The notes under the pieces were generated by a model that had not been told where the DNA came from, searched no databases, and worked only from the letters and a program-made list of their open reading frames with translations. A stretch of DNA of 64,000 nucleotides from Glaciimonas immobilis (GTDB lineage: Bacteria; Pseudomonadota; Gammaproteobacteria; Burkholderiales; Burkholderiaceae_D), in the NCBI RefSeq assembly GCF_011947285.1, contig NZ_JAAOZT010000002.1, positions 496,001 to 560,000 of the forward strand, written 5' to 3'. Positions 1-64,000 of the stretch are shown piece by piece. Position numbers and translations under genes: made by a program. How positions within the stretch are numbered: the first letter of the stretch is position 1; the number at the start of each line of letters is the position of its first letter.

Positions 1-213
1 AGTAGCACGGAACTGCATTAATACATCCGGCGACAGGCGGATGGTGATGCGTTCTTTGACTGGCGACTTCTGTGGACCACGTTTGCTTACACCTAGTTTT
101 TTCAACAGCGAATCAGGCAGTACCTCTGTGGCCGGTTTAAACCGTGCGAAGTCATCCGTCGTTAGTTCGCGGACTTCACCTTCTTTATCGGTTAAGGGTA
201 AGCGGTTTTTCAT
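1..213 (-). CDS. brnA: BrnA-family antitoxin (3' end outside window)
   Basis: The first 71 residues of a BrnA antitoxin begin with ATG at 213 and run off the left edge. The segment VKERITIRLSPDVLMQFRAT is the start of the ribbon-helix-helix DNA-binding domain that BrnA uses to bind its own promoter. The start lies inside the 3' end of the upstream brnT gene (29-bp overlap), the usual toxin-first arrangement of brnTA, and GGAAAG-type purines sit just before it. BrnA neutralises the BrnT ribonuclease and represses the operon. The identification rests on the partner gene and on similarity to two other BrnA proteins in this window; the C-terminus cannot be seen. Confidence 0.85.
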   Translation of the reverse strand, partial: MKNRLPLTDKEGEVRELTTDDFARFKPATEVLPDSLLKKLGVSKRGPQKSPVKERITIRLSPDVLMQFRAT

Positions 214-469
214 ATCTCTTTCCTTCTCTTAAGTTGGCTTTACGAAAACTAATGACGCGGATTCCGACGTCACTTTCTGTAAAACAGAGCACGTGGAGTC
301 GGTGCCCGAGGTATCCCACTGCGATATAGCGCTCTTCACCATAATTGTTACGCTCATCCACGGTAATATCCGCAGTAGAAATATCAAAATCGGCAGCCTG
401 TTCGAAGCTCAGGTCCCGTTCTCGGATGTTACGTTCGTTCTTATCAACATCAAATGTAATATCCATCAA
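185..469 (-). CDS. brnT: BrnT-family ribonuclease toxin
   Basis: This 94-residue protein carries the BrnT (DUF497) signature: an N-terminal FDVDKNERNIRERDLSF segment, a central ERYIAVGYLGHRLHVLCF strand and the C-terminal motif RVISFRKANLREGKRYE. BrnT is a RelE-fold ribonuclease that cleaves RNA and halts growth until bound by BrnA. The length matches the family (about 90 residues) and all motifs are intact, so the toxin should be functional. It overlaps brnA by 29 bp. It is transcribed divergently from the dinJ/yafQ pair across a roughly 175-bp gap. Confidence 0.9.
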   Translation of the reverse strand: MMDITFDVDKNERNIRERDLSFEQAADFDISTADITVDERNNYGEERYIAVGYLGHRLHVLCFTESDVGIRVISFRKANLREGKRYEKPLTLNR

Positions 470-584
470 TTATATTGTATGTACAAAATGCTGAGGAATC
501 AAGTTTTCTGTATGCACATTCTGGTCATGGTGAAAAAAGTTGCAATCAACACCAAGATATCCAATCGGTATTTTTAAGGTATCT

Positions 585-614
585 ATTGAATATTCAATTG
601 GTAGTTTGTATAAT
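585..614 (+). promoter_or_regulatory. Promoter with palindromic operator for dinJ/yafQ
   Basis: A sigma-70-like promoter is visible: -35 TTGAAT (586-591), a 17-bp spacer and a perfect -10 TATAAT (609-614), 31 bp before the dinJ start. The -35 box lies inside the 14-bp perfect palindrome ATTGAATATTCAAT (585-598). Type II antitoxins repress their own promoters, so a palindrome over the -35 box is the expected place for the DinJ/YafQ complex to bind. The promoter geometry is seen directly; the operator role is inferred. Confidence 0.65.
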
Positions 615-645
615 GGCGAGAGTTCACTAACCCTCGGAGATAAAT

Positions 646-888
646 ATGCTTAAAGAAGTACAAATGTCGATCAAAATGGAGGCTGCGTTACGCGACCAGT
701 TTATGGCAGTGGCGGCAGATCGCCATCGTCCTGCTGCACAAATTATCCGAGATTTAATGCGCCTTTATATTGCAGAGAACGAAACCCCTAACGCCCTGAC
801 CGCAGAGACGCTGCGAAAGAGCGAAAGAGGTGAGGATGTCTATAGCGCGTCTAACGCAGCCGATTTGTTTAAACAGTTGGGAATTTAA
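646..888 (+). CDS. RelB/DinJ-like antitoxin
   Basis: An 80-residue antitoxin with an N-terminal ribbon-helix-helix region (VQMSIKMEAALRDQFMAVAA, about residues 5-25) and an acidic C-terminal tail expected to wrap the toxin. The start has GGAG at 636-639. The TAA stop overlaps the ATG of the downstream toxin by one base, so the two are translationally coupled. The length and the pairing with a YafQ-like toxin fit the DinJ/RelB family. The exact subfamily is less certain than the antitoxin role. Confidence 0.85.
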   Translation: MLKEVQMSIKMEAALRDQFMAVAADRHRPAAQIIRDLMRLYIAENETPNALTAETLRKSERGEDVYSASNAADLFKQLGI

Positions 889-1160
889 TGCGGGTGCCAA
901 GCTATTCCGGACAATTTAAACGTGACGTAAAACTAGCAGAAAAACGCGGCAAGGATATGCAAAAGCTGCGTGAGGTAATCGCCTTACTTCTTGCTGGAGA
1001 GTCCCTTCCGCGAGAGTTAGGTGATCATCCCCTCAAAGGCGTTTGGAAGCCAAACCGGGACCTTCATATCGAGCCGGATTGGGTGTTGATTTACACTGCA
1101 ACTGCAGAAGTTGTGCGTTTCGAGCGTACCGGTACCCACTCGGATCTTTTTAGTAATTGA
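888..1160 (+). CDS. YafQ-family mRNA interferase toxin
   Basis: This 90-residue protein has the RelE/YafQ fold signature: YSGQFKRDVKLAEKRGKDMQKL at the N-terminus, the basic linker RELGDHPLKGVWKPNRDLHI, then DWVLIYTATAEVVRFERTGTHSDLF at the end. The C-terminal histidine of THSDLF and the internal GDHPLKG histidine match the catalytic positions of YafQ toxins, which cut mRNA on the ribosome. It begins within the stop codon of the antitoxin. No lesions are seen. It lies 69 bp from the end of prophage gene D, convergent with it, so it could be host flank or a prophage-end cargo gene. Confidence 0.88.
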   Translation: MRVPSYSGQFKRDVKLAEKRGKDMQKLREVIALLLAGESLPRELGDHPLKGVWKPNRDLHIEPDWVLIYTATAEVVRFERTGTHSDLFSN

Positions 1161-1228
1161 TAAGCCGTTATGATCTTGCTTTTGATTTTAGATATCATTG
1201 AGCAAGGGTCATTCGTTTTCTGGTGGCA

Positions 1229-2455
1229 TTACAACTTATCCCCGTTTTCGGCAATGATTGTCCGTCGTTCCTCAATATTCGCCCACGCCAATTTAACGGC
1301 CCGGGACGCCGTCTGTTTGCTGGCATACCGGTGGTCAAGCGCCTTTGTTTTGGCCCGCGTTCCCGCCAATTCTTCGCCGCGTTGATGGCTGACTTTGTCG
1401 TGCCAATGCGCAGTGACGCCGGTAATACCCGGATCAGGATCAGTCTGCTGTTCACGCTCGACTTCGGCTTCTTCTGTTTTGGTTTCCATTTCAATACCGG
1501 TCGTGAATCCACCCGCGCCGATGCTATGCGTGACTTTGGCGGTCAGCCATTCCACGCTATCAATAACGGCTTTAAAGCCAGACACGATGACCGGCGATTG
1601 CGGCATCAGCAAAGGATTGCCAACGGACAGCGTTAATTCAAACGTGGCTAACCCACGCTGGATGCGCGCCCATTCCGCGACCGCGGCGGTGCGTGCATCG
1701 GCTTCAGTGGCATACGTCGTGCGCAGCCGTTTGGCGCTACCGGGCGCACCGGCCACGACACTGCGACGCAATCCGTGTTTGTCATCGTGCCAGAACACCC
1801 GCACGCCGGTGTAGCTGTCGCGCTCGGCACTGTGATAGCGGTGGCCGTCGCCTGCTTGGCGCGTGATGATAATTGTTGGTAGTTGCTTGCCGGAGACGGT
1901 TTGGCTGCGGCTGGCCGGAGTGAAGATCAACGTGTCGTTTTTAACGGTCGCGACCGCATCGTACTTTTTGCCAAGTCGACGCAGAAACGCGGCGTCGCTC
2001 TCGCGGGTCTGGTCGATGTGCTTGACCGCCACATCGCGCAAACCATCGGCGATGCCCGCTGTCAGTTGCTGCCGGAACGCGATCATCTCAATGATGGCGC
2101 CGAGCGTGGTGTTGTGGAAACTGTGTTCTTCTACCTGGCGGAAGGTGTCGATCAGGTTCGCCGTGCGGGCGCGTAACGTGATGGTATCGGGTGCGCCGGA
2201 GTGTTCCACTTCATCTACCGTGAAGCTGCCTTTGTCGACCAGACCCAGATGTTTCCAGCCGATGTACAGATGGATGGTTGCACCTTTGGACGGGATCGCG
2301 AGCAGGCCGTCGGTGTCGTCCAATGCGAGGTCGAGCTGGTCGGCAGACTCGTTACGGCACTCGGTCAGCGTCAGGCTGATCAGGCGCGGGCGGAGGATAG
2401 CAGTTAAGTCACGGTCATCAAGCGTGACACGAAAGTCTGGGATTCGGTCGTTCAT
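1229..2455 (-). CDS. D: Late control protein D / tail hub protein (P2 gpD)
   Basis: This 408-residue gpD-family protein forms the hub between tail tube and baseplate spike. It opens with PDFRVTLDDRDLTAILRPRL, followed by SLTLTECRNESADQLDLALDD, characteristic of P2 gpD, and continues with the DAAFLRRLGKKYDAVATVKN segment of the family's middle domain. The C-terminus is basic. The ATG overlaps the stop of gene U (ATGA). It is the last late gene; P2 would have ogr next, but here an inverted toxin-antitoxin pair follows. Confidence 0.92.
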   Translation of the reverse strand: MNDRIPDFRVTLDDRDLTAILRPRLISLTLTECRNESADQLDLALDDTDGLLAIPSKGATIHLYIGWKHLGLVDKGSFTVDEVEHSGAPDTITLRARTANLIDTFRQVEEHSFHNTTLGAIIEMIAFRQQLTAGIADGLRDVAVKHIDQTRESDAAFLRRLGKKYDAVATVKNDTLIFTPASRSQTVSGKQLPTIIITRQAGDGHRYHSAERDSYTGVRVFWHDDKHGLRRSVVAGAPGSAKRLRTTYATEADARTAAVAEWARIQRGLATFELTLSVGNPLLMPQSPVIVSGFKAVIDSVEWLTAKVTHSIGAGGFTTGIEMETKTEEAEVEREQQTDPDPGITGVTAHWHDKVSHQRGEELAGTRAKTKALDHRYASKQTASRAVKLAWANIEERRTIIAENGDKL

Positions 2456-2961
2456 CGATTACCAAGACCGCTGACGATACCGCCGATGCCATTGACCGCA
2501 TTGACATTGTTATTCAACCCTTCCAGATTGAGCATGTCGCGCAGGGTGCCGATATTGCCTAAATTGTTTATTGCATTGTGCACATCGTCATCGGTACATT
2601 TCAGCGTAATCGCAAATTCCACACGGGCCGGATCGCCATCGGACCCGAGATGCGTTTTACCTTCGGTCATGCTGGTGATGATGTACGCGCCATAAATCCG
2701 TCCGGTGCCCTGAATCAATATCCATGATTTACCGGTGTCGGCCATCAGGCGTAATGCATCGAGCGCGTACAACGATCCGGTTAGTTCGGGCGCAATCCAG
2801 CCCGACAGCGTGATGGTGTCGTCCCCCTTGCCGGTGTATTGGAACGCGTCACGCGCACCGACGCGGGCGTTGCTGACGTGTTTCCATTCGGTCTGGCGTT
2901 GTAACTCCTGATACGCCAGCGTGGGAAGACTGAAGACGAACATGCCGAGGGCCATCATCAT
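2452..2961 (-). CDS. U: Tail terminator-like protein (P2 gpU)
   Basis: This 169-residue homologue of P2 gpU acts at tail completion. The segment MFVFSLPTLAYQELQRQTEW and the sequence DDTITLSGWIAPELTG (about residues 48-63) are typical of the family. The start has AGGAA seven bases upstream. The C-terminal 40 residues are rich in Asn, Gly and Leu (NNLGNIGTLRDMLNLEGLNN), a low-complexity extension common in these proteins. It lies between T and D, as in P2, and is coupled to D by a 4-bp overlap. Confidence 0.9.
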   Translation of the reverse strand: MMMALGMFVFSLPTLAYQELQRQTEWKHVSNARVGARDAFQYTGKGDDTITLSGWIAPELTGSLYALDALRLMADTGKSWILIQGTGRIYGAYIITSMTEGKTHLGSDGDPARVEFAITLKCTDDDVHNAINNLGNIGTLRDMLNLEGLNNNVNAVNGIGGIVSGLGNR

Positions 2962-2981
2962 GGTTATGTTCCTGTAAAAAA

Positions 2982-5590
2982 TTAATAGTCATGCAGGCTG
3001 GACCGCTGCCGGGCACGCTTGTCACGGTCGCGCTGGTCTAGTGCTTTGGCGACGGCTTGGGCAATCGCGTTGCCATCCATGCCGGGGGCGGTCTGGATGG
3101 TGATGTGGATCGTGTCGCCCTGGACAACTGTGCCGCCGCTGGTGCCACGGCTCGCCATTGGTGGGCGCGTGTCAAACGCCATCGCGGGCAGCGTTGCTGC
3201 GCCAATGGCGATGCCGGTACCGAGTTGGGTCAGGCGCTTGGCGAGACTGCTGACCTGGGCCACGGGTGCGTCCTTGCTGCGGCGCAGACCGACGGCTAAG
3301 CCTTGCATCGTGTAGTCACCCAGCGTGGCAAACACCTTGCTAGGGCTGTGGATGCCGAGTTTGTCTTTAAACCAGCCGATGGCTCTTTCAGCGACGTTAT
3401 CGATGGCACTTTTGAGGCCTGTCATGCCGTCCAGAAAGCCATTGGTTAAGCCGGTCATCATCGCGCCGCCGATGTCCATGAACTTGTTCCCCATACCTGA
3501 AAGAAAGTCGACGATGCCGTCGCTAACGGATTCCACCTTTTCTTTAAGCCAGTCCCAGATGGCACTGGCGCTACTTTTTATGCCTTCCCATGCGCGATCA
3601 AAGATATCGGTGACCGTCTTCCACAGATCGATAAACCACGCCTTAATCGGGTCCCAGTTTTTATAAATTAAGTAAGCGGCTAGCGCAATGCCGAGAATCA
3701 GCAGGATGATCGGATTTCTGAGCAAAATCTTACCTAACGTCAACATGATCTTACCGATACCCTTAAAGGCACGACCAAGGCCCTTTAAAATTGGTATCAC
3801 AATGCCGCCTTTTAAACCCAGGGCGCTAAGCACAAATCGCATGAGGGCAAAGGGGCCAAGAATGGCGGCAACGCCGATTGCCAGCGCGCCCAGCACGACT
3901 AAGACGATCGCCAGTACAACGGCAATTTTAAGCAGGGTGCCAGCCAGTTGAGGGTTGTCTTCGATCCAGCGCGAAAGGCGTTCCATCACGCGTCCGACAG
4001 TATCCATGATGTCTGTCAACGCCGGTTTCAACGTGCTGCCAGCCATGGCGGAGAACCCGAACGCTTTATTTTTTAATAGTTGCCACTTGGCCGACAAGGT
4101 ATCGAGCCGCGCCTCAAACTCACGGTCCATGCTGCCCTTGGCGGCTTCGCCGTTTGCCAGTTCTAATTGCCGCCGGTATTCCCCGACACCACCGGCCAGC
4201 TTGGCGATGGCACCACTCCAGTCTTTGCCGAACAGGCGAGTGACGGCTTCCGTTGTCAATTCTGCCGGTAAGGCGTTGATCTTGTCGAGCACGTGCAATA
4301 TCGTGCCTTGTGCGTCCTTGATCATGCCCATCTGGAGGTCGGTGCTCGTCATGCCGATCATCCCGGCACCGATCTGAAACTTTTCCGGATTCATCTTGGC
4401 AATCTGCAACTGACGCATCATGCCGGATGCAGCGGTATCGGCCCGTTCCGGTGATTCACCAAGGGTCAGAAAGGTGGAGGCAAGCGCCGCGGCATTGCGC
4501 ACCGGCAAGCCGATGGTCGATGCGGCACCGGCTAAGTCGCCTTGCAGGACGTTAATAATATCTTTGCCTTTGGACAGCGCGTTATCGTCGAGGTAATTAA
4601 TCGCGTCCCCGAGTTTGTCGAGGTGTTGGATTGGGATTTTAAAAATGCCCGCGATCTTTCCCATCTGGTCGCCAATTTCGTCCGCAGGCATGTCGAACGC
4701 GGTCGCCATCTTGGCGTTATTGGTAGCAAATGCGATCAGATTTTCTTTGCCCTGTATCCCCATGCGCGCCCCGGCCACGGTCAGGTCGATCAGCTCGGTG
4801 GTCGCCATCGGTACCCGCGTTGCGAGATTCTGGATCGCCCGCCCCATGTCGTAATAGGTCGCGGTCAGTTTGCCGTTGGCGTCACGCGCGCCGTCGACCT
4901 GTTTGGCAATGCCGAGCATGCTGTCTTCATAGCGCATGAAGTCCCTGACCGTTTTGAGTACCGGCATGCCGCTGGCGACGCCCGCTGCCGCCATGCCTGC
5001 GCCTGCCATGGCGACACTTCCCGCAGTCGCACGGGTAGCGTGCAGACGGTGGCGGGCTGCACCCATGCGTTCCTGCTGGCGGGCAATACTGACGAGTTTT
5101 TGTTGCTGTGACGAGAGTTCGGCGTTCGCGTACGACACGCTGTCCTTGAGCCACGTCTGGGCCTGACCTAAATTTTTGGTGCTGATGCCGGTGCGCGCCA
5201 GCGCGGTGGCGAGTTGCTTGTTGGTCTCCAGATTGGCACGGTAAGTGGTTTTTAATTTCTCTGCGATGGCTTGCGATTTCTTGTATTCTGCACTGAGTTT
5301 TTTGACCGCTGCCGCCGCAGGGGATGCCTGTGCAGTCAGCGTACCTAACTGGTCGCCGATGGCTTTGGCATTTTGCTGCGCATGGCGTAGTGCGACCGAG
5401 GTAGTTTTGAGGCCGCGCTTGAGCGCAACGAATTCATTAAGTTTTTTTGCTGACTGCCGAGTTCTTTCAAGCGGTCGCTGGTGGCTTTGATGGCCTTGGC
5501 CGTCGGAGACGCAGCAGCCTGTATTTTTTTAAGCGGACCGGTGATTTTGTCCAGCGCGGTCATGATGACTTGTAATCTGAGGTCCGCCAT
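2982..5590 (-). CDS. T: Tail tape measure protein (P2 gpT), split by a -1 frame change
   Basis: The tape measure protein sets tail length. The true start is ATG at 5590 (MADLRLQVIMTALDKITGPL, the family's usual N-terminus), but that frame stops after 81 codons at 5345. The rest continues in the -1 frame from 5441 with no stop down to 2982. Joined through the A-AAA-AAC heptamer at 5441-5447 it gives about 869 residues, close to P2 gpT (815). An N-terminal coiled-coil region is followed by a TMP core (RDFMRYEDSMLGIAKQVDGA) and hydrophobic segments around ILRNPIILLILGIALAAYLI. Either the frame change is programmed, or one A is missing from a seven-A run through mutation or sequencing error. Without it the tail cannot be built. 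Confidence 0.85.
5441..5447 (-). other. Candidate -1 slippery heptamer in gene T
   Basis: In the reading frame opened at 5590 the codons are CAA-AAA-AAC, so the phased heptamer is A-AAA-AAC, of the X-XXY-YYZ type used for -1 frameshifting. After the slip the next codon is CTT at 5441, exactly the frame of the rest of gene T. It could equally mark a one-base deletion in a homopolymer. The sequence alone cannot decide between these. Confidence 0.5.
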
Positions 5591-5602
5591 GATTATTCCT
5601 TA

Positions 5603-6042
5603 TTACTCTGATTCAGACCGCAAGCGTGCGCGTTCGCGCCAGTCCATTAACTCGGTTAATTCAAACGTGGCCATCGCCGCAGGGTCCCAGTGGAATACCA
5701 CGGCGATGTCGGCCATCGCGTTTTCTACGCGGTCGGGGAGACCATGTGCCGATCCGCTTTCTTCGCTAAAAAATACGCCACCTCGGCACCGAGCGCCATC
5801 AGGTCGGCCAGATCGAGGTTGTTGATATCTTGCGGGGTCAGGATCGGGTACGAGATGCGGGGCAATACTTTTTGCAGCGCGATGACGTCTAGATTAGCGA
5901 CATCGACCAAGGAGACGCCGCGCAGTTCTCCGGCCTTTGGCTTACGCAGCTGGACTTCGGTAATTGTGGTGTCGCCGCGCTGGATCGGTTCGTCGAGAGT
6001 GATGGTGACGTGGGTCGCGTTATCTGGTTTGGTGATGGTCAT
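5603..6042 (-). CDS. E: Tail assembly chaperones gpE and frameshift product gpE+E'
   Basis: The zero frame (5725-6042, 105 residues, beginning MTITKPDNATHVTITLDEPI) is gpE. A -1 shift extends it into the E' frame, ending at the TAA at 5603. That frame encodes a recognisable GpE module: MADIAVVFHWDPAAMATFEL then ELMDWRERARLRSESE. The phased slippery site T-TTT-TTA lies at 5767-5773, and after it the -1 frame is open to E'. P2 makes E and E+E' by the same mechanism with a related heptamer, so this layout is expected. The two products chaperone the tape measure protein encoded immediately downstream. Confidence 0.88.
5767..5773 (-). other. Programmed -1 frameshift site in gene E
   Basis: In gene E the codons TAT-TTT-TTA contain the in-phase heptamer T-TTT-TTA, 14 codons before the gpE stop. 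The -1 frame is open through to the conserved E' domain ending at 5603. The heptamer, its phase and the downstream E' domain are seen directly. The frameshift is established for P2-like E/E' pairs, not tested here. Confidence 0.85.
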
Positions 6043-6078
6043 GGTGGTGCCTTTTGAGAGAGTGAATAGAATGTTTTA

Positions 6079-6588
6079 TTACAGACCGATGGCTTTGCGC
6101 AGATCGTCATTCATGCTGACGCCGCCGATTTTTTCCACGCAGTTCATGAAGTCGAGTTCGATAATGTCTGCGTTGTCGACCGTCAATTTGTAATAACTGA
6201 GTGCGGTCGAGTATTTATGTGCGGTGTCATCGCCGACCTTGGCAGAACCCATATCGATTTCTTTATGCCGTCCGCGCACGACAATCTCGACCGCGGTGGT
6301 TCCGCCGGTATCGTCGTTTTGAAACGCTCCGGCAAAGCGTAACTGGACTGCATTATGCGATTTGGCAGCGTACTGTTTTAAGGCGTCGACGACCAGCCCG
6401 CCCGCGGTCCATTCGAGCGTCAATGCCTCGTTGCCCATGTCGACCATGACCGGGCCGCTCATGCCACCGGCGCGGTATTCTTCCATCTTGCGGCTCAGTT
6501 TAGGAAGGGTTATTTCAGGCACCAGTCCCAGATAGGACGCGCCATCGTTGAACAGATTAAAATCTTTGAGTTTGCGGGGTAAGCCCAT
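6079..6588 (-). CDS. FII: Major tail tube protein (P2 gpFII)
   Basis: This 169-residue tail tube subunit begins MGLPRKLKDFNLFNDGASYLG, the family N-terminus, and continues with TLPKLSRKMEEYRAGGMSGP and a LEWTAGGLVVDAL strand. It polymerises to form the inner tube inside the contractile sheath. Length equals P2 FII (172) within a few residues. It lies 24 bp behind the sheath gene, in standard P2 order. Confidence 0.94.
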   Translation of the reverse strand: MGLPRKLKDFNLFNDGASYLGLVPEITLPKLSRKMEEYRAGGMSGPVMVDMGNEALTLEWTAGGLVVDALKQYAAKSHNAVQLRFAGAFQNDDTGGTTAVEIVVRGRHKEIDMGSAKVGDDTAHKYSTALSYYKLTVDNADIIELDFMNCVEKIGGVSMNDDLRKAIGL

Positions 6589-6612
6589 TTGTACATCCGA
6601 TCGGAAATAGGG

Positions 6613-7785
6613 TTAAGCAGTAATGCGGCTGGCGAAGTCGGCCAGATAGCGGTCGGTAATCCGTTGCTGAAACACCAGATTTTCTAAAGGCGGGACCGGC
6701 GTGTAGTCGTAATCAATGGCTAGCTTGCCCGCCTTCAACGTGTCTTTACTATTAAAGGCTTCGTCGTACCAGGCGGTGCCGTCGATGATGTAACCCTGCG
6801 CTTTCAGGTCGCGGAATTTGGCATTGATACTTTCAATCAAGTCCTTGACTAAGGATGGATGCAGCGGCTTGTCGACATACGTAAAATGCGCCTCGGCTAT
6901 TGTGTCGGCCAGCACCTGCGCGGTGCGGGTGTAATTCTCAAAAAAGAAGAATTCCGGCACCTCGCAAGTGCGCGACCCCCAGAAACGAAAGCCGCCGTTA
7001 TTGATCAGCGTGGTGACTTCATGGCTGTTCAGGTAACCGGCGTCGGTGGCCGGATCCTGCAAGTCCCAGAATACGTCGCTACTGATGCCGGTCGGACCGT
7101 TGACCGGCATGTTCGATAACGTTTTATGCCAGCCGATTTCTTCATCGATTTTGGCGCGTAAGCCGAGCGCATAGGCGACCGCGGAGATGTTCACCTCGGC
7201 ATCGGTCGCGGTGTCCCAGTTCACAAAGTCGGGCCAGATCAGCATTAATTCGCGTTGCCCGAAATCCTTGCGATAGGCGACCGCGTCTTCTTTGGTCTGG
7301 CACCCGTGTGCGGCGACGTATGCAAAAGCACGCAGTTGCTGGGCGACACTGGCGAGCGCATTGGCGACCGGCTTGGTGTCTAGTCCCGGCGCACCGAGAA
7401 TGCGCGGCTTGATACCGAGTTTGCTTTGCGCGGCCAGTAACGCCTTGATGCCGGTGTACTTGCCGCTGGCAGTGACGGTGCCGATGACGTTGCTGGTGGT
7501 GGCGTCCGCATCGTCGCCTTCGGCCACACGGACGACTATCGTAAACGGTTTGGTTTGCAGGCCGATGGCCTCTAACGTGCGGCGTAAAGTTCCTTTTACA
7601 CCGGCCTTTCCGAGCGCGGCAATCACGTTGGTCAGTAACACCGGCGTGTCGAGCGGAAATGTGACCGGATCGGCATCGTCGGCGGTGGCGATGAGGCCAA
7701 TGACGGCGGTGCTGATGGTGCGGATGGGACGGGTGCCGTCGTTGATTTCAAGGACGCGTACACCGTGGTGATAGTCAGCTGCCAT
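6613..7785 (-). CDS. FI: Tail sheath protein (P2 gpFI)
   Basis: The contractile sheath subunit has 390 residues (P2 FI is 396). The N-terminus YHHGVRVLEINDGTRPIRTI with TAVIGLIATADDAD is diagnostic. The C-terminal half contains ALGLRAKIDEEIGWHKTLSN and the C-terminal FRDLKAQGYIIDGTAWYDEA segment of sheath proteins. It pairs with the tube gene downstream. The only unit between it and the fibre gene is the pair of chaperone genes. Confidence 0.94.
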   Translation of the reverse strand: MAADYHHGVRVLEINDGTRPIRTISTAVIGLIATADDADPVTFPLDTPVLLTNVIAALGKAGVKGTLRRTLEAIGLQTKPFTIVVRVAEGDDADATTSNVIGTVTASGKYTGIKALLAAQSKLGIKPRILGAPGLDTKPVANALASVAQQLRAFAYVAAHGCQTKEDAVAYRKDFGQRELMLIWPDFVNWDTATDAEVNISAVAYALGLRAKIDEEIGWHKTLSNMPVNGPTGISSDVFWDLQDPATDAGYLNSHEVTTLINNGGFRFWGSRTCEVPEFFFFENYTRTAQVLADTIAEAHFTYVDKPLHPSLVKDLIESINAKFRDLKAQGYIIDGTAWYDEAFNSKDTLKAGKLAIDYDYTPVPPLENLVFQQRITDRYLADFASRITA

Positions 7786-7812
7786 AAAGACTCCTGTAGG
7801 TTTGTGGTGCGT

Positions 7813-8271
7813 TCAGATAGTGGCGTTGGGTGCGGCGGGCCAGCAAATATCGTTCGGGAAATCCGGCTTTTCTGGAATGCGATTGAGCGCGGCGCGGTAG
7901 GTTTTCCACGCAATGGCCAGTCTCCTGTCGGTGTCGGTGGCGTCATTTAGATCAATGCGGTCCTGATATTTATTCACGTCGTTCGTGGCAAGGCTCAGCT
8001 CGTAATAGATACGCTTATACGCGGACCGGGACAATTCTTCGTCAGTCGGTACGTAGTCCACTACGAGACCCCATTTGCCGGCGTCACACTCGGCATAAAT
8101 CTGACGACCATGTTCATAGAAATCCTTCGGCGTGGCTAAAAATGAAACGTAGTTCTCGGCGTTTGCAAATTTGACGTCGCATTGAATTCCATTTGGCATG
8201 CGCACCGGCTGGCGCACATCGGTATAGGCATAGGGATTTTCTGATACTGGTGGCAGCGTGGTTGTGGTCAT
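7813..8271 (-). CDS. Tail fibre assembly chaperone, copy 1
   Basis: This 152-residue protein starts at ATG 8271 with AGGA seven bases upstream; the longer open frame above it lacks such a site. The C-terminal half (KYQDRIDLNDATDTDRRLAI, then WKTYRAALNRIPEKPDFPND and WPAAP) is the tail-fibre-assembly type that replaces P2 gpG in many related prophages. The same C-terminal pattern is found in the next gene upstream, so the two are paralogues. It should help fold or trimerise the fibre gpH. The N-terminal 80 residues differ between the copies. Confidence 0.75.
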   Translation of the reverse strand: MTTTTLPPVSENPYAYTDVRQPVRMPNGIQCDVKFANAENYVSFLATPKDFYEHGRQIYAECDAGKWGLVVDYVPTDEELSRSAYKRIYYELSLATNDVNKYQDRIDLNDATDTDRRLAIAWKTYRAALNRIPEKPDFPNDICWPAAPNATI

Positions 8272-8320
8272 GATGGATCCTGTGGTGAAGTGGGTGCATG
8301 CAAAACATGCGGGATAGCGC

Positions 8321-8785
8321 TTAACGGGCTGTGTGGTCGTCCGGCTGCTGCGGCCATTCAGGTTGCAGCGGCCAGCCGTTTTGCTGATTGACCCGGTTAA
8401 GATTGGCCCGGAATTTCTTCCATTCTTTTTGCCTTTTGAGATCGCTATCGGTGGCTTCTTCAATGTCGATCAGATCCTGATAGTCATTGACGTGTTGATT
8501 CGCGATGGCGAGTAGTGTTAACTTTGTCTGCGCGGCGTTCAACTCTGCCTCGCCCAATAAACACTCTTCAAAATGACGCGCCCAGATTCTTCTTATTTGC
8601 TTGATGGTCGGCTGCGTGACCTCGGTATCCCAGATGGCGATGATGGCCGGACCGGTTTGCGCAAGTTGATTACGCTCAATAGGGTGAGAAGTCCAGAAAT
8701 CTTTGCCACATATCAATTCCGGATAAATCTTTAATACGCAAAAGGCGAGTTGGTCGTGTGTCAGCCATTGGGTGCTCTTCATCAT
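8321..8785 (-). CDS. Tail fibre assembly chaperone, copy 2
   Basis: This 154-residue protein lies directly behind the fibre gene (5-bp gap). Its C-terminal segment NDYQDLIDIEEATDSDLKRQ followed by WKKFRANLNRVNQQNGWPLQ matches copy 1 (YQDRIDLNDATD, WKTYRAALNRI). The N-terminal part (STQWLTHDQLAFCVLKIYPEL) is different and probably recognises a different fibre partner. Two tandem chaperones behind one fibre may reflect a fibre-module exchange. Assignment rests on position and on the shared C-terminal motif. Confidence 0.7.
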   Translation of the reverse strand: MMKSTQWLTHDQLAFCVLKIYPELICGKDFWTSHPIERNQLAQTGPAIIAIWDTEVTQPTIKQIRRIWARHFEECLLGEAELNAAQTKLTLLAIANQHVNDYQDLIDIEEATDSDLKRQKEWKKFRANLNRVNQQNGWPLQPEWPQQPDDHTAR

Positions 8786-8790
8786 GTGGT

Positions 8791-10311
8791 CTAGCCCAAT
8801 CCCATTGTGACGCCGCGCAGATGTACCCGAAAATTGCCAGAGACGTTGGAGCGTAATCCGACCAGAACGAAGGGACTGGGCAAGTCAGCGGTACCACCGG
8901 TTCTGCCGGGGTCGATACTGCCGAATTCATGTAAGCCACTCGAGTGGACTGCAGGAATTTGAGAAAGGTGGAATAGCGTCATTTCTGCAGGTGATCCTGC
9001 GGCCATACCCCAGAGGTAATAGGGCTTGATCCCGGGATTTTCAACGTAGCGCGCTCTGATGCCGCTGAGCGTATTGGCGTTGCCGGCGTTGCTGGCGTAA
9101 TGGACGCTAAAGTTAGCGGGATTATATAGCGCGCCATCATTCGGATCTGCATAGCCCCCATATACCCACGTCGGTTGACCGTCCCGGCCTTGCCATTGCA
9201 GGCGGATGTTGTGGTTACCGCTGATCTTGCCGGACAGCGCCGCATTGAGCGTCGTCAAAAAGACAAAACTGCCCAAATCGGTTTTGTCCACCGTGGCTTT
9301 CAGGACTTTGTTATTCCAGCCGATCTTGACGGTATTGAGCAATTGATCGACGCCGGTGCCTTGCTGGACCGGGGTAAAACCGAGTGCATCCTGTTTGTCG
9401 TCCGGATTGAAGGTGATCCCATCCCATGCCAGCTTCCATGGGCGATCATTAAATGTTGGACTGTCGCCGGTGTAACCGGTGCGTGACCAGCTGCGCTGGA
9501 CGGTGCCGCCATTGCTATAGCACTGATGGATGAACTGACCGCCGTTAAAGGTGGTGAGCGAGCCGTAGCCGTCGCCATCCGTTGGCAAGTGGGTATGCGC
9601 GAGAATCCCGCGGTCGTTGGTCACCGACACATCGCGCACGCCGCTGGCAATCAGCAGGTCGCAATCGGTGTCGCTGTTGGTCACGGCTTCCAGCTTGTGG
9701 AAATATAGTTTATTGCCACGTTCCTGCGTCAGGTAACCGGCATGCGGATCGACTTCTTCTTTATGAAGGTCCACGGCTTGCGTCAGCGCAGGCGTTAACC
9801 CCGCAGGCGTCACGGCACGGGTGGCGTCGGTGCCGGTCACGGTGTCGTCAGCGCTCGCCAGTGCAACGACTCCTTGTCGTTGGATGGTTGCCGGTGGATT
9901 GGTAAAGTTGGCGTTGCCAAACGTCAGCGCCGTCACATCCAACGTGGTAAACACCGTATCGGCGGACAACAGCAGCATCGACTGGGCGGACTTTTGCAGG
10001 ATCGGTTCCGGCTGACTGTAGACGCCCAGCAACACGCCATTACTCAACCAATAGCCGATCCCGCGCACGTGATACACATCGGCGCTGTCGTCACGGATCG
10101 TCACGTGGATGGTGCCGGCGGCGACCACCTCGCCGGAGATCGTGTCGAGGCGCTTGAATTCACCAGGCAGATCGGTGCTGTCGTCGTCGGGCGTGAACAC
10201 TGCAGCGGTCAGGCCGACGTGCGTGACGGTCAGCGGTGCGGTGCCGTTGTGGGCCGCGTTGATCAGCGCTGCGCGACCGACTTTGGTCGTGATGAATGGT
10301 AATCCGGACAT
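8791..10311 (-). CDS. H: Tail fibre protein (P2 gpH-like)
   Basis: This 506-residue fibre has an N-terminal tail-attachment domain (SGLPFITTKVGRAALINAAH, GTAPLTVTHVGLTA) of the P2 H/DUF3751 type. The TPAGLTPALTQAVDLHKEEVDPHAGY repeat-like linker of phage fibres follows, then a long receptor-facing C-terminal region ending HLRGVTMGLG. Fibre tips evolve quickly, so no receptor can be inferred. It is shorter than P2 H (669 residues). Confidence 0.88.
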   Translation of the reverse strand: MSGLPFITTKVGRAALINAAHNGTAPLTVTHVGLTAAVFTPDDDSTDLPGEFKRLDTISGEVVAAGTIHVTIRDDSADVYHVRGIGYWLSNGVLLGVYSQPEPILQKSAQSMLLLSADTVFTTLDVTALTFGNANFTNPPATIQRQGVVALASADDTVTGTDATRAVTPAGLTPALTQAVDLHKEEVDPHAGYLTQERGNKLYFHKLEAVTNSDTDCDLLIASGVRDVSVTNDRGILAHTHLPTDGDGYGSLTTFNGGQFIHQCYSNGGTVQRSWSRTGYTGDSPTFNDRPWKLAWDGITFNPDDKQDALGFTPVQQGTGVDQLLNTVKIGWNNKVLKATVDKTDLGSFVFLTTLNAALSGKISGNHNIRLQWQGRDGQPTWVYGGYADPNDGALYNPANFSVHYASNAGNANTLSGIRARYVENPGIKPYYLWGMAAGSPAEMTLFHLSQIPAVHSSGLHEFGSIDPGRTGGTADLPSPFVLVGLRSNVSGNFRVHLRGVTMGLG

Positions 10312-10316
10312 CGCTG

Positions 10317-10883
10317 TTAATTCCCTTCGGTAAGGTTGAGTCGGGCATACAGCGCAGGCCGGAAGGCGCTGACGACGGCAATTTCGGCATGGGTATGGAT
10401 GCCTTGCGTAAACGTAAAATGGCTGCGGACCGGCTTGGTGCGGTTGACTTCGGCGATCACGTCATCGACAAACGCCGCGGTCGCTGTCTCGCCGCCGGTG
10501 CCGCTTAACGTCATCAATAAATCGAACGTATGCGGTGCGCCCATCGGGGTCTTCTGCCACCACTCGTTAAGCAATATCGCGCCGCCAAACGCGGCCACGA
10601 CGGCCTTGACCGATTTGGCGGTGCCTTTCTGGCGATGGATTGCCATCGCGCTGCGTACCCGGGCGCGGCGGACTTCTTCGCTCCAATACGGTTTCCAGCT
10701 GTCGACTGACAATTGCCACGCCAGCCACGGTAATAAATTGATCGGGCACGTCGTCGGGCGGTACAGGTGACCGAGCGGTACCGGCACGTCGGAGATGCGG
10801 GCGGTGGCCGCTTCCAAAGCCCGTTCCTGCGGGGTGGTGTTGGGTGGCAATAGCGAGCGGCGCTTATTCATGGACGCCGCCAT
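10317..10883 (-). CDS. I: Baseplate/tail protein I (P2 gpI)
   Basis: The 188-residue gpI-type baseplate wedge protein contains LLPPNTTPQERALEAATARI near the N-terminus and the family segment LLPWLAWQLSVDSWKPYWSE, about residues 50-70. It connects the baseplate to the fibre H encoded 6 bp downstream. Its start overlaps the end of J by 20 bp, consistent with coupled translation of the J-I-H block. Confidence 0.92.
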   Translation of the reverse strand: MAASMNKRRSLLPPNTTPQERALEAATARISDVPVPLGHLYRPTTCPINLLPWLAWQLSVDSWKPYWSEEVRRARVRSAMAIHRQKGTAKSVKAVVAAFGGAILLNEWWQKTPMGAPHTFDLLMTLSGTGGETATAAFVDDVIAEVNRTKPVRSHFTFTQGIHTHAEIAVVSAFRPALYARLNLTEGN

Positions 10884-11751
10884 ATTCGACCAGGATGTCG
10901 TCGCAGAACGGGGCTTGACGGCGGGTGATGTTCAGGTCGGCATCCGGCACGCTTAACGCCACCCGTTCGACCCCATCGACGTGCAACGCGGCATACAGGC
11001 CGGACAGTGTCGGACCGCGTCCGAGGCGGTGCGCTTCGACCACATACTGCGCCATGCGGCGTTGTGCTTCGGCAACTACCACCGCGGCGTCGGGACCGGG
11101 GAAAGTGAATAATTTTGCGCGGACCTGATAGCGGACGATTTCTGCCGATTCGACCAGGACATAATCGGTCAGCGGGCGCACGTCATCGGCTGCAAGGCGC
11201 GCTGCAACGATGGCCAGCAGGTCTGCTGACGCGGTGCCGTCGCCGTCCCGTGACAGGATCGTCACGATGACGGTCCCCGGCGTCGGACTGGTCGCCGACG
11301 CATCCAACACACGGCTATCGGCTCCCAGCGCATGAAAGATATACGCGCCCTCCGGACCGGCCACCGAGAAGCCGTGCGGCGCTAACTGGATACGCTTGCG
11401 CAGGTCGGCGTCGGTTTCCATGACCGCGGGCGTGCCTTTGTCCGGATCGGCCGGGGTGACGGTCAGACGCGGGACGTCCATCAATGCGCCCAGATGATCG
11501 AGATCGCTGGCCATTGCATACGCCAGCATCAGCCCGCGCGCGCTGTCATTGACGCGTTGGCGCATCAGTAATTCGCGGTAGGCGGTGACCTGTAAAATCT
11601 TCATCGCCGGGTCGGATTCCAGTAATCCATGGAACACCGGATCACGGGCGGTCAGGTCCGCCAGTTGTTCTGTCAGAATCGTCTCAAAATCCAGCGCCTC
11701 AACAATGTTCGGTACCGGCAAGCGGGACAGGTCAATCGCGGACGTACTCAT
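10864..11751 (-). CDS. J: Baseplate wedge protein J (P2 gpJ)
   Basis: This 295-residue baseplate protein of the gpJ/Mu gp47 family has the characteristic LLESDPAMKILQVTAYRELLMRQRVND region followed by HLGALMDVPRL and DADLRKRIQLAPHGFSVAGPEGAYIF. Length is within a few residues of P2 J (302). It overlaps W by 4 bp and I by 20 bp, the usual compact arrangement. Confidence 0.93.
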   Translation of the reverse strand: MSTSAIDLSRLPVPNIVEALDFETILTEQLADLTARDPVFHGLLESDPAMKILQVTAYRELLMRQRVNDSARGLMLAYAMASDLDHLGALMDVPRLTVTPADPDKGTPAVMETDADLRKRIQLAPHGFSVAGPEGAYIFHALGADSRVLDASATSPTPGTVIVTILSRDGDGTASADLLAIVAARLAADDVRPLTDYVLVESAEIVRYQVRAKLFTFPGPDAAVVVAEAQRRMAQYVVEAHRLGRGPTLSGLYAALHVDGVERVALSVPDADLNITRRQAPFCDDILVEYGGVHE

Positions 11752-12089
11752 ACCGGACCCTGATGCACCGGCACCGCCAGCCGGATATTCTGTTCATCGG
11801 CCACGCCGTCCAGTAATAACGTGGCGCGCCCATCCTTATCGCGATGCAGTTGCAGGCCGTGCAATTGCAGGCGCGGTTCGTGCAGGCGCACCGCATGCGC
11901 GGTGGCCGCATAAATGCGTAACGTGGTCGCGCCGTTTAGCGGCTGATCGATCAGCTCCGGCACTTCGGAACCATAGCCGCGGCGCATCACACGCGATCCG
12001 ATCGGCGTGGTCAGGATATCGGCCAGCGATTGCCGGATATGTGCGAGGCCCGATAACGCCCGCCCAGTGCTACGGTGCATGCCGGTCAT
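11748..12089 (-). CDS. W: Baseplate assembly protein W (P2 gpW)
   Basis: This 113-residue member of the gp25/gpW lysozyme-like baseplate family has the motif LADILTTPIGSRVMRRGYGS followed by VPELIDQPLNGATTLRI. This is diagnostic. It lies between V and J with ATGA overlaps on both sides. It helps assemble the baseplate around the spike V. Confidence 0.93.
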   Translation of the reverse strand: MTGMHRSTGRALSGLAHIRQSLADILTTPIGSRVMRRGYGSEVPELIDQPLNGATTLRIYAATAHAVRLHEPRLQLHGLQLHRDKDGRATLLLDGVADEQNIRLAVPVHQGPV

Positions 12090-12733
12090 TGCGGGCCACC
12101 GGAAGCGTCATTACCTTGTTTGACGCCCCCATGCTTATGGCCTGTCAAGCTGATGCCGTTGGCGACAATATCGTCGGTCGCTTCGAGCTTGCCTTCGATC
12201 CGGGCAGCGGGGCCTCCGGACGCACCGGCGGTCACGGCCATGCCGCCGTTCAGAGAACTCATCGCGCTAACGATCAGATTCTTTTGCACGGTCAGGTTGC
12301 CGGTACACAGCGACTCGGCAGCATCCAGCGTGATCTGACCCGGCACCACGGTAATACTGGTGCCGTCCGGTAACGTCGCGCTCAGTGCATGTGCTGCACT
12401 GTCGTATTGGACGATGGCCCCATCGGCGTAACGGGTGGTGTGATGCGCCGGATCGGTCGATGGGGGCGCAAACTGATCCGAATACACCGCGGGCAAAATC
12501 ACGCCATGATCGAAGTCGCCTTCAGGCGAGAGCAGAATGACTTGTTCACCGATTGTCGGTGGCCACCACGTCTGCGCGTCGCCAGCGCGGATCGTCACCC
12601 ACGGTCGCCAGTTGGTCAGATTGTTGCCGACTTTAACGCGTACGCGTTGGGCGTCATGATCAATCTCGGCAATCGTGCCCAGACGAATCAGGTTGTGAAG
12701 TAAGCGGAGTAATTCGGAGATGTCGGCAGTCAT
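12086..12733 (-). CDS. V: Baseplate spike assembly protein V (P2 gpV)
   Basis: gpV forms the membrane-piercing spike. The protein from ATG 12733 (215 residues; P2 V has 211) has the N-terminal helix ISELLRLLHNLIRLGTIAEI, an OB-fold (WRPWVTIRAGDAQTWWPPTI then GEQVILLSPEGDFDHGVILP) and a C-terminal beta region ending LTGHKHGGVKQGN. The HxH motif HKH is the type that binds iron at the spike tip. The open frame extends to a TTG at 12799, but alignment with gpV favours 12733 or the ATG at 12742. Confidence 0.92.
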   Translation of the reverse strand: MTADISELLRLLHNLIRLGTIAEIDHDAQRVRVKVGNNLTNWRPWVTIRAGDAQTWWPPTIGEQVILLSPEGDFDHGVILPAVYSDQFAPPSTDPAHHTTRYADGAIVQYDSAAHALSATLPDGTSITVVPGQITLDAAESLCTGNLTVQKNLIVSAMSSLNGGMAVTAGASGGPAARIEGKLEATDDIVANGISLTGHKHGGVKQGNDASGGPQ

Positions 12734-12862
12734 GCGATGCATGGTGCCGGGTTGCTGATGGAAATGCATCCGGCAGCGGGTTGATATCGTGGTTATCAAC
12801 TCTACCAGCGCGCGCGCTCTAGGAAGGGGCTTTTAGGACTAACGTCGATTGGTGCGCGCAGC

Positions 12863-13116
12863 TTATGCTAACGCTTTGTTGGCCCATTGGCTCAAGCTTT
12901 TACTGGTAGCCTGTTCGGCGATGCAAGACCAGTAACTTTGCGATCAGCCAAATAGTGCTCGACTGCCTGATGAAAATCTTCAGTCAAATCCGCAACCGTT
13001 TCTCCGTGAAAGCTGATACTTTCGGTGATACCGAGCACACGCCCGACCAAACTATTATCGCGAGAATCGAATTCGACGCGGGCAGTATAGCCCTTGTAAA
13101 TCATGGTGTTGTTCAT
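12863..13116 (-). pseudogene. Decayed hicB antitoxin copy
   Basis: The first 64 residues (MNNTMIYKGYTARVEFDSRD onward) are nearly identical to the intact HicB encoded at 13609-13944. The frame then breaks after KVTGLA and stops at 12892. A shifted frame continues with AEQATSKSLSQWANKALA, matching the end of the intact copy (AAQASGKSLNQWASEALA), and stops at 12863. About 27 codons containing most of the ribbon-helix-helix domain are deleted out of frame. No hicA partner stands upstream; an unrelated brnA is there instead. Confidence 0.8.
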
Positions 13117-13155
13117 GGTGTAATTCCTGGCGAAGTAAGCATACCTATGCCTTGA

Positions 13156-13488
13156 TTACCGGTGAAGTGGATGTTCGGTAATAAACTGGCGCAGGGCCGC
13201 GTTGACGCGCGTCTGCCAGCCTTTACCGGTCGCTTTGAAAGCATCCAGCAGATCGGCATCCAGACGAATGGCCGTAAATACCTTCGTTTCCTCGGCTTTC
13301 GGACGGCCGCGGCGCTTAGTAACTAATGCCGTGTAGATTTCCGGCGGCAATACTTCGCTAGCGGGTTTCGCGTTGGCGAACCATTCTCTTGTAAGTTCTG
13401 GATTATCCGGATCAGCGGCAATCCCGGCATTGATGAGGACGGTTTCCTCGGGGGTGGGAATAATGGTCCCTGATTTAAGTTTCGGCAT
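13156..13488 (-). CDS. brnA: BrnA-family antitoxin without an intact toxin
   Basis: This intact 110-residue antitoxin has a C-terminal RHH domain (KVFTAIRLDADLLDAFKATG then KGWQTRVNAALRQFI) preceded by the RRGRPKAEE linker typical of BrnA. Its start overlaps the end of a broken brnT, of which only about 37 codons remain. BrnA represses its own promoter; with the toxin gone, it could still act in trans on other brnTA promoters such as the one at the left edge. It is part of the cargo block between tail genes V and S. Confidence 0.85.
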   Translation of the reverse strand: MPKLKSGTIIPTPEETVLINAGIAADPDNPELTREWFANAKPASEVLPPEIYTALVTKRRGRPKAEETKVFTAIRLDADLLDAFKATGKGWQTRVNAALRQFITEHPLHR

Positions 13489-13588
13489 AATTTTTCACCT
13501 CTCTTGGGTTGGCCTTGCGCAGACTGATGACGCGTACAGTGTCGGCACGATGACAATAAACCATTATCTGCCGCAGCCTTCCGGCTAC
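13475..13588 (-). pseudogene. brnT remnant (C-terminal fragment)
   Basis: Only the last 37 codons of a BrnT toxin remain: VAGRLRQIMVYCHRADTVRV, then ISLRKANPREVKNYAET and TAA, overlapping the brnA start. The diagnostic ISLRKANPREVKNYA matches the C-terminus of BrnT at 185-469. The N-terminal two thirds are missing and the sequence runs directly into the 3' end of the neighbouring hicB. The break could be the point where a hicA/hicB copy recombined in. The fragment cannot be an active toxin. Confidence 0.8.
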
Positions 13589-13608
13589 AAAGCGTTAGTC
13601 TTATGCTT

Positions 13609-13944
13609 TTATGCGTGAGCAGCCTGTGCTAATGCCTCGCTGGCCCACTGGTTCAAGCTTTTACCGGAGGCCTGTGCGGCGATGGCAGCAGCGGCGTGGA
13701 CTTCCGGCGGTACCCGCAGCATAAGCTTACCAGATGCCGGTTTCTCAGCTGCCCGACCGGTAACTTTACAGTCGGCCAAATAATGCTCGACGGCCTGATG
13801 AAAATCTTCAGTCAAATCAGCCACCGTTTCACCGTGAAAGCTGATGCTGTCAGTGATGCCAAGCACACGTCCCACAAAAATATTGTCGCGAGGATCAAAC
13901 TCGACGCGGGCAGTGTAGCCGTTGTAAATCATAGTGTTGTTCAT
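13609..13944 (-). CDS. hicB: HicB antitoxin
   Basis: This 111-residue HicB has the partial RNase-H-like fold typical of the family (MIYNGYTARVEFDPRDNIFV, then GRVLGITDSISFHGETVADL and TEDFHQAVEHYL). A C-terminal RHH domain (KLMLRVPPEVHAAAAIAAQA, then SGKSLNQWASEALAQ) binds DNA. It overlaps hicA by 4 bp. It neutralises the HicA ribonuclease and regulates the operon, probably through the palindrome upstream of hicA. Confidence 0.92.
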   Translation of the reverse strand: MNNTMIYNGYTARVEFDPRDNIFVGRVLGITDSISFHGETVADLTEDFHQAVEHYLADCKVTGRAAEKPASGKLMLRVPPEVHAAAAIAAQASGKSLNQWASEALAQAAHA

Positions 13945-14195
13945 GGTGTAATTCCTTGTGAAGTAAGCAATTCACGGAGTTCTTCAACTTGATAACGTTT
14001 GGCCTCTTTACCGGGATGGGGGCGATGCGGGTAGAGCCGTTTTCCATTTAATTCAAATACCACGCGAGAACCTTCGCTTTCGCGTATCAGACCACCAACA
14101 GCAATCACTAATGATTCCATATCTGAAAAAATGATACCGGGCAAAGTTGGTTTGGTGAACACGGCTTGTAACGTTTTTCGGTGTTTTGCTTTCAT
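13941..14195 (-). CDS. hicA: HicA mRNA interferase toxin
   Basis: HicA is a dsRBD-fold ribonuclease toxin of about 84 residues, starting at ATG 14195 (MKAKHRKTLQAVFTKPTLPG). The C-terminal segment YPHRPHPGKEAKRYQVEELR is the hallmark of this HicA subclass, which has GSRVVFELNG where others have GSHxxF. The open frame can extend to 14225, but that extension overlaps the operator. All motifs look intact, so this is the only complete pair within the prophage. Confidence 0.9.
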   Translation of the reverse strand: MKAKHRKTLQAVFTKPTLPGIIFSDMESLVIAVGGLIRESEGSRVVFELNGKRLYPHRPHPGKEAKRYQVEELRELLTSQGITP

Positions 14196-14200
14196 GCGAT

Positions 14201-14227
14201 AAATGATAGCACAAAATGATATCATTT
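14201..14227. promoter_or_regulatory. Palindromic operator upstream of hicA
   Basis: The perfect 14-bp palindrome AAATGATATCATTT (14214-14227) has an additional half-site AAATGATA at 14201-14208, immediately before the hicA start. HicB RHH domains bind such palindromes to repress the operon. The palindrome is seen directly; the binding is inferred from position. Confidence 0.6.
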
Positions 14228-14285
14228 AAAATTAGTGAGTCGCCTTTATGCATTGTTGTTTGAAGTTTGCCGGGCTAAAAGAACG

Positions 14286-14750
14286 CTACAGTGTCAAATG
14301 TTTTAGCAACGAGTCCCGAATCACCACCTGATCTTCAACACTAAAGCCCAGTAACGGACGGGCCGGATAGCGAACTTCCGGCCCTTTTTTTGCGACCCGG
14401 TCCGTCAATCCTTCCTGATGCACGCGTGCGACGCGTGCCACGCGCCCAAAGAACCCAACGGATAGCTGATGCGCATCCTGCGTTGTTTTGAGGCTCTTCG
14501 ATTTACGTAACCTGTCAAACATCGCCGCCTTCTGGCGTTTGATGCGACCGCTTTTGCCGCGCAGGTTCTTGCGGTTTTTACGCGCCGTGTACGCTTCTCC
14601 ATCCGGCGTTTGCTGGCTGGCAATGCGCTGGGCCTGACTGCGGCGCAGGTCTTGCGCGACCTGGCGATTAATGGCGCGGCGTTGAGCGGGTTCCAGCTTG
14701 GCCAGCAGCGCTCCGGCCCATGCTTCGATGGCGCAGAGATCGCCGCTCAT
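14286..14750 (-). CDS. S: Tail completion protein S (P2 gpS)
   Basis: This gpS/virion morphogenesis protein begins with ATG 14750 overlapping the R stop (ATGA), giving 154 residues (P2 S has 150). It contains LGFSVEDQVVIRDSLLKHL at the C-terminus and a basic middle (ARKNRKNLRGKSGRIKRQKA) typical of the family. It acts at tail completion with R. The toxin-antitoxin cargo lies between this gene and V, which are adjacent in P2. Confidence 0.9.
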   Translation of the reverse strand: MSGDLCAIEAWAGALLAKLEPAQRRAINRQVAQDLRRSQAQRIASQQTPDGEAYTARKNRKNLRGKSGRIKRQKAAMFDRLRKSKSLKTTQDAHQLSVGFFGRVARVARVHQEGLTDRVAKKGPEVRYPARPLLGFSVEDQVVIRDSLLKHLTL

Positions 14751-15235
14751 GGTTGATCGGTCGGCGTATGCCATTCGGCCAGCAACGTATAACTTTCATA
14801 TAGTCGCCAGAAATTGTCCTGATAATCGGGTGTCGGTACCGGTTCGGCCAGATGACGCACCTCCAGCCGTCCGGCGTCGCCGCGCTTGACGATGACACGT
14901 TCGGTCAACTCCAGCTTGATCGATATATCGCGCGATGCGTGATTGTTGTAATCCATCTCGAAACCAATCCCGGTCTTGCGCTGGTCGGGGTTCGATAACA
15001 GTTCGTTTTGATAGACGGCGATCCAAGCCAACAGCGGCACCATGATCGCATCCGCACCGCCGCTGTAGTCGGTGATGATGATATTGAGTTTGAAGCGGTA
15101 TTCAAACGATAGCGACCCGGTACCGGCGGCGACAATATTGCCTTCATCGGCGAAGATTAATAGCTTCTCAGGATTCTGGCGCAGGTCCGGATCGGACGCG
15201 ATGAGATGGGCTTTCAGGCTGTCTGGTTTTTGCAT
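14747..15235 (-). CDS. R: Tail completion protein R (P2 gpR)
   Basis: This 162-residue gpR homologue starts MQKPDSLKAHLIASDPDLRQ, the conserved N-terminus of the family, and has the FEYRFKLNIIITDYSGGADA and IMVPLLAWIAVYQNELLSNP segments. It is required to cap the tail tube. It overlaps the o-spanin gene by 68 bp upstream and S by 4 bp downstream. Confidence 0.92.
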   Translation of the reverse strand: MQKPDSLKAHLIASDPDLRQNPEKLLIFADEGNIVAAGTGSLSFEYRFKLNIIITDYSGGADAIMVPLLAWIAVYQNELLSNPDQRKTGIGFEMDYNNHASRDISIKLELTERVIVKRGDAGRLEVRHLAEPVPTPDYQDNFWRLYESYTLLAEWHTPTDQP

Positions 15236-15491
15236 TAGTAATCTCTTGTTGGCAATCGACGATCATGTCTACTTGCGCCGCGCAGGTGGCCCACGCGGCT
15301 TCGGTGCGTTCCAGTGTTAGGTTCAGCGCACCGTTAGTCGTCGGCGCGCTGGCTGGGAGCTGGCAACGGATGACCGGCGGACAGGCGTTGACGATAAGCG
15401 GTCGCGCCAGTGACGGCGGGACGCTGGCGCAACCGGGCAATAGCATCAGGCAAAGGAGACTCGGCCCAATGGCGGATCGTGGCATTTTCAT
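15168..15491 (-). CDS. lysC: Outer-membrane spanin lipoprotein (Rz1/LysC-like)
   Basis: This small lipoprotein has a signal peptide ending in the lipobox LLPGC (MKMPRSAIGPSLLCLMLLPG then C). It begins inside the i-spanin gene in another frame, the classic Rz/Rz1 embedded arrangement. It is expected to sit in the outer membrane and join the inner spanin to fuse the membranes at the last step of lysis. The 107-residue length and Pro-rich segment after the Cys fit o-spanins. Confidence 0.85.
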   Translation of the reverse strand: MKMPRSAIGPSLLCLMLLPGCASVPPSLARPLIVNACPPVIRCQLPASAPTTNGALNLTLERTEAAWATCAAQVDMIVDCQQEITNAKTRQPESPSHRVRSGPAPES

Positions 15492-15750
15492 GTTGGAGCT
15501 TTTTGATCAGGGTTTCTCGGGCCGATAACGTGGCGGCGATGCCTGCGTGATCCGCTTGCAGTTTGACGGTGGCGGCGCGGTGACGGGCGTTGATGGCGTT
15601 GAGGGTATCGATGATGGCGTCGCGCTCGCTGACGTTTTTTTCGGCACGGTCGGCACGGCCTTTTGCTGCGCTCAGGCTGCCGCGCTGGACGTACAGCATC
15701 GTGGCTAAACCGCCGACGATCAATAGTATAGAAATCCATTTACTGATCAT
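15334..15750 (-). CDS. lysB: Inner-membrane spanin (Rz/LysB-like)
   Basis: This 138-residue protein has one N-terminal transmembrane helix (WISILLIVGGLATMLYVQRG) and a long periplasmic coiled coil (SAAKGRADRAEKNVSERDAI, then IDTLNAINARHRAATVKLQA). It is the i-spanin partner of the overlapping lipoprotein. Its start overlaps the endolysin stop by 4 bp. Family membership rests on topology and gene overlap, since spanins share little sequence. Confidence 0.85.
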   Translation of the reverse strand: MISKWISILLIVGGLATMLYVQRGSLSAAKGRADRAEKNVSERDAIIDTLNAINARHRAATVKLQADHAGIAATLSARETLIKKLQHENATIRHWAESPLPDAIARLRQRPAVTGATAYRQRLSAGHPLPAPSQRADD

Positions 15751-16202
15751 TGCCAGAGTCCGATTCGTGTTCCCTTGCCATCCACCGTCAAGACTTGGCG
15801 TCGCGGTTTTTTGCCTTCTGCAGCGATGCCGAGATGGACCCAGACGGTGGCTCCGGCGCGTTCATAGATCAGCTGATCGAAATGCAGGTACGATTTTTCG
15901 ATCTTCTGGCAGATGGCAAACGGTGTGCCAAATGCGGGAGCGATGAAGTCGTTAGCGAGGCCGTCGAGATGCGCGCTTTTACTAGCACCGCCTACCGCCC
16001 GATTAAGTGCGGGACAGCGATACCCGCTGGAGATGGTGATTGCCGCGCCGCCCAGTTCTAATCGCACCATTTCATTAAAGCGGGCAAGGCGGCGCAGGTT
16101 GACGATGATGGCGGGCGTGGGCGTGTTGTTGATGCCGAGAATGTGGGCGCTGTTGCTGCGGACAAACTCTTCGAGTGTGAAGTGTTCGGTGAATGCGGTC
16201 AT
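15747..16202 (-). CDS. Peptidase M15A endolysin
   Basis: This 151-residue M15A-type peptidase probably cuts peptidoglycan cross-links. It has FTLEEFVRSNSAHILGINN at the N-terminus, the active-site region ISSGYRCPALNRAVGGASKSAHLDGLANDF (SxHxxGxAxD zinc-binding motif, about residues 58-88) and VWVHLGI near the end, supplying the last zinc ligand His. It lacks a signal peptide, so it needs a holin to cross the membrane. P2 itself uses a lysozyme here, so this is a module swap common in Burkholderiales prophages. Confidence 0.9.
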   Translation of the reverse strand: MTAFTEHFTLEEFVRSNSAHILGINNTPTPAIIVNLRRLARFNEMVRLELGGAAITISSGYRCPALNRAVGGASKSAHLDGLANDFIAPAFGTPFAICQKIEKSYLHFDQLIYERAGATVWVHLGIAAEGKKPRRQVLTVDGKGTRIGLWQ

Positions 16203-16498
16203 AGATTACCTCGAAGGATATGGGCGACATTGCCCTGTGCGCGATAGACCAGGACGCACCAGGTGAAGGCGATTCCGGCGTGGCCGAACGACGTTTGCCT
16301 GTTGCCAAGCATTATTTCGAGCGCACAGGTGCCGGTGAAGACGATGAGCATCCATGCAATGAATGAGATGTGAATGCGGTAGTTGGCAAGGCCGCGTTGA
16401 TAGCACAGCAGTTGCATGCAGGTGGCGGCGTAGCTCAGCATTTCGATGGTGGTTAGTAGCGTGGTGGTGACGCTAATGGCGTCTGCTGCATTAATCAT
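16199..16498 (-). CDS. Small membrane protein, putative holin
   Basis: This 99-residue protein has about three hydrophobic helices (VTTTLLTTIEMLSYAATCMQ, HISFIAWMLIVFTGTCALEI, AGIAFTWCVLVYRA). It lies between another small membrane protein and the endolysin, overlapping both by a few bases. Position and topology fit a phage holin or antiholin. The sequence alone does not tell which of the two neighbouring membrane proteins is the pore former. Confidence 0.75.
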   Translation of the reverse strand: MINAADAISVTTTLLTTIEMLSYAATCMQLLCYQRGLANYRIHISFIAWMLIVFTGTCALEIMLGNRQTSFGHAGIAFTWCVLVYRAQGNVAHILRGNL

Positions 16499-16844
16499 GG
16501 CGGTCTCCTTTGCGTAGCCAGTCGGGTAGTGCGATGGTTTTAATCAGGTCGATGCCGTGCAGGGTCAGGGCAATGACACCCGCGGAAGCGAAGAAGGCGG
16601 CGACGCCGGATTGTTTGAGCGGCGTGTGCTGGATGACTTCGGGCGCGGCGAGGTAACCGATGGCCAGCGAGATGACGAGGTAGGCCAGCCGTTTGAAGAG
16701 CGGCAGGTTTTTGCTGGAAATCGCGACCAATGCGGCTCCGGCGAAGGCACCGATGAGGGCATTGCCGTCAATGCCGGGATAGAGGGAGGACAGGCCGATG
16801 CCTGCGGCGGCGGTCAGGACAAAAGAGGTGCTGGGTTCGGCCAT
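16491..16844 (-). CDS. Putative phage holin, four-helix type
   Basis: The start at ATG 16844 gives 117 residues (MAEPSTSFVLTAAAGIGLSS). Hydrophobic segments include GNALIGAFAGAALVAISSKN, RLAYLVISLAIGYLAA and AAFFASAGVIALTLHGIDLI, with a charged C-terminus (DWLRKGDRHD). This is the usual holin form in betaproteobacterial P2-like phages. A longer open frame to 17027 overlaps gene X and is rejected. It overlaps the second membrane protein by 8 bp. Confidence 0.8.
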   Translation of the reverse strand: MAEPSTSFVLTAAAGIGLSSLYPGIDGNALIGAFAGAALVAISSKNLPLFKRLAYLVISLAIGYLAAPEVIQHTPLKQSGVAAFFASAGVIALTLHGIDLIKTIALPDWLRKGDRHD

Positions 16845-16858
16845 GACGTTCTCACTTG

Positions 16859-17068
16859 TTAATCCCAGAGACTGATGGTCTGGGTGGTGTTGGTGGGGAC
16901 CGCGGAAGGGTCTGGCAACGTGACAAGATGACCGTGGGGAATGAACGGGCCGCCGTCTGCTATGCCGGGGTTCAGTTCCAGCGCGACTTCGACCACGCGG
17001 GCGGTGGCACCGAGGTGGCGCCAGCACAGCAGATCGAGCGTGTCGTGTTGTTGGGCGCGCACTAGCAT
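16859..17068 (-). CDS. X: Tail protein X (P2 gpX)
   Basis: The 69-residue gpX family protein has the LysM-like N-terminus RAQQHDTLDLLCWRHLG and the C-terminal GGPFIPHGHLVTLPDP segment, both characteristic. P2 X has 67 residues. It is needed for tail assembly. It follows L by 4 bp, the standard order. Confidence 0.92.
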   Translation of the reverse strand: MLVRAQQHDTLDLLCWRHLGATARVVEVALELNPGIADGGPFIPHGHLVTLPDPSAVPTNTTQTISLWD

Positions 17069-17072
17069 GGCG

Positions 17073-17558
17073 TCAGATCAGTTCAACGGTTAAATGATGC
17101 CGTTGCAATATATCGGCGATGGCCCAGTGCGCGTTGCGGCGTTGTTCACCGGGGCCGATGTCGAGATTGTCGGTTGCTTTCTTGTTGGACAATGACGACG
17201 CAGTGCTGTCGTAATCGCGGTACTTTTCCATGAGGTCGGCTTTGGCGGTGCTGTAGACGGCGCGCCGGTAATGGATGACGAGTCTGCTTTCCTGGTTGAC
17301 CTTTTTGGCGGGGACGGCTTCGAGCGCGATGTAGCCGTCGTCCAGTTGCGCGTCTTGCCATGCGTCGAGTTCTGCGTTGACGTGCAGGATGGCTTCGGCG
17401 ACGGCTTGAATGAGGCGCGGGGTGGTGACGGTGCCGTCAAGCCGCATGGCGTCGCGCATATGATGCAGATCAATGTCGGGGAACCAGCCGTCATTGTGGA
17501 CGACGGTTTGTTCGGGGACGCCATCGGTGATGATGGTGGTTTTGGGGATAAAGGGCAT
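17073..17558 (-). CDS. L: Head completion protein L (P2 gpL)
   Basis: This 161-residue protein contains WFPDIDLHHMRDAMRLDGTV, the gpL signature, and YRRAVYSTAKADLMEKYRDY, then DIGPGEQRRNAHWAIADILQ. It completes filled heads so that tails can join. About 110 bp separate it from M; this gap holds no other gene. Confidence 0.92.
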   Translation of the reverse strand: MPFIPKTTIITDGVPEQTVVHNDGWFPDIDLHHMRDAMRLDGTVTTPRLIQAVAEAILHVNAELDAWQDAQLDDGYIALEAVPAKKVNQESRLVIHYRRAVYSTAKADLMEKYRDYDSTASSLSNKKATDNLDIGPGEQRRNAHWAIADILQRHHLTVELI

Positions 17559-17666
17559 GACGACTTTCTGGTAGGACGGCGGTGGGCGGGTGTCTTAAGG
17601 TGTTGGATTGCGCCGTGCCTTATCGACCCGCGCCGCCGTGCGCCGCTTGGGTGCTCTGTTGAACGT

Positions 17667-18371
17667 CTAGACCTTGGGCACTTTTTTAAGGCGCAATGTC
17701 AGACGTTCGATGTCTTTTTTGACGCCAATCCGTTTGTCGAGCGCTAGTGCACGGGTCAGATGCGGCAGCGCTTGCTGCATCTCGCTGGGATCGAGGCCTT
17801 CGGCGATAGGGTCGGCGGTGTTGCTTTTGTCGAGTAGTGCATAGGCATAGGCTTTGTGCAGTTTGGCGCGAGCCTGATCGGGGGCGTCTTTGCTTTCGGT
17901 TAGTGCAATGACGTCGGCTAAGATGGCACGGCCAACCTCGGCGGGCATATTGCCCGCCAGCGTGGCGTCGGCAAATTCATCCATTAGTAGCGTCGGGATG
18001 TCGCGATTGTATTGGTCCGGCATGCTCATGTTGTGCGTAACCGCGTACTGCGCCACCTGCAAGGCGCGCGCATAATGACCGACGTCGATATACCAGACCA
18101 GGAGCGTGGTGAGTACGTCGTCTTGCCCACCTTTGCCCGCGCTTAAGACGCCGTCGATCCAGTCCTGATACTCGGGCAACAATTCTGCCTTGAGCGTATT
18201 CTTTTGTTCGATTGACTGGATTTGCTTGATACGTCGCAGATGGTCGATCAATTGATAGTGGATCAGCTCGTAGGCATTGCCGCCAGTCAGTCCGCCGGGC
18301 GCGGTGTCGGCGGCGGCTTTGGCGGCAAGCGTACGGGCCTTGTGGCGCAGTGCAGGGGAAAGGTGGGACAT
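17667..18371 (-). CDS. M: Terminase small subunit / endonuclease M (P2 gpM)
   Basis: This 234-residue gpM protein cuts phage DNA at cos together with gpP. Signature segments are LSPALRHKARTLAAKAAAD near the N-terminus, ILVWYIDVGHYARALQVAQY-like TTLLVWYIDVGHYARALQVA and PDQYNRDIPTLLMDEFAD in the middle. The C-terminus with PHLTRALALDKRIGVKKDIE is typical. P2 M has 247 residues. It follows the capsid gene by 2 bp. Confidence 0.92.
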   Translation of the reverse strand: MSHLSPALRHKARTLAAKAAADTAPGGLTGGNAYELIHYQLIDHLRRIKQIQSIEQKNTLKAELLPEYQDWIDGVLSAGKGGQDDVLTTLLVWYIDVGHYARALQVAQYAVTHNMSMPDQYNRDIPTLLMDEFADATLAGNMPAEVGRAILADVIALTESKDAPDQARAKLHKAYAYALLDKSNTADPIAEGLDPSEMQQALPHLTRALALDKRIGVKKDIERLTLRLKKVPKV

Positions 18372-18373
18372 CG

Positions 18374-19393
18374 TCAGGCTTTCGGTGTGGCGGCGACCAG
18401 CGCAATGTTTTCAATGAGGGCACCTAGACCAAAATCTTCGACTACATAGGCGTCGTTCGAAGATTCGTAATTTTCGATGCGGTCGCGCTTGGCTTCATCG
18501 ACGATGCGACGGCGGCGACCGGACTCTTGCCAGTAGATTGACAGGTTGTCAAAGCGGGTGATCAGAATCGCGTTGGGTGGGAAGTACGGCACGCTGACCG
18601 CTTGCAAGCCGCCGAGGCGCTTCTGGCTGATGATGATGTCGGCGGCGAGCGTTTCGCTGGGGGCCTGATTAATGTTGATCAGTGGAAAATATTTGTCGTG
18701 CAATAACGTGCGCCCGACGATGGCGACCAGACCGGTATCTTGCTGGTACCACGGATCGAGCAGGTTGATGGCGTCATAGACGGCGGCGTCCAGATTGATG
18801 TAGTCGCCATCGGGGCCGATCAGCATCTGGCCGGGCGTGTTGCCTTCCTGCATGACGCGCTCCGCGGCCTGTTCACGGAAGTGCTGCAGCCAGCCTTTGT
18901 TGACATCTTCTAACAGCGGATGCGCCGCAGGATCGGTATCGGCGGCGATGCTGGTGCCGTTGAAGCCGATGACCATGCGGTCGAGCGCTTGCCGTTTGAG
19001 AATGACGTTGGCGACGCGGCTTTGAAAGTCAGGAAATTTGGCCCAAGCATCCAGTGTCTGGTAATTGATGTGAGTGTCGAAATTGGTCTTTTCGCAGCGG
19101 TATTTATGGCTGTCGAGGGTGCCGAGGTCGCGCGTCTTGCGGTCGCTTTTGGCGGTGTTGGTGCGGCTGGCCACTGGTCCCGAGATGCCGAGGCCGAGCT
19201 TTTCGCCTTCTTGTTCGGTGACGCCGAGGATGTTGATCTTACCTAAAAATTCGCTCGACTCCTGCATCTTGGTTTCCAGCTTTTGCTGGATGGTGGGGGC
19301 GACGGCAAAGGTGGCTGCGGCGCTGGCCGTGTCGTTCAGTTCTTGCAGGCGCGTGGTGTAGTGGTCGAAGGCGACGCGGGTGATTTTTTTCAT
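18374..19393 (-). CDS. N: Major capsid protein N (P2 gpN)
   Basis: This 339-residue major capsid protein (P2 N has 357) has the N-terminus TRVAFDHYTTRLQELNDTAS and SSEFLGKINILGVTEQEGEK, then CEKTNFDTHINYQTLDAWAK. Family members are cleaved near residue 30 by the scaffold protease O. The upstream gene O supplies that activity. It forms the shell. Confidence 0.94.
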   Translation of the reverse strand: MKKITRVAFDHYTTRLQELNDTASAAATFAVAPTIQQKLETKMQESSEFLGKINILGVTEQEGEKLGLGISGPVASRTNTAKSDRKTRDLGTLDSHKYRCEKTNFDTHINYQTLDAWAKFPDFQSRVANVILKRQALDRMVIGFNGTSIAADTDPAAHPLLEDVNKGWLQHFREQAAERVMQEGNTPGQMLIGPDGDYINLDAAVYDAINLLDPWYQQDTGLVAIVGRTLLHDKYFPLININQAPSETLAADIIISQKRLGGLQAVSVPYFPPNAILITRFDNLSIYWQESGRRRRIVDEAKRDRIENYESSNDAYVVEDFGLGALIENIALVAATPKA

Positions 19394-19437
19394 GGGTGCT
19401 CCAATAGGGGTTTTAAGAGATATCGCTGATCGCGCGT

Positions 19438-20280
19438 TCAGAAGTCGGTCTGTTCCGTGCCGCTGCCGCCGGTTGCCGGTGGCCGGTGCGACGGGTTGCC
19501 GTCTTGCGTGTCCATCTGGCCTTTGAAGGCAGTAAAGGCGCTGGTTGATGCGGCCAGTGCCGCTTCGAGTTCGCTAATCTTTTTATCTGCGGCAGCGCTT
19601 TGGGTGGCAAAGGATGCGGCGGTTTCGCTGGCATGATGGGCGACGGCTTCCAGCGCTTCTTTGACGTCATTGAATCGCGCATCATCGCTGGTCTCTTTAT
19701 GTGAGAAGCGTTTGAGGATGTTTTTAACGGTGGTGGAAAATTTGTTTTCTGTGACTTCCGGCTGGTCGTCTTCTTCAAATTCGAGCGTGGCTTCAATCGC
19801 TTCAGAAAACAGATTGTTCACATGTTGCTTGCGGGCGCTAAATAAATTGACGCCGCTGGTGGCGGCAAAGGTGAGGATGTCGGTGCCAAGACTGGCTGGG
19901 CTGTCGGTGACGCCCAGGCCCACCATATAGGCTTGACTGGTATCGGCGAAATCAGGATTGAGTTCAATGCTGGTGTAAATCTTTTGGCGCTCTTTGTTCA
20001 TGGCAATTAGCGAGGGCGTCGGGGAAACCTGGGCAAACAGGGCTAACTTTTTGCCGCTGTCGGTATCGACTTCTTCGGCTTTGACGGCGAGCACATCGCC
20101 ATAAGCGCGGAACGGGCTGTCCGGTAACAGGCTGCGTTTATGCTCCAGCCAGATCCGTGCGCCATACGTTGTGCGGTTGAAATTCCTGGCAATTTGCTCG
20201 ATAGCTTTGCGGTCGATCTTACGACCGTCGGTGGTCGCGCCTTCGGTGGCGACGCGGAAGAACTTGGATTTGGTGGTCAT
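19438..20280 (-). CDS. O: Capsid scaffold and protease O (P2 gpO)
   Basis: This 280-residue bifunctional scaffold/protease has a protease domain in the N-terminal half: SKFFRVATEGATTDGRKIDR, GARIWLEHKRSLLPDSPFRA (catalytic His in WLEH) and IYTSIELNPDFADT (catalytic Ser in YTSIE). The C-terminal scaffold is a helix-rich region (AADKKISELEAALAASTSAF). It diverges from gene P across about 140 bp that must contain both late promoters. Confidence 0.93.
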   Translation of the reverse strand: MTTKSKFFRVATEGATTDGRKIDRKAIEQIARNFNRTTYGARIWLEHKRSLLPDSPFRAYGDVLAVKAEEVDTDSGKKLALFAQVSPTPSLIAMNKERQKIYTSIELNPDFADTSQAYMVGLGVTDSPASLGTDILTFAATSGVNLFSARKQHVNNLFSEAIEATLEFEEDDQPEVTENKFSTTVKNILKRFSHKETSDDARFNDVKEALEAVAHHASETAASFATQSAAADKKISELEAALAASTSAFTAFKGQMDTQDGNPSHRPPATGGSGTEQTDF

Positions 20281-20423
20281 GGATGCGCTCTGCTATCGGG
20301 AAGTGAGGGAATAGCGCCATAGTCACCGTTAGCGCGTGGGGTTTCAACGCGCAGCGGGTTGCTATGGGGCTTACTGGCTTGCTGGTACGAGCATTACGCG
20401 CGCGTGACCCCTACGCTTGCGGC

Positions 20424-22232
20424 ATGCAAAAATCTCCCCTCATACCGGTGTCAGAAGTCGATTTAAACGTTGCGCTTGCAACGGATCAACACACGGACCC
20501 ACGCCGCGTCGCTAAGTTTTTGTATTGGCAGGGTTGGCGTATTTCATCGATCGCCAGTCACCTTAAATTGAATCGCTCGACCGTGGAGAGTTGGAAGCAG
20601 CGCGACGGTTGGGAGAGTGCGCCGGTGTTAGAAAAGGTGGAGGCGGCGCTGGATACGCGGCTGGTGCAATTGATTGCGAAGGACCAGAAGTCTGGCGGGG
20701 ATTTTAAAGAGATCGATCTGCTGATGCGGCAGATTGTGCAGACAGCGCGGGTACGACGTTATGAAGCGCCGGGCGGGAATGCGGTCGATCTGAATCCTAA
20801 GTTGGCGAATCGGTATTCTGCACCGCGCAAGAAGCCGGTGCGTAATGATATCGATGCGGCGCAAAAGAAGTTGTTGCTGGAGGCGTTTCACGATTCATTG
20901 TTTGATTATCAGAAGGTGTGGTTTCGCAATGGGCATCAGCGCACCCGGGCGATCCTGAAGTCGCGCCAGATTGGGGCGACCTGGTACTTTGCGCGGGAGG
21001 CGCTGGCGGATGCGATTACGACCGGCCGCAATCAGATTTTTTTGTCGGCGTCGAAGGCGCAGGCGCATGTGTTTAAGCAGTACATCATCCAGTTCGCACG
21101 CGAGGCGGCAAACCTGGAGTTGACGGGCGACCCGATCATTCTGGCCAATGGCGCGCACTTGTATTTTTTGGGGATCAACGCCCGCACCGCGCAAAGTTAT
21201 CACGGCAATTTTTACTTCGATGAGTTTTTCTGGACGCATAACTTTACCGAGCTGAACAAGGTGGCGTCGGGGATGGCGATCCATAAGCATTGGCGTAAAA
21301 CCTACTTCTCCACACCGTCATCGATCACGCATCAGGCCTATTCGTTCTGGACCGGGGCTGCATTTAATAAACGCAGGGCGAAGGCTGAACAATACGATAT
21401 CGATATCACGCATGGGCGCTTGGCGGCGGGCCTGACGTGCGAGGACAAAATCTGGCGCCATATCGTGACGATCATGGATGCGGAACGCGGCGGCTGCGAT
21501 CTGTTCGATATCGATGAGTTGCGCAATTTTGAATACAGCCCGGATCAGTTTGAAAACCTGCTGATGTGCAATTTTATCGATGATACGCAGTCGGTGTTTC
21601 CACTGGCTGAGTTGCAGCGGTGCATGGTCGATTCTTGGGTGGACTGGACGGATTATAAGATTTATGCGAGTCGTCCTTTTGGACATCGTGCCGTGTGGAT
21701 TGGCTACGATCCTTCGTTGACTGGCGACAGTGCAGGGTGCGTGGTGCTGGCACCCCCTTTAGTCCCCGGCGGCAAGTTCCGGTTGCTGGAACGCTTCCAA
21801 TGGCGCGGCATGGATTTCGAGGCGCAGGCAGAAGCGATCCGGCACATGACACTGCGCTACAACGTGGAGTTTATCGGCATCGACACCACCGGCATGGGCA
21901 TCGGCGTGTTTCCGCTGGTGCGTCAATTTTTTCCTGCCGCCACCGCCATCCTGTATTCGCCCGAGGTGAAGACACGGATGGTGCTCAAAGCCAAAAATGT
22001 GATTAGCAAAGGACGGTTGGAATTTGATGCCGGATGGACCGATCTCGCGCAGGCCTTTATGGCAATCCGCAAAACACTCACCGCCAGCGGCCGACAGGTC
22101 ACCTACGACGCTGGCCGTACCGATGAAACAGGGCATGCGGATCTGGCGTGGGCCTGTATGCATGCGCTGGATCACGAGCCACTGGAGGGTGGCAATCACA
22201 ACAATCAATCTTTTATGGAGATTTATACATGA
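20424..22232 (+). CDS. P: Terminase ATPase large subunit P (P2 gpP)
   Basis: This packaging ATPase has about 602 residues from the ATG at 20424 (the frame is open to 20364; P2 P has 590). The N-terminus has a helix-turn-helix (WQGWRISSIASHLKLNRSTV), a Walker A-like SRQIGATWYFAREAL near residue 180, Walker B YFDEFFW, and a C-terminal RNase-H-like nuclease starting WIGYDPSLTGDSAG with GIDTTGMG. It packages DNA with M. The stop overlaps the start of Q (ATGA). Confidence 0.94.
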   Translation: MQKSPLIPVSEVDLNVALATDQHTDPRRVAKFLYWQGWRISSIASHLKLNRSTVESWKQRDGWESAPVLEKVEAALDTRLVQLIAKDQKSGGDFKEIDLLMRQIVQTARVRRYEAPGGNAVDLNPKLANRYSAPRKKPVRNDIDAAQKKLLLEAFHDSLFDYQKVWFRNGHQRTRAILKSRQIGATWYFAREALADAITTGRNQIFLSASKAQAHVFKQYIIQFAREAANLELTGDPIILANGAHLYFLGINARTAQSYHGNFYFDEFFWTHNFTELNKVASGMAIHKHWRKTYFSTPSSITHQAYSFWTGAAFNKRRAKAEQYDIDITHGRLAAGLTCEDKIWRHIVTIMDAERGGCDLFDIDELRNFEYSPDQFENLLMCNFIDDTQSVFPLAELQRCMVDSWVDWTDYKIYASRPFGHRAVWIGYDPSLTGDSAGCVVLAPPLVPGGKFRLLERFQWRGMDFEAQAEAIRHMTLRYNVEFIGIDTTGMGIGVFPLVRQFFPAATAILYSPEVKTRMVLKAKNVISKGRLEFDAGWTDLAQAFMAIRKTLTASGRQVTYDAGRTDETGHADLAWACMHALDHEPLEGGNHNNQSFMEIYT

Positions 22233-23296
22233 GTAGAAAACAGCGGGGCAGGGCCGCCTATGGAACCGCCGTATTGGCCCCTGAAGTAATGACAGAGGCG
22301 CCGGTCGCCGCCGCCGGATTTGAAGCGTTTACGTTTGGCGATCCGGCCCCGGTGCTGGACCACGGGGAGATTCTGGACAGTCTTGAGTGCTGGTCTAATG
22401 GGCGCTGGTATGAACCGCCGGTCAGTTATGCGGGGCTGTCGAAGTCGTTTAATGCCAGCGTGCACCATAGCAGCGCGATCTATTTTAAGGCGAATATTCT
22501 TACTTCAACTTTCGTGCCGACGCCGTTGCTGACGCGCGATGCGTTTAAGCGATTTACGCTGGACTTTTTAACGTTTGGTAACGCGTACCTGGAGAAGCGG
22601 ACCAGCCGTAGCGGCAAACTGCTGTCGCTGGCACATGCGCTGGCGAAGTATGTGCGCCGGGGGAGGGATCTGGATCAATATTATTTTGTGCGTGGCTGGC
22701 AGGAAGAATACGCTTCTAGGCATGGCGCAGTGTGTCATCTGATGGATCCGGATGTGAACCAGGAGGTGTACGGGGTGCCGCAATATCTGAGCGCGCTGCA
22801 GTCGGCTTGGCTGAATGAGGCGGCAACCCTGTTTCGGCGTAAGTATTATAAAAATGGGTCGCATGCCGGATTCATTTTTTACATGACCGACGCAGCGGCG
22901 AATAATGCCGACGTGGACAACCTGCGGCAGGCGATGCGCGATAGCAAGGGGCCGGGTAATTTCCGCAACCTGTTCATGTATGCACCGAACGGTTCCAAGG
23001 ATGGGATTCAGATACTGCCGGTGTCGGATGTGGCGGCCAAGGATGAATTCTTCAATATCAAAGGCGTGACCCGTGATGACGTGCTGGCCGCGCACCGGGT
23101 GCCGCCTCAGCTACTGGGCATCATGCCGAACAATACTGGCGGCTTCGGTGCGGTCGAACCAGCGGCGCGAGTGTTTGCCCGCAATGAACTGGTCCCGCTG
23201 CAGTCGCAGTTTATGGGGATCAATGACTGGCTCGGTGAAGAGGTGCTGAAGTTCAACAGCTACGATCTGTCAGTCCAAAAGAAAGGCACCAAATGA
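22229..23296 (+). CDS. Q: Portal protein Q (P2 gpQ)
   Basis: This 355-residue portal protein (P2 Q has 344) starts at the ATG overlapping the P stop. Features are the GRWYEPPVSYAGLSKSFNAS segment, HHSSAIYFKANILTSTFVPT, and the conserved region VTRDDVLAAHRVPPQLLGIM ending PNNTGGFGAVEPAARVF. It is the dodecameric channel for DNA. The stop overlaps the next small gene by 4 bp. Confidence 0.94.
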   Translation: MSRKQRGRAAYGTAVLAPEVMTEAPVAAAGFEAFTFGDPAPVLDHGEILDSLECWSNGRWYEPPVSYAGLSKSFNASVHHSSAIYFKANILTSTFVPTPLLTRDAFKRFTLDFLTFGNAYLEKRTSRSGKLLSLAHALAKYVRRGRDLDQYYFVRGWQEEYASRHGAVCHLMDPDVNQEVYGVPQYLSALQSAWLNEAATLFRRKYYKNGSHAGFIFYMTDAAANNADVDNLRQAMRDSKGPGNFRNLFMYAPNGSKDGIQILPVSDVAAKDEFFNIKGVTRDDVLAAHRVPPQLLGIMPNNTGGFGAVEPAARVFARNELVPLQSQFMGINDWLGEEVLKFNSYDLSVQKKGTK

Positions 23297-23502
23297 GCGA
23301 CAACGCCGACCGCGCCGATGCGCGCATTGCCGCCGCCGTCCAGTCCGCCCTGAACAAGGTGCGCGACACGCCATCATTATGCGGCGACGGACATTGCCAT
23401 TTTTGTGAGGAGGCGGTACCCGATGCCCGCGTGTTCTGTAATGCCGATTGCAGGGATGACTACCAGAAGCATCAGGCAGGGCGGAGGCGAGCCGGATATT
23501 AA
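23293..23502 (+). CDS. Small zinc-ribbon protein coupled to the portal gene
   Basis: This 69-residue protein contains CHFCEEAVPDARVFCNADCRDDY, i.e. Cys-x2-Cys followed by Cys-x3-Cys, a probable one-zinc ribbon, plus an additional upstream Cys and His (LCGDGHCHFC). Its ATG overlaps the portal stop (ATGA), so it belongs to the P-Q operon. P2 has no gene here. The function is unknown; it is not Ogr, whose Cys spacing and length differ. It is the last recognisable gene of the prophage on this side. Confidence 0.75.
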   Translation: MSDNADRADARIAAAVQSALNKVRDTPSLCGDGHCHFCEEAVPDARVFCNADCRDDYQKHQAGRRRAGY

Positions 23503-23783
23503 TCGCTATTTACCCCTAGGTTTACCCCAAGGAAGCCCCTGACGCCCCCACAAGGGGTAATACATAGCCTTTTAGACCCGCCAGCGCTCACCTCCACACG
23601 CCACCTGCGGTGTCTTTAAATGGGACTGCTTTTAATGCACTTTGGGTGATGCAGAAAAGGCCGTTAGCCCGGGGCGCTCGGTTAGACCGGCTTGGAAGGC
23701 GTGACGCAAAATGATGCAGCTGGAGGGATTAATAAACTATCAGTAGAGTCGTTTCCCGTCACACCTCGAGTCATTGGTTAAAT
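23503..23783. other. Non-coding prophage boundary region
   Basis: No supported gene is seen between the zinc-ribbon gene and the orphan brnA. A short inverted repeat TTACCCC (about 23523) and GGGGTAA (about 23560) could form a weak terminator hairpin for the P-Q operon. The P2 genes expected here (A, B, cox, C, int) are absent. Confidence 0.5.
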
Positions 23784-23826
23784 GTAGCTACAAATATTGT
23801 TGGATTAGGGTAATATTTGTATCTAC
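23784..23826 (+). promoter_or_regulatory. Inverted-repeat operator/promoter of the orphan brnA
   Basis: Two 15-bp arms, GTAGCTACAAATATT (23784-23798) and AATATTTGTATCTAC (23812-23826), are inverted repeats with one mismatch and a 13-bp spacer, ending 32 bp before the brnA start. A -35 TTGGAT (23800-23805) and -10 TACAAT (23824-23829) with an 18-bp spacer overlap the right arm. BrnA proteins repress their own operons, so this is the likely binding site. Confidence 0.6.
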
Positions 23827-23858
23827 AATAATTAGATGGAAGCAAGTGGGCGGATACC

Positions 23859-24137
23859 ATGACGAACAAACATAAAATTATTTATCCGACAGCGGAAGAG
23901 GATGTCGCAACTACCGCAGCCGCGTTATCAGATCCCGATAATCTACCTTGGACTGATGCGCAATTGGCACAACTTAAGCCGGTGCGAGGACGTGGTAGAC
24001 CTTTAGGGAGTGGTACGAAAGAGCAAATAACTATGCGCTTAGATACTGATATTGTTGACGCGTTTAAGCGTGAAGGTGACGGCTGGCAAACCAGAATGAA
24101 TGGCGCATTGCGCGAATGGTTAGCGGCGCATCGATAG
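23859..24137 (+). CDS. Orphan BrnA-like antitoxin
   Basis: This 92-residue protein has a C-terminal RHH-like region, EQITMRLDTDIVDAFKREGD then GWQTRMNGALREWLAAHR. It is clearly related to BrnA encoded at 13156-13488 (KVFTAIRLDADLLDAFKATG), including the preceding RGRGRPLGSGTKE linker. No toxin gene precedes or follows it; the inverted-repeat operator stands directly upstream. It may be a solitary repressor left from a brnTA pair or acting on other TA promoters. Confidence 0.75.
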   Translation: MTNKHKIIYPTAEEDVATTAAALSDPDNLPWTDAQLAQLKPVRGRGRPLGSGTKEQITMRLDTDIVDAFKREGDGWQTRMNGALREWLAAHR

Positions 24138-24174
24138 TCTTGATTGCTGTTAGTAATTTTCTTTTTTTATACCT

Positions 24175-24342
24175 ATGTGCGGACGCATTACACAAATTGG
24201 ATAACAGTTTGTCGCCTGAGCAGGCTGAACAGACTCCGGGGCAGATGGTGCGGGGGGGCGGATTGCTTTGAGTGGTTTAAGGTGTCGACTGAGGTTAATC
24301 GCGCAGGGGAAGAGTAAGCCGTTTATGGTTGAGGCGATTGGG
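24175..24342 (+). pseudogene. Remnant of a YedK/SRAP-family gene
   Basis: The frame opens with ATG and reads MCGRITQIG before TAA. MCGRI is the hallmark N-terminus of SRAP proteins, where Cys2 becomes the catalytic residue that crosslinks to abasic sites in ssDNA. Further on, in other frames, CFEWFKVSTE and KSKPFMVEAIG resemble the GWYEW and KQPYFI-type motifs of the family. Length and frame are destroyed, so this is a degraded copy. SRAP genes are common prophage cargo. The call rests on short motifs. Confidence 0.4.
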
Positions 24343-24439
24343 TAGATGTGTCGTGGCGCCTTTAGCCAAAATATTTTTACAGTGGGCAAATCCTGCGCTT
24401 GAAAAAAAGGAAAATTTGCTACATTGGCTCACTTTTAAA

Positions 24440-24832
24440 TTATTTTGTCGGGTCATTAATTCGAGAGAGAACCGTCGCCGCATTGATCACTAAAGCTGAA
24501 AAGTCGATGACATTAGTATTTTTGATTTTTATCGGTTCATCATAATGTAGTGGATCGTATATAAAGCCAATATTCGATTGATCGAAAAATAACCCTACCA
24601 TTGCTATTCCTCGTTCGATAGGGGTACACACGTTATAGCTAAAATTGTACATTCCAGTCTTTTTCAGTTGTTCGCTTGTTAGAGAAGCGGCATCGGCCAC
24701 GACAATGTTACCCCAAGCTGAGGCTCCCGCGCGATTCTGATAACAGTGGCCATATTCTGAGCAAACGCAATTAATTAGCGCACCGCCAACCCCATAGAAA
24801 ATGGCACTTTCTTCTTGCATGAACATGATCAC
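24440..24832 (-). CDS. Hypothetical protein, probably cut at its 5' end by the IS3 element
   Basis: This 130-residue protein from GTG 24832 is not recognised. It is Cys- and Gly-containing (GVGGALINCVCSEYGHCYQN) with a C-terminal DFSALVINAATVLSRI helix and no signal peptide. The same frame stays open upstream (PPINNPPDYLTNEEIIFNSI) to the edge of the IS3 element at 24892, without a good start or ribosome site. The original N-terminus may therefore have been lost. Composition is AT-rich and unlike the prophage genes. Confidence 0.5.
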   Translation of the reverse strand: MIMFMQEESAIFYGVGGALINCVCSEYGHCYQNRAGASAWGNIVVADAASLTSEQLKKTGMYNFSYNVCTPIERGIAMVGLFFDQSNIGFIYDPLHYDEPIKIKNTNVIDFSALVINAATVLSRINDPTK

Positions 24833-24907
24833 AATACTGTTAAAGATTATCTCTTCGTTAGTAAGGTAATCTGGCGGATTGTTTATGGGTGGGTAATCCC
24901 CCCATTT

Positions 24908-25759
24908 TTAAGATGCGCTAAAAGTAGAGGTTAAGCGGCCAGTACCAGTTTTTTGTTTTGGTGTGATGCCGCCCAGGCCCATATGAGGCCGATCATGATT
25001 GTAAGTCCATAGCCAGCTGGTAGCAAAATTTTGTACCTCATCAATCGAATCAAACAGATGATGGGCCAGCCAATCATAGCGTACGGTCCTGTTATAACGT
25101 TCGACATACGCGTTTTGCTGCAGATTGCCAGGCTGGATGAACTCGATGCTGATGCCCCGCTTGGTGGCCCACGCCGATGTGACGGCACTGATATATTCCG
25201 GCCCGTTATCACAGCGGATGGCCCTGGGCTTGCCGCGCCACTCGATGACTTGATTAAGTGCCCGGATCACCCGTTTCGAAGGCAACGAGAAATCGACTTC
25301 AATACATAACCCTTCACGGTTGAAGTCATCAATGACGTTAAACAACCGAATACTGCGTCCATCAGCGAGCTGGTCATGCATGAAGTCCATTGACCACATG
25401 TCATTGATCTTGGTGGGCACTGCCAATGCCAGCGGCACGTCGCGCACGATCCGCTGGCACGGCTTGATGCGCAGATTCAGCTCCAGAGCCCGGTAAATCC
25501 GGTAGACGCGCTTATGGTTCCATTTGAAGCCTTTGACGTTGCGTAGATACAGAAAGCACAAACCGAACCCCCAATTACGCTGATTACTCGTCAAACATAC
25601 CAGCCAGTCGGCAATGACGGTGTTCTCAGAGGATAGTTTGGCGCAATAACGGTAACAGGTCTCGCTGATGCCAAAGGCCTGACATGCCACGCGAATCGTG
25701 ACCAATCTGTTTGTAACCGACCACTGCGCCATCTCTCTTCGTTTGGAGGGCGCTACCAC
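24908..25759 (-). CDS. IS3-family transposase OrfB (DDE integrase core)
   Basis: This 283-residue catalytic part has an HTH_21 region (RRNW-type [40 protein letters not shown]) and the rve core. The DDE triad appears as [18 protein letters not shown] and [16 protein letters not shown]. The start is not an independent site: the frame is entered by -1 frameshift from OrfA at the A-AAA-AAG heptamer (25759-25765), though a GTG lies at 25759. It looks intact. Confidence 0.92.
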
Positions 25760-26019
25760 TTTTTTATTAGCGCCTCAGTAACGATATCTGCCTTCAGGCG
25801 TTCCTCTGCGTACATCTTTTTTAGTCGCCGGTTCTCATCTTCCAGTTCCTTCATCCGCGTCATCAGAGAGGCATCCATGCCGCCAAATTTGGAGCGCCAC
25901 TTATAGAAGGTGGCAGTGCTGATGCCATGTTCGCGGCACAGGTCCGGTGCAGGACTGCCAGCTTCGGCCTGTTTCAAAATCTGCAGGATCTGGCTATCGG
26001 TAAAGCGTGATGTCTTCAT
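25753..26019 (-). CDS. IS3-family transposase OrfA
   Basis: This 88-residue protein has an N-terminal helix-turn-helix ([20 protein letters not shown], then [20 protein letters not shown]) and a leucine-zipper-like C-terminus ([20 protein letters not shown]). This is the DNA-binding subunit of IS3 elements. It ends at EALIKKW after the slippery codons ATA-AAA-AAG, where -1 slippage gives the OrfAB transposase. Confidence 0.92.
25759..25765 (-). other. IS3 -1 frameshift heptamer
   Basis: The codons ATA-AAA-AAG at the end of OrfA contain in-phase A-AAA-AAG. Slippage gives AAA-AAA then GTG-GTA-GCG, reading into OrfB. This is the textbook way IS3 elements make the fused transposase. Confidence 0.85.
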
Positions 26020-26084
26020 GTAAAAAATCCTTAAATTGCATTTGAGGAAATTCTACTTTTAAACGCTATCTTTTGGTGGGGGGA

Positions 26085-26462
26085 TTACCGCACGATGAAA
26101 CGCTTGCCACCGCGCTTGTACATTGTTCCCACCGCCAGCAATGACATGATCAATCTTGCGGGATCGAGATGAATGACCGTGAAATAGTTATTGCCGCTCT
26201 TCGCTGACATAACGCCCGAAATTATCGTCTCCTGGTTGGTGCCCAGAAGTGTCGTGCCGATGAGCGATCCAGCTTCGAGACCACCAGCGTTTCCCCATCG
26301 CGTATCTGGGCGAGCAACGCTTTGAACGGGGGCCGCTGGCTGGCTGACACCTTCATCCGCAAACCAGTAATCCATCTTGTAACCGGCCTTCTCAATATCG
26401 AAGGTCTGATTGGCGGTCGTCTGGTCTTTGGTGCTGACACGGCTATAAGCGAAGGTCGACAT
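26085..26462 (-). pseudogene. Broken serine resolvase (N-terminal half)
   Basis: The N-terminus STFAYSRVSTKDQTTANQTF is that of serine resolvase/invertase proteins, with the catalytic Ser in YSRVST. After WFADEGVS the frame shifts; the other frame continues ASQRPPFKALLAQIRDGETL and VVSKLDRS, then departs from the family before GRD. About half of the catalytic domain and the DNA-binding domain are missing. The tail (YFTVIHLDPARLIMSLLAVG) is unrelated, and the stop codon lies in the IS3 terminal repeat. It is not functional. Confidence 0.8.
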
Positions 26463-26522
26463 GATTAATCCTTAAATTTGATTGTCCGTAGTAATCCATG
26501 CTTGTCCGGTGTCGTCCAAATA

Positions 26523-26633
26523 TGTTCACTAACGGGTCAAATACATATGAACACGTTCAAAATATAAAAGGCTATATTTTGAACGCGTAAATCGTGTGGT
26601 TTTTGACTGTTCATATACTGTCGTTTTGAACAG
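26523..26633. repeat. Three-subsite res-like recombination region
   Basis: Upstream of the broken resolvase lie three inverted repeats with TGTTCA/CGTTCA half-sites. The first is TGTTCA...TGAACA (26523-26553, 31 bp). The second is CGTTCAAAATATA...TATATTTTGAACG (26554-26585, a 13-bp perfect stem). The third is CTGTTCA...TGAACAG (26607-26633, 27 bp). The gaps are 0 and 21 bp. Tn3/gamma-delta res sites have three such dimer sites with a short III-II gap and about 22 bp between II and I, counted away from the resolvase gene. The match in order, spacing and half-site is seen in sequence; recombination activity is inferred. Confidence 0.65.
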
Positions 26634-26856
26634 CGTTATATCAATGAAAATATTATGCCTACAGGCAATATCAGGAAAAATAAATATTAGTAGGTTTTAT
26701 AGTAATTTTCTTTGGCACAATTGAAAGGGCAATCTCTTGCTATGAAGGTAACTCACAGGAAATAAAAAAACTGTTATTTACCGAGAATAGAGAATAGTTA
26801 AAGAGAGACCAGTTATTCATACAATAAATATTTATAAATTCACTTGAGGGAATAAT

Positions 26857-27465
26857 ATGAAAACTTTCAATAAGTCGCTTGCTGCGGTCCTTATCTTATG
26901 CGCTGGCTCTACCGCCATGGCTAAATCTGTATCACTTAGTGATTTCGATACTAGTGCCACAACTATTCAAACCAGCAGCTTTGCTGCTGGAGCTACAACG
27001 CTAGTTTCACCAGAGGTTACTATTTCAAATGGAACGAACTATTTAGGTCGTTGGACTGGCACACAACTGAGTTACCTAGATACAAATACTGGGGGTCTTC
27101 TAGTTAAGTTTTCATCTCCCGTAGGAATGTTTGGTGCCGAATTTGTCGCTAACCATGTACCTGCAACTTTGTCGGTTTATTCAGCATCCAATATATTGAT
27201 TGACTCAATTACGTTGGGACCTACTGGACTTAAAACCATAAACGGTTTTCCGACCGGTTTTTTAGGATTGGCTGAAACAAGTAAAAAAATTGATCATGCC
27301 GTATTTAGTACAACCATGGCTAGAAATAGCATTTATATCGGCCCTATCGTGTATCAAGAAGTTTCTTCGACTGTTAGTCCAGTACCTGAACCAGAAACCT
27401 ACGCCATGCTAATGGGTGGCCTGGCGTTGATTGGCTGCATGGTCAGTCGTCGCAAGTCTTCATAA
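26857..27465 (+). CDS. PEP-CTERM sorting-domain secreted protein
   Basis: This 202-residue exported protein starts after GAGGG and has a signal peptide (FNKSLAAVLILCAGSTAMA, about residues 4-22). The C-terminus is a canonical PEP-CTERM signal: VPEPETYAMLMGGLALIGCM then VSRRKSS. Exosortase is expected to cut at PEP and release or anchor the protein in the cell envelope or biofilm matrix. The body is rich in Thr, Ser and Gly beta-strand sequence with no enzyme motif. It is monocistronic with a terminator just behind. Confidence 0.92.
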   Translation: MKTFNKSLAAVLILCAGSTAMAKSVSLSDFDTSATTIQTSSFAAGATTLVSPEVTISNGTNYLGRWTGTQLSYLDTNTGGLLVKFSSPVGMFGAEFVANHVPATLSVYSASNILIDSITLGPTGLKTINGFPTGFLGLAETSKKIDHAVFSTTMARNSIYIGPIVYQEVSSTVSPVPEPETYAMLMGGLALIGCMVSRRKSS

Positions 27466-27489
27466 TAATTAATTTTCTGTTGCAAGCAC

Positions 27490-27509
27490 AGCCCCGCAAG
27501 GGGCTTTTT
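27490..27509 (+). terminator. Rho-independent terminator of the PEP-CTERM gene
   Basis: The hairpin AGCCCC-GCAA-GGGGCT is followed by TTTT, 25 bp after the stop codon. The six-base-pair GC-rich stem with a tetraloop is typical. Confidence 0.9.
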
Positions 27510-27516
27510 CACGCTT

Positions 27517-27605
27517 GGCGATTCGTTGACGGAGTAAATTGACGAAAGCGGAAAAGGCAGGCCAGCGGTTTTTGCTAGTCTTATCATTGTGATCAACGAA
27601 TCGCC
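27517..27605. repeat. Long-range 13-bp inverted repeat
   Basis: GGCGATTCGTTGA (27517-27529) and TCAACGAATCGCC (27593-27605) are perfect inverted repeats separated by 63 bp. This could fold into an 89-base hairpin. It does not show the R/L boxes of an integron attC site. No gene is contained. Confidence 0.6.
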
Positions 27606-27762
27606 CCAATGTAACGAAAAAGCCTTAAGGAATTATTTTTGACAGTACCAGTAACAGTACGTTTAGATATTTAAAAGTAGAGAGTATTTGTTTATAAGGC
27701 GAAGACGAGATTATTAGATTCCCACCTTCCGAGAATAAATCCGCCGGTGTTTCAGGCAGACC

Positions 27763-27801
27763 AAAAACCCGTGATTTCATAGAGAAATCACGGGTTTTTT
27801 T
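27763..27801. terminator. Perfect 16-bp hairpin, possible bidirectional terminator
   Basis: AAAAACCCGTGATTTC (27763-27778), loop ATAGA and GAAATCACGGGTTTTT (27784-27799) form a perfect stem with a T tract on one side and an A tract on the other. That is the form of a two-way terminator. No complete gene stands immediately before it, so its original gene may be lost. Confidence 0.75.
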
Positions 27802-27886
27802 GTCACCTACGGTTCAATATCATTCGTTTATATTCCCATTTCATATGCCGATACTTTGTGTACTCTGATCGAGCTCAGTTTTGCAC

Positions 27887-27979
27887 GTCACGCCAGACAG
27901 TGACCACATCTTGGTACGTTATAAAAAGAAGGAGGCCAAGTTTCTCACCTTGAATCTGCCGTACGGTGTATTAAACTAA
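27887..27979 (+). pseudogene. Transposase C-terminal fragment (IS5/IS4-like)
   Basis: A 30-codon segment, VTPDSDHILVRYKKKEAKFL then TLNLPYGVLN and TAA, has no start. RYxxKExNFLxL-type segments occur near the C-termini of IS5-like transposases, so this is probably the tail of a deleted element. Evidence is short and the family is uncertain. Confidence 0.35.
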
Positions 27980-28196
27980 CAGGCACTCAGTGCTAAAAAA
28001 CATCATTGCCGGAAGTGGCTTACACGGGCTGACTAACGTGATGTATGGTGATGAAATGTGGTCGTCACTAGCCGACGGGCGGGCGCATTGATTAATCCAT
28101 TATTAGCCCGGTGCTTCTCTATACAGCATCGGACAAATTGTTTTGGTAAATAAGGTGTGGCATAACCCTCTTACCAACTCGCATCAGGAGATTAAC

Positions 28197-29267
28197 GTGA
28201 CGGAACCGCGCAAAGGTCAGGCCCCTCCAGTGCTTAAAAGAGATGAGTTTCATCTTGAATTTCGACGCTCTTATATGGACCCTACGTTTGATGCGGTGAA
28301 AGCAGAAATTACTAAATTAGAGGAGGTGGCGTGGGAAAACTATATCAACGGCAATAAGTCGCCAATTACAACCAAAGCTGGCCCGGATTTTGATGTGCCT
28401 GATTATGATTTATCGCTGGAATGGAGAGAAATACGGGATAAATTAATTGTGGCCGAGGCAACGCAAAAAAATTCCGCCACTAAATCGAGGGTGTTACTGA
28501 TTTGCGGCTCGGCACGTAATGATGGCAGTTGTCCTGGCGAAATATCCAAGACCTTTCGTTTAATAAAACTCGCAACCGAAACATTGGAAGCTGACGGTAT
28601 AGAAGTCGATTTTCTGGATCTCAGTCTACTTATTTCGGCTTATGACAAACATATTTATCCGTGCAAGGGCTGTGCTTCTACTGCCATGCCTTTATGTCAC
28701 TGGCCTTGTAGTTGTTATCCCAATCATGGTCAGCGTCAGACCAATGACTGGATGGCCGAGATTTATGAAAAATGGGTAGCTGCACATGCTGTTATTATCA
28801 TGACCCCGGTATACTGGTACCAAGCACCTGCGGTCCTGAAGTTGATGATAGACAGGCTCGTTTGCGCGGACGGCGGCAATCCCGATCCGACGACGACGTT
28901 AGGAAAAAACGCGAAGAAAGCTAAGGAACTGGAGCTGAAAGGGTGGTCATACCCCAAGCATTTAGCTGGTCGCGCTTATGGCCTGGTAGTTCATGGCGAT
29001 GTGGCGGGTATAGAAGGTGTGCGTCGGGGACTGTCGGATTGGCTGGATTGGATGGGCTTGCTTGATGCTGGTACATCCTCGCGATTAGATCGATTTATCG
29101 GTTATTACGAGTCCTATGCGGAAAGCCATGAGGTTTTAGATCGAGATGTGGCGGTGCAGCAGGAGGTGCGGAATGTTGCCAGCGCCGTTGCGAATGCCGT
29201 GGCTAAAATACGAGCAGGAGAATTCTCCCCTCCAGATGCCGATTTGCGGCGCCCCCGACCTAAATAA
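28197..29267 (+). CDS. Flavodoxin-fold NAD(P)H-dependent reductase
   Basis: The GTG at 28197 has AGGAG six bases upstream and gives 356 residues; the TTG at 28143 lacks such a site. The central domain is an NADPH-dependent FMN reductase/flavodoxin fold: SRVLLICGSARNDGSCPGEI binds FMN phosphate, and AHAVIIMTPVYWYQAPAVLK binds the flavin ring, followed by LMIDRLVCADGG. Residues 1-100 (DEFHLEFRRSYMDPTFDAVK) form an unusual N-terminal extension. A Cys-rich stretch, YPCKGCASTAMPLCHWPCSC, lies in the middle. The substrate is unknown. Confidence 0.85.
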   Translation: MTEPRKGQAPPVLKRDEFHLEFRRSYMDPTFDAVKAEITKLEEVAWENYINGNKSPITTKAGPDFDVPDYDLSLEWREIRDKLIVAEATQKNSATKSRVLLICGSARNDGSCPGEISKTFRLIKLATETLEADGIEVDFLDLSLLISAYDKHIYPCKGCASTAMPLCHWPCSCYPNHGQRQTNDWMAEIYEKWVAAHAVIIMTPVYWYQAPAVLKLMIDRLVCADGGNPDPTTTLGKNAKKAKELELKGWSYPKHLAGRAYGLVVHGDVAGIEGVRRGLSDWLDWMGLLDAGTSSRLDRFIGYYESYAESHEVLDRDVAVQQEVRNVASAVANAVAKIRAGEFSPPDADLRRPRPK

Positions 29268-29384
29268 GCAATGAAATCAACGTGCCTTACTATCTTTCTT
29301 GATCTCACACCACCTTCCGCCTTTGAACAACAGCGCAGGACATCTGGCGGTGCAGCTATCAATTGGCCTTGATTCGCAGCTCGA

Positions 29385-30485
29385 TCACACGGTCTGTACT
29401 TTCCTTGTGGTAGTGTTAAAGCCTTTCAGGAGAAATGTTTTCAATTTATTTGATAGAGCAATCTCAATATACTTGTACGTTAACGCCGACACCAAAATGG
29501 ACAACACAAAAGCTACAGCGACCAATATCAAGCCGTAGTAATCCCAATCAAATATTGGTGTTCGTTTCAATATTTTCTCTACGATATTGTAAAGTTTGGT
29601 GTGTAACAAATAGACCGAAAATGAAATTTCCCCCGCAAACAGAATGCATTTCGGCCATACGACGGGAAAGCGCTTTTCGTACTCGACCAGCGACAATAAC
29701 AAGAAAAAGCTCGGTATCATCCATCCCAAGGGTTTGTTCCCCCACATAAATCCGGTGGCATAACAGTAAATGAAAAATCCGGCACCGCTGGCTAGAAGGC
29801 AGGACCACACCAACCGGTGTTTGGCTGTCGACTTAAACGTATACACGTAGCCAATAAACACACCGAACAAGAATTCCAATAACATCGGATTGGTCGCGAG
29901 CTTCAGATAGGTATTCTCAAATGGGTAACCTATGTAAGTATTCAGTCCATGCCAGCCAAATAGGAGCGCGGGGATGAAGGTTAGCCCTGCGATTATCGTT
30001 ATCAACGCGGCCCATTTCCATCGGCCACACGCAATGGCGATTGCGGCCAGCGCATAAAACAGCATCTCGTAGTTAAGCGTCCAGCCTACTAAAATGCTGG
30101 CGTAGCCGTACATTGGTCCGGTCTGACTGCCGTCCAGAGGGATGAATAACAGTGAACGGCCTACCTCGTATAGGGACTTTAATGTGTTGCCCGGGCTAAG
30201 CAACAGGATGATGTAATACAGGGGAATGACACGACAAATGCGCTTGACAATAAATTCGAGGCTGGACGAGGGGCCATCGTTGAGATTGTTAGCAACGTAA
30301 AAAGTAATGAAGCCGCTAATCAAAAAGAATAAATCGACGCCTATCGCACCATTTATAAACAGCGTGTCGCCAAGGGTGGGGAAGGTCAGATTGAGTGCTT
30401 CTCTGTAATGGAAGCCGACGACTAGAAGCGCTGCTATGCCACGCAGAGCCTGAATTGAATTAATAGTATTTTTTACAGCTAGCAC
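29385..30485 (-). CDS. Acyltransferase 3 family membrane protein
   Basis: This 366-residue inner-membrane acyltransferase (OafA/NodX type) starts at GTG 30485 with AAGGAA upstream. The N-terminus SIQALRGIAALLVVGFHYRE is the family signature with RG and the catalytic His in FHYRE. FINGAIGVDLFFLISGFITF follows, with about ten hydrophobic helices. Such proteins acetylate sugars of O-antigen, exopolysaccharide or peptidoglycan. No polysaccharide genes adjoin it, so the acceptor is unknown. Confidence 0.9.
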   Translation of the reverse strand: MLAVKNTINSIQALRGIAALLVVGFHYREALNLTFPTLGDTLFINGAIGVDLFFLISGFITFYVANNLNDGPSSSLEFIVKRICRVIPLYYIILLLSPGNTLKSLYEVGRSLLFIPLDGSQTGPMYGYASILVGWTLNYEMLFYALAAIAIACGRWKWAALITIIAGLTFIPALLFGWHGLNTYIGYPFENTYLKLATNPMLLEFLFGVFIGYVYTFKSTAKHRLVWSCLLASGAGFFIYCYATGFMWGNKPLGWMIPSFFLLLSLVEYEKRFPVVWPKCILFAGEISFSVYLLHTKLYNIVEKILKRTPIFDWDYYGLILVAVAFVLSILVSALTYKYIEIALSNKLKTFLLKGFNTTTRKVQTV

Positions 30486-30614
30486 TAGTGTTTCCTTTAA
30501 AAGTGCCAGAGGTCGGATACGCTAAAACGTCAGTGATATCTATACTCTGTACGTTATAGTTAAGCCGAATTGTAACTTATGCGATGAGATGATTTTCGGA
30601 ATGGCGATGTGGCT

Positions 30615-30860
30615 TCACGCACTGGTGTTTTTTTTCTGAGAAATCCTGCCAATGTGAACGGTTTTACCAGCGGTATGTTTTGCGACATTTCTAGCGATGC
30701 GCATGATTTGAGCCCGCCCATCAGCATCCGCATTTAAGGAAAACGTTTGATTGCTCTCTCCGTAACCCCATTCCAGAAACGGAAATTGAAGCAAAAAATA
30801 AAACGCCGCAAAGAAGATTTTTATCGAAGTACTTATTCGTGCGTTGACCGTAGAAAACAT
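30615..30860 (-). CDS. Hypothetical small protein
   Basis: About 81 residues from the ATG at 30860; the frame is open to 30914. It has a hydrophobic stretch KIFFAAFYFLLQFPFLEWGY and a basic C-terminus (GKTVHIGRISQKKNTSA). No family is recognised and no clear ribosome site is seen. It may be a real short membrane-associated protein or a chance frame. Confidence 0.3.
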   Translation of the reverse strand: MFSTVNARISTSIKIFFAAFYFLLQFPFLEWGYGESNQTFSLNADADGRAQIMRIARNVAKHTAGKTVHIGRISQKKNTSA

Positions 30861-30963
30861 TGACGCAATTGAAGTCGATCTCGGATAGCAGCGTGAGTAG
30901 GGCGCAAGTTGCATCTATTTGGCCAAGTTACGCCGCGTTTAGCAGTTCGTAATTCAGCCACCT

Positions 30964-31896
30964 TCACACACCATCCGCAGAAACAAACCGGCGCTGCCGC
31001 ATCCATTTAGTCGCCACCCACTTTTCGCCGCGTTCAACCGGATTGCTTGCATGTAGCGAGCCGTGATCGACCTGATTGCGGCTGTTGCAATACTCGAAAT
31101 AAACCGCGTTGCCGCGTTGGGGCGAGACGCTCCAGCCCGCTTGCGGGAAAATTGTCTCGCCGCCGGATGCCACGTCGTTCAGATACGTCACCATGGTGCT
31201 GACGCGCTGTCCGCTGCGGGCTATCGAGTTTTGATTGGCGGCGTTGGATGGGATCAAAAAATCAAAATGCGGCGCGCTCCCGGCACCGGTCGGATAGTGC
31301 AGAATTTGCAGGCCTTCGCCATTTTCAATAGGAAGGTTCATGGCTTCCGAAATACGTTTGTCCAGACGGGCGATCAAGCCGTTTTCCTGAAGTCGAAAAA
31401 ACATGCCGAGACTGCTGCGTTGCCCGGTCACCACGTTCAGTCCCGTTGGGGGATCGACGACGGTGGAGCGGGTCAGGCGCGGTCGCGCCAAAGTAATGAG
31501 TTCTTCACACTCATCCGCACTGAGTAATCCTTCCAGTACCGCAAGCATCGGACGCGCAGCTCTTGCCGCGATACGTACCGAGCGGTCGGTGGTATGAAGC
31601 GTGGAGCCTGAGTGAAAAATAGGCGCCTCGTACACATAATCCGGCTCAGATGCTTGAGCTGATTGTCTGCCTGGCTGAGGTGCCTGCTGTGCGTCTTCAA
31701 TGACGACCGAATCGACCGGTGGCGGTTGACCCGATTGCCGTGCCGTGACAAATGCAGCCACAATCGCGTGCGCTGCTTGTGCTGTCATTTGCTGCGCCTG
31801 CATCTCCTGGATCAATGCAGTCGGCGCGCAGCCTTGATTGAGGTTGTGCAGGATCCAGACGCTTAAATCGGGAGAAAAGTGAATAACAGTGCTCAT
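30964..31896 (-). CDS. 2OG-Fe(II) oxygenase, prolyl 4-hydroxylase-like
   Basis: This 310-residue protein has a C-terminal P4H catalytic domain. The HxD iron ligands lie in GSAPHFDFL, the conserved GGETIFPQAGWSVSPQRGNA strand follows, and the distal His is in DHGSLHASNPV. The 2-oxoglutarate-binding Lys is in GEKWVATKWMRQR. It hydroxylates proline, or another residue, in a protein target. The N-terminal 100 residues (ALIQEMQAQQMTAQAAHAIV) are helical and Gln-rich and may bind the substrate. All catalytic residues are present. Confidence 0.9.
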   Translation of the reverse strand: MSTVIHFSPDLSVWILHNLNQGCAPTALIQEMQAQQMTAQAAHAIVAAFVTARQSGQPPPVDSVVIEDAQQAPQPGRQSAQASEPDYVYEAPIFHSGSTLHTTDRSVRIAARAARPMLAVLEGLLSADECEELITLARPRLTRSTVVDPPTGLNVVTGQRSSLGMFFRLQENGLIARLDKRISEAMNLPIENGEGLQILHYPTGAGSAPHFDFLIPSNAANQNSIARSGQRVSTMVTYLNDVASGGETIFPQAGWSVSPQRGNAVYFEYCNSRNQVDHGSLHASNPVERGEKWVATKWMRQRRFVSADGV

Positions 31897-31952
31897 CGTG
31901 TTTCAGGTTATGGATGGGTTAGCAGTTCTTTACAATAGCGTGGCTAAACAAA

Positions 31953-32591
31953 TTATAAATTGACCGCAATCCATCCTTCATCGGTTTTATGAAAGCTTTC
32001 CTGCAGTTCCATGACACCCGCGCCGCCAACGATGCGGGCAACCATCGGAAAAACCTGCCGCACTGCGGCGTCTTCGGTCCAGGGTGCTGCTTCTATCTTA
32101 TAGGTGTAGGTGACCACGGCTTCTTGCTGATCATTTGCGGTTTTTAGCATTTTCCATCCGACGACTTTGTCCAGACTAAGTTTGGCTGCACAAAAATCTC
32201 CTTGATGTACCTGTACGCTGCCGTCCGCAATCTGACTGCGCATTTCTTTGGTCAAATAATATTTTTTACCGGCGTCCGTCAGGTCGTAGCGTTTGACGTC
32301 GACCTTATGAAGCGTATCGGTTTCCGACTCTTTTAGGTCGACTGATGCTATCGATAACCGGACCAGACCAACTTTTTCCAGTACCGGCATTTGCAGCGCG
32401 TTTCTGCCTTTGGTATCTATGTCATGCTGGGAGACGTCAATAGGCCACGTGTATTTGGCGAGGCAAAGATCACCTTTTTTTTCCAGATAGGTGTTCATGC
32501 CGACGGTCATATTTTGCAGATTCGCATCCGATTTGGTGCTGCAGCCAGTGACTGCAAGAATGCAGACGGTACCGATAAGTGTTTTATTCAT
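31953..32591 (-). CDS. Secreted lipoprotein of unknown function
   Basis: This 212-residue protein has a lipoprotein signal MNKTLIGTVCILAVTGCSTK, with Cys17 as the lipidated residue. The body contains GDLCLAKYTWPIDVSQHDID and KYYLTKEMRSQIADGSVQVH. The repeated pattern of a Cys before a short Ala-Lys segment (LCLAKY, FCAAKL) may indicate a disulphide. No domain is recognised. It follows the cytochrome c peroxidase gene by 30 bp on the same strand and may be co-transcribed. Confidence 0.65.
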   Translation of the reverse strand: MNKTLIGTVCILAVTGCSTKSDANLQNMTVGMNTYLEKKGDLCLAKYTWPIDVSQHDIDTKGRNALQMPVLEKVGLVRLSIASVDLKESETDTLHKVDVKRYDLTDAGKKYYLTKEMRSQIADGSVQVHQGDFCAAKLSLDKVVGWKMLKTANDQQEAVVTYTYKIEAAPWTEDAAVRQVFPMVARIVGGAGVMELQESFHKTDEGWIAVNL

Positions 32592-32621
32592 TTTAATGAT
32601 AACGATTAAAGTTGATTTTGT

Positions 32622-34004
32622 TTAGTTCGCGCAGGTCGCGGACGTTGGTGTTTTTGCTGGATCGTAATCATCGCTTAACGTGCCAAGAAAGCAGATCAGG
32701 TCAGCGACGTTTTGATCCGACATCGGCGGTGCGCTGCCCGCTGCCCGCCCGTCGAGTGGTAGCTGGGTGTCTATATTGGTCCGGTAGGCTGCCTTTAGAT
32801 CGTTGTACTTTTGCACCTTACCGCCTACATATTGGGTCTTGATCAAGCCATAAGTTGGGAAGTTTTTATCGTTAACGCGTTTGGCAACGCCGCCGACGGT
32901 TGGATACCAAATTTGCGGGATCGTGTCGCGGGTGTTATAGAACTGGATTACCTGCTGCAACGAATGCATCACCCCGTTATGAAAAAATGTCGTGCGTGTA
33001 GCGACATTGCGCATGCTTGGTGCTTTAAACATGCCGCAGAATGGGTTAGGTGCGTCTGTGCTGATCGGTAGGTGATCGGTTCTGATGGTGCCGCACACGC
33101 CCATATCAAAATACGCTGGATCACTGTTTGCAGGGATGGCAGGGTTGCGTGGCACACTGATCGCCTCGTAAGAAAAATCGGTGAACAAAGCCGAGCTGCC
33201 ATTAAGACCGGCACCTTGATAATGGCAAGATGCGCAATTTCCTGTCTTGGGATCGGAAAATACATTTAAGCCGCGGCTTTCGGCAACGGTTAACGTGCCG
33301 CCAATTTTATTGCCGGCATACAGGTCAAACTTGCTGTTGTAAGGGTGAAAGCTAACATCTTCTAGTTGAAAGGCTTGTAGCGCGGCGGTTGCGTTAGTGA
33401 ATGCGGCGTCGGTGTTGGCAAACGCAGTGCTACCGAAGGCTTGCAAGAACAGCGGCGCGTAAGTAGAGGTGCGGATTTTAGCGACGACATCAGCGGGACG
33501 CGTGTTGGCCATTTCGTGCGGATCCATCAGCGGAATTTTTGCTTGTTCTACCAGGCTATTGGCGCGGCCATCCCAATTGAAGCCGCCGCCTGGACCGGGC
33601 ACGCTGATGCCGTCCGGGTTGTCCAGCAAATCCGCATAAGCGGGTGTGTTCTCTTTATAGCGCAATGACGGAACTGCTCTGGCACCGCCATCGGTGAGAG
33701 TCGGTCCGCCGAGTTGCACGGCCAGATCGTTTGGCGGGCCGTAGGCAAATTTTGGATCGTGGCAAGTCGCGCAGGCCATTTTTCCCGAACCGGATAAGGT
33801 GCGGTCAAAAAACATCTGTTGCCCTACCTGGGCCGCCAAACTGAGCGATTTAGCCGATTTAGCCGATTTAGCCGATTTGGCGGGCGCGGCTGCGGGCATT
33901 ACATTCTTAACGCCATTATTACTGCCGCTGCAAGCGACGAGGACTATTACTATCGCGCTAATCAATATAAAAAGATTTTGTCGCATAACGTTGCTACGCT
34001 GCAT
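32622..34004 (-). CDS. Di-haem cytochrome c peroxidase / MauG-family lipoprotein
   Basis: This protein has two haem-binding CxxCH motifs, MACATCHD (about residues 78-82 of 460) and NCASCHYQ (about 257-261), in the standard spacing of the CCP/MauG family. It has a lipoprotein signal ending LVAC. A 9-bp tandem repeat encodes KSAKSAKSAKS just after it, a likely linker. It should reduce peroxide or modify a partner protein in the periplasm. The ATG at 34004 has GGGAG upstream; the frame is open to 34058. It lies behind a phosphoesterase gene, a pairing seen in Burkholderiales. Confidence 0.88.
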   Translation of the reverse strand: MQRSNVMRQNLFILISAIVIVLVACSGSNNGVKNVMPAAAPAKSAKSAKSAKSLSLAAQVGQQMFFDRTLSGSGKMACATCHDPKFAYGPPNDLAVQLGGPTLTDGGARAVPSLRYKENTPAYADLLDNPDGISVPGPGGGFNWDGRANSLVEQAKIPLMDPHEMANTRPADVVAKIRTSTYAPLFLQAFGSTAFANTDAAFTNATAALQAFQLEDVSFHPYNSKFDLYAGNKIGGTLTVAESRGLNVFSDPKTGNCASCHYQGAGLNGSSALFTDFSYEAISVPRNPAIPANSDPAYFDMGVCGTIRTDHLPISTDAPNPFCGMFKAPSMRNVATRTTFFHNGVMHSLQQVIQFYNTRDTIPQIWYPTVGGVAKRVNDKNFPTYGLIKTQYVGGKVQKYNDLKAAYRTNIDTQLPLDGRAAGSAPPMSDQNVADLICFLGTLSDDYDPAKTPTSATCAN

Positions 34005-34114
34005 TAAAAGAACGCTCCCAGCTAAAATAAACAAAAGTGAAACAAGAAAATGTTTCACTTTATAGAGACAAAATATAATGCCCCGGAACGCTATCCACTC
34101 CGGGGCTGGTCCTG

Positions 34115-36421
34115 CTATTTCTTCAATGCCCAGACGTTGGCCTGGGTTGCATCCGGACCGAGTTGTGCTGCCACGCTCACGTCTGCCGATTGCTTGCCGG
34201 TGTAGCTGGCTGGTGCTATAAAGGCGTGATTGATCGGACGTACAGAGTCAAAGTGGGTATCAGCGCTACCGGCATATTCTGGCAAATTAAGAATATTGGC
34301 TGAGACAAATTTCTCTGAATACTTTGAACGATTCATGTACGACGCGTCGACAGCCGGATCGGCCAGCTGGAACATGTCCTGCAAAGTACGTACAAATGAA
34401 AAGTGGCTATAAGCGTCGCTATCCACGATGCCGGTAGGTGCGCCAGTCTGATTGGTTAGGATGCCAAAAATACTTTCGCCATGGCCGCGATTGCCACGTG
34501 TATAAGCGGTGACGGAGTTGTCAACGGACCATGTGCCATCCGGGTTTTGTGTTAATGGATTGGCGACGGTACTATTGCCCGGATTCCAGCCGCAGCACGA
34601 GTTGAACCCTGCGGTGGCGTTACCTTCATCAAACATCAAGACGATGGCGATGCGCGCTTGCGGGTTTTTCCACATCGCCGATGCCTGGATTTTTTTGACC
34701 ACGGCATCTACGTAGTTATCACCACGCGTAATGATCGCGCCGCCGGTAGCGACCGCGACGTTATTGGCGACGCTGCTGCAATCGGAGGCGGTGACCTGAT
34801 TGGGATTATTGCCGACGGTGCCTTTGACGGTAATACCGTGCATGTCGTCACACTGATCGGGCATCAGGAAATTGATGCTACCGACGTTGCCGCTGGCCAG
34901 ATCGGTTGACAACTGGTCAAAATCATAGCCAGCCGGAATTTTGTAGTCCAGACTATTTTTAAGGTTGGCGTCCCACTGACCCCCACCCAACGTACGATTG
35001 CTGTAATTAAACTCTGGTGCGCTGCGGACGTTTTGATACGCCATGCCGGGGTGATGCTTGGTCCGATACAAATTCGCCGGTAGCGGGAGGTTTAAGCTCG
35101 GGGTGCCGACGGTTGCGGTATTGCCGCCTAGCGTGCCGGGTGGATAGACGTTGTCCTGCGCGATCACCGCAGCATCGGCTACGCTGTCAGTGCGGAAGTC
35201 TTGGCCGGGATTTAGCGATTCGCTATAAGTACGCCATGTCAGGCCAGCGGAAGTCAGCGCGTTAAACAAATTGGGCTTATCGACAATATTGTGCGCTGCC
35301 CCGCCTGTTAAGCAGTTAGTCGGTGCGACAGGATTCGCGACAAAGGGCGATTTTGCAAGACCAGGCTGCGTATTGTCCGGTAGCGGTAAGTCCTGTGGTG
35401 CATTGGCACCGGTGGAGCCACAGTTCCACTGATTGTCATCGACAATGCCGAAATCGTCGGCGCCGCCAAGTGCGGTGTAGTTCGGCTCGCTCGGATTGCC
35501 GGTTGCGTAGTAGCTACTCAACTGGTTACCGGCTTTTAGATAGCCGTTAATTTTAGGTGCATAGGCGGAGTTAAGGATCGACGATGTCGCCTTGTTTTCT
35601 AGCATGACGATAAAGATATGGTCATAGCGCGGAATGCCTTCCACATTAAAAGCAGCCTGCTGGGATTGCAGAAAGGTGATTGGCGCACGCGTATCGGTTG
35701 TCATCGCAGTGGCTGCCGTGACGTTGGCTTGACCCTTTAAGCGTGGATCGCCGCCGGAGACTGCTAGCGCGTCCGGAAACAAATCTCCGCGATCCAGCTT
35801 GGTGATGGCGAACGCAAACCGGTTAGTCAACGCATTGGACTCGTTCATCATCGCTGTTTGCGCGGTGCCGTTAACGCCATTGATATCACTCAGAAGGCTA
35901 GTCAACGGCACGCCAAGACGGGTCGCCAGATTTTGTTTTTCTATGGCGTAGGTGCTGTTGTTAGCTTCAATCAGACGGGCTACTTCTGAAGAGAGTGGGC
36001 TGACGACAATGGCTTTGCCTTGCTCAGTCACTTGATCTAGTGAGGCCCGAAAAACGGTGCGCTTACTGACTTTCACGCCAGTTGCTGTATTGATAGCGGT
36101 AGTGCCAGTATCGACCAGAAGCGATTGGGGGAAAGCGCTGGTGATACTGAAATTGCCTTTGGCGTCGGTAACGACCGGGTTTTCGCTGGCATCGCACTTG
36201 CCGTTATTATTAGCATCAACGCAAACCATCGCACCTTGATAGTAACCGACCAAAAATGTCGGGTCAGTAGCGCTGCCTGATTTGAAAGCACTGGAGGTCA
36301 CTACGCCTGTCATCTGTACGCTGCCCGGTCCCGGGTTACCATTACTACAACCTACCAGCACGGCGGCTGCGGCAATTATAGTCAAAGATAAATTAAACGT
36401 ATTTCGTTTTGCGACTATCAT
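34115..36421 (-). CDS. Phosphoesterase family lipoprotein (AcpA/phospholipase C-like)
   Basis: This 768-residue protein has a lipoprotein signal ending AAAAVLVGCSNG. An N-terminal carboxypeptidase-like segment (CVDANNNGKCDASENPVVTD) is followed by a PF04185-type phosphoesterase domain beginning YDHIFIVMLENKATSSIL near residue 270. FLMPDQCDDMHG and IVLMFDEGNATAGFNSCCGW supply likely metal ligands. It is expected to hydrolyse phosphate esters or phospholipids outside the cytoplasm. A Pho-box-like element lies 68-95 bp before the start, suggesting induction at low phosphate. The peroxidase gene is 110 bp downstream. Confidence 0.85.
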   Translation of the reverse strand: MIVAKRNTFNLSLTIIAAAAVLVGCSNGNPGPGSVQMTGVVTSSAFKSGSATDPTFLVGYYQGAMVCVDANNNGKCDASENPVVTDAKGNFSITSAFPQSLLVDTGTTAINTATGVKVSKRTVFRASLDQVTEQGKAIVVSPLSSEVARLIEANNSTYAIEKQNLATRLGVPLTSLLSDINGVNGTAQTAMMNESNALTNRFAFAITKLDRGDLFPDALAVSGGDPRLKGQANVTAATAMTTDTRAPITFLQSQQAAFNVEGIPRYDHIFIVMLENKATSSILNSAYAPKINGYLKAGNQLSSYYATGNPSEPNYTALGGADDFGIVDDNQWNCGSTGANAPQDLPLPDNTQPGLAKSPFVANPVAPTNCLTGGAAHNIVDKPNLFNALTSAGLTWRTYSESLNPGQDFRTDSVADAAVIAQDNVYPPGTLGGNTATVGTPSLNLPLPANLYRTKHHPGMAYQNVRSAPEFNYSNRTLGGGQWDANLKNSLDYKIPAGYDFDQLSTDLASGNVGSINFLMPDQCDDMHGITVKGTVGNNPNQVTASDCSSVANNVAVATGGAIITRGDNYVDAVVKKIQASAMWKNPQARIAIVLMFDEGNATAGFNSCCGWNPGNSTVANPLTQNPDGTWSVDNSVTAYTRGNRGHGESIFGILTNQTGAPTGIVDSDAYSHFSFVRTLQDMFQLADPAVDASYMNRSKYSEKFVSANILNLPEYAGSADTHFDSVRPINHAFIAPASYTGKQSADVSVAAQLGPDATQANVWALKK

Positions 36422-36488
36422 GCCATGCCCTTTTAGATTCCGATTGTGCTTCGAATAACTGATTCAGGCGGATTTTGACAGTTCTCGT

Positions 36489-36516
36489 ATGAAAATTTAT
36501 GAAGATTTGATGACAT
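36489..36516 (-). promoter_or_regulatory. Candidate Pho box
   Basis: On the minus strand the sequence reads ATGTCATCAAA, TCTTCATAAAT, TTTCAT, i.e. TCAT-type units at 11- and 10-bp spacing. The PhoB consensus is CTGTCATAAAT in direct 11-bp repeats. A CTGTCA lies a little further downstream. The downstream product is a phosphoesterase, which makes this plausible. The units are imperfect, so the call is tentative. Confidence 0.45.
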
Positions 36517-36966
36517 TTGCTGGGATGAGGTGTCCGCCCTACGGTGATTCGAGAAATATTTGATGGGATAAAACCGTAGTAAGGCGAATAGTGAAATATT
36601 CGAGGGTAGCGCATGGGTTTTTGGAGGTAGCCAAAACTTTTTGAGCCATTAGGGGATAATAGATGGTTATCAGTTTGGAATTACTGTTATATAAACGGCA
36701 CTCAGAGGATTTTTCGTCGCCAAGCGTAGAGTAGAAGACGAATTAAAAGACGGTTGATTGCATCACATTGGATATGCGGCGCCATCTATTTGGTAAAGAT
36801 CGGTATAGACTACAATCCTGCTTAACGCGATGTTAGGGAGACTTCTTGACTTGTCGCTTACCGGACTCTATCGCTAACGATCCCACTGCGCTTCGTTGTT
36901 GGATCAGTAAATAGTTGTATTAATATAGTGTGAATTAAAATTAAAACTATGCCTATGGAATCAAAA

Positions 36967-37818
36967 ATGCACAGCGACCAACCCATTCAACATGCAGTCA
37001 TTTTATTGCACGGTTTATGCGGTTCGGGGTTGGAAATGGGCTCAATACCCAAGGCGCTACGAAAAAATGGCTGTGCCGTCATAGAGTTACTGATACCGAA
37101 TTACTCTGCAGGACACGTGGATCCCGATGTCACACCGCATTGGGAGGATTGGTGTGCAGTGGTTGATAGCGAGATCACGCGGCTTAAAGCAAACTTTAAA
37201 ACTGTTTCTATATGTGGCCTGAGCATGGGGGCAACGCTCGCATTGGCGGTCGCATCGCGCAGTACCGAGGCAATTGCCATCGTTGCGCTGTCACCGGTAC
37301 TTCGTTATGACGGATGGTCGATACCCTGGTATCAGCATTTAATGCAAATCCCCTTTTTCCTGGGATATAAAAACTGGTCCCATAAAGAAGGTGAGCCCTA
37401 TGGCATCAAAAACTTTGATATGCGACGACGCGTTGCCAACGCGCTGAAAAAAGATGGCGTGGCAGCGGTAGGCGCGGCAGCGATCCCCGCGCGACAACTC
37501 CGCGGTGCGCATCTTATGATGGCTTATGTGCGCAAATCGCTTAAAAAAGTAAAAACCAATATATTAGTGATTCACGCTATTGATGATGAAACTGCGTCAC
37601 CTAAAAATCCCGAGTTGATTCTTGAGAAGGTGAGTTCGGAGATGCGGAAGGTGATCTGGCTTGGTGATTGTTATCATATTATTACCGTGGATAACGAACG
37701 TGAAATCGTCACAAATGAAACGGTACAGTTCCTGATGAAAAATATTGAGATGCATTTAAAGGATATTTCTTACAGGGAATTAAATAATCACTCGCCTCTG
37801 AAAGATCGTCGCGGATAA
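36967..37818 (+). CDS. Alpha/beta-hydrolase carboxylesterase
   Basis: This 283-residue carboxylesterase of the Est30/monoacylglycerol lipase type has the oxyanion loop VILLHGLCGSGLEMG at the N-terminus, the nucleophile elbow ICGLSMGATLALAV (Ser in GLSMG), the acid in VIHAIDDETASP and the His in GDCYHIITVDNERE. All triad residues are present. The ATG at 36967 has GGAA upstream; two earlier in-frame ATGs (36949, 36955) are possible. The substrate is probably a short-chain ester. Confidence 0.87.
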   Translation: MHSDQPIQHAVILLHGLCGSGLEMGSIPKALRKNGCAVIELLIPNYSAGHVDPDVTPHWEDWCAVVDSEITRLKANFKTVSICGLSMGATLALAVASRSTEAIAIVALSPVLRYDGWSIPWYQHLMQIPFFLGYKNWSHKEGEPYGIKNFDMRRRVANALKKDGVAAVGAAAIPARQLRGAHLMMAYVRKSLKKVKTNILVIHAIDDETASPKNPELILEKVSSEMRKVIWLGDCYHIITVDNEREIVTNETVQFLMKNIEMHLKDISYRELNNHSPLKDRRG

Positions 37819-37882
37819 AAACCGGGAATCGTTGGCCGATTTTCGTTATTACTACCATGCAGTTAATTATTTAAAGATTGTA

Positions 37883-38338
37883 ATGAAATTAAAAAATAGT
37901 AGGACCTGGAAACAGAGTGGGCTTAATTCGATCGGGATCTGTTTACTGGGCTTTGCTTTAACGTTCTGCTTACGATTCGTATTGAACGATATATTGGATG
38001 AATCGATGTCCATGCTGTTTTTTGCGATCAATTGTATCGTGATGGCGTGCTTTTTCGGATTCTGGCATTCGACGGGATTACTGGCGATTAGTCTTCCCAC
38101 AGCTTTCTATTTTTTTAGAAAGCCGTACTCTTCCTTCGAGATGCTCGTGGTGAAGGATATTTATATAATTATCATATATGCAACAATAATTTTATTGGCA
38201 TCTTGGATCATAGAGTGGCTTCAGCGAGAGCGCTATGCAGCAGTTCTATTGCAGCGGGTGTCAGAAACCCGCTATCAGTTGTTGATCGAATCAGATCAAG
38301 CCCGTAGGGTTGAGCAGACCAGAAATTCTGCGGCCTGA
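37883..38338 (+). CDS. DUF4118 membrane protein (truncated sensor)
   Basis: From the ATG at 37883 about 151 residues form the four-helix DUF4118 module found at the N-terminus of KdpD-like histidine kinases. Segments include GICLLGFALTFCLRFVLNDI, MLFFAINCIVMACFFGFWHS and DIYIIIIYATIILLASWIIE. A short coil (WLQRERYAAVLLQRVSETRY) follows and the frame ends at TRNSAA with no kinase or PAS domain. It looks like a sensor whose catalytic half is missing. The DNA behind it shows no kinase motifs. Confidence 0.75.
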   Translation: MKLKNSRTWKQSGLNSIGICLLGFALTFCLRFVLNDILDESMSMLFFAINCIVMACFFGFWHSTGLLAISLPTAFYFFRKPYSSFEMLVVKDIYIIIIYATIILLASWIIEWLQRERYAAVLLQRVSETRYQLLIESDQARRVEQTRNSAA

Positions 38339-38696
38339 GCGATGGTTACCAACGGGCAGAGCGCTGGCTTGGGACTGCGGCGCGAAGTCAATCACCTATT
38401 GTGCCGCTGGTGCCGCTGTGAGTGGCGCTGTCAGTGGCGCGAGCAGGCGTTGCTTAATCGTTCGGAGCAAACTGTGGTATTGAACGGTGGAGAGGTTGCC
38501 GGGGCTCCCGTTTCTTGCTGAAGCCGATCCTTAGTTATCCGCCGCGCCATAGGCCAAAATTCACGCTGTTCCAACGTCATGCAGACTCATTTTATAAACC
38601 ATTCCATGCGATAGAAGCAAACTTTTTATAGCCGTGCGTTAAAATGATGCTTGCTTTAGGACGCCGATAATAGATAGATGTTTAACAGGAATCGCA
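38339..38696. other. Non-coding stretch
   Basis: No supported gene is seen. A 59-codon open frame from 38342 is Cys/Trp/Arg-rich and looks accidental. No terminator hairpin or operator was recognised. Confidence 0.5.
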
Positions 38697-39068
38697 ATGA
38701 GTAATGGCTTAACCGTTTTATCAAAAGATGAGTACGACGCGCTGGCGCAAATCGCCCGCCCCCGCCGTGGTCAAGAGACTGCTTGTGTAGCGCGCAACGC
38801 TAAGCGCCTTTCCGGGCTGAAATACGTAGCTTATGGAAAAAATGGACAACTGGCCCTGACTGAAAAAGGTGAGCAAACGTTGTTTGTGAAGAGTTGCATC
38901 GAAGGCTTGCGCGCTATTTCCACTGATCCCCTGGCACCGCTTGAGGCAGATGTTGAAGCTTTCCTAGGCAGAAAAGGACACATTGTGCTGGCAACCGCTG
39001 GCGCTGGATTTGAAATCACTGTGCGTGGCCGTGAAAGTCTGGCTGACATTGACTCTAACGCTGGTTAG
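38697..39068 (+). CDS. Conserved hypothetical protein, winged-helix-like
   Basis: This 123-residue protein has an N-terminal segment (LSKDEYDALAQIARPRRGQE, then LSGLKYVAYGKNGQLALTEK) that resembles a small winged-helix or transcriptional-regulator-like fold, with GQLALTEKGEQTLF as the likely wing. No named family was recognised. A usable start lies 13 bp behind AACAGGAA. It is the first of three small genes on this strand with gaps of 20-60 bp. Confidence 0.6.
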   Translation: MSNGLTVLSKDEYDALAQIARPRRGQETACVARNAKRLSGLKYVAYGKNGQLALTEKGEQTLFVKSCIEGLRAISTDPLAPLEADVEAFLGRKGHIVLATAGAGFEITVRGRESLADIDSNAG

Positions 39069-39131
39069 TTTGATAAGCAATAGTGAAGCAATTGTGCGAC
39101 GCCTGGCGTTGGACCATAATAAGGAATACGT

Positions 39132-39344
39132 ATGTCCTGTGATGCATGCAATGCAATAGAATTAAGAAAGCGCAAGGGCTTGGGTCACGCCAGGCTGATG
39201 CCTGTCGGCGAGCCGGTCAAAGTGCGCAATATGGGGCAACCCGCTGTAATCATGACGCATTATGTTTGTGAAGATTGCGGTATAAAATGGCAGTACGAGG
39301 ATGATAGACGCGACGTTTATGCTGGATGGTCTATTGAAGCCTGA
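39132..39344 (+). CDS. Small zinc-ribbon protein
   Basis: This 70-residue protein has two Cys-x2-Cys pairs, CDACNAI near the N-terminus and YVCEDCGIKW near the C-terminus, which probably bind one zinc. It starts after AAGGA. Function is unknown. It lies between two hypothetical genes in the same orientation. Confidence 0.65.
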   Translation: MSCDACNAIELRKRKGLGHARLMPVGEPVKVRNMGQPAVIMTHYVCEDCGIKWQYEDDRRDVYAGWSIEA

Positions 39345-39365
39345 GCGTAAAAGTTAAGCACGAAA

Positions 39366-39704
39366 ATGATGTTGAGACGGCTGGAGGACAAAGTGGCGAT
39401 AAACCAACAAAATCCCGATCAAGAAGATTCAAATTTATCATCGCGACAGGACTGTACTCCTGCCGAACTTAAAGACGCCGCGCCACCCGCCGCGCATCCG
39501 CAACATGTGTTGCATCAAGTCGCAATAGAGGCGGATGGTTCTGAAGATCCTGGCGCGTGTATTGAGTACATGGTGGAGTCCCAGGCAGAAAGTGGGAGTA
39601 GTTTGCAACCAACTTCTAACACGACCACGACTGCTGATAAGCCGGAAGCGATTTTGCCCATCGTGCCGGTATCGTCAAAAGCCTCGGCCACTCCGGGTAA
39701 GTAA
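39366..39704 (+). CDS. Hypothetical disordered protein
   Basis: This 112-residue low-complexity protein is rich in Ser, Pro, Ala, Asp and Gln (DSNLSSRQDCTPAELKDAAP, SNTTTTADKPEAILPIVPVS). It has no hydrophobic core or signal peptide. It follows the zinc-ribbon gene by 21 bp and converges on dnaE2. Real expression is uncertain. Confidence 0.4.
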   Translation: MMLRRLEDKVAINQQNPDQEDSNLSSRQDCTPAELKDAAPPAAHPQHVLHQVAIEADGSEDPGACIEYMVESQAESGSSLQPTSNTTTTADKPEAILPIVPVSSKASATPGK

Positions 39705-39732
39705 CAGATTAATGGTGTTTCAGATCACGGCG

Positions 39733-42700
39733 CTAACAAAAATCGCGACTGTTAGTCTGTAGTTGACCAAGTAATGCAGATAAATCCACCAGTCGTTTAG
39801 CGACCAAATGACTAACCTTGTCTTTGGTTTGCCACACCCCATACACACCGAGAAGTGAAGCGCTAAGCAATTCTTTACGTTGCTTGTCTACTAAGGACGG
39901 CCAGACGATGACATTGATCGAGCCCGTCTCATCTTCGATAGTGACAAACATCGTTCCATTGGCGGTCCCGGGGCGTTGGCGTACCGTGACAATCCCGCAA
40001 CCGCGTGCCAGTTGATCGTTGGCAAATGTGTTCAGAACATCGGCAGGAACAAATCGTTTGGCGCTCAGTTGTTTGCGCAAAAAAGATAGTGGATGACGAC
40101 CAAGTGTCAGTCCCAAGGTGCGGTAATCGTTAACCAGACTTTCGGCCTCGCTTGGGGTAGTAAGCAATAGCGGTGGCTCTGCTACTTTTGCCGTTTTAAG
40201 TAAATCCTTATCCGGTGCACTCACCAATGATTGCCATAATGCCTGACGACGATTGCCGGACATGGCGATCAATGCGTTGGAGGCTGCCAGCGCCTGTAAC
40301 TGATCACGCTTTAGGTTGGCGCGTACTGCCATGTCGTGAATGTCGTTAAATGGCCGGATAGCACGGGCAGCTTCAATGGCTGCGACGCTATCGGCGCTCA
40401 GACCGCGCACCAGATTGAGTCCCAGTCGAACCGCGCGGCGCGTTGCACCGGGTTGGGATGAAATTTCGAGCGTTGCCTCCCAATTACTGATAGTGACATC
40501 AACCGGCAGCACTTCAACGTCATGACGTCGCGCATCTTGGGTCAGTTGCGATGGCGAATAAAATCCCATCGGCTGACTATTCAGCAGAGCGCAAAGAAAA
40601 GCTTCAGGCTCATGGCACTTTAACCACGCACTGGCATAGGCCAGTAAAGCAAAGCTGGCGGCATGACTTTCAGGAAAGCCATATTCACCAAAACCTTGAA
40701 TCTGGCTATAGATCGCTTCAGCATAGGACTTATCGTATTTATTATTGGCGGTCATGCCGTTAATTAATTTTTCTCGATATTTTTCAAGTCCGCCTTTGCG
40801 CTTCCACGCCGCCATTGCACGGCGCAGACCGTCCGCCTCACCGGGCGTGAATCCAGCTGCAATGATGGCAATTTGCATGACTTGTTCCTGAAAAATCGGG
40901 ATGCCTAAAGTCCGCCCTAAAGCCACCTTTAATTCATCATTAGGAAGTGTGTCTTTCTCTTGATTTTGCTTTCGTCGCAGATACGGATGGACCATCCCGC
41001 CCTGAATAGGGCCGGGCCGCACGATAGCGACCTCAATCACCAGATCGTAAAATGTTCTCGGCTGCAAGCGCGGCAGCATGCTCATTTGAGCGCGGCTTTC
41101 AATCTGGAACACGCCGACCGTGTCGGCCTTGCAGATCATGTCGTAAGTAGGCGTATCTTCAGGAGGAATGTCGCGCAGTTCAAAAGGTTCGCCGCGTTGT
41201 TGTGCCACCATAGCCAGCGCACGTCGCAGCATGGTGAGCATGCCAAGGGCAAGTATGTCGACTTTGAGTAAGCCCAGCGCATCCAGATCGTCTTTGTCCC
41301 ATTGCACTACGCTGCGATCTTTCATCGTCGCGTTTTCGATGGGCACCATGCGCGATAATTTGCCGCGTGAAATCACAAATCCGCCAGGATGCTGAGACAG
41401 ATGGCGCGGAAAACCCAATAACGACTGCGACAACGCGGCCCATTGTTGTGCCACGGCTGATTGCGGATCAATCCCGCATTCGATAAAACGTTGATCCAGA
41501 TTGTGTTTGTCGTCCCACCAGCGATGTGATTTGGCGACCTGATCAACGATACCAAGATCAACGCCAAGTGCCTTGCCGACATCGCGGAGAACACTGCGCG
41601 GACGATAGCTGATCACGACAGCGGTGAGCGCGGCGCGTAATCTTCCGTATTTATTATAGATATACTGGATGACTTCTTCACGTCGCTGATGTTCAAAATC
41701 TACATCAATGTCGGGCGGTTCATTGCGTTCTTTGCTTATAAAACGTTCAAATAATAGCGTGCTGCGGTCCGGGTCAACCGCGGTAATGCCAAGGCAATAA
41801 CACACGGCCGAATTGGCGGCAGAACCGCGACCCTGACAAAGAATATCCTGACTGCGGGCAAATTGAACGATGTCATATACCGTTAAAAAATAAGACGCAT
41901 AGCCGAGATCGTTAATCAGGTCGAGTTCTTGTTCCACTTGTTTTTGGACCTTGAGCGGGATCCCTTCTGGAAATAAATGATGCGCCCCGATATAGGTTTC
42001 TTGCCGTAGATAAGTGGTGGGCGTCTGTCCTGCCGGGACCAGTTCGTCAGGATATTCGTAACGTAATTCATTCAATGAAAAAGTACACAGGCGGGCTATC
42101 TCCATTGTTGCTGCCAGAGCTGCCGGGGAGTAAAGATTTGCCAGACGCAATCGGGTGCGCAGGTGTTGCTCTGCGTTAGGTGCCAACGCGTAGCCGCAAG
42201 CCGAGACTGGCCGCCCCAGACGGATAGCGGTCAAGGTGTCCTGTAATGGTTTGCGGGACCGTACATGCATGCAGACATCACCGGTTGCGACGATGGGGAT
42301 CATCAGCTTATTTGCGACCATTTCAACGGTAGCACGATGCTGATCATCATCGGCCCGATGAAGTAATGTCAGGCCCATCCATCCCCGTTGCGGAAAAGTG
42401 TTACGTAGCCATTCTGCCTGAGTAGCGAGTGTGTCGGCGTCGATGCCGTGAGTTGCCAATAGTATGACCAGGCAATCCGGCAGATTGCGCAGATGGGCGT
42501 AGGCGTGCTCGTCTTCTAGTGGCTTTTTGGTAGAGTCGGGACTGCTCAGATCATCGGCACTAAGGCGGTAAGTACCTTTGATGGCGCGGGTGCGGGCCAA
42601 CGTTATCAACTCTGACAGATTGCCATAGCCCTCGCGATTTTGTGCCAAAACGATGATCGAAAAAGTCGGATTGCTCTCATGATCCATTAACTGAAATTGA

Positions 42701-42924
42701 CTGCCGATGATGAGATGAAGCTGTTGTTCCCTGGCTTCGGTATGGGCCCGGACGACACCTGCCAGCGAACACTCATCAGTGATGGCGAGTGCGCGGTAAC
42801 CGCATTTTGCCGCTCGAGCAACCAGTTCCTCTGGATGGGACGCACCGCGCAGAAAGCTGAAATTGCTGGCGCAATGAAGCTCGGCGTAGTCAGGAAGTAT
42901 CGATTTTGGGGAGGTGTTGTACAT
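39733..42924 (-). CDS. dnaE2: Error-prone DNA polymerase DnaE2
   Basis: This 1063-residue C-family polymerase of the ImuC/DnaE2 branch has an N-terminal PHP domain (YAELHCASNFSFLRGASHPE) and the polymerase core with the catalytic Asp pair in PPDIDVDFEHQRREEVIQYI. YGRLRAALTAVVISYRPRSV and IEVAIVRPGPIQGGMVHPYL follow. The C-terminal OB fold is VRQRPGTANGTMFVTIEDET. It performs SOS mutagenesis with ImuA and ImuB. The three genes lie on one strand in the order imuA, imuB, dnaE2, with gaps of 56 and 137 bp. Confidence 0.96.
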   Translation of the reverse strand: MYNTSPKSILPDYAELHCASNFSFLRGASHPEELVARAAKCGYRALAITDECSLAGVVRAHTEAREQQLHLIIGSQFQLMDHESNPTFSIIVLAQNREGYGNLSELITLARTRAIKGTYRLSADDLSSPDSTKKPLEDEHAYAHLRNLPDCLVILLATHGIDADTLATQAEWLRNTFPQRGWMGLTLLHRADDDQHRATVEMVANKLMIPIVATGDVCMHVRSRKPLQDTLTAIRLGRPVSACGYALAPNAEQHLRTRLRLANLYSPAALAATMEIARLCTFSLNELRYEYPDELVPAGQTPTTYLRQETYIGAHHLFPEGIPLKVQKQVEQELDLINDLGYASYFLTVYDIVQFARSQDILCQGRGSAANSAVCYCLGITAVDPDRSTLLFERFISKERNEPPDIDVDFEHQRREEVIQYIYNKYGRLRAALTAVVISYRPRSVLRDVGKALGVDLGIVDQVAKSHRWWDDKHNLDQRFIECGIDPQSAVAQQWAALSQSLLGFPRHLSQHPGGFVISRGKLSRMVPIENATMKDRSVVQWDKDDLDALGLLKVDILALGMLTMLRRALAMVAQQRGEPFELRDIPPEDTPTYDMICKADTVGVFQIESRAQMSMLPRLQPRTFYDLVIEVAIVRPGPIQGGMVHPYLRRKQNQEKDTLPNDELKVALGRTLGIPIFQEQVMQIAIIAAGFTPGEADGLRRAMAAWKRKGGLEKYREKLINGMTANNKYDKSYAEAIYSQIQGFGEYGFPESHAASFALLAYASAWLKCHEPEAFLCALLNSQPMGFYSPSQLTQDARRHDVEVLPVDVTISNWEATLEISSQPGATRRAVRLGLNLVRGLSADSVAAIEAARAIRPFNDIHDMAVRANLKRDQLQALAASNALIAMSGNRRQALWQSLVSAPDKDLLKTAKVAEPPLLLTTPSEAESLVNDYRTLGLTLGRHPLSFLRKQLSAKRFVPADVLNTFANDQLARGCGIVTVRQRPGTANGTMFVTIEDETGSINVIVWPSLVDKQRKELLSASLLGVYGVWQTKDKVSHLVAKRLVDLSALLGQLQTNSRDFC

Positions 42925-43061
42925 TTTTTGGTGCAGAAGAGTGCTGCAGTCTTAATTTGTTTGTATGAAGAAAAAAGAAATCTATTTGTAATAGGGTGAA
43001 ATAAGCTTAAAAAATCGTGCAATTATTTACCGCAAAAATTCGTGCAATTAGCGATAAATAT

Positions 43062-44543
43062 TCAGGCAAATAATCCATGTAAAAACCAGCTGATTTCTTC
43101 TCCTGCACGTTCTCGATACACCCAATAACGCGCCGCTTCACTGCCTTCTGCAATAAAGTAATCGCGCACGGCCAGACCTTCGTCCCACCATCCGGCTTCT
43201 ATTCTTTCCGGCCCTGATAGCAGCCTCAAGGGTGATCCATAAAATGGTCGATGGTCGCGCACCAGAAGCGCTAACGGTTGTTGTAATAGCCAGAATGGCC
43301 GTGGGCTGAGTCGTTCCTGGGTGCTCTGCGCAGGCTTATTCGTCATCTGGTTACTGGCAGCTTGCCAGCTATTGGCTATTTCTGGCCGATGGTCGGCGAA
43401 TGCGGCTGGCATTAATACATTTTCTGCGCCGAGGCGGGCGTTTAATAGTTCTAACAAGCGATGATAGTCCGCTGTGGTGCCACCGGGTTCAGGAAATAAT
43501 GATGCGGTAGGCGGCAACATCGCCGTGACGTGGGTGACATTCAAACGCAGCGCAATGATAGGTGCGCTCAGCTGAAAGCGGTTGAGGCGTTCTTTTAACA
43601 GCCGTAACAAATGTTCTTCATGCCACGCAGGTTCGGCCAATGTTATTTCCAGAGTACTGGGATCAATCGCCTGCCGTCCGCGTTCATGCACCATTGACAG
43701 CACAAAACCGGAGATCGCCAGTTGCTGCGCAGCCAGCCACCCGATCAGTTGCTGGATTAAACGGCGCGTACCGTACAAGACCGCTTCTGCGTGTTCAATC
43801 CTATCCGGCAATTCCAGATATGCCGAGAATTCTTTCGGCGCTTGCACCCATTCAAACATTTCCGGTGCAATGCCAGCGGCACAATCGAGCGCTTCCAGTA
43901 TGCGTTTGTCGCTGCGACGTTGTAATCCGGCGCGGGGTAATTTACGCAAGTCTCCCAGCGTACGGCAACCGATTCCTTCGAGCCACTCCTGATAAGGTCG
44001 GGCGGCGGGCAGTATAGAAAATGGCAATGCTTCAATGTAACGAATCTGCGTTTCAATACGGACACAGCGACGTTGTTTGCGCAAAGGGGAGTGCGCCAGA
44101 TAGCGCGCTAAAAACCACGCCCCCTGAGCTGTTGGTCCCATGCTGATGTGCGCTGTGAAACCAAGCGCATCAATACTTGCACGCACCCGGTGACATAGCA
44201 TTAACCGGCCACCAAAAGCACTCAGGCTGGCGCTGATGTTAATTAGCAGGCTGGCTTCTTCTGCATGCGTGACCTCTGGTGTGTATTGCAATAAGGTGAG
44301 TGCGATTGCATCCAGCGCACTTTGCTCCTTTAAGAGGGAGCGCTCACAAAGCGCGGTGAGGGGTGCGATTGCCATTACGCCGCCGCGTCGCATCCCGTGG
44401 CGTATGCCGCTAGCGGCAGCCTCTGCTGTCATCGTCAATACTTGTTCGTGATCCATTACAGCCAACAAACCAGGCGCAGACCAGCGCGGGCGCAAGGATT
44501 CCAGCGGCAATAATGAAAGGTGTACACCGATCCATAAAGGCAT
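43062..44543 (-). CDS. imuB: ImuB, Y-family polymerase-like adaptor
   Basis: This 493-residue protein has a Y-family fold (LLAVMDHEQVLTMTAEAAAS, GIRHGMRRGGVMAIAP, DRRILEALDCA-type DKRILEALDCAAGIAPEMFE). The metal-binding acids of active Y polymerases are not at their usual places: the N-terminus is WIGVHLSLLPLES, and LINISASLSAFGG replaces the acidic pair. Loss of catalytic acids is typical of ImuB, which acts as the adaptor that brings DnaE2 to the beta clamp. The C-terminal RDYFIAEGSEAARYWVYRER segment is the usual end. Confidence 0.94.
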   Translation of the reverse strand: MPLWIGVHLSLLPLESLRPRWSAPGLLAVMDHEQVLTMTAEAAASGIRHGMRRGGVMAIAPLTALCERSLLKEQSALDAIALTLLQYTPEVTHAEEASLLINISASLSAFGGRLMLCHRVRASIDALGFTAHISMGPTAQGAWFLARYLAHSPLRKQRRCVRIETQIRYIEALPFSILPAARPYQEWLEGIGCRTLGDLRKLPRAGLQRRSDKRILEALDCAAGIAPEMFEWVQAPKEFSAYLELPDRIEHAEAVLYGTRRLIQQLIGWLAAQQLAISGFVLSMVHERGRQAIDPSTLEITLAEPAWHEEHLLRLLKERLNRFQLSAPIIALRLNVTHVTAMLPPTASLFPEPGGTTADYHRLLELLNARLGAENVLMPAAFADHRPEIANSWQAASNQMTNKPAQSTQERLSPRPFWLLQQPLALLVRDHRPFYGSPLRLLSGPERIEAGWWDEGLAVRDYFIAEGSEAARYWVYRERAGEEISWFLHGLFA

Positions 44544-44599
44544 GACATTAACCTCCTAAGTGATCACGTTTAAGAAGGGATCGAAATTATCGACCCACA

Positions 44600-45529
44600 T
44601 CAATCAGGATCCACCCGCGTCAATTCTCGTTGTGCCCACTGTGCCGGTTCAGCAGCCGGGATTAGTACCTCCGAGGGAGTTTTTGTTGACTCTTTGTTTT
44701 GCTCTACCATCCGTTTCGGGCGGTGATTTCTTGCGGTATCGGAACTAATAGTCGGAGTGCTTCCCTGACCGGTTGTCGGTTCAGAAAGCGTTGTGTTTGA
44801 CGATCGTGCTGCGACTTTATAGGATGCACCATCCTCATCATTATCAATATCATTATCGCCCCACGCCAGATAAAGCGATTGGTCATGTTGCGGTCCCCGT
44901 CTTTTGAGGAGTTGCACTTCAATGCCGTTATTAGCCGGACGCAGCAATAGCCGTAAAGGCGCAGGGGAGGATTCATGCGCTGCACTTAAAGGGCGTATCA
45001 TCCACAGCATGGTATCGCTGGCTTGTGCGGCCAGATGAAGGCGGCGCAGTGCATCGGTCCTGATATGTGGCTGCCAGAACAACAGCGCGCCGCAACTTCC
45101 ATTGCGTAAAATTTGCTCAGCCGCCCACAGCGCATCGGCGCTACCCGTAGTCTTGACCCAGAGCATGCGTTGCGTCGCGAGTCCCCACCCACGGCACGCC
45201 GCGATCTGCGGTATATGCGGAGGTTGTAGCAGAATCACCCGGCGATTCTGTTGTGTCAGGGCTGTTAGGACCGGTTGTAATAATTGGATTTCGCCACTGC
45301 CGGCTTGTTGTACTAATAATTCTATCAACGCAGAATGCGGCCAGCCGCCGTTGGGTAATTCCCGATCCAGCGCCGCATGACCTGAGGCCATCACAGCACC
45401 ACGGTAAGATGCCATTTGATTGCCGCGCCACAGTGCATGCGGCAATGTGGCAACCAGAGACTGTGCCGCAGCCGATATGCTGGACACGCGAGGCGGTAAA
45501 ACACGATGTGAAATAGCGGACATAATCAT
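44600..45529 (-). CDS. imuA: ImuA, RecA-like SOS mutagenesis protein
   Basis: This 309-residue RecA/SulA-like protein has TLPHALWRGNQM near the N-terminus, SGHAALDRELPNGGWPHSAL then IELLVQQAGSGEIQLLQPVL in place of a Walker A, and RVILLQPPHIPQIAACRGWG and ALLFWQPHIRTDALRRLHLA further on. It modulates RecA and links to ImuB. The C-terminal 80 residues are disordered. A perfect LexA box stands 84 bp upstream. A second ATG at 45523 is also possible as the start. Confidence 0.93.
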   Translation of the reverse strand: MIMSAISHRVLPPRVSSISAAAQSLVATLPHALWRGNQMASYRGAVMASGHAALDRELPNGGWPHSALIELLVQQAGSGEIQLLQPVLTALTQQNRRVILLQPPHIPQIAACRGWGLATQRMLWVKTTGSADALWAAEQILRNGSCGALLFWQPHIRTDALRRLHLAAQASDTMLWMIRPLSAAHESSPAPLRLLLRPANNGIEVQLLKRRGPQHDQSLYLAWGDNDIDNDEDGASYKVAARSSNTTLSEPTTGQGSTPTISSDTARNHRPKRMVEQNKESTKTPSEVLIPAAEPAQWAQRELTRVDPD

Positions 45530-45612
45530 TAGCAGCAGTAAGCGCTAGCAGCTTTAGCCGCTGACGCAATTAACAAAGTTGATGAAATGAGAAAAATAAA
45601 AATCTCAATACA

Positions 45613-45628
45613 CTGTATAAATATACAG
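45613..45628. promoter_or_regulatory. LexA (SOS) box of the imuA-imuB-dnaE2 operon
   Basis: CTGTATAAATATACAG matches the LexA consensus CTGT-N8-ACAG exactly, with an AT-rich alternating centre. It lies 84 bp before imuA, and this operon is a standard member of the SOS regulon. Confidence 0.92.
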
Positions 45629-45836
45629 TATTTTCCTAAAATTCTATTAGTAATTTTGTTTTAAAGCGACACGAACCCGATTTTTCTTACTTTTAAGCGA
45701 CAACAGGTATCACTTAATTTATAAGTAAATTTTTTGATTGGAATGTTTAATGGATGCGGTCCGTGCTTGGGAAGCACTTACATTGATCATTTTTGCAGAT
45801 TAATGAAGGATGCAATCAGCGTTTTATTCGGACAGA

Positions 45837-46565
45837 TTATTTGTCCAACTCTGGGTAATGGCGAAAAATCCCTTGCTGATTAAAGGGTACCCGCCGGGTG
45901 GATGCCAAATAACGTGCTATACGCGGTTGAGAAGCCACTAATTGATGGAGCGCCATCAGGTGAGGGTAGCCGGACGCCAATCGCTTCATCGTTTTTGGAA
46001 ATGCAAAACGTAAGCCGGCGATGATCTGAAACATTGAGAGATCAACATAAGATAATTTGTCGCCTAACAAGTAGGGCTCATTATGCGGATTACGCGCCAG
46101 TACCGACTCAAAATAATCAAAAAATTTGGGTATTCTGACAGCTGTAAAATCGTTGGCACGACGGCGTGCTTCGGGTTTTTGATCTTTGTAATAAAGTTCA
46201 CTTGACACGGGATGATGCGTGTCGTGCACCTCAGTGACAAGGTCGGCAATCGTTAGTTGCAATTGATGCGCCCACAAACGACTTGCTTCGTCTTCTGGCA
46301 CCAAATTCAATCGTGGTCCCAAAAAAAGGAGAATATTTGCAGTCTGTCCAATGACCATATCGCCAGCCTGCAAAAATGGCGGCGCAAAAGAGGGCGAGGG
46401 ATTGCGTTGATCCTCAATCAACCGCATCATGGCCGCAACGCCCATTCCGCTACGTTCTGAACGGCGGGCCACATCTGTGTAGGTTGCGCCTGCCTGCTCC
46501 AAAGCCAGGCGTACAAACTCTCCGCGTCCCTGTATTGTTGGCCAGTAATATAGTTTATAGCGCAT
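45837..46565 (-). CDS. Glutathione S-transferase family protein
   Basis: This 242-residue GST starts MRYKLYYWPTIQGRGEFVRL, a thioredoxin-fold domain in which Tyr in YYWP is the likely catalytic residue. APPFLQAGDMVIGQTANILL contains the cis-Pro/QT glutathione-contact motif. The all-helical C-terminal domain contains EPYLLGDKLSYVDLSMFQII. It conjugates or exchanges glutathione with small electrophiles. It is independent of the SOS operon. Confidence 0.9.
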   Translation of the reverse strand: MRYKLYYWPTIQGRGEFVRLALEQAGATYTDVARRSERSGMGVAAMMRLIEDQRNPSPSFAPPFLQAGDMVIGQTANILLFLGPRLNLVPEDEASRLWAHQLQLTIADLVTEVHDTHHPVSSELYYKDQKPEARRRANDFTAVRIPKFFDYFESVLARNPHNEPYLLGDKLSYVDLSMFQIIAGLRFAFPKTMKRLASGYPHLMALHQLVASQPRIARYLASTRRVPFNQQGIFRHYPELDK

Positions 46566-46894
46566 GGCTTACTATAACTTGAAGGTGTTGAATAACACAA
46601 GGTGACCGATCATGGCGGATGACAGCCGGTTTTTGGAAGCCTAACGCAATCGATAGTTGGCAAAGTTAGCAGCATAACTTTGGGAAGAAGCTGTAGTATG
46701 TTTTATACCGTGATGCAGTGCTGACAGCGTCAAATTTCAATCAGTGAACTTCTACTCGTTTCAATGGGTCACTCTATATGAGTATAACGTTTTGGGAGTT
46801 TTTGATTAAACATGCGCTAATGATAGCGGGTACACGGTCCTATAGCATTTGACATTTCACAGAGAGCATATTCTGCTAGCGGTAAATAGACTAA

Positions 46895-47851
46895 ATGAAC
46901 AAAATATTTCTAATCTATACGGTTCGTTGGGTTACACGTTTGCTAGCAGTCTGCATCTTATGGACAGGCGCTGGGATAGTCATTGCCGAGACACCCGATA
47001 ATTCGACTGCAGCAGAAAATTATTCAGCTACCAGCCTAAAGACAAAATATACGGCGTTGGGCGCGCAGCTTACGCATAATCAATTTAATCGGCCCTTATT
47101 TTTAAACTCCGTTGAATCCCCTAGTCATTTAAAGGGCGATATATATGCCGTGGTAGATTATCCTTTTGCGACCGTTAACACGGCACTTAACGATCCCGCA
47201 CATTGGTGTGATGTGCTAAACCTGCACATAAATATTAAATATTGCCAAGCGTCAGCAGAGAAGGGCGGTAGTAACCTTCTGGTGAGCATTGGCACCAAAT
47301 ACGATAAGCCCCTATACGAAGCATTTCAGGTAAAATTTTCTTATGGCGTCGTAGCGATCACGCCCGACTATTTTGCGGTGCGCCTGAACGCAAAAACCGG
47401 TCCACTCGGCACGAGCGACTATCATATTGAACTTGAGGCTGTGTCGCTTGAAAACGGTAAGACTTTTTTACATATGACCTATTCTTACGCGTACAGCTTT
47501 ACCGGGCGTATGGCGATGAAAAGTTATCTTGCGACAATCGGTCGGGATAAAGTGGGCTTTACGTTACAGGACGCGACAAATAATCAGTCTCTAAAACATC
47601 CAGATTATATTGGCGGCGTGCGTGGCTTAATAGAGCGTAATACCATGCGTTATTACCTGGCCATTGATTCTTATCTTGCTACATTGTCCGCACCGTCAAC
47701 GGCTCAGCGCGAAATGCGCCTCGAACATTGGTTTTCGTCTACCGAGCAGTATTCCAGACAGTTACACGAAATGGATCGCGCTGCCTACCTTAAGATGAAG
47801 CATAGCGAATATCTGCGGCAGCAAAAGGCACCCATCCAGGCTCCGTCGTGA
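46895..47851 (+). CDS. Conserved exported protein of unknown function
   Basis: This 318-residue protein has an N-terminal hydrophobic signal (RLLAVCILWTGAGIVIAETP). The body contains SVESPSHLKGDIYAVVDYPF, DPAHWCDVLNLHINIKYCQA (two Cys, likely a disulphide) and TSDYHIELEAVSLENGKTFL. It resembles START/lipid-binding-like exported proteins of betaproteobacteria but no family name is certain. It is followed by an insertion-scarred region. Confidence 0.7.
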   Translation: MNKIFLIYTVRWVTRLLAVCILWTGAGIVIAETPDNSTAAENYSATSLKTKYTALGAQLTHNQFNRPLFLNSVESPSHLKGDIYAVVDYPFATVNTALNDPAHWCDVLNLHINIKYCQASAEKGGSNLLVSIGTKYDKPLYEAFQVKFSYGVVAITPDYFAVRLNAKTGPLGTSDYHIELEAVSLENGKTFLHMTYSYAYSFTGRMAMKSYLATIGRDKVGFTLQDATNNQSLKHPDYIGGVRGLIERNTMRYYLAIDSYLATLSAPSTAQREMRLEHWFSSTEQYSRQLHEMDRAAYLKMKHSEYLRQQKAPIQAPS

Positions 47852-47876
47852 AGAGTATTGTAATGTTGAAATAATT

Positions 47877-48294
47877 GCGGTTTCAAGTAGCAAGCGCAAC
47901 AACGAGTCAATGAGAAGTATCTTTGGGATGTTGCAATAACGCGATGTGCTGAGTCTAAAAGACGAGCGGTGTTTTATAATTGAGCCGAGTTCTTGGTCAA
48001 GTATTGAGCGATAAAGCGATGGCGTCAAAGGTAAAAAGCTTAATACATAAATATCATGCGCGTCGCCTATTGCTGCGGCGACTCCCAAGTTACATGTTTA
48101 CGGGGCTTTGTTCCCGGTCATTCGACACCACTGAATCTTCTTTGGTAACCACAACAAATTGCGTGCAACACCGACCACGAACATACCTCCATTATGAAAT
48201 ACCGCTCATCGTTTATATTCAGCACATCGTGTTATTGCAACATCCTAAAAATACTAGTTTTTAACTCAGTGTTGCGCCTGCTACTTGAAACCGC
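47877..48294. repeat. 108-bp inverted repeat pair (about 80% identical)
   Basis: The left arm (47877-47984) and the right arm (48187-48294) are reverse complements over about 108 bp. Both contain GATGTTGCAATAAC then GATGTGCTGA and GCGGTTTCAAGTAGCA near the outer end. The 202 bp between them contain no gene. The layout fits two opposed copies of one mobile-element end, a MITE-like element or a remnant with the middle deleted. The family was not identified. Confidence 0.7.
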
Positions 48295-48553
48295 TCGATT
48301 GGAAAACAAGTTTCGTCATGCAACTAACGGGTGATTATAAGTAATTGCTCTACCAGTTGACGTACATCGACATATACATACCACTTATTATGAAACTATC
48401 CTGGAGGCCTATGCCGCGTGGGCATCGAACGATCCGGCTTTAAATCCACCAATGTTATGCTTGTTGGTGCCCTCTACGCCGAACACTATCAGAACGCCCT
48501 ATGACCCCGTCAACAGGCTGCGTTTGACCCCGTATTGCCGGAATCGTCGGAGC

Positions 48554-49031
48554 TTATTTTGTTTTAACCTTACTTAGCAGTGTTGTTATCTGGGAAAAAG
48601 GAATTATATTATTAGTGGGTGCGTTTGTACTGCTACTCATACTACTAATAAAAGCTGTTCCCGAGGTGGCTCCAACTCCCTCAGTAACATAGTTTAGAAC
48701 ACTAGGTAGGGTACCTAAAATAGACGTGATGGGTGACGCAGGAATTGTTTTATTAATAACGTTTTGCAGCTCGCCTACAGTAGTAGCGGGCAGTGGCGGT
48801 CCGGTGTTAATAATACTGACTTTAGAATTTGATGCGTTGTCTGTTTCGATAGCGCCACTATTAACTGTATCAGTTACCCCGATAACAGGACTCGCTGATA
48901 TAGACCCTCTTAGCCGTAGATCCTGCGTTTAATCCGATGATCACATTATAATGGGAAGAGTCCGAACAGGTTGCAGCGAATACTATACCGCAGGCACAAC
49001 TAATCAAAACGAATGCTAAAAAAATGACTTT
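48554..49031 (-). pseudogene. Decayed small exported-protein gene
   Basis: On the minus strand a signal-peptide-like segment (KVIFLAFVLISCACGIVFA) starts immediately after TAG where an ATG would be expected. It runs to ISESCYRGN and TGA, and a shifted frame carries on (GVTDTVNSGAIETDNASNSK through FSQITTLLSKVKTK) to TAA at 48554. A missing start and a frameshift at the GGGG run mark it as dead. The Ser/Thr-rich body suggests a secreted surface protein; its identity is unknown. Confidence 0.55.
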
Positions 49032-49406
49032 CTAACTATACGTTCTTTTTTAAATGAATTCATTTGATTTTTTTGTAAGGAGCACAACTTAGCCTTTGCC
49101 ATAAGTGATATAGGCTGAAACAAGTCTATTTACATAAAACTCCTACGTTGAAATATTTAAATAAACGTGCGTTTGATTCTGATTCACAAATTTTTTTCTC
49201 GATATGACTATTTATTTCCTAATAGGTAATTTGTGACATTGAAGTTTATCAACACCTCCCATTTGCAAAGTTTTGTTGTATTTGGACGGATAGATTAGCC
49301 TTTTGGTTCTATCGCGTCACCAAAGTCATCGATACGCGCAAGGAGATTACTGACCTTGAAGATAATAGCGAACCGAGATGCTGCGATTTTCGATCGATGT
49401 TAGTCG

Positions 49407-49702
49407 GTGTGCATCCGCTGGTATTTAGGGCTGCCCGTGAGTTACCGCCATTTTGAAGAAATGATGGAAGAATGTAGTGTGGCAGTCGACTACTTATCGA
49501 TCAATAGCTGGGTGCTCAGATTTTTTTCCGTTACTGGGAAGCTCATTCCGTACATACAAGCGTCAGGTTGCTTTAGGCTGGGGATAGATGAGACCATTGC
49601 CCATCAAGCGTCTAACCAATCAGATGCTCAACTTAATTCTTTCGGTCCGTCAAAAACGTATTGGCCGACATCGAACTCATGCACATGATTCGTGAAGGAT
49701 AG
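49407..49702 (+). pseudogene. IS6-family transposase remnant
   Basis: IRWYLGLPVSYRHFEEMMEE, then CSVAVDYLSINSWVLRF, matches the N-terminal region of IS6-family transposases. Much of the middle is gone. In another frame the sequence SFRSVKNVLADIELMHMIRE corresponds to the C-terminal end of that family. It is a deleted, frameshifted copy with no intact ends seen. It lies against the end of the PAS gene. Confidence 0.75.
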
Positions 49703-49796
49703 ATACTAGTCACAGCAATATGATGGCGTATACGATAAGTTTTATGTTTTGGCAAGACAAATCCGTGCAATTTACAGCTGGATAAAAAGTCTGCTA

Positions 49797-50300
49797 TCAA
49801 TCTGATTTTTCTTTGTTAATGCGACAGAACTCCGAAATATCTTGTACGATTATTTGTACTCCCGGCTTACCGAAATAGCTAAATAAAACGCGGCTGACAT
49901 TCACGTCAAGCAAGCGACCATCGCCAAGGTAAGCCTGGCCTTCCCAACTAACAACCGATTCATTTTGAAGATACTTATTTGGCACATAAACCATCAGCGA
50001 ATCGAAAGACCAGCCTAAAAGATCGTCCAAATGTGACGTGCAGAAAAGCCGTTGTGCTACGGCATTAGCGAAGACAATACGTCCATCGACTTCAATTAAA
50101 ATTGAAAACGGTGATAACTCAACCAATAACCTGTAACGCTCCTCACTCTCAAGCAGGGCGACGACTGCGGTTTCGCGCTCTTTTACTTCAAAGTAAAGTT
50201 CCAGTCTTTTTTCGTCCAACAATATTTCTGCTTGTTGACGCGCATTATTAGCTCTGGTCAACCGACGTTCGTACAATTCCTTATCGTAGTTTAGTTTCAT
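49797..50300 (-). CDS. PAS-domain protein without an output domain
   Basis: This 167-residue protein has an N-terminal coiled coil (YERRLTRANNARQQAEILLD, EKRLELYFEVKERETAV), a form common in signalling proteins coupled to H-NOX sensors. One PAS domain follows (EERYRLLVELSPFSILIEVD, GRIVFANAVAQRLF, then DGRLLDVNVSRVLF). It stops at RINKEKSD with no kinase, GGDEF or EAL domain. Its start overlaps the H-NOX-like gene by 20 bp. An IS6 remnant stands directly behind, so an original output domain may have been cut off. Confidence 0.85.
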   Translation of the reverse strand: MKLNYDKELYERRLTRANNARQQAEILLDEKRLELYFEVKERETAVVALLESEERYRLLVELSPFSILIEVDGRIVFANAVAQRLFCTSHLDDLLGWSFDSLMVYVPNKYLQNESVVSWEGQAYLGDGRLLDVNVSRVLFSYFGKPGVQIIVQDISEFCRINKEKSD

Positions 50301-50838
50301 TTAAAATTTTGAGTGTGAATTGAGTATGGGTGCTTTGTTCGCCAGATAAATCTAGCCGGCTTATAGATATCACTTCATTAAAATGGCTGATAGCACCGCG
50401 AATCACACCTTCTGCAATATCCGAAAAAGGAAATTTTGAGCAATATATTAAGATCAATTCCGACGGTTTTCGAAGGAGACAATCAAAACTTGGTAGCTGG
50501 TCTAGGTACAATTCTTTAACCTCTAAAGGCATCTTTTTATCTAAAAAGGATAAAAAACTAAAGGTCGAATAGAGGTCAAAAAGATTTACGCGATTTCTTC
50601 GCATGAAACTCGCGAATAAAAATTTGCCAAAAGCACAGAGCAATAAGCGTTTGGAAATACCTGTTTTGGCACTTAAATGGCCTACTAATTCGACTATTTC
50701 AATATGATCGTATGAGCCAACGGAAGTGTAAGCTCCAGCCGTTTCCAGCGTCGCGATCGACATTACTTCGTCCGCCACTTCGACCGAAAATAACGTCTCC
50801 ATCATAGTTACGAAATCTTGAAAAATAATCCCTTTCAT
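50281..50838 (-). CDS. H-NOX-like (haem NO-binding) protein lacking the haem ligand
   Basis: This 185-residue protein has the complete H-NOX fold: MKGIIFQDFVTMMETLF at the start, AYTSVGSYDHIEIVELVGHL, KRLLLCAFGKFLFASF, and ELILIYCSKFPFSDIAEGVI ahead of GAISHF. Canonical H-NOX has LDxIHxEVxxLYP, where His binds haem iron. Here the aligned stretch is LDKKMPLEVKELY (residues 99-111), with Pro104 at the ligand position. The propionate-binding YxSxR is YCSKF (132-136), so Arg is Phe. Haem binding of the usual kind is therefore unlikely. It overlaps the PAS gene. Confidence 0.82.
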   Translation of the reverse strand: MKGIIFQDFVTMMETLFSVEVADEVMSIATLETAGAYTSVGSYDHIEIVELVGHLSAKTGISKRLLLCAFGKFLFASFMRRNRVNLFDLYSTFSFLSFLDKKMPLEVKELYLDQLPSFDCLLRKPSELILIYCSKFPFSDIAEGVIRGAISHFNEVISISRLDLSGEQSTHTQFTLKILNETKLR

Positions 50839-51089
50839 TTCAATCCTAAAAAATGCATATTTAAGTACGGTGATATGTCGCCTTATCCATGGTAGTTGTC
50901 AAAAAATATCGCCTCGAGCTATGCTGCTTTCTTTAATGCTTCTGGATGACTTCGTTCTGAATTGAGCCAAACTCCTTTTTCAGTGCTTAATCCGAGTGCG
51001 CTGACCAGCGCTCCAGGTGCCGCTGTTTTGCAGCTTCATTGACTTGCTCGCGGTATCTTAGAATCGCTGTATTCCGGTCATCATGGGAC

Positions 51090-51150
51090 TACCGTGGGTG
51101 TGACGAATTTCAGGCCACCGTGCTTGCGCTGATGCTTGTGCCACTACACA
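51090..51150 (-). pseudogene. IS3-family OrfB C-terminal remnant, copy a
   Basis: Minus-strand reading gives WHKHQRKHGGLKFVTPTVVP. The HxHxGLKFVTP pattern ends many IS3-family OrfB proteins. A closely similar segment occurs near 53460-53520. The surroundings contain no longer frame. Confidence 0.5.
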
Positions 51151-51233
51151 AATTTCAATGTCCGGTCCCGTGCTTGCTCGACATTAATTACTTATCTGTT
51201 AAGTGACAAAGGTTAGTTGTGTCTGGCAGTTGT

Positions 51234-51644
51234 TGTGGACCTGCTCAATAGGGGAGTGATTGGCCGGTCGCTCATGCTCCGTGTGACGAACGATATGACG
51301 AACGATATCGTGATCGACGGATTGAATATGGCATGGTTTCGCATGTGACCGGCACCAAGCGTTATGCATCATTCTGGTCGTGGCATTAGTACGTCAGCTA
51401 TGCGTTTCAAGCACACCTCAAGGGATTTGGTAGGACCTGCTCCATGAGTCGCAAAAGAAAATGCCAAAGTAATGCTCTGACCGACAACTGGTCCAACCTC
51501 TTCAAGAACCAACGGCATCATGGACTGTGCTACTCCACTCACGCCGAGATGAAGTCAGTTAGCTTTAAGTATGTGGAAGTTTTTTATAATCATAAGCGGC
51601 TACATTCGACACTCGACTATCGATCACCAATCCGGCGTTTATAA
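51234..51644 (+). pseudogene. IS3-family OrfB remnant (C-terminal half)
   Basis: Frames across this stretch give DIVIDGLNMAWFRM, then MHHSGRGISTSAMRFK, NWSNLFKNQRHHGL and HAEMKSVSFKYVEVFYNHKR then LHSTLDYRSPIRRL, i.e. the end of an IS3-group integrase in broken pieces. The last 66 codons form one open frame from 51444. The element is dead and has no visible left end. Confidence 0.75.
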
Positions 51645-52463
51645 TGCTGGCAAACTGAAAAGGAGAAGCAAAATTAGCGGGATAAAATTCGCGCTACAAA
51701 AGAAGAAATATCCACCCAAGGAAATGAACGCTTCCCTCATGATGTGCTAATGGAAGAGTTTCATATAGAAGCTCATAATTCAGTCAGCAGCATTACAAAA
51801 TGCAAATAAATATATCAAGTACTGTGGACTAATATCTTTTAACCCCTCATGATGTTACGGGTAAATAGACATTAAAACTATGAAAAATAAGCAAAAACAA
51901 TAGTAAATTCATGCCATTTTTTCATAAATATAGGCGCCACTTTTTATGATTTTTTAAAATGTATTATAGGAGTGTTGTGATATTTTTTTAACGTATGAAA
52001 TACGGGGTGTAGAAAATCGTGTGAAATCGTATCAATTTTTCAGCGTAATTTCCCGCAGGGGCATTGCCTTCTTTTTGATAATGTTAAGGAGCGCCAAATA
52101 CAACGGCTTGCTCACGGCACCACACCGGTAACGCTAGTCAGTGCTGGCATAAACGAGTTATCGCAATACCGGGCGTGGCCCAATCTGAAACGAAGTGCGT
52201 CGGATTTAGTAAAGATGGTTGCATGAAATGACGCGACAGGTGGCTTGACGGAGGCTGATGGGGAGGGCGCCGATTAAATTTACTTCGTTTGATTAACTTA
52301 CAAATAACGCAATAGAATTTGCAAGAAAGTGAATATGAATATTCCCTGTTCCAGCAAATCCATCCACTACTTTTACCTGCCATGCCCAAGCTAGAAGTGC
52401 CTTTTATTATTTATTTATTCACTAGCGCCCTGTATTCGCCTTTGTATTCGCCCTTGTATTCAG
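51645..52463. other. AT-rich non-coding stretch
   Basis: No gene is supported. An 83-codon frame at 52138-52389 (minus) is low-complexity and has no ribosome site. Several poly-A/T tracts and no hairpins with U-tracts were noted. Confidence 0.5.
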
Positions 52464-53123
52464 TTAAATGTAAACTAACGTAAGGGTACCGGAACCACTT
52501 GGCGTGATCGCAGAGGTCGCGCCCTTTACATAAGCAGTGCTAATATAAGATGTCATTATCAGGCTTCCCGCAAGCGTTGTAAAAGAGTCCGGTGTCGTGG
52601 CACCAGCCAGCTTGGCAAAGCCAATGGTGTATCCCGGCGCAGCATAATAGGCAGGAAGATTGTTGGGGCCGGTCCCCGTCCAGCTCGTGGTGTTGTTGGG
52701 AGCATTTAAGAATTGACCCACTGCGACAGTGTCGATAACAGTATTGACAAAACTTATCTGAAACGAACCAATAGCTGCCGTTCCTGCACCATCCACCATG
52801 CCATACCGAATAGCATCATTCGCATCCAGGGCAAATGTTTTCCCTGGCTTGTTATCCACAAAAGATACTTCCACTTTGGTGGGTGCAGAGCAGATAATGC
52901 TAATGGGTACCAACACATTTGGCATGGCATAGGAGGTGCCAACTACGGCATAAGTTTTGATAAGCGATGTTGAAATCGAACCAAGGTTGACTGCTCCTCC
53001 CGTCAAGGCCACATTGCACGCATCGGGTGCAATCGTTCCGGTCACTCCAAAAGCTGAACTACTCGCATTGGCGTTAATGACCGTTGCCAACAGAGTGCTA
53101 GCTATAAGTATTTTTTTGAACAT
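52464..53123 (-). CDS. DUF1120-type fimbrial subunit, copy 1
   Basis: This 219-residue exported subunit has signal peptide MFKKILIASTLLATVINANA. The mature part begins SSSAFGVTGTIAPDACNVAL and contains one conserved Cys (ACNVAL) and a second in SIICSAPTKVEVSFVDNK, a likely disulphide. It ends GSGTLTLVYI, the beta-strand that donor-strand exchange needs in chaperone-usher pilins. It is one of three copies of identical length. The ATG at 53123 is chosen by the signal peptide. Confidence 0.85.
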   Translation of the reverse strand: MFKKILIASTLLATVINANASSSAFGVTGTIAPDACNVALTGGAVNLGSISTSLIKTYAVVGTSYAMPNVLVPISIICSAPTKVEVSFVDNKPGKTFALDANDAIRYGMVDGAGTAAIGSFQISFVNTVIDTVAVGQFLNAPNNTTSWTGTGPNNLPAYYAAPGYTIGFAKLAGATTPDSFTTLAGSLIMTSYISTAYVKGATSAITPSGSGTLTLVYI

Positions 53124-53168
53124 GATTTTCAATTCCAAAAATAATAATTTGGGAAACGTGATGTACCT

Positions 53169-53214
53169 CTTTTAACCCCAACAATTAAAAGCGGGTATTT
53201 ACCGGAAGGGTAAA
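53169..53214 (-). promoter_or_regulatory. Two-hairpin leader of DUF1120 copy 1
   Basis: CTTTTAA (53169-53175) pairs with TTAAAAG (53185-53191), loop CCCCAACAA. TTTACC (53198-53203) pairs with GGTAAA (53209-53214). The element lies 46-91 bp before the start and is almost the same in all four copies. Confidence 0.6.
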
Positions 53215-53389
53215 ACTAAAATAATTTAAAATTAGACGCGTAATTGTCGATCGCTATTTATTCAAGAACGGTCACCGTCAAGCGACCTGTCGCCTATTTC
53301 AAGCAGCAATCTTTACTAATTCCGGTTCACTTCGTTCGGGATTGAGCACACCTGATATTACAATATTCAGTTTATGGTAGCACCTGACC

Positions 53390-53530
53390 ATCGTTGCGGT
53401 GTGCATTTTCTCGCTACCCCATAGGCGTCTTTACGTTGCTTGAATCTCGTTTGTACTTTTTATCATGCCGTTGCGTGGTGTGACGAATTTCAGTCCACTG
53501 TGCTTGTGCTGATGGTTGGCCAACGCACAA
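53390..53530 (-). pseudogene. IS3-family OrfB C-terminal remnant, copy b
   Basis: The minus strand reads ANHQHKHSGLKFVTPRNGMI and then KSTNEIQAT and TAA. The motif matches the C-terminal end of IS3-family OrfB and the remnant near 51100. An OrfA-like remnant lies just beyond on the other strand. Confidence 0.5.
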
Positions 53531-53599
53531 ACTCCCTATGTCAGCATAGATGTCGCGTCATTTGATTTTTATAAATGTATTAGGGGTGGAGCAAAGTCG

Positions 53600-54065
53600 T
53601 GAAGTGAAACGTTATTCCGCAGAACGAAGGAAGCCTTTTTGAGGCGAATGATGGCCTCAGAATGCTCTCAGAGCTGGCCCGTGAGAACGGCACCTCAGAA
53701 ACAGCCCTTCTATAATTGGCGACGCCAGTTAAAAACAGAGGGAGTGCCGATGCGGGGTAACGGAGGAATGCTGAAGAATGGTAATTTGAGGTGGTGCTGT
53801 AGACGGTGCATATCAATGAAGCCGAGATGGCCGAATATTGCCGAATCAAAGCTTTGTTCGTCCAGCAAATTGCTATGCGGCGTGAAGCCTGTCAGGACGC
53901 CGACGCACACTCTGCAGAGTGTCAGCAGACCAAGCGTGAGGAGGGTAAAAATCACCGCAATGAAATCAAGCAGCTGAAGAAGGAATTGCAGCGCAAGGGA
54001 AAAGCACCGGCCTAGGCAGCAGAGCTGATCATTTTGCGAAAAAAAGCCGGGCTATCTGGGAGATC
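53600..54065 (+). pseudogene. IS3-family OrfA remnant
   Basis: Broken frames give YNWRRQLKTEGVPMRGNGGM, then HINEAEMAEYCRIKALFVQQ, IAMRREACQDADAH and KHRNEIKQLKKELQRKGKAPA-type coiled coil, finishing near ELIILRKKAGLSG. This resembles the OrfA of IS3-group elements. Frames change at least twice. It separates pilin copies 1 and 2. Confidence 0.6.
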
Positions 54066-54251
54066 AAGTGAACCCGACACTGGGTATTAAAGAACGAGGT
54101 TCGGCTCAATCTGGAACGAAATCAGCCAGAAACACTAAAGCAAGCACCCTAACTTGACCCGTCAACTTTGTTGACAACTATCGTTTTCCTAATAAATTTT
54201 GCTAATTGTGTACGTCAAAGAGCGGGCGCATTGAAAGCGCCCTGTATTGAA

Positions 54252-54911
54252 TTAAAGGTAAACCAGCGTCAGGGTACCGGAACTGGTTGGCGTGATGGCA
54301 GCGGTTGCACCCTTTACATAGGCAGCGCTAATGTAAGGGCTCATTATCAGGTTTCCGGCAAGCGTTGTAAAAGAATCCGGTGTCGTGGCGCTGGCCAGCT
54401 TGGCAAAGCCAATTGTGTAGCCGGGCGAAGCAAAAATGGCAGACAGATTGCTGGGGCCGGTCGCCGTCCAGGTCGTGGTGTTGTTGGGGGCGTTTAAAAA
54501 TTGACCCACTGCGACGGTGTCGATAACAGTATTGTTAAAATTTATTGCAATCGAACCAATAGCTGCCGTTCCTGCACCATCAACCATGCCATACCGAATA
54601 GGATCATTTGTATCTATAGCAAATACTTTCCCTACCTTGTTGTCCACAAAAGAAACTTCCACTTTCGTGGGTGCCGAACAGACGATGCTGATGGGTACCG
54701 CCACAGATGGCATTGCATAGGAGGTTTGCGCTAGGCCATAACCTTTTACAACCGATGCGTTAATCGAACCGAGGTTGACTGTTCCCCCCGTCAACGTCAC
54801 ATTACACGCTTCGGGCGTAATCGTTCCGGTCACTCCGAAAGCTGAACTGCTTGCATTGGCATTAATGATTGTTGCCAACAGTGCGCTTGCTACTAGTACT
54901 TTTTTTAACAT
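54252..54911 (-). CDS. DUF1120-type fimbrial subunit, copy 2
   Basis: This 219-residue paralogue of copies 1 and 3 has signal peptide MLKKVLVASALLATIINANA and mature start SSSAFGVTGTITPEACNVTL. The two Cys positions and the LTLVYL end are conserved. It differs from copy 1 mainly around the loop NLSAIFASPGYTIGFA, where surface-exposed variation is expected. The start has the same leader as the others. Confidence 0.85.
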   Translation of the reverse strand: MLKKVLVASALLATIINANASSSAFGVTGTITPEACNVTLTGGTVNLGSINASVVKGYGLAQTSYAMPSVAVPISIVCSAPTKVEVSFVDNKVGKVFAIDTNDPIRYGMVDGAGTAAIGSIAINFNNTVIDTVAVGQFLNAPNNTTTWTATGPSNLSAIFASPGYTIGFAKLASATTPDSFTTLAGNLIMSPYISAAYVKGATAAITPTSSGTLTLVYL

Positions 54912-54955
54912 GATTTCAATTCCATAAATAATAATGTGGGAAACGTGATGCACCT

Positions 54956-55003
54956 CTTTTAACCCCAACAATTAAAAGCGGATATTTTTACCCATAGGGT
55001 AAA
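54956..55003 (-). promoter_or_regulatory. Two-hairpin leader of DUF1120 copy 2
   Basis: CTTTTAA (54956-54962) with TTAAAAG (54972-54978), and TTTACCC (54987-54993) with GGGTAAA (54997-55003). The second stem has one extra pair relative to copies 1 and 3, a compensatory-type change that favours a folded element. Confidence 0.6.
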
Positions 55004-55216
55004 GTTAATAATTTAAAATTGACGCGTCATTGTCGATCGCTACTTATTCAGGAACAAGTTACGTAGATACACGGATTCAGACTATCTCCATTAAATAGAT
55101 GTTTTAGAAATAAATTTTCAGACGAACATAATTGCGATACAACTTTTTTTCCTAAACTAAACTTTGATGATTGTGTACGTCAAAAAACGGGCGCATTGAA
55201 AGCGCCTTGTATCGAA

Positions 55217-55876
55217 TTAAAGGTAAACCAGCGTCAGGGTACCGGAACCGGTTGGCGTGATAGCCGCAGTTGCAGACTTCACATAAACACCGCTAATGAA
55301 AGTGGAAAACGTTAGGTTTCCGGCAAGTGTTGTAAAAGAATCTGGTGTCGTGGCGCCGGCCAGCTTGGCAAAGCCAATTGTGTATCCTTGCGCGCCAAAA
55401 GACGCAGGAAGACCGGTGGGGCCGGTTGCAGTCCAGGTCGTGGTGTTGTTGGGAGCGTTTAAAAATTGACCCACTGCGACGTTATCGATAACCGTACTGG
55501 TAAAACTCGTTTGATACGTACCAATAGCTGTCGTGCCTGCACCATCCACAATGCCATACCGAATGGCATCATGCGCATCCAGAGCAAATACTTTCCCTAC
55601 CTTGTTGTCCACAAAAGAAACTTCCACTTTGGTGGGTGCCGAGCAGATGATGCTAATGGGTACTAACACATTTGGCATTGAATAAGAGGTTCCGAGCGTC
55701 CCATAACCTTTTACAACCGATGTTGAAATCGAACCGAGGTTGACTGTTCCCCCCGTCAATGTCACATTGCACGCTTCGGGCGTAATCGTTCCGGTCAATC
55801 CGAAAGCTGAACTGCTTGCGTTGGCATTAATGATTGTTGCCAACAGTGCGCTTGCTACCAGTACTTTTTTGAACAT
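55217..55876 (-). CDS. DUF1120-type fimbrial subunit, copy 3
   Basis: This 219-residue subunit has signal peptide MFKKVLVASALLATIINANA and mature start SSSAFGLTGTITPEACNVTL. Its sequence lies between copies 1 and 2: the NVLVPISIICSAPTKVEVSF stretch follows copy 1 and the N-terminus follows copy 2, suggesting gene conversion. It should be exported, bound by the chaperone at 59879-60601 and polymerised at the usher. Confidence 0.85.
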   Translation of the reverse strand: MFKKVLVASALLATIINANASSSAFGLTGTITPEACNVTLTGGTVNLGSISTSVVKGYGTLGTSYSMPNVLVPISIICSAPTKVEVSFVDNKVGKVFALDAHDAIRYGIVDGAGTTAIGTYQTSFTSTVIDNVAVGQFLNAPNNTTTWTATGPTGLPASFGAQGYTIGFAKLAGATTPDSFTTLAGNLTFSTFISGVYVKSATAAITPTGSGTLTLVYL

Positions 55877-55920
55877 GATTTTCAATTCCATAAATAATAA
55901 ATTGGGAACGTAATCCACCG

Positions 55921-55966
55921 CTTTTAACCCCAACAATTAAAAGCGGATATTTACCGGTAAGGTAAA
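55921..55966 (-). promoter_or_regulatory. Two-hairpin leader of DUF1120 copy 3
   Basis: CTTTTAA (55921-55927) with TTAAAAG (55937-55943), and TTTACC (55950-55955) with GGTAAA (55961-55966). Spacing to the start codon is conserved with copy 1. Confidence 0.6.
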
Positions 55967-56160
55967 TTAATAATTTAAAATTGACGCGTCATTGTCGAGC
56001 GCTATTTATTCAGGAACAAGTTATGTAGATCCATGCATTCAAATTATTTCCAGTGAATATATGTTTAAAAATAATTTACCACCGAATCGACGGACCTTGT
56101 GCCTCGGAGAATACTCTTTCATGGAATATTGTTAATATCAACAGAACATCCACTAATTGC

Positions 56161-56262
56161 CTAAAAAATTGTGATGTCGGGATCAAACATCGTGACTAGT
56201 ATCAGACTTAACAGCACGCCACTTGCCAACAGTGCGCCTGCTACCAATATTTTTTTGAACAT
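56161..56262 (-). pseudogene. Stub of a fourth DUF1120 subunit gene
   Basis: ATG at 56262 opens MFKKILVAGALLASGVLLSL then ILVTMFDPDITIF and stops. Only the first 14 or so codons match the pilin signal peptide; the rest is unrelated and duplicates DNA that lies behind the minor subunit gene at 56460-56514. The leader with both hairpins is intact (56307-56352). A pilin copy was probably lost here by recombination. Confidence 0.75.
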
Positions 56263-56306
56263 GATTTTAATTCCATAAATAATAATGTGGGAAATGGGAT
56301 GCACCT

Positions 56307-56352
56307 CTTTTAACCCCAATAATTAAAAGCGGATATTTACCGGAAAGGTAAA
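56307..56352 (-). promoter_or_regulatory. Two-hairpin leader before the pilin stub
   Basis: CTTTTAA (56307-56313) with TTAAAAG (56323-56329), and TTTACC (56336-56341) with GGTAAA (56347-56352). The element is preserved although the gene behind it is only a stub. Confidence 0.6.
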
Positions 56353-56518
56353 ATTCACCATCGAATCGACGGACTTTGTGCCTCGGGGAATACTCTTTTA
56401 TGGCATATTGTTAGTACCATTCATCAGACCATCCGCTCGATAAAATTTGCCTAAAAAATTGGGATGTCGGGATCAAACATCGTGACTAATATCAGACTTA
56501 ACAGCACGCCACTTTTGG

Positions 56519-57109
56519 TCATTGCTCTCCCACCAATTGGACAGAAATGCTACTTTCGAACAACACTTTAGAACGTAGCGAATAATTGTCAGGTAATAAT
56601 CCGGTCAACTGCAGTTGAAGGGAAAATGATTTCCTGGACTTCTCGGGCACGCGTGACAAGTCCAGCGCGATGACGCCGTTTTGCGTTATATCGACCCCTT
56701 CCGCATAGGCGCTTGCCGCTACTCCTTCAACCTTCATCTGGACGGGAGTGCCACCGACGCTGGCACCTTGGATCCGCAATTGCATCGCTCCCACCTCGCC
56801 CCAGCGCACCAGTGGTTTACCTATGATGGCGGTCAGGTTGCCAAACTGGAGCCGGAAGGTGGCTTGGGTGGCGTCGCAACTGCCGTTGATTACCTGGTTT
56901 TTTGTTCCCATCGAGCGGTAGCCCGCCACGCTGGCGGGCCGCAGCGATGCCACTGACAAGTGCCCGAGCTGCACGCTCTGCATCGACACCACCACGTGGC
57001 AAGTAGCGTCCGCGGCACCAGCTGCTAGCAGCAGCGTCGCAATCAGAGCAACGCGACGCCCGGCGCATAGTATGCGAGCGCTTGTATCGGTAATGTGGCG
57101 GATGACCAT
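56519..57109 (-). CDS. Minor fimbrial subunit
   Basis: From ATG 57109 about 196 residues: signal peptide (RRVALIATLLLAAGAADA) and a pilin-like body with one Cys pair (ATCHVVVSM and INGSCDATQA) and alternating hydrophobic strands (FRLQFGNLTAIIGKPLVRWG). The end is SSISVQLVGEQ. It is unlike the three DUF1120 copies and follows the usher gene, the usual place of a minor or tip subunit. The start at 57142 would overlap the usher. Confidence 0.75.
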   Translation of the reverse strand: MVIRHITDTSARILCAGRRVALIATLLLAAGAADATCHVVVSMQSVQLGHLSVASLRPASVAGYRSMGTKNQVINGSCDATQATFRLQFGNLTAIIGKPLVRWGEVGAMQLRIQGASVGGTPVQMKVEGVAASAYAEGVDITQNGVIALDLSRVPEKSRKSFSLQLQLTGLLPDNYSLRSKVLFESSISVQLVGEQ

Positions 57110-57119
57110 AATTTCTCCT

Positions 57120-59864
57120 TTATTGGCAGGTGGCAGTGCCACGCTGAAAGCTGCCGCCTGCGGTTATCTCGGTTAATGCAATTCGCTGCAAGGTGCAAGT
57201 GGCACCATCAAGCATGCGCACCGAGTACAACCGATCATTTTTTAGATCACTGATCATCACGCGCCCACCCTTGAGCGAAATCGCAGAAAATTCGCCCTCC
57301 TTGCCGAATACAGGCAAGCCTTCGGGCAATTCTTCACCGTTGCGGGTGATCGCCAATAACACGCGCTGCACCTTGCTTGCCTTCATGTCGAGCTGGACAA
57401 AGGCACCACGCCCGGCCCGCACCACTTGCACCGTCTGCTCGACATCAATATCGGATGTCAGTGAAGGGGTGACAATTTCCACGTTCGAATTGGAAAATGG
57501 AATGAGCCCAGGAATGGCAGCCAAACCGTTGTAGCCAGACCAGACGCTGCCTTGCGGCGTATTCAACTCTACGCCAGCGATGTCGCCGAGCTTGACCACG
57601 GCAAAGGTATCCTGGATCGGATTGGCTGCGAACGCCGCCCCTTGCCCGCTAATCACGACGCCACCGCTGGCTTGGACAAAGTAATTGCTCATGCCGGGCG
57701 CGCTGCCAGCGCCAAACGAAATCGACGTATACCTAGGTACGGCATTGAACGATATGTTTTTTGCCCCCGAGTCCGGTGCAGAAACCGTCTTTTCAAACGT
57801 GCCCCTGTAGCTGAACGTATCGCTCAGGCGCTGCTCAATGCTGGTGTCGATGACGGTGTTTTGCTGGCCCGTGTTATTGGAACGGTGCGCATTGCTGGTG
57901 AACGTGGCGTCATGCCCTAATGGAACCGAAAAATTGATGAACAGGCTATTGTTAGACTGTCCTGCACGCTGATTAGACGCCTGAGCTGTCCCTTGACTGG
58001 CTGCATAGGTTTGCATGGTGCGCGCCAGGTACACGCCCAATTGCCCCGGCCCCAAGGTCGAACTCCATCCAGCCGCGTAAGTGTTCGTCGCTGGTGCCGC
58101 GAACATGGTCTGGTGTGTGACGCTGACATTGAGGGTGCCCAGCCATTTGCTGTTCCATTGGACGCTCGCGCCCATTTGCGCATGCACGGATGCCGCTTGC
58201 GGGTCGTCTTGTCGGCCATTGAGAGAGGTAACCTTGCTCTGGGTTTCTTGTGCGGAACGGTAACGGGCCGTACGCAGATTGGCGGACAACCCCAGTTGCA
58301 CATTAGTGGCATTGGCCCAGGCCAGCGAGGTGCTGCCCAGCATGCCGCTCGTACCGCTATTCATGTCGCGCGCGGCCAGCGCTTGCACATAGGCGGAAGC
58401 GCGGCCATATAAGCCCGTCCGATCCAACGGGTTCGATTGGGCGCCCATTGCAGCACCGACGGAAGCATATTTCCCAGCCGCCAGGGCACCTGTAGAAAAA
58501 CTAATTATCGAGTTGTATTGCCAGCCCTTTTCAAACGTTAACAGCGGCACCGAACGCACGCCACTGTTGGAGCCAACGTCCGACAACATGCCTGCCGAAG
58601 CGTAAATCCCGCCAGTCGCGGCATTGGCGTCGGCAAGCAAGGTGTCGCTAGCAGCGACAGTGAAACGCTGTTCGGCACCATTTTCTTCTGTTACTTTTAC
58701 TTGCAAATCATCGGTACGGTTGCCCCGCTGATAGTCAGTGAGCTTGAACGGGCCGGGTGGCACCACGGTGGAGAGCAAGATGACGCCGTTTTGCGAGATG
58801 ACGACGCGCGCCCGCGTTGCGGCGATGCCTGTGACGGGGTATTTGTTTTGAGAGCGCAACGCTGTTTCTGGAAACCATTGGGCGCCGATGAACGGAATAC
58901 CGCTAAACATCGGGCCTTGCGTAAACGTGAAACCGCCTTGCAAAATCTGTTTTTCATCGACAAAGGTGGTTTGCGCATAAGCGTTAGCGAAGCGCCATTG
59001 CGCTTGGCCGTTCTGGTTCGAATACGACTGGTTTGAACGTACTATCCAGTCGTTCCAGTTAAAGCCAGCCTGCGTATCGACTTGCGTGAAGTAGCTTTTT
59101 GCGTGTCCCGCCAGAATGTTGGAAAACGTCGACGTGCGGTAATTAAACATGGCCGCAGTGCCGCCTTGTTCAATCTGCGCAGCTGCCAGCGCGACGATTG
59201 TTTGCACGGGTGTCGTGATGTCGACCGTGACCTTGGAGGCGTCCAGCACGACAACGGTTTGCGCAGATACCCCGCCAGGGCCAGGGCAAAGGGAGGTCTC
59301 TGCTGGATTGGGCGTCAAGGCTAACTGCACCGATGGCTGGAGCGCTGGCGTTGCTAGTGGCGTTGTCGCTATGTTTGCCGAAGGTGGTATTTGAACTTTT
59401 TTTGAGGCCACGTTGGCGGCACCAATCAGGCCGACTGAGCGTAAGAATGATGGCGAAAAGCACAGCTTGCCCGTCTCGTCAAAAACTGCATTTTTGCGCC
59501 CGATCGGGGCACCATTAATAATGACGTCGACGATGCTCTTTCCGGGCGGAAAGCGCGCAGCCTTGCGGAAATAATCGCTGATTTCAGGTTGCAGTCCGCG
59601 TGCCTTCATGATGTCGCTATCAAATTCTTGCATATCCGCACCATCGCGGGGGAGGGCATTGTCCTTGCCATTAATGACCGCGGTTGCGGCAAGCAGAATA
59701 GGGGCCGACTCACCCGTCGCCTGCATGGTTTCGCTGGCATGCAGCTGGTGCATGCCCAAGCTGGCCAGCAAGATGGCAAAAGCGAAACGAGCACCGAATG
59801 AGTTTGAAAATACAACATAAATGGGTAAGCGAGGCTTCAAGGGTGAGTGAGATACAAAAATCAT
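57120..59864 (-). CDS. Outer-membrane fimbrial usher
   Basis: This 914-residue usher has a signal region (ARFAFAILLASLGMHQLHAS) and an N-terminal periplasmic domain (GADMQEFDSDIMKARGLQPE). The 24-strand barrel region follows (QILQGGFTFTQGPMFSGIPF; KYPVTGIAATRARVVISQNG; PPGPFKLTDYQRGNRTDDLQ), then a C-terminal domain (RNGEELPEGLPVFGKEGEFS) ending in a Cys-containing QRGTATCQ. It accepts chaperone-subunit complexes and threads the fibre out. It lies 14 bp behind the chaperone gene. Confidence 0.92.
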   Translation of the reverse strand: MIFVSHSPLKPRLPIYVVFSNSFGARFAFAILLASLGMHQLHASETMQATGESAPILLAATAVINGKDNALPRDGADMQEFDSDIMKARGLQPEISDYFRKAARFPPGKSIVDVIINGAPIGRKNAVFDETGKLCFSPSFLRSVGLIGAANVASKKVQIPPSANIATTPLATPALQPSVQLALTPNPAETSLCPGPGGVSAQTVVVLDASKVTVDITTPVQTIVALAAAQIEQGGTAAMFNYRTSTFSNILAGHAKSYFTQVDTQAGFNWNDWIVRSNQSYSNQNGQAQWRFANAYAQTTFVDEKQILQGGFTFTQGPMFSGIPFIGAQWFPETALRSQNKYPVTGIAATRARVVISQNGVILLSTVVPPGPFKLTDYQRGNRTDDLQVKVTEENGAEQRFTVAASDTLLADANAATGGIYASAGMLSDVGSNSGVRSVPLLTFEKGWQYNSIISFSTGALAAGKYASVGAAMGAQSNPLDRTGLYGRASAYVQALAARDMNSGTSGMLGSTSLAWANATNVQLGLSANLRTARYRSAQETQSKVTSLNGRQDDPQAASVHAQMGASVQWNSKWLGTLNVSVTHQTMFAAPATNTYAAGWSSTLGPGQLGVYLARTMQTYAASQGTAQASNQRAGQSNNSLFINFSVPLGHDATFTSNAHRSNNTGQQNTVIDTSIEQRLSDTFSYRGTFEKTVSAPDSGAKNISFNAVPRYTSISFGAGSAPGMSNYFVQASGGVVISGQGAAFAANPIQDTFAVVKLGDIAGVELNTPQGSVWSGYNGLAAIPGLIPFSNSNVEIVTPSLTSDIDVEQTVQVVRAGRGAFVQLDMKASKVQRVLLAITRNGEELPEGLPVFGKEGEFSAISLKGGRVMISDLKNDRLYSVRMLDGATCTLQRIALTEITAGGSFQRGTATCQ

Positions 59865-59878
59865 GTCGCGGCGAGGCT

Positions 59879-60601
59879 TTAACGTTCTATGGCAGCATCG
59901 AAAGGGTCGACGTCAAAACCGTAAGGTGATGCTGGGAAAATGCGCAGCGATGTCGTCGTGTCCGTTATGCCGCCAGGCACGGTTACGGAAAACGATTCAC
60001 CTGGCAACACGTATGTACGCGGCAAAATCTTCAAGCTGGTATTTGTCATCAACAGCGAAATGGTTTGCGACAAGCGCACCACATATGGGCTGGGGTTGCT
60101 GAGCGTAAGCTGGTCGCCAGCCAGGTGGAAGTGCAGTTTTTTCCAGGGCATCGGGTCTTGTTCTAGGCCGGCCGGGGAAATAATGACGGGCATATCTTGC
60201 CGGACAGTGGTACTGATCTTGCCCTTGCCATCGACCTTGACCGCAGGGATACCCTCGAAGAGGACTCGTTTCAAGTGTTGTACCTTGAGGGGCGTTGCCG
60301 TTTCATCGAGGACGAACCTGACGATTTGACGTCCGTGCGCTTCAACACGCATGACGGCCGGAAGCGGATAGACAGTAGTGCCCTTGTCATCAGGGATATC
60401 GACGATGGTCGTAAGTAACAGCAGCGGTTCATCGTCCGTGTTTAGTACGCCCATTTGAGCGTTATTACTTTTTTCTGTAATTAACAATAAAGTTGTATCG
60501 GGCAAGATGCCGGTGGCGCCAGCCAGTATGTGCAGTCCCAAAAGAGAAACAGCGACAAGCTGTTTAAGGTAGTATTTTTTGCAGTATTTTTGATTAATCA
60601 T
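59879..60601 (-). CDS. Periplasmic pilus chaperone
   Basis: This PapD-like chaperone of about 240 residues starts at ATG 60601 (signal LKQLVAVSLLGLHILAGATG). Conserved features are the subunit-binding N-terminal segment LLITEKSNNAQMGVLNTDDE, the G1-strand-like PAVMRVEAHGRQIVRFVLDE with the Arg-Ile-Val core, and DQLTLSNPSPYVVRLSQTIS. It stabilises fimbrial subunits and hands them to the usher. It heads the chaperone-usher-subunit operon on the minus strand. Confidence 0.88.
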   Translation of the reverse strand: MINQKYCKKYYLKQLVAVSLLGLHILAGATGILPDTTLLLITEKSNNAQMGVLNTDDEPLLLLTTIVDIPDDKGTTVYPLPAVMRVEAHGRQIVRFVLDETATPLKVQHLKRVLFEGIPAVKVDGKGKISTTVRQDMPVIISPAGLEQDPMPWKKLHFHLAGDQLTLSNPSPYVVRLSQTISLLMTNTSLKILPRTYVLPGESFSVTVPGGITDTTTSLRIFPASPYGFDVDPFDAAIER

Positions 60602-62268
60602 ACGAAAATTTATAACTCCATCATGGATAATTGGTAATCTCGTGTTGCCTCCTTCAAAAGTGGGCATACACCTTGTAGAAAAAACGGAAACGTGACGTGC
60701 TCGGGCACCTTTGCCGCAATGCGTCGTCTTATCGTCTGCTAACTGCTTGTGAACTTTTCCCTCATCGCGTTCCAGTGAGCTTTTAACTCACCCAGCTACT
60801 CAATCACCTAATCGAGCAATTACTCCTGCGCCGCAGCGACATCCTATCGGGCACGATGCAGCAAGTACTGCAAGCTACAAGGCGTCGTTGCTGCGCCGTC
60901 TCCCCAAGTCGCCACCATGCTTGCGGTCCAGCGGACTGGGCAGACCTACCAGATTCCAGGGCACACTGTTACATTCATACGCCCGGATCGTTCACCGATA
61001 TAAGTAAAGTGACCTTTCAAATGTCTTTACCAAATTCGCAAGGAGCTATATAATTGCCACACGACATCTTTGGTGGCTGCAGCCTTCAATCCGTCGAGCT
61101 TAAAATAATAAAAGTTAAGAAATTAAAGAACGATTAAAATTACAACTGTATCAATGTGGATCTGTATTAATAGCTATCTGTAGCACTAACTTATGACGTC
61201 CAAAATAAGATAAAAAACAAGATAATTTTTATCTTCTTTAGTCAAAGTAGATGAAACTTCGGAACATGTTTATCAAGCTGTGCATGCTTTTTACTACCCA
61301 CAAGTGGGAGCTAAACCTTGCCTAGCTGTTAATTAATTTGCTTTCTTTACACTTGCTCTGTTTTACTTTGCAAAATAAAATTGCTAAACCATTTGACCTA
61401 CTTTGATAAAGTCATACCTTTTATCAAGGTGCAAACCTTCGTGCCTTTTATTAATGGCATGGATGATCAAGCTCAAAGGCTTCCATGTCGGCTGCAGCAG
61501 CTTGATGTCATGCCATCTGACGCCGTCCACGTGAATAGCTATTGGAATGTCGTGTGACCATTAATCAGGCTGCCTTCTTGCAGTACTTGGTATGGTCGTT
61601 GGGAAAATCGTTCTATTGCACGTTAACATCATTTAAATCTTTGTTTATAACTCTTAGCTCCTGTCGCTTCAAAGCGCTGCCATAAAACCTTTACTCACAA
61701 CAAAAGCGTGCCCCCGAGTTGGGCCACCAGAATGTGTTGATATTAGTTGAGCCAAAATACCGAAGCTGTGAGCCCACGAACGAAGCAACGCAAAAAGCGG
61801 CTTTGTCTTAGGGGCGAGTGATCAGGCCGATCGCTTGTCGCGTTTGCGTCCGAGTTTAACTTTCGGCCGGGCCTTGCGTTTGGAGCGGCGCATCGGAAGT
61901 GTCAGGTAACGGAGGAAGTTTATTCTTCGCGTTTTTCTACCTTCTGACATCCTGCGTTACTTAACACTACAATCTCATCGCTGTGCAACAGGTATGCACT
62001 TGCGTCAGGTCATAACTCTCACGTTCTTAAAAGTTATCACAATGACTCTTAAGCTGCGAATTATATGGTGAAGTTTATATTTTTTATATGAATAAAGCAC
62101 TTTATGACTGTTCATTCGTGCCGCGTTCGATTTTGTTGCGTTAGCAACGGCGGGGCGGAATTTGTTAAGAATCCCTCATCTTCCTTTAAGCTGACCTCTA
62201 AAACTTCCCCTTACTTTGAGCGATTACGTAAAATTCTATATAGCCACTTTACGTCGTGAGTCTGCCTG
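60602..62268. other. AT-rich non-coding region
   Basis: No gene is supported over about 1.6 kb. A short frame at 60856-61053 has no recognisable features. Around 61830-61900 the minus strand reads RRSKRKARPKVKLGRKRDKR, a basic tail without a gene body, probably debris. The promoter of the fimbrial operon should lie within the first few hundred bases but no strong site was found. Confidence 0.4.
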
Positions 62269-63110
62269 ATGATCGTCCTGAAACTGAGTTTGTTTGCTGA
62301 GGAAGAGCTTGGGAATCGTCGAGAGAGATTAAGTCATCCGTTGATCGAGTTGCGCAAACATGTCGATTTTGTGGCGCAATCCGCTGTTACTTATGTGTGC
62401 CGCCTTGTCCCTCGCCTGCCAAAGGTGGGCGGCCGGTATTGGAAGACGTTGATGACGCGCGTGAATACCAGTTGCTTGATGAACACCAACCGTCGCAGTT
62501 CTCTGACTTTTTAGACCTGACGGGCAGCAGCCCAACTCCTGATGCAAAAACATTCGGCTGTTTCGCGACCATCAGGCGCAAGCCGGATTGGGAGCGCAAT
62601 TGTTCGACCAGATACAGCAACGACTGCTCGCACATGGGTATATGGCGCGTTGGGGCCAGACCATTGATGCCTTGTTAGTGCAGGCGTCGATACAATCCAA
62701 TAAACGCGAAGAGGCCGACATCGCCAGGCAAAGTATCATGTCCATCGAATGGAAAAAGAACAGGCGTGCCCAGAAAGATGTCGATCTTAATAACACCATC
62801 AGGGGCGTTTATGCCGACCACGGTTACCTGGCGTGCAGAGAGAAACCAGCTTGATGCGTGCCAGTTGGCAAGTGCAGATTCATGCAGAGGATTTTCCAGT
62901 AAGGCCATTTACGCAGCGCAAAAGGCGTAATTGCGGCATCGCTACCCTGCGTGCCAGAATCAAAAATGTCTTCCGTGGGCTGTCACAGATGGGAGGAAAA
63001 CTAATGTGCTGCATCGGCGGGATATGCAACCCGATTTGCACTAATCTGAAAGCGGGAAGTTATAACGCTGAAGCGTACAGTATTTTTAAAAGAATGCCGC
63101 CCCGTAGCGA
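62269..63110 (+). pseudogene. IS5-family transposase, decayed
   Basis: Pieces of one transposase occur in order in three frames: SLFAEEELGNRRERLSHPLI (N-terminus); REYQLLDEHQPSQFSDFLDL; LFDQIQQRLLAHGYMARWGQ then TIDALLVQASIQSNKREEAD; and RNCGIATLRARIKNVFRGLS then QMGGKLM (C-terminal end). The order and motifs match IS5-like elements. Several frameshifts and a deletion of the catalytic middle make it inactive. Confidence 0.8.
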
Positions 63111-63367
63111 TCAGAGCGAAGAAAAGTCGACTGAAAAGAGGCTGCAATCGTAAACAAGGGTCGAAATTCAAGCGATCCAACCCATAAAATCCCCTTGGTC
63201 TGCTGAATTTTGGACGATATTAAACTTTTTTAAAGCTCACGATTACTTTTTTGATCCGGCCCATTTGCTGTCGCAGTATTCCAAATGTGGAAAACGTTGT
63301 CATCGAGGCTGCCTTAGGTGCGTGGCATTAGGGTAATCGGGTGGGCATTAAACCTACGCCAGAAGTT

Positions 63368-64000
63368 TTATTTTGACTTGGCCAGCACACATTGCTTATC
63401 ATAAATTGATACAATTTTTTTATGAGCTTTCGAAAATGAGCCTGGGGCACAGCCAGTTATTTTTTTAAATACTTTACAAAAATAAATGGGATCATCGAAT
63501 CCAGAGCGCCTGCCAATTTCTGCGATCGTAAGCGTTGAGAAATGATCGTCTTTTAGCATACGTATGGCTGCTGTCATTCTCATTGTTCGCAGACTTTCTA
63601 AAAAAGTTTTTTCCTCTAAATTAGAAGCAAATTGTCGATGTACTTCACGCAAAGAAATATTAAAATTTTGTGCAAGCCGCATGACACACATATCGGGGAC
63701 CATGTAATGCTGTTCCATCCAGTCATACATACGTCCGAAAAGATCTTTAGGACGCCGAAAACTATGCTCTTGCGTAGGAGAAGGATAGGCCTCTTCGAAC
63801 GCAAAAATATAAAGAGACATTATATGGTTTAATATTAATTCGAGACGATTTCCGCATTTTAATGTTTTTTGTGGCACGTTTCGAATATAACAAGAAAGAA
63901 CCGCACCCCAACCTTTAGTTGCCGATAATTCTATACCAATATATTTCTGGGATGGATTTAACCATTTATTAACACAGGAATCGGGAATAGTTAGAATTAA
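63368..64000 (-). CDS. AraC-family transcriptional regulator (5' end outside window)
   Basis: At least 210 residues are seen; the frame is open to the right edge. The C-terminal region is a double helix-turn-helix: MRLAQNFNISLREVHRQFAS, then LTIAEIGRRSGFDDPIYFCK and VFKKITGCAPGSFSKAH, which is the AraC/XylS signature. The visible upstream part (LNPSQKYIGIELSATKGWGA) is the end of the sensing domain. The target operon is unknown; no neighbour in the window is divergent from it. Confidence 0.88.
   Translation of the reverse strand, partial: LILTIPDSCVNKWLNPSQKYIGIELSATKGWGAVLSCYIRNVPQKTLKCGNRLELILNHIMSLYIFAFEEAYPSPTQEHSFRRPKDLFGRMYDWMEQHYMVPDMCVMRLAQNFNISLREVHRQFASNLEEKTFLESLRTMRMTAAIRMLKDDHFSTLTIAEIGRRSGFDDPIYFCKVFKKITGCAPGSFSKAHKKIVSIYDKQCVLAKSK

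Follow-up and report, generated by a model that had tools for sequence, protein, structure and literature searches.

An H-NOX protein without the histidine that ligates haem could be a sensor in decay or a protein put to some other use. Such a protein is encoded in the window, a 64,000-nucleotide stretch of Glaciimonas immobilis DNA, where its gene overlaps that of a short PAS protein and lies close to a broken insertion sequence (Table 1). The question addressed here is what this gene pair once was and what has become of it.

Table 1. Features of the H-NOX locus (positions in the window)
Feature	Position	Strand	Basis
H-NOX (HNOB) protein, 185 aa, lacking the proximal His	50281..50838	-	ORF list, profile match and alignment
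Pro104 codon (CCT), haem-ligand column	50527..50529	-	Sequence and homolog alignment
Phe136 codon, replacing Arg of YxSxR	50431..50433	-	Sequence and homolog alignment
Possible H-NOX ribosome-binding site, AGGA	50844..50847	-	By eye
Truncated partner gene, 167 aa, coil and PAS, no GGDEF or EAL	49797..50300	-	ORF list, profile search and homology to ortholog
Final codons of partner ORF, IS-end sequence	49797..49832	-	End of ortholog homology (49833); IS-type terminal repeat at 49813-49831
Decayed IS6-type element, both terminal repeats, internal deletion	49305..49831		Transposase similarity and matching ends

The H-NOX protein matched Pfam HNOB (PF07700) over residues 2 to 160 (2.7e-24; 86.4 bits; cut-off, 25.5). 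Its AF2 model, built on an alignment of H-NOX relatives, had a mean pLDDT of 82.6, and the best Foldseek matches of the model were H-NOX structures, with TM scores of up to 0.86. The fold is thus retained, as the preliminary description of this DNA had proposed. The best PDB match by sequence was 6ocv from Shewanella woodyi (9.6e-24). Among the structure matches listed was 2kil, the structure of an engineered H103G mutant, and a literature search for that mutant found no paper. A promoter scan returned one site against 4.5 expected.

The same description had placed Pro104 at the proximal histidine position and read the YxSxR motif as YCSKF, and alignment bore out both statements. The ligand column held His in all 84 other homologs, some of them near-identical (the search for relatives kept the best 80 of 503); with L009 and L038 removed, it was His in 82 of 82. 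At the Arg column of YxSxR, where the window protein has Phe136, the 84 others had Arg (77), His (6) or Lys (1). The further claim that both haem contacts are lost holds for the histidine and the arginine but is too strong as worded, because Tyr132 and Ser134 of the motif are kept. Pro116, Gly71 and Gly144 are also present, which in our own mapping would be the proximal proline and the hinge pair. In all, the protein kept 31 of 37 columns conserved at ≥95%, and it deviated at 8 of 43 columns conserved at the 90% level, compared to 6 at most among 82 others. Inspection by eye was suggestive of a clustering of these losses on the haem side.

Compared to haem-binding, NO-sensing H-NOX proteins, the window protein thus lacks the proximal histidine and has an incomplete YxSxR motif. 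With both the histidine and the propionate arginine gone it should not hold haem normally or sense NO, and we infer from these residues that both activities are absent. That it is still a haem protein, with the iron held by Met103, Cys133 or Cys120, for example, or by a ligand from outside, seems very unlikely. Tyr132, Ser134, Pro116 and the fold would favor such binding, but the only histidines are at positions 45, 54, 152 and 171 and the only cysteines at 68, 120 and 133, the alignment with homologs placed no conserved histidine near the ligand column, and the arginine of YxSxR is missing too. Furthermore, helix F is predicted to be broken at Pro104 (H92-101 and H105-110; pLDDT of 57 for residues 101 to 110), whereas the model of an ortholog from the same genus (genome G002) has a helix at H99-110 (pLDDT, 72).

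In order to place Pro104 within the family, homologs with other residues in this column were sought more widely. Within the window's own family there were 58 HNOB matches, from 53 of 392 genomes, and 56 of them had His; the other two were the window copy, which was also the weakest whole-profile match (86.3 bits; next, 121.2), and a copy cut by a contig end. The proline form was therefore found in one genome only among both the 84 homologs and the 58 family matches. In a survey of the phylum (114 loci, L169-L282, from 103 of 398 genomes, with the window copy and L001 excluded), 62 loci had His at the ligand column, which is approximate in this survey because the divergent sequences were added to an existing alignment. 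Sorted by eye, the 52 others comprised 17 of family f88, 33 with a "DILEH"-like sequence, one lone sequence (L206) and one that was cut (L280). Homologs without the histidine thus exist as lineages in the phylum and in the published group 5, and there are none among the 84 close homologs. The idea that Pro104 is unique in the whole H-NOX family is ruled out by the survey and by the consulted part of a review (PMC8738867), and proline at the ligand column is not new to H-NOX proteins. As far as these samples and the consulted parts of the papers go, the HaCE branch, to which the closest relatives belong, had no earlier example of it.

The survey also brought out several kinds of HNOB protein that differ from the window protein. 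Many of the 33 "DILEH"-like sequences have a histidine about 8 residues before the approximate ligand column that is a candidate ligand. The f88 proteins at L283-L290 are 195 to 216 amino acids long, lack YxSxR and have Pro (five), Asn, Ala or Ser at the ligand column, as read against L001 in an alignment that misplaces the window protein. A gene for 329 to 360 amino acids lies downstream in seven of these eight loci, with GGDEF and HNOBA in both that were tested; the set resembles the published group 5. The other large set consists of longer HNOB proteins, of 417 to 449 amino acids in the seven read at full length (L291-L295, L297 and L298), which have no His where the ligand column approximately lies. 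Three were tested for PilZ, two of which exceeded the Pfam cut-off, and several retain YxSxR together with a cysteine motif like CMLxxAPLCR. It is possible that they are haem-free H-NOX domains fused to a c-di-GMP receptor; in many, the histidine about 8 residues upstream may be an alternative ligand. L206 (L296:2461-3000) encodes a 179-amino-acid HNOB protein with ELDDRVKK and no His in the ligand region and with a YxSxR-like YYSTR.

The ortholog in G002 indicates what the gene pair once was. This H-NOX protein is 59% identical to that of the window over 177 amino acids and has both the His and the Arg, and it is followed by a 594-amino-acid partner in which profile searches found PAS, GGDEF and EAL domains. 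Judged from sequence, the pair is laid out as an H-NOX/HaCE operon (HaCE, H-NOX-associated c-di-GMP enzyme, a term used in the consulted part of PMC12329717). The operon's H-NOX protein is present in two of the five genomes of the genus, and of 90 loci searched, 26 have a HaCE-type partner immediately downstream, with similarity that starts in its N-terminal part (counted by us from a table in which some loci overlap). In the window the two genes overlap by 20 bp (50281-50300), compared to 14 bp in the ortholog. Gene coupling, which the preliminary description took as kept, is thus retained as an overlap, but the partner is a truncated stub, which had escaped notice. It consists of a coil, seen by eye, and a PAS domain, found by profile search, without the GGDEF and/or EAL domain of an H-NOX/HaCE operon, so the stub should be unable to make or break c-di-GMP. 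No close copy of the missing GGDEF-EAL half was found elsewhere in the genome; the other GGDEF-EAL matches are at most 45% identical, and its relocation was rejected on these grounds. The genome has a second H-NOX gene, whose product retains the His, followed by genes that read as histidine-kinase-like and GGDEF-EAL-type.

The truncation coincides with the end of an insertion sequence. Homology between the partner and its ortholog stops at 49833, and the adjoining terminal repeat ends at 49831. The element, which we take to belong to the IS6 family, has transposase similarity over 63 amino acids (tblastn, 3.5e-10), and its ends match those of an IS6-type element in G002 with an intact frame. 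No duplication was seen in the 8 bases flanking it. Simple insertion, with the remainder of the enzyme gene on the far side, was rejected, given that there is no target duplication and that nothing in the window matched GGDEF-EAL. None of the five IS6-type transposase matches found in the genome is complete, so the truncation is probably old, although the relic may already have been degraded when it arrived beside the partner gene. In G002, too, an IS6-type fragment abuts the 3' end of the partner gene, which is full length there.

Other mobile or repeated DNA was noted at both loci. Upstream of the full-length operon, G002 carries near-identical IS6-type copies in opposite orientation (L014:8435-9252 and L014:10442-11077). 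In the window, a fragment of an integrase core (rve_2; 51444-51644) is a further remnant of a transposon close to the H-NOX gene, and a gene at 52449-56077 is present in three tandem copies (83 to 86% identical DNA) with a weak DUF1120 match just above the cut-off. Two adjacent minus-strand genes at 43062-45529 resemble an ImuB/ImuA mutagenesis cassette.

With the haem ligand lost and the partner cut by an insertion sequence, the pair is probably what is left of a signalling switch. The ancestor would have been a haem NO sensor in one operon with a PAS-GGDEF-EAL c-di-GMP enzyme. The GGDEF-EAL half would have been lost through the IS6-type element, most simply by adjacent deletion, and the H-NOX protein would have lost its proximal histidine and propionate arginine; both the order of these events and the deletion mechanism are conjectural. 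Loss of the usual NO-to-c-di-GMP function appears well supported by the sequence, since haem ligand, propionate arginine and GGDEF-EAL output are all gone. Reuse and recent decay, between which the preliminary description had left the choice, are not separated by the data. We lean toward the reading that the pair is a disarmed remnant of an H-NOX/HaCE operon, decaying and probably without a present role. The missing output domain, the restriction of the proline form to one genome, the predicted break in helix F, the number of conserved columns at which the protein deviates, the faster change on the window side and the presence of a second, His-bearing H-NOX protein favor decay. Restriction to one genome would also be expected if Pro104 were a sequence or assembly error, but this is exceedingly improbable: Pro104 is among many changes (the protein departs from the G002 ortholog at ∼41% of 177 residues), the gene has also lost a codon, the partner is truncated, and the frames are clean.

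The rate at which the protein has changed bears on both decay and retention. In trees of 10 proteins, none from group 5, the window H-NOX protein grouped with G002b (support, 0.996 in FastTree and 100 in IQ-TREE), and its closest relatives among the best 80 of 503 were of the HaCE type. Its branch was 3 to 4 times as long as that of its sister (0.62 versus 0.19 in FastTree; 0.78 versus 0.20 in IQ-TREE). Window-side changes exceeded sister-side changes with all five outgroups (21:9, 22:14, 26:11, 25:9 and 20:18), significantly in three of the five without correction (P = 0.04, 0.24, 0.02, 0.009 and 0.87). For the PAS part the counts were 11:11, 16:4, 10:7, 7:11, 13:8 and 12:6, one of six being significant, and there was no consistent acceleration. 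Pairwise omega was 0.18 for H-NOX and 0.15 for PAS, with synonymous sites near saturation (pS, 0.69). Under a clock that gave the two sister branches equal time, omega was 0.31 for the window, 0.18 for the sister (2dlnL for the difference, 4.0) and 0.067 for the background, and an omega of 1 on the window branch was rejected (lnL, -4031.69 versus -4018.25). Without the clock, a model that gave the window branch an omega of its own, above that of the background, was preferred (2dlnL, 17.4), and this omega was indistinguishable from 1, with estimates of 10 (the bound) or 1.68. As a control, the canonical H-NOX proteins of G000 and G004 are 84% identical, with an omega of 0.12 and changes of 5:6. 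The data are compatible both with a relaxation that came late, after a long period of constraint, and with a haem-free function that persists.

It is possible, though we hold it only tentatively, that the protein has been retained as a haem-free pseudo-H-NOX. It would then keep its fold and be selected for binding either to the short PAS protein or to a different c-di-GMP enzyme, and it may be locked in a single signalling state. Against decay, the H-NOX and partner frames have neither stop nor frameshift beside an insertion sequence that has an internal deletion and a broken frame; in simulation, both survived 13% neutral drift with a P of ∼0.006, counting nonsense changes alone. The omega of 0.31 under the clock, the conserved columns that were kept and the lack of consistent acceleration in the PAS part point the same way, and the consulted parts of two papers offer precedents in the prolines of group 5 (PMC8738867) and in guanylate cyclase (sGC alpha and the activated-like sGC beta H105C; PMC8196705). 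However, the output enzyme is gone, the proline form is in one genome only, an intact H-NOX frame by itself would be no surprise (P = 0.20 after ∼31 neutral replacements, our rough estimate of the excess), an omega of 1 is compatible with the data when no clock is imposed, and the relic may have rotted before reaching its present site. A bolder form, in which an independent His-to-Pro haem-free H-NOX in the HaCE branch was selected together with a stand-alone PAS protein made by the insertion sequence, turning a sensor pair into a protein-only module, is rather unlikely.

As a disarmed remnant, the locus would record the dismantling of a gas-sensing c-di-GMP switch, in which an insertion sequence was linked to the loss of output and the haem ligand went as well, with both frames remaining open, and it would place a His-to-Pro H-NOX protein outside group 5. 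If the protein is retained after all, the His-to-Pro change has had at least two origins, and a direct test of haem-free H-NOX proteins is worthwhile.

Among known systems, the window pair most resembles the SwH-NOX/SwDGC type of S. woodyi in its kind of H-NOX protein, its overlapping gene order and the coil-PAS start of its partner, as in G002. It differs from such H-NOX/HaCE operons in lacking the proximal His, Arg136, GGDEF and EAL. In the consulted part of PMC7108781, the proximal histidine is described as absolutely conserved in a network of 598 relatives of the Vibrio cholerae H-NOX protein. Group 5, the large Paracoccus denitrificans cluster, has the histidine in <10% of its members and proline in most (PMC8738867, section 10). 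The window protein shares with group 5, as portrayed in that section, proline at the ligand column and retained glycine hinges, but appears to fall in another branch, as placed by the tree without group 5 proteins. The group-5-like f88 proteins lack YxSxR and have a GGDEF gene downstream in the two tested, whereas the window has YCSKF and a PAS stub. According to the consulted part of PMC8196705, sGC alpha contains a haem-free H-NOX domain, and the H105C change leaves human sGC beta without haem and similar to its activated state. The window protein, with its presumed loss of haem, would likewise be an H-NOX fold without haem, but the sGC alpha domain is part of a eukaryotic heterodimer and a distant fold match (6jt0_A; TM, 0.53). 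Redox-sensing H-NOX proteins of V. cholerae and Caulobacter have a Cys-ligated zinc site (consulted parts of PMC7108781 and PMC12329717). Such a site, three cysteines and a His or Gln in the C-terminal part, was rejected for the window protein on the positions of its cysteines, and these proteins show, as far as those parts describe them, that signalling by an H-NOX protein can be independent of haem.
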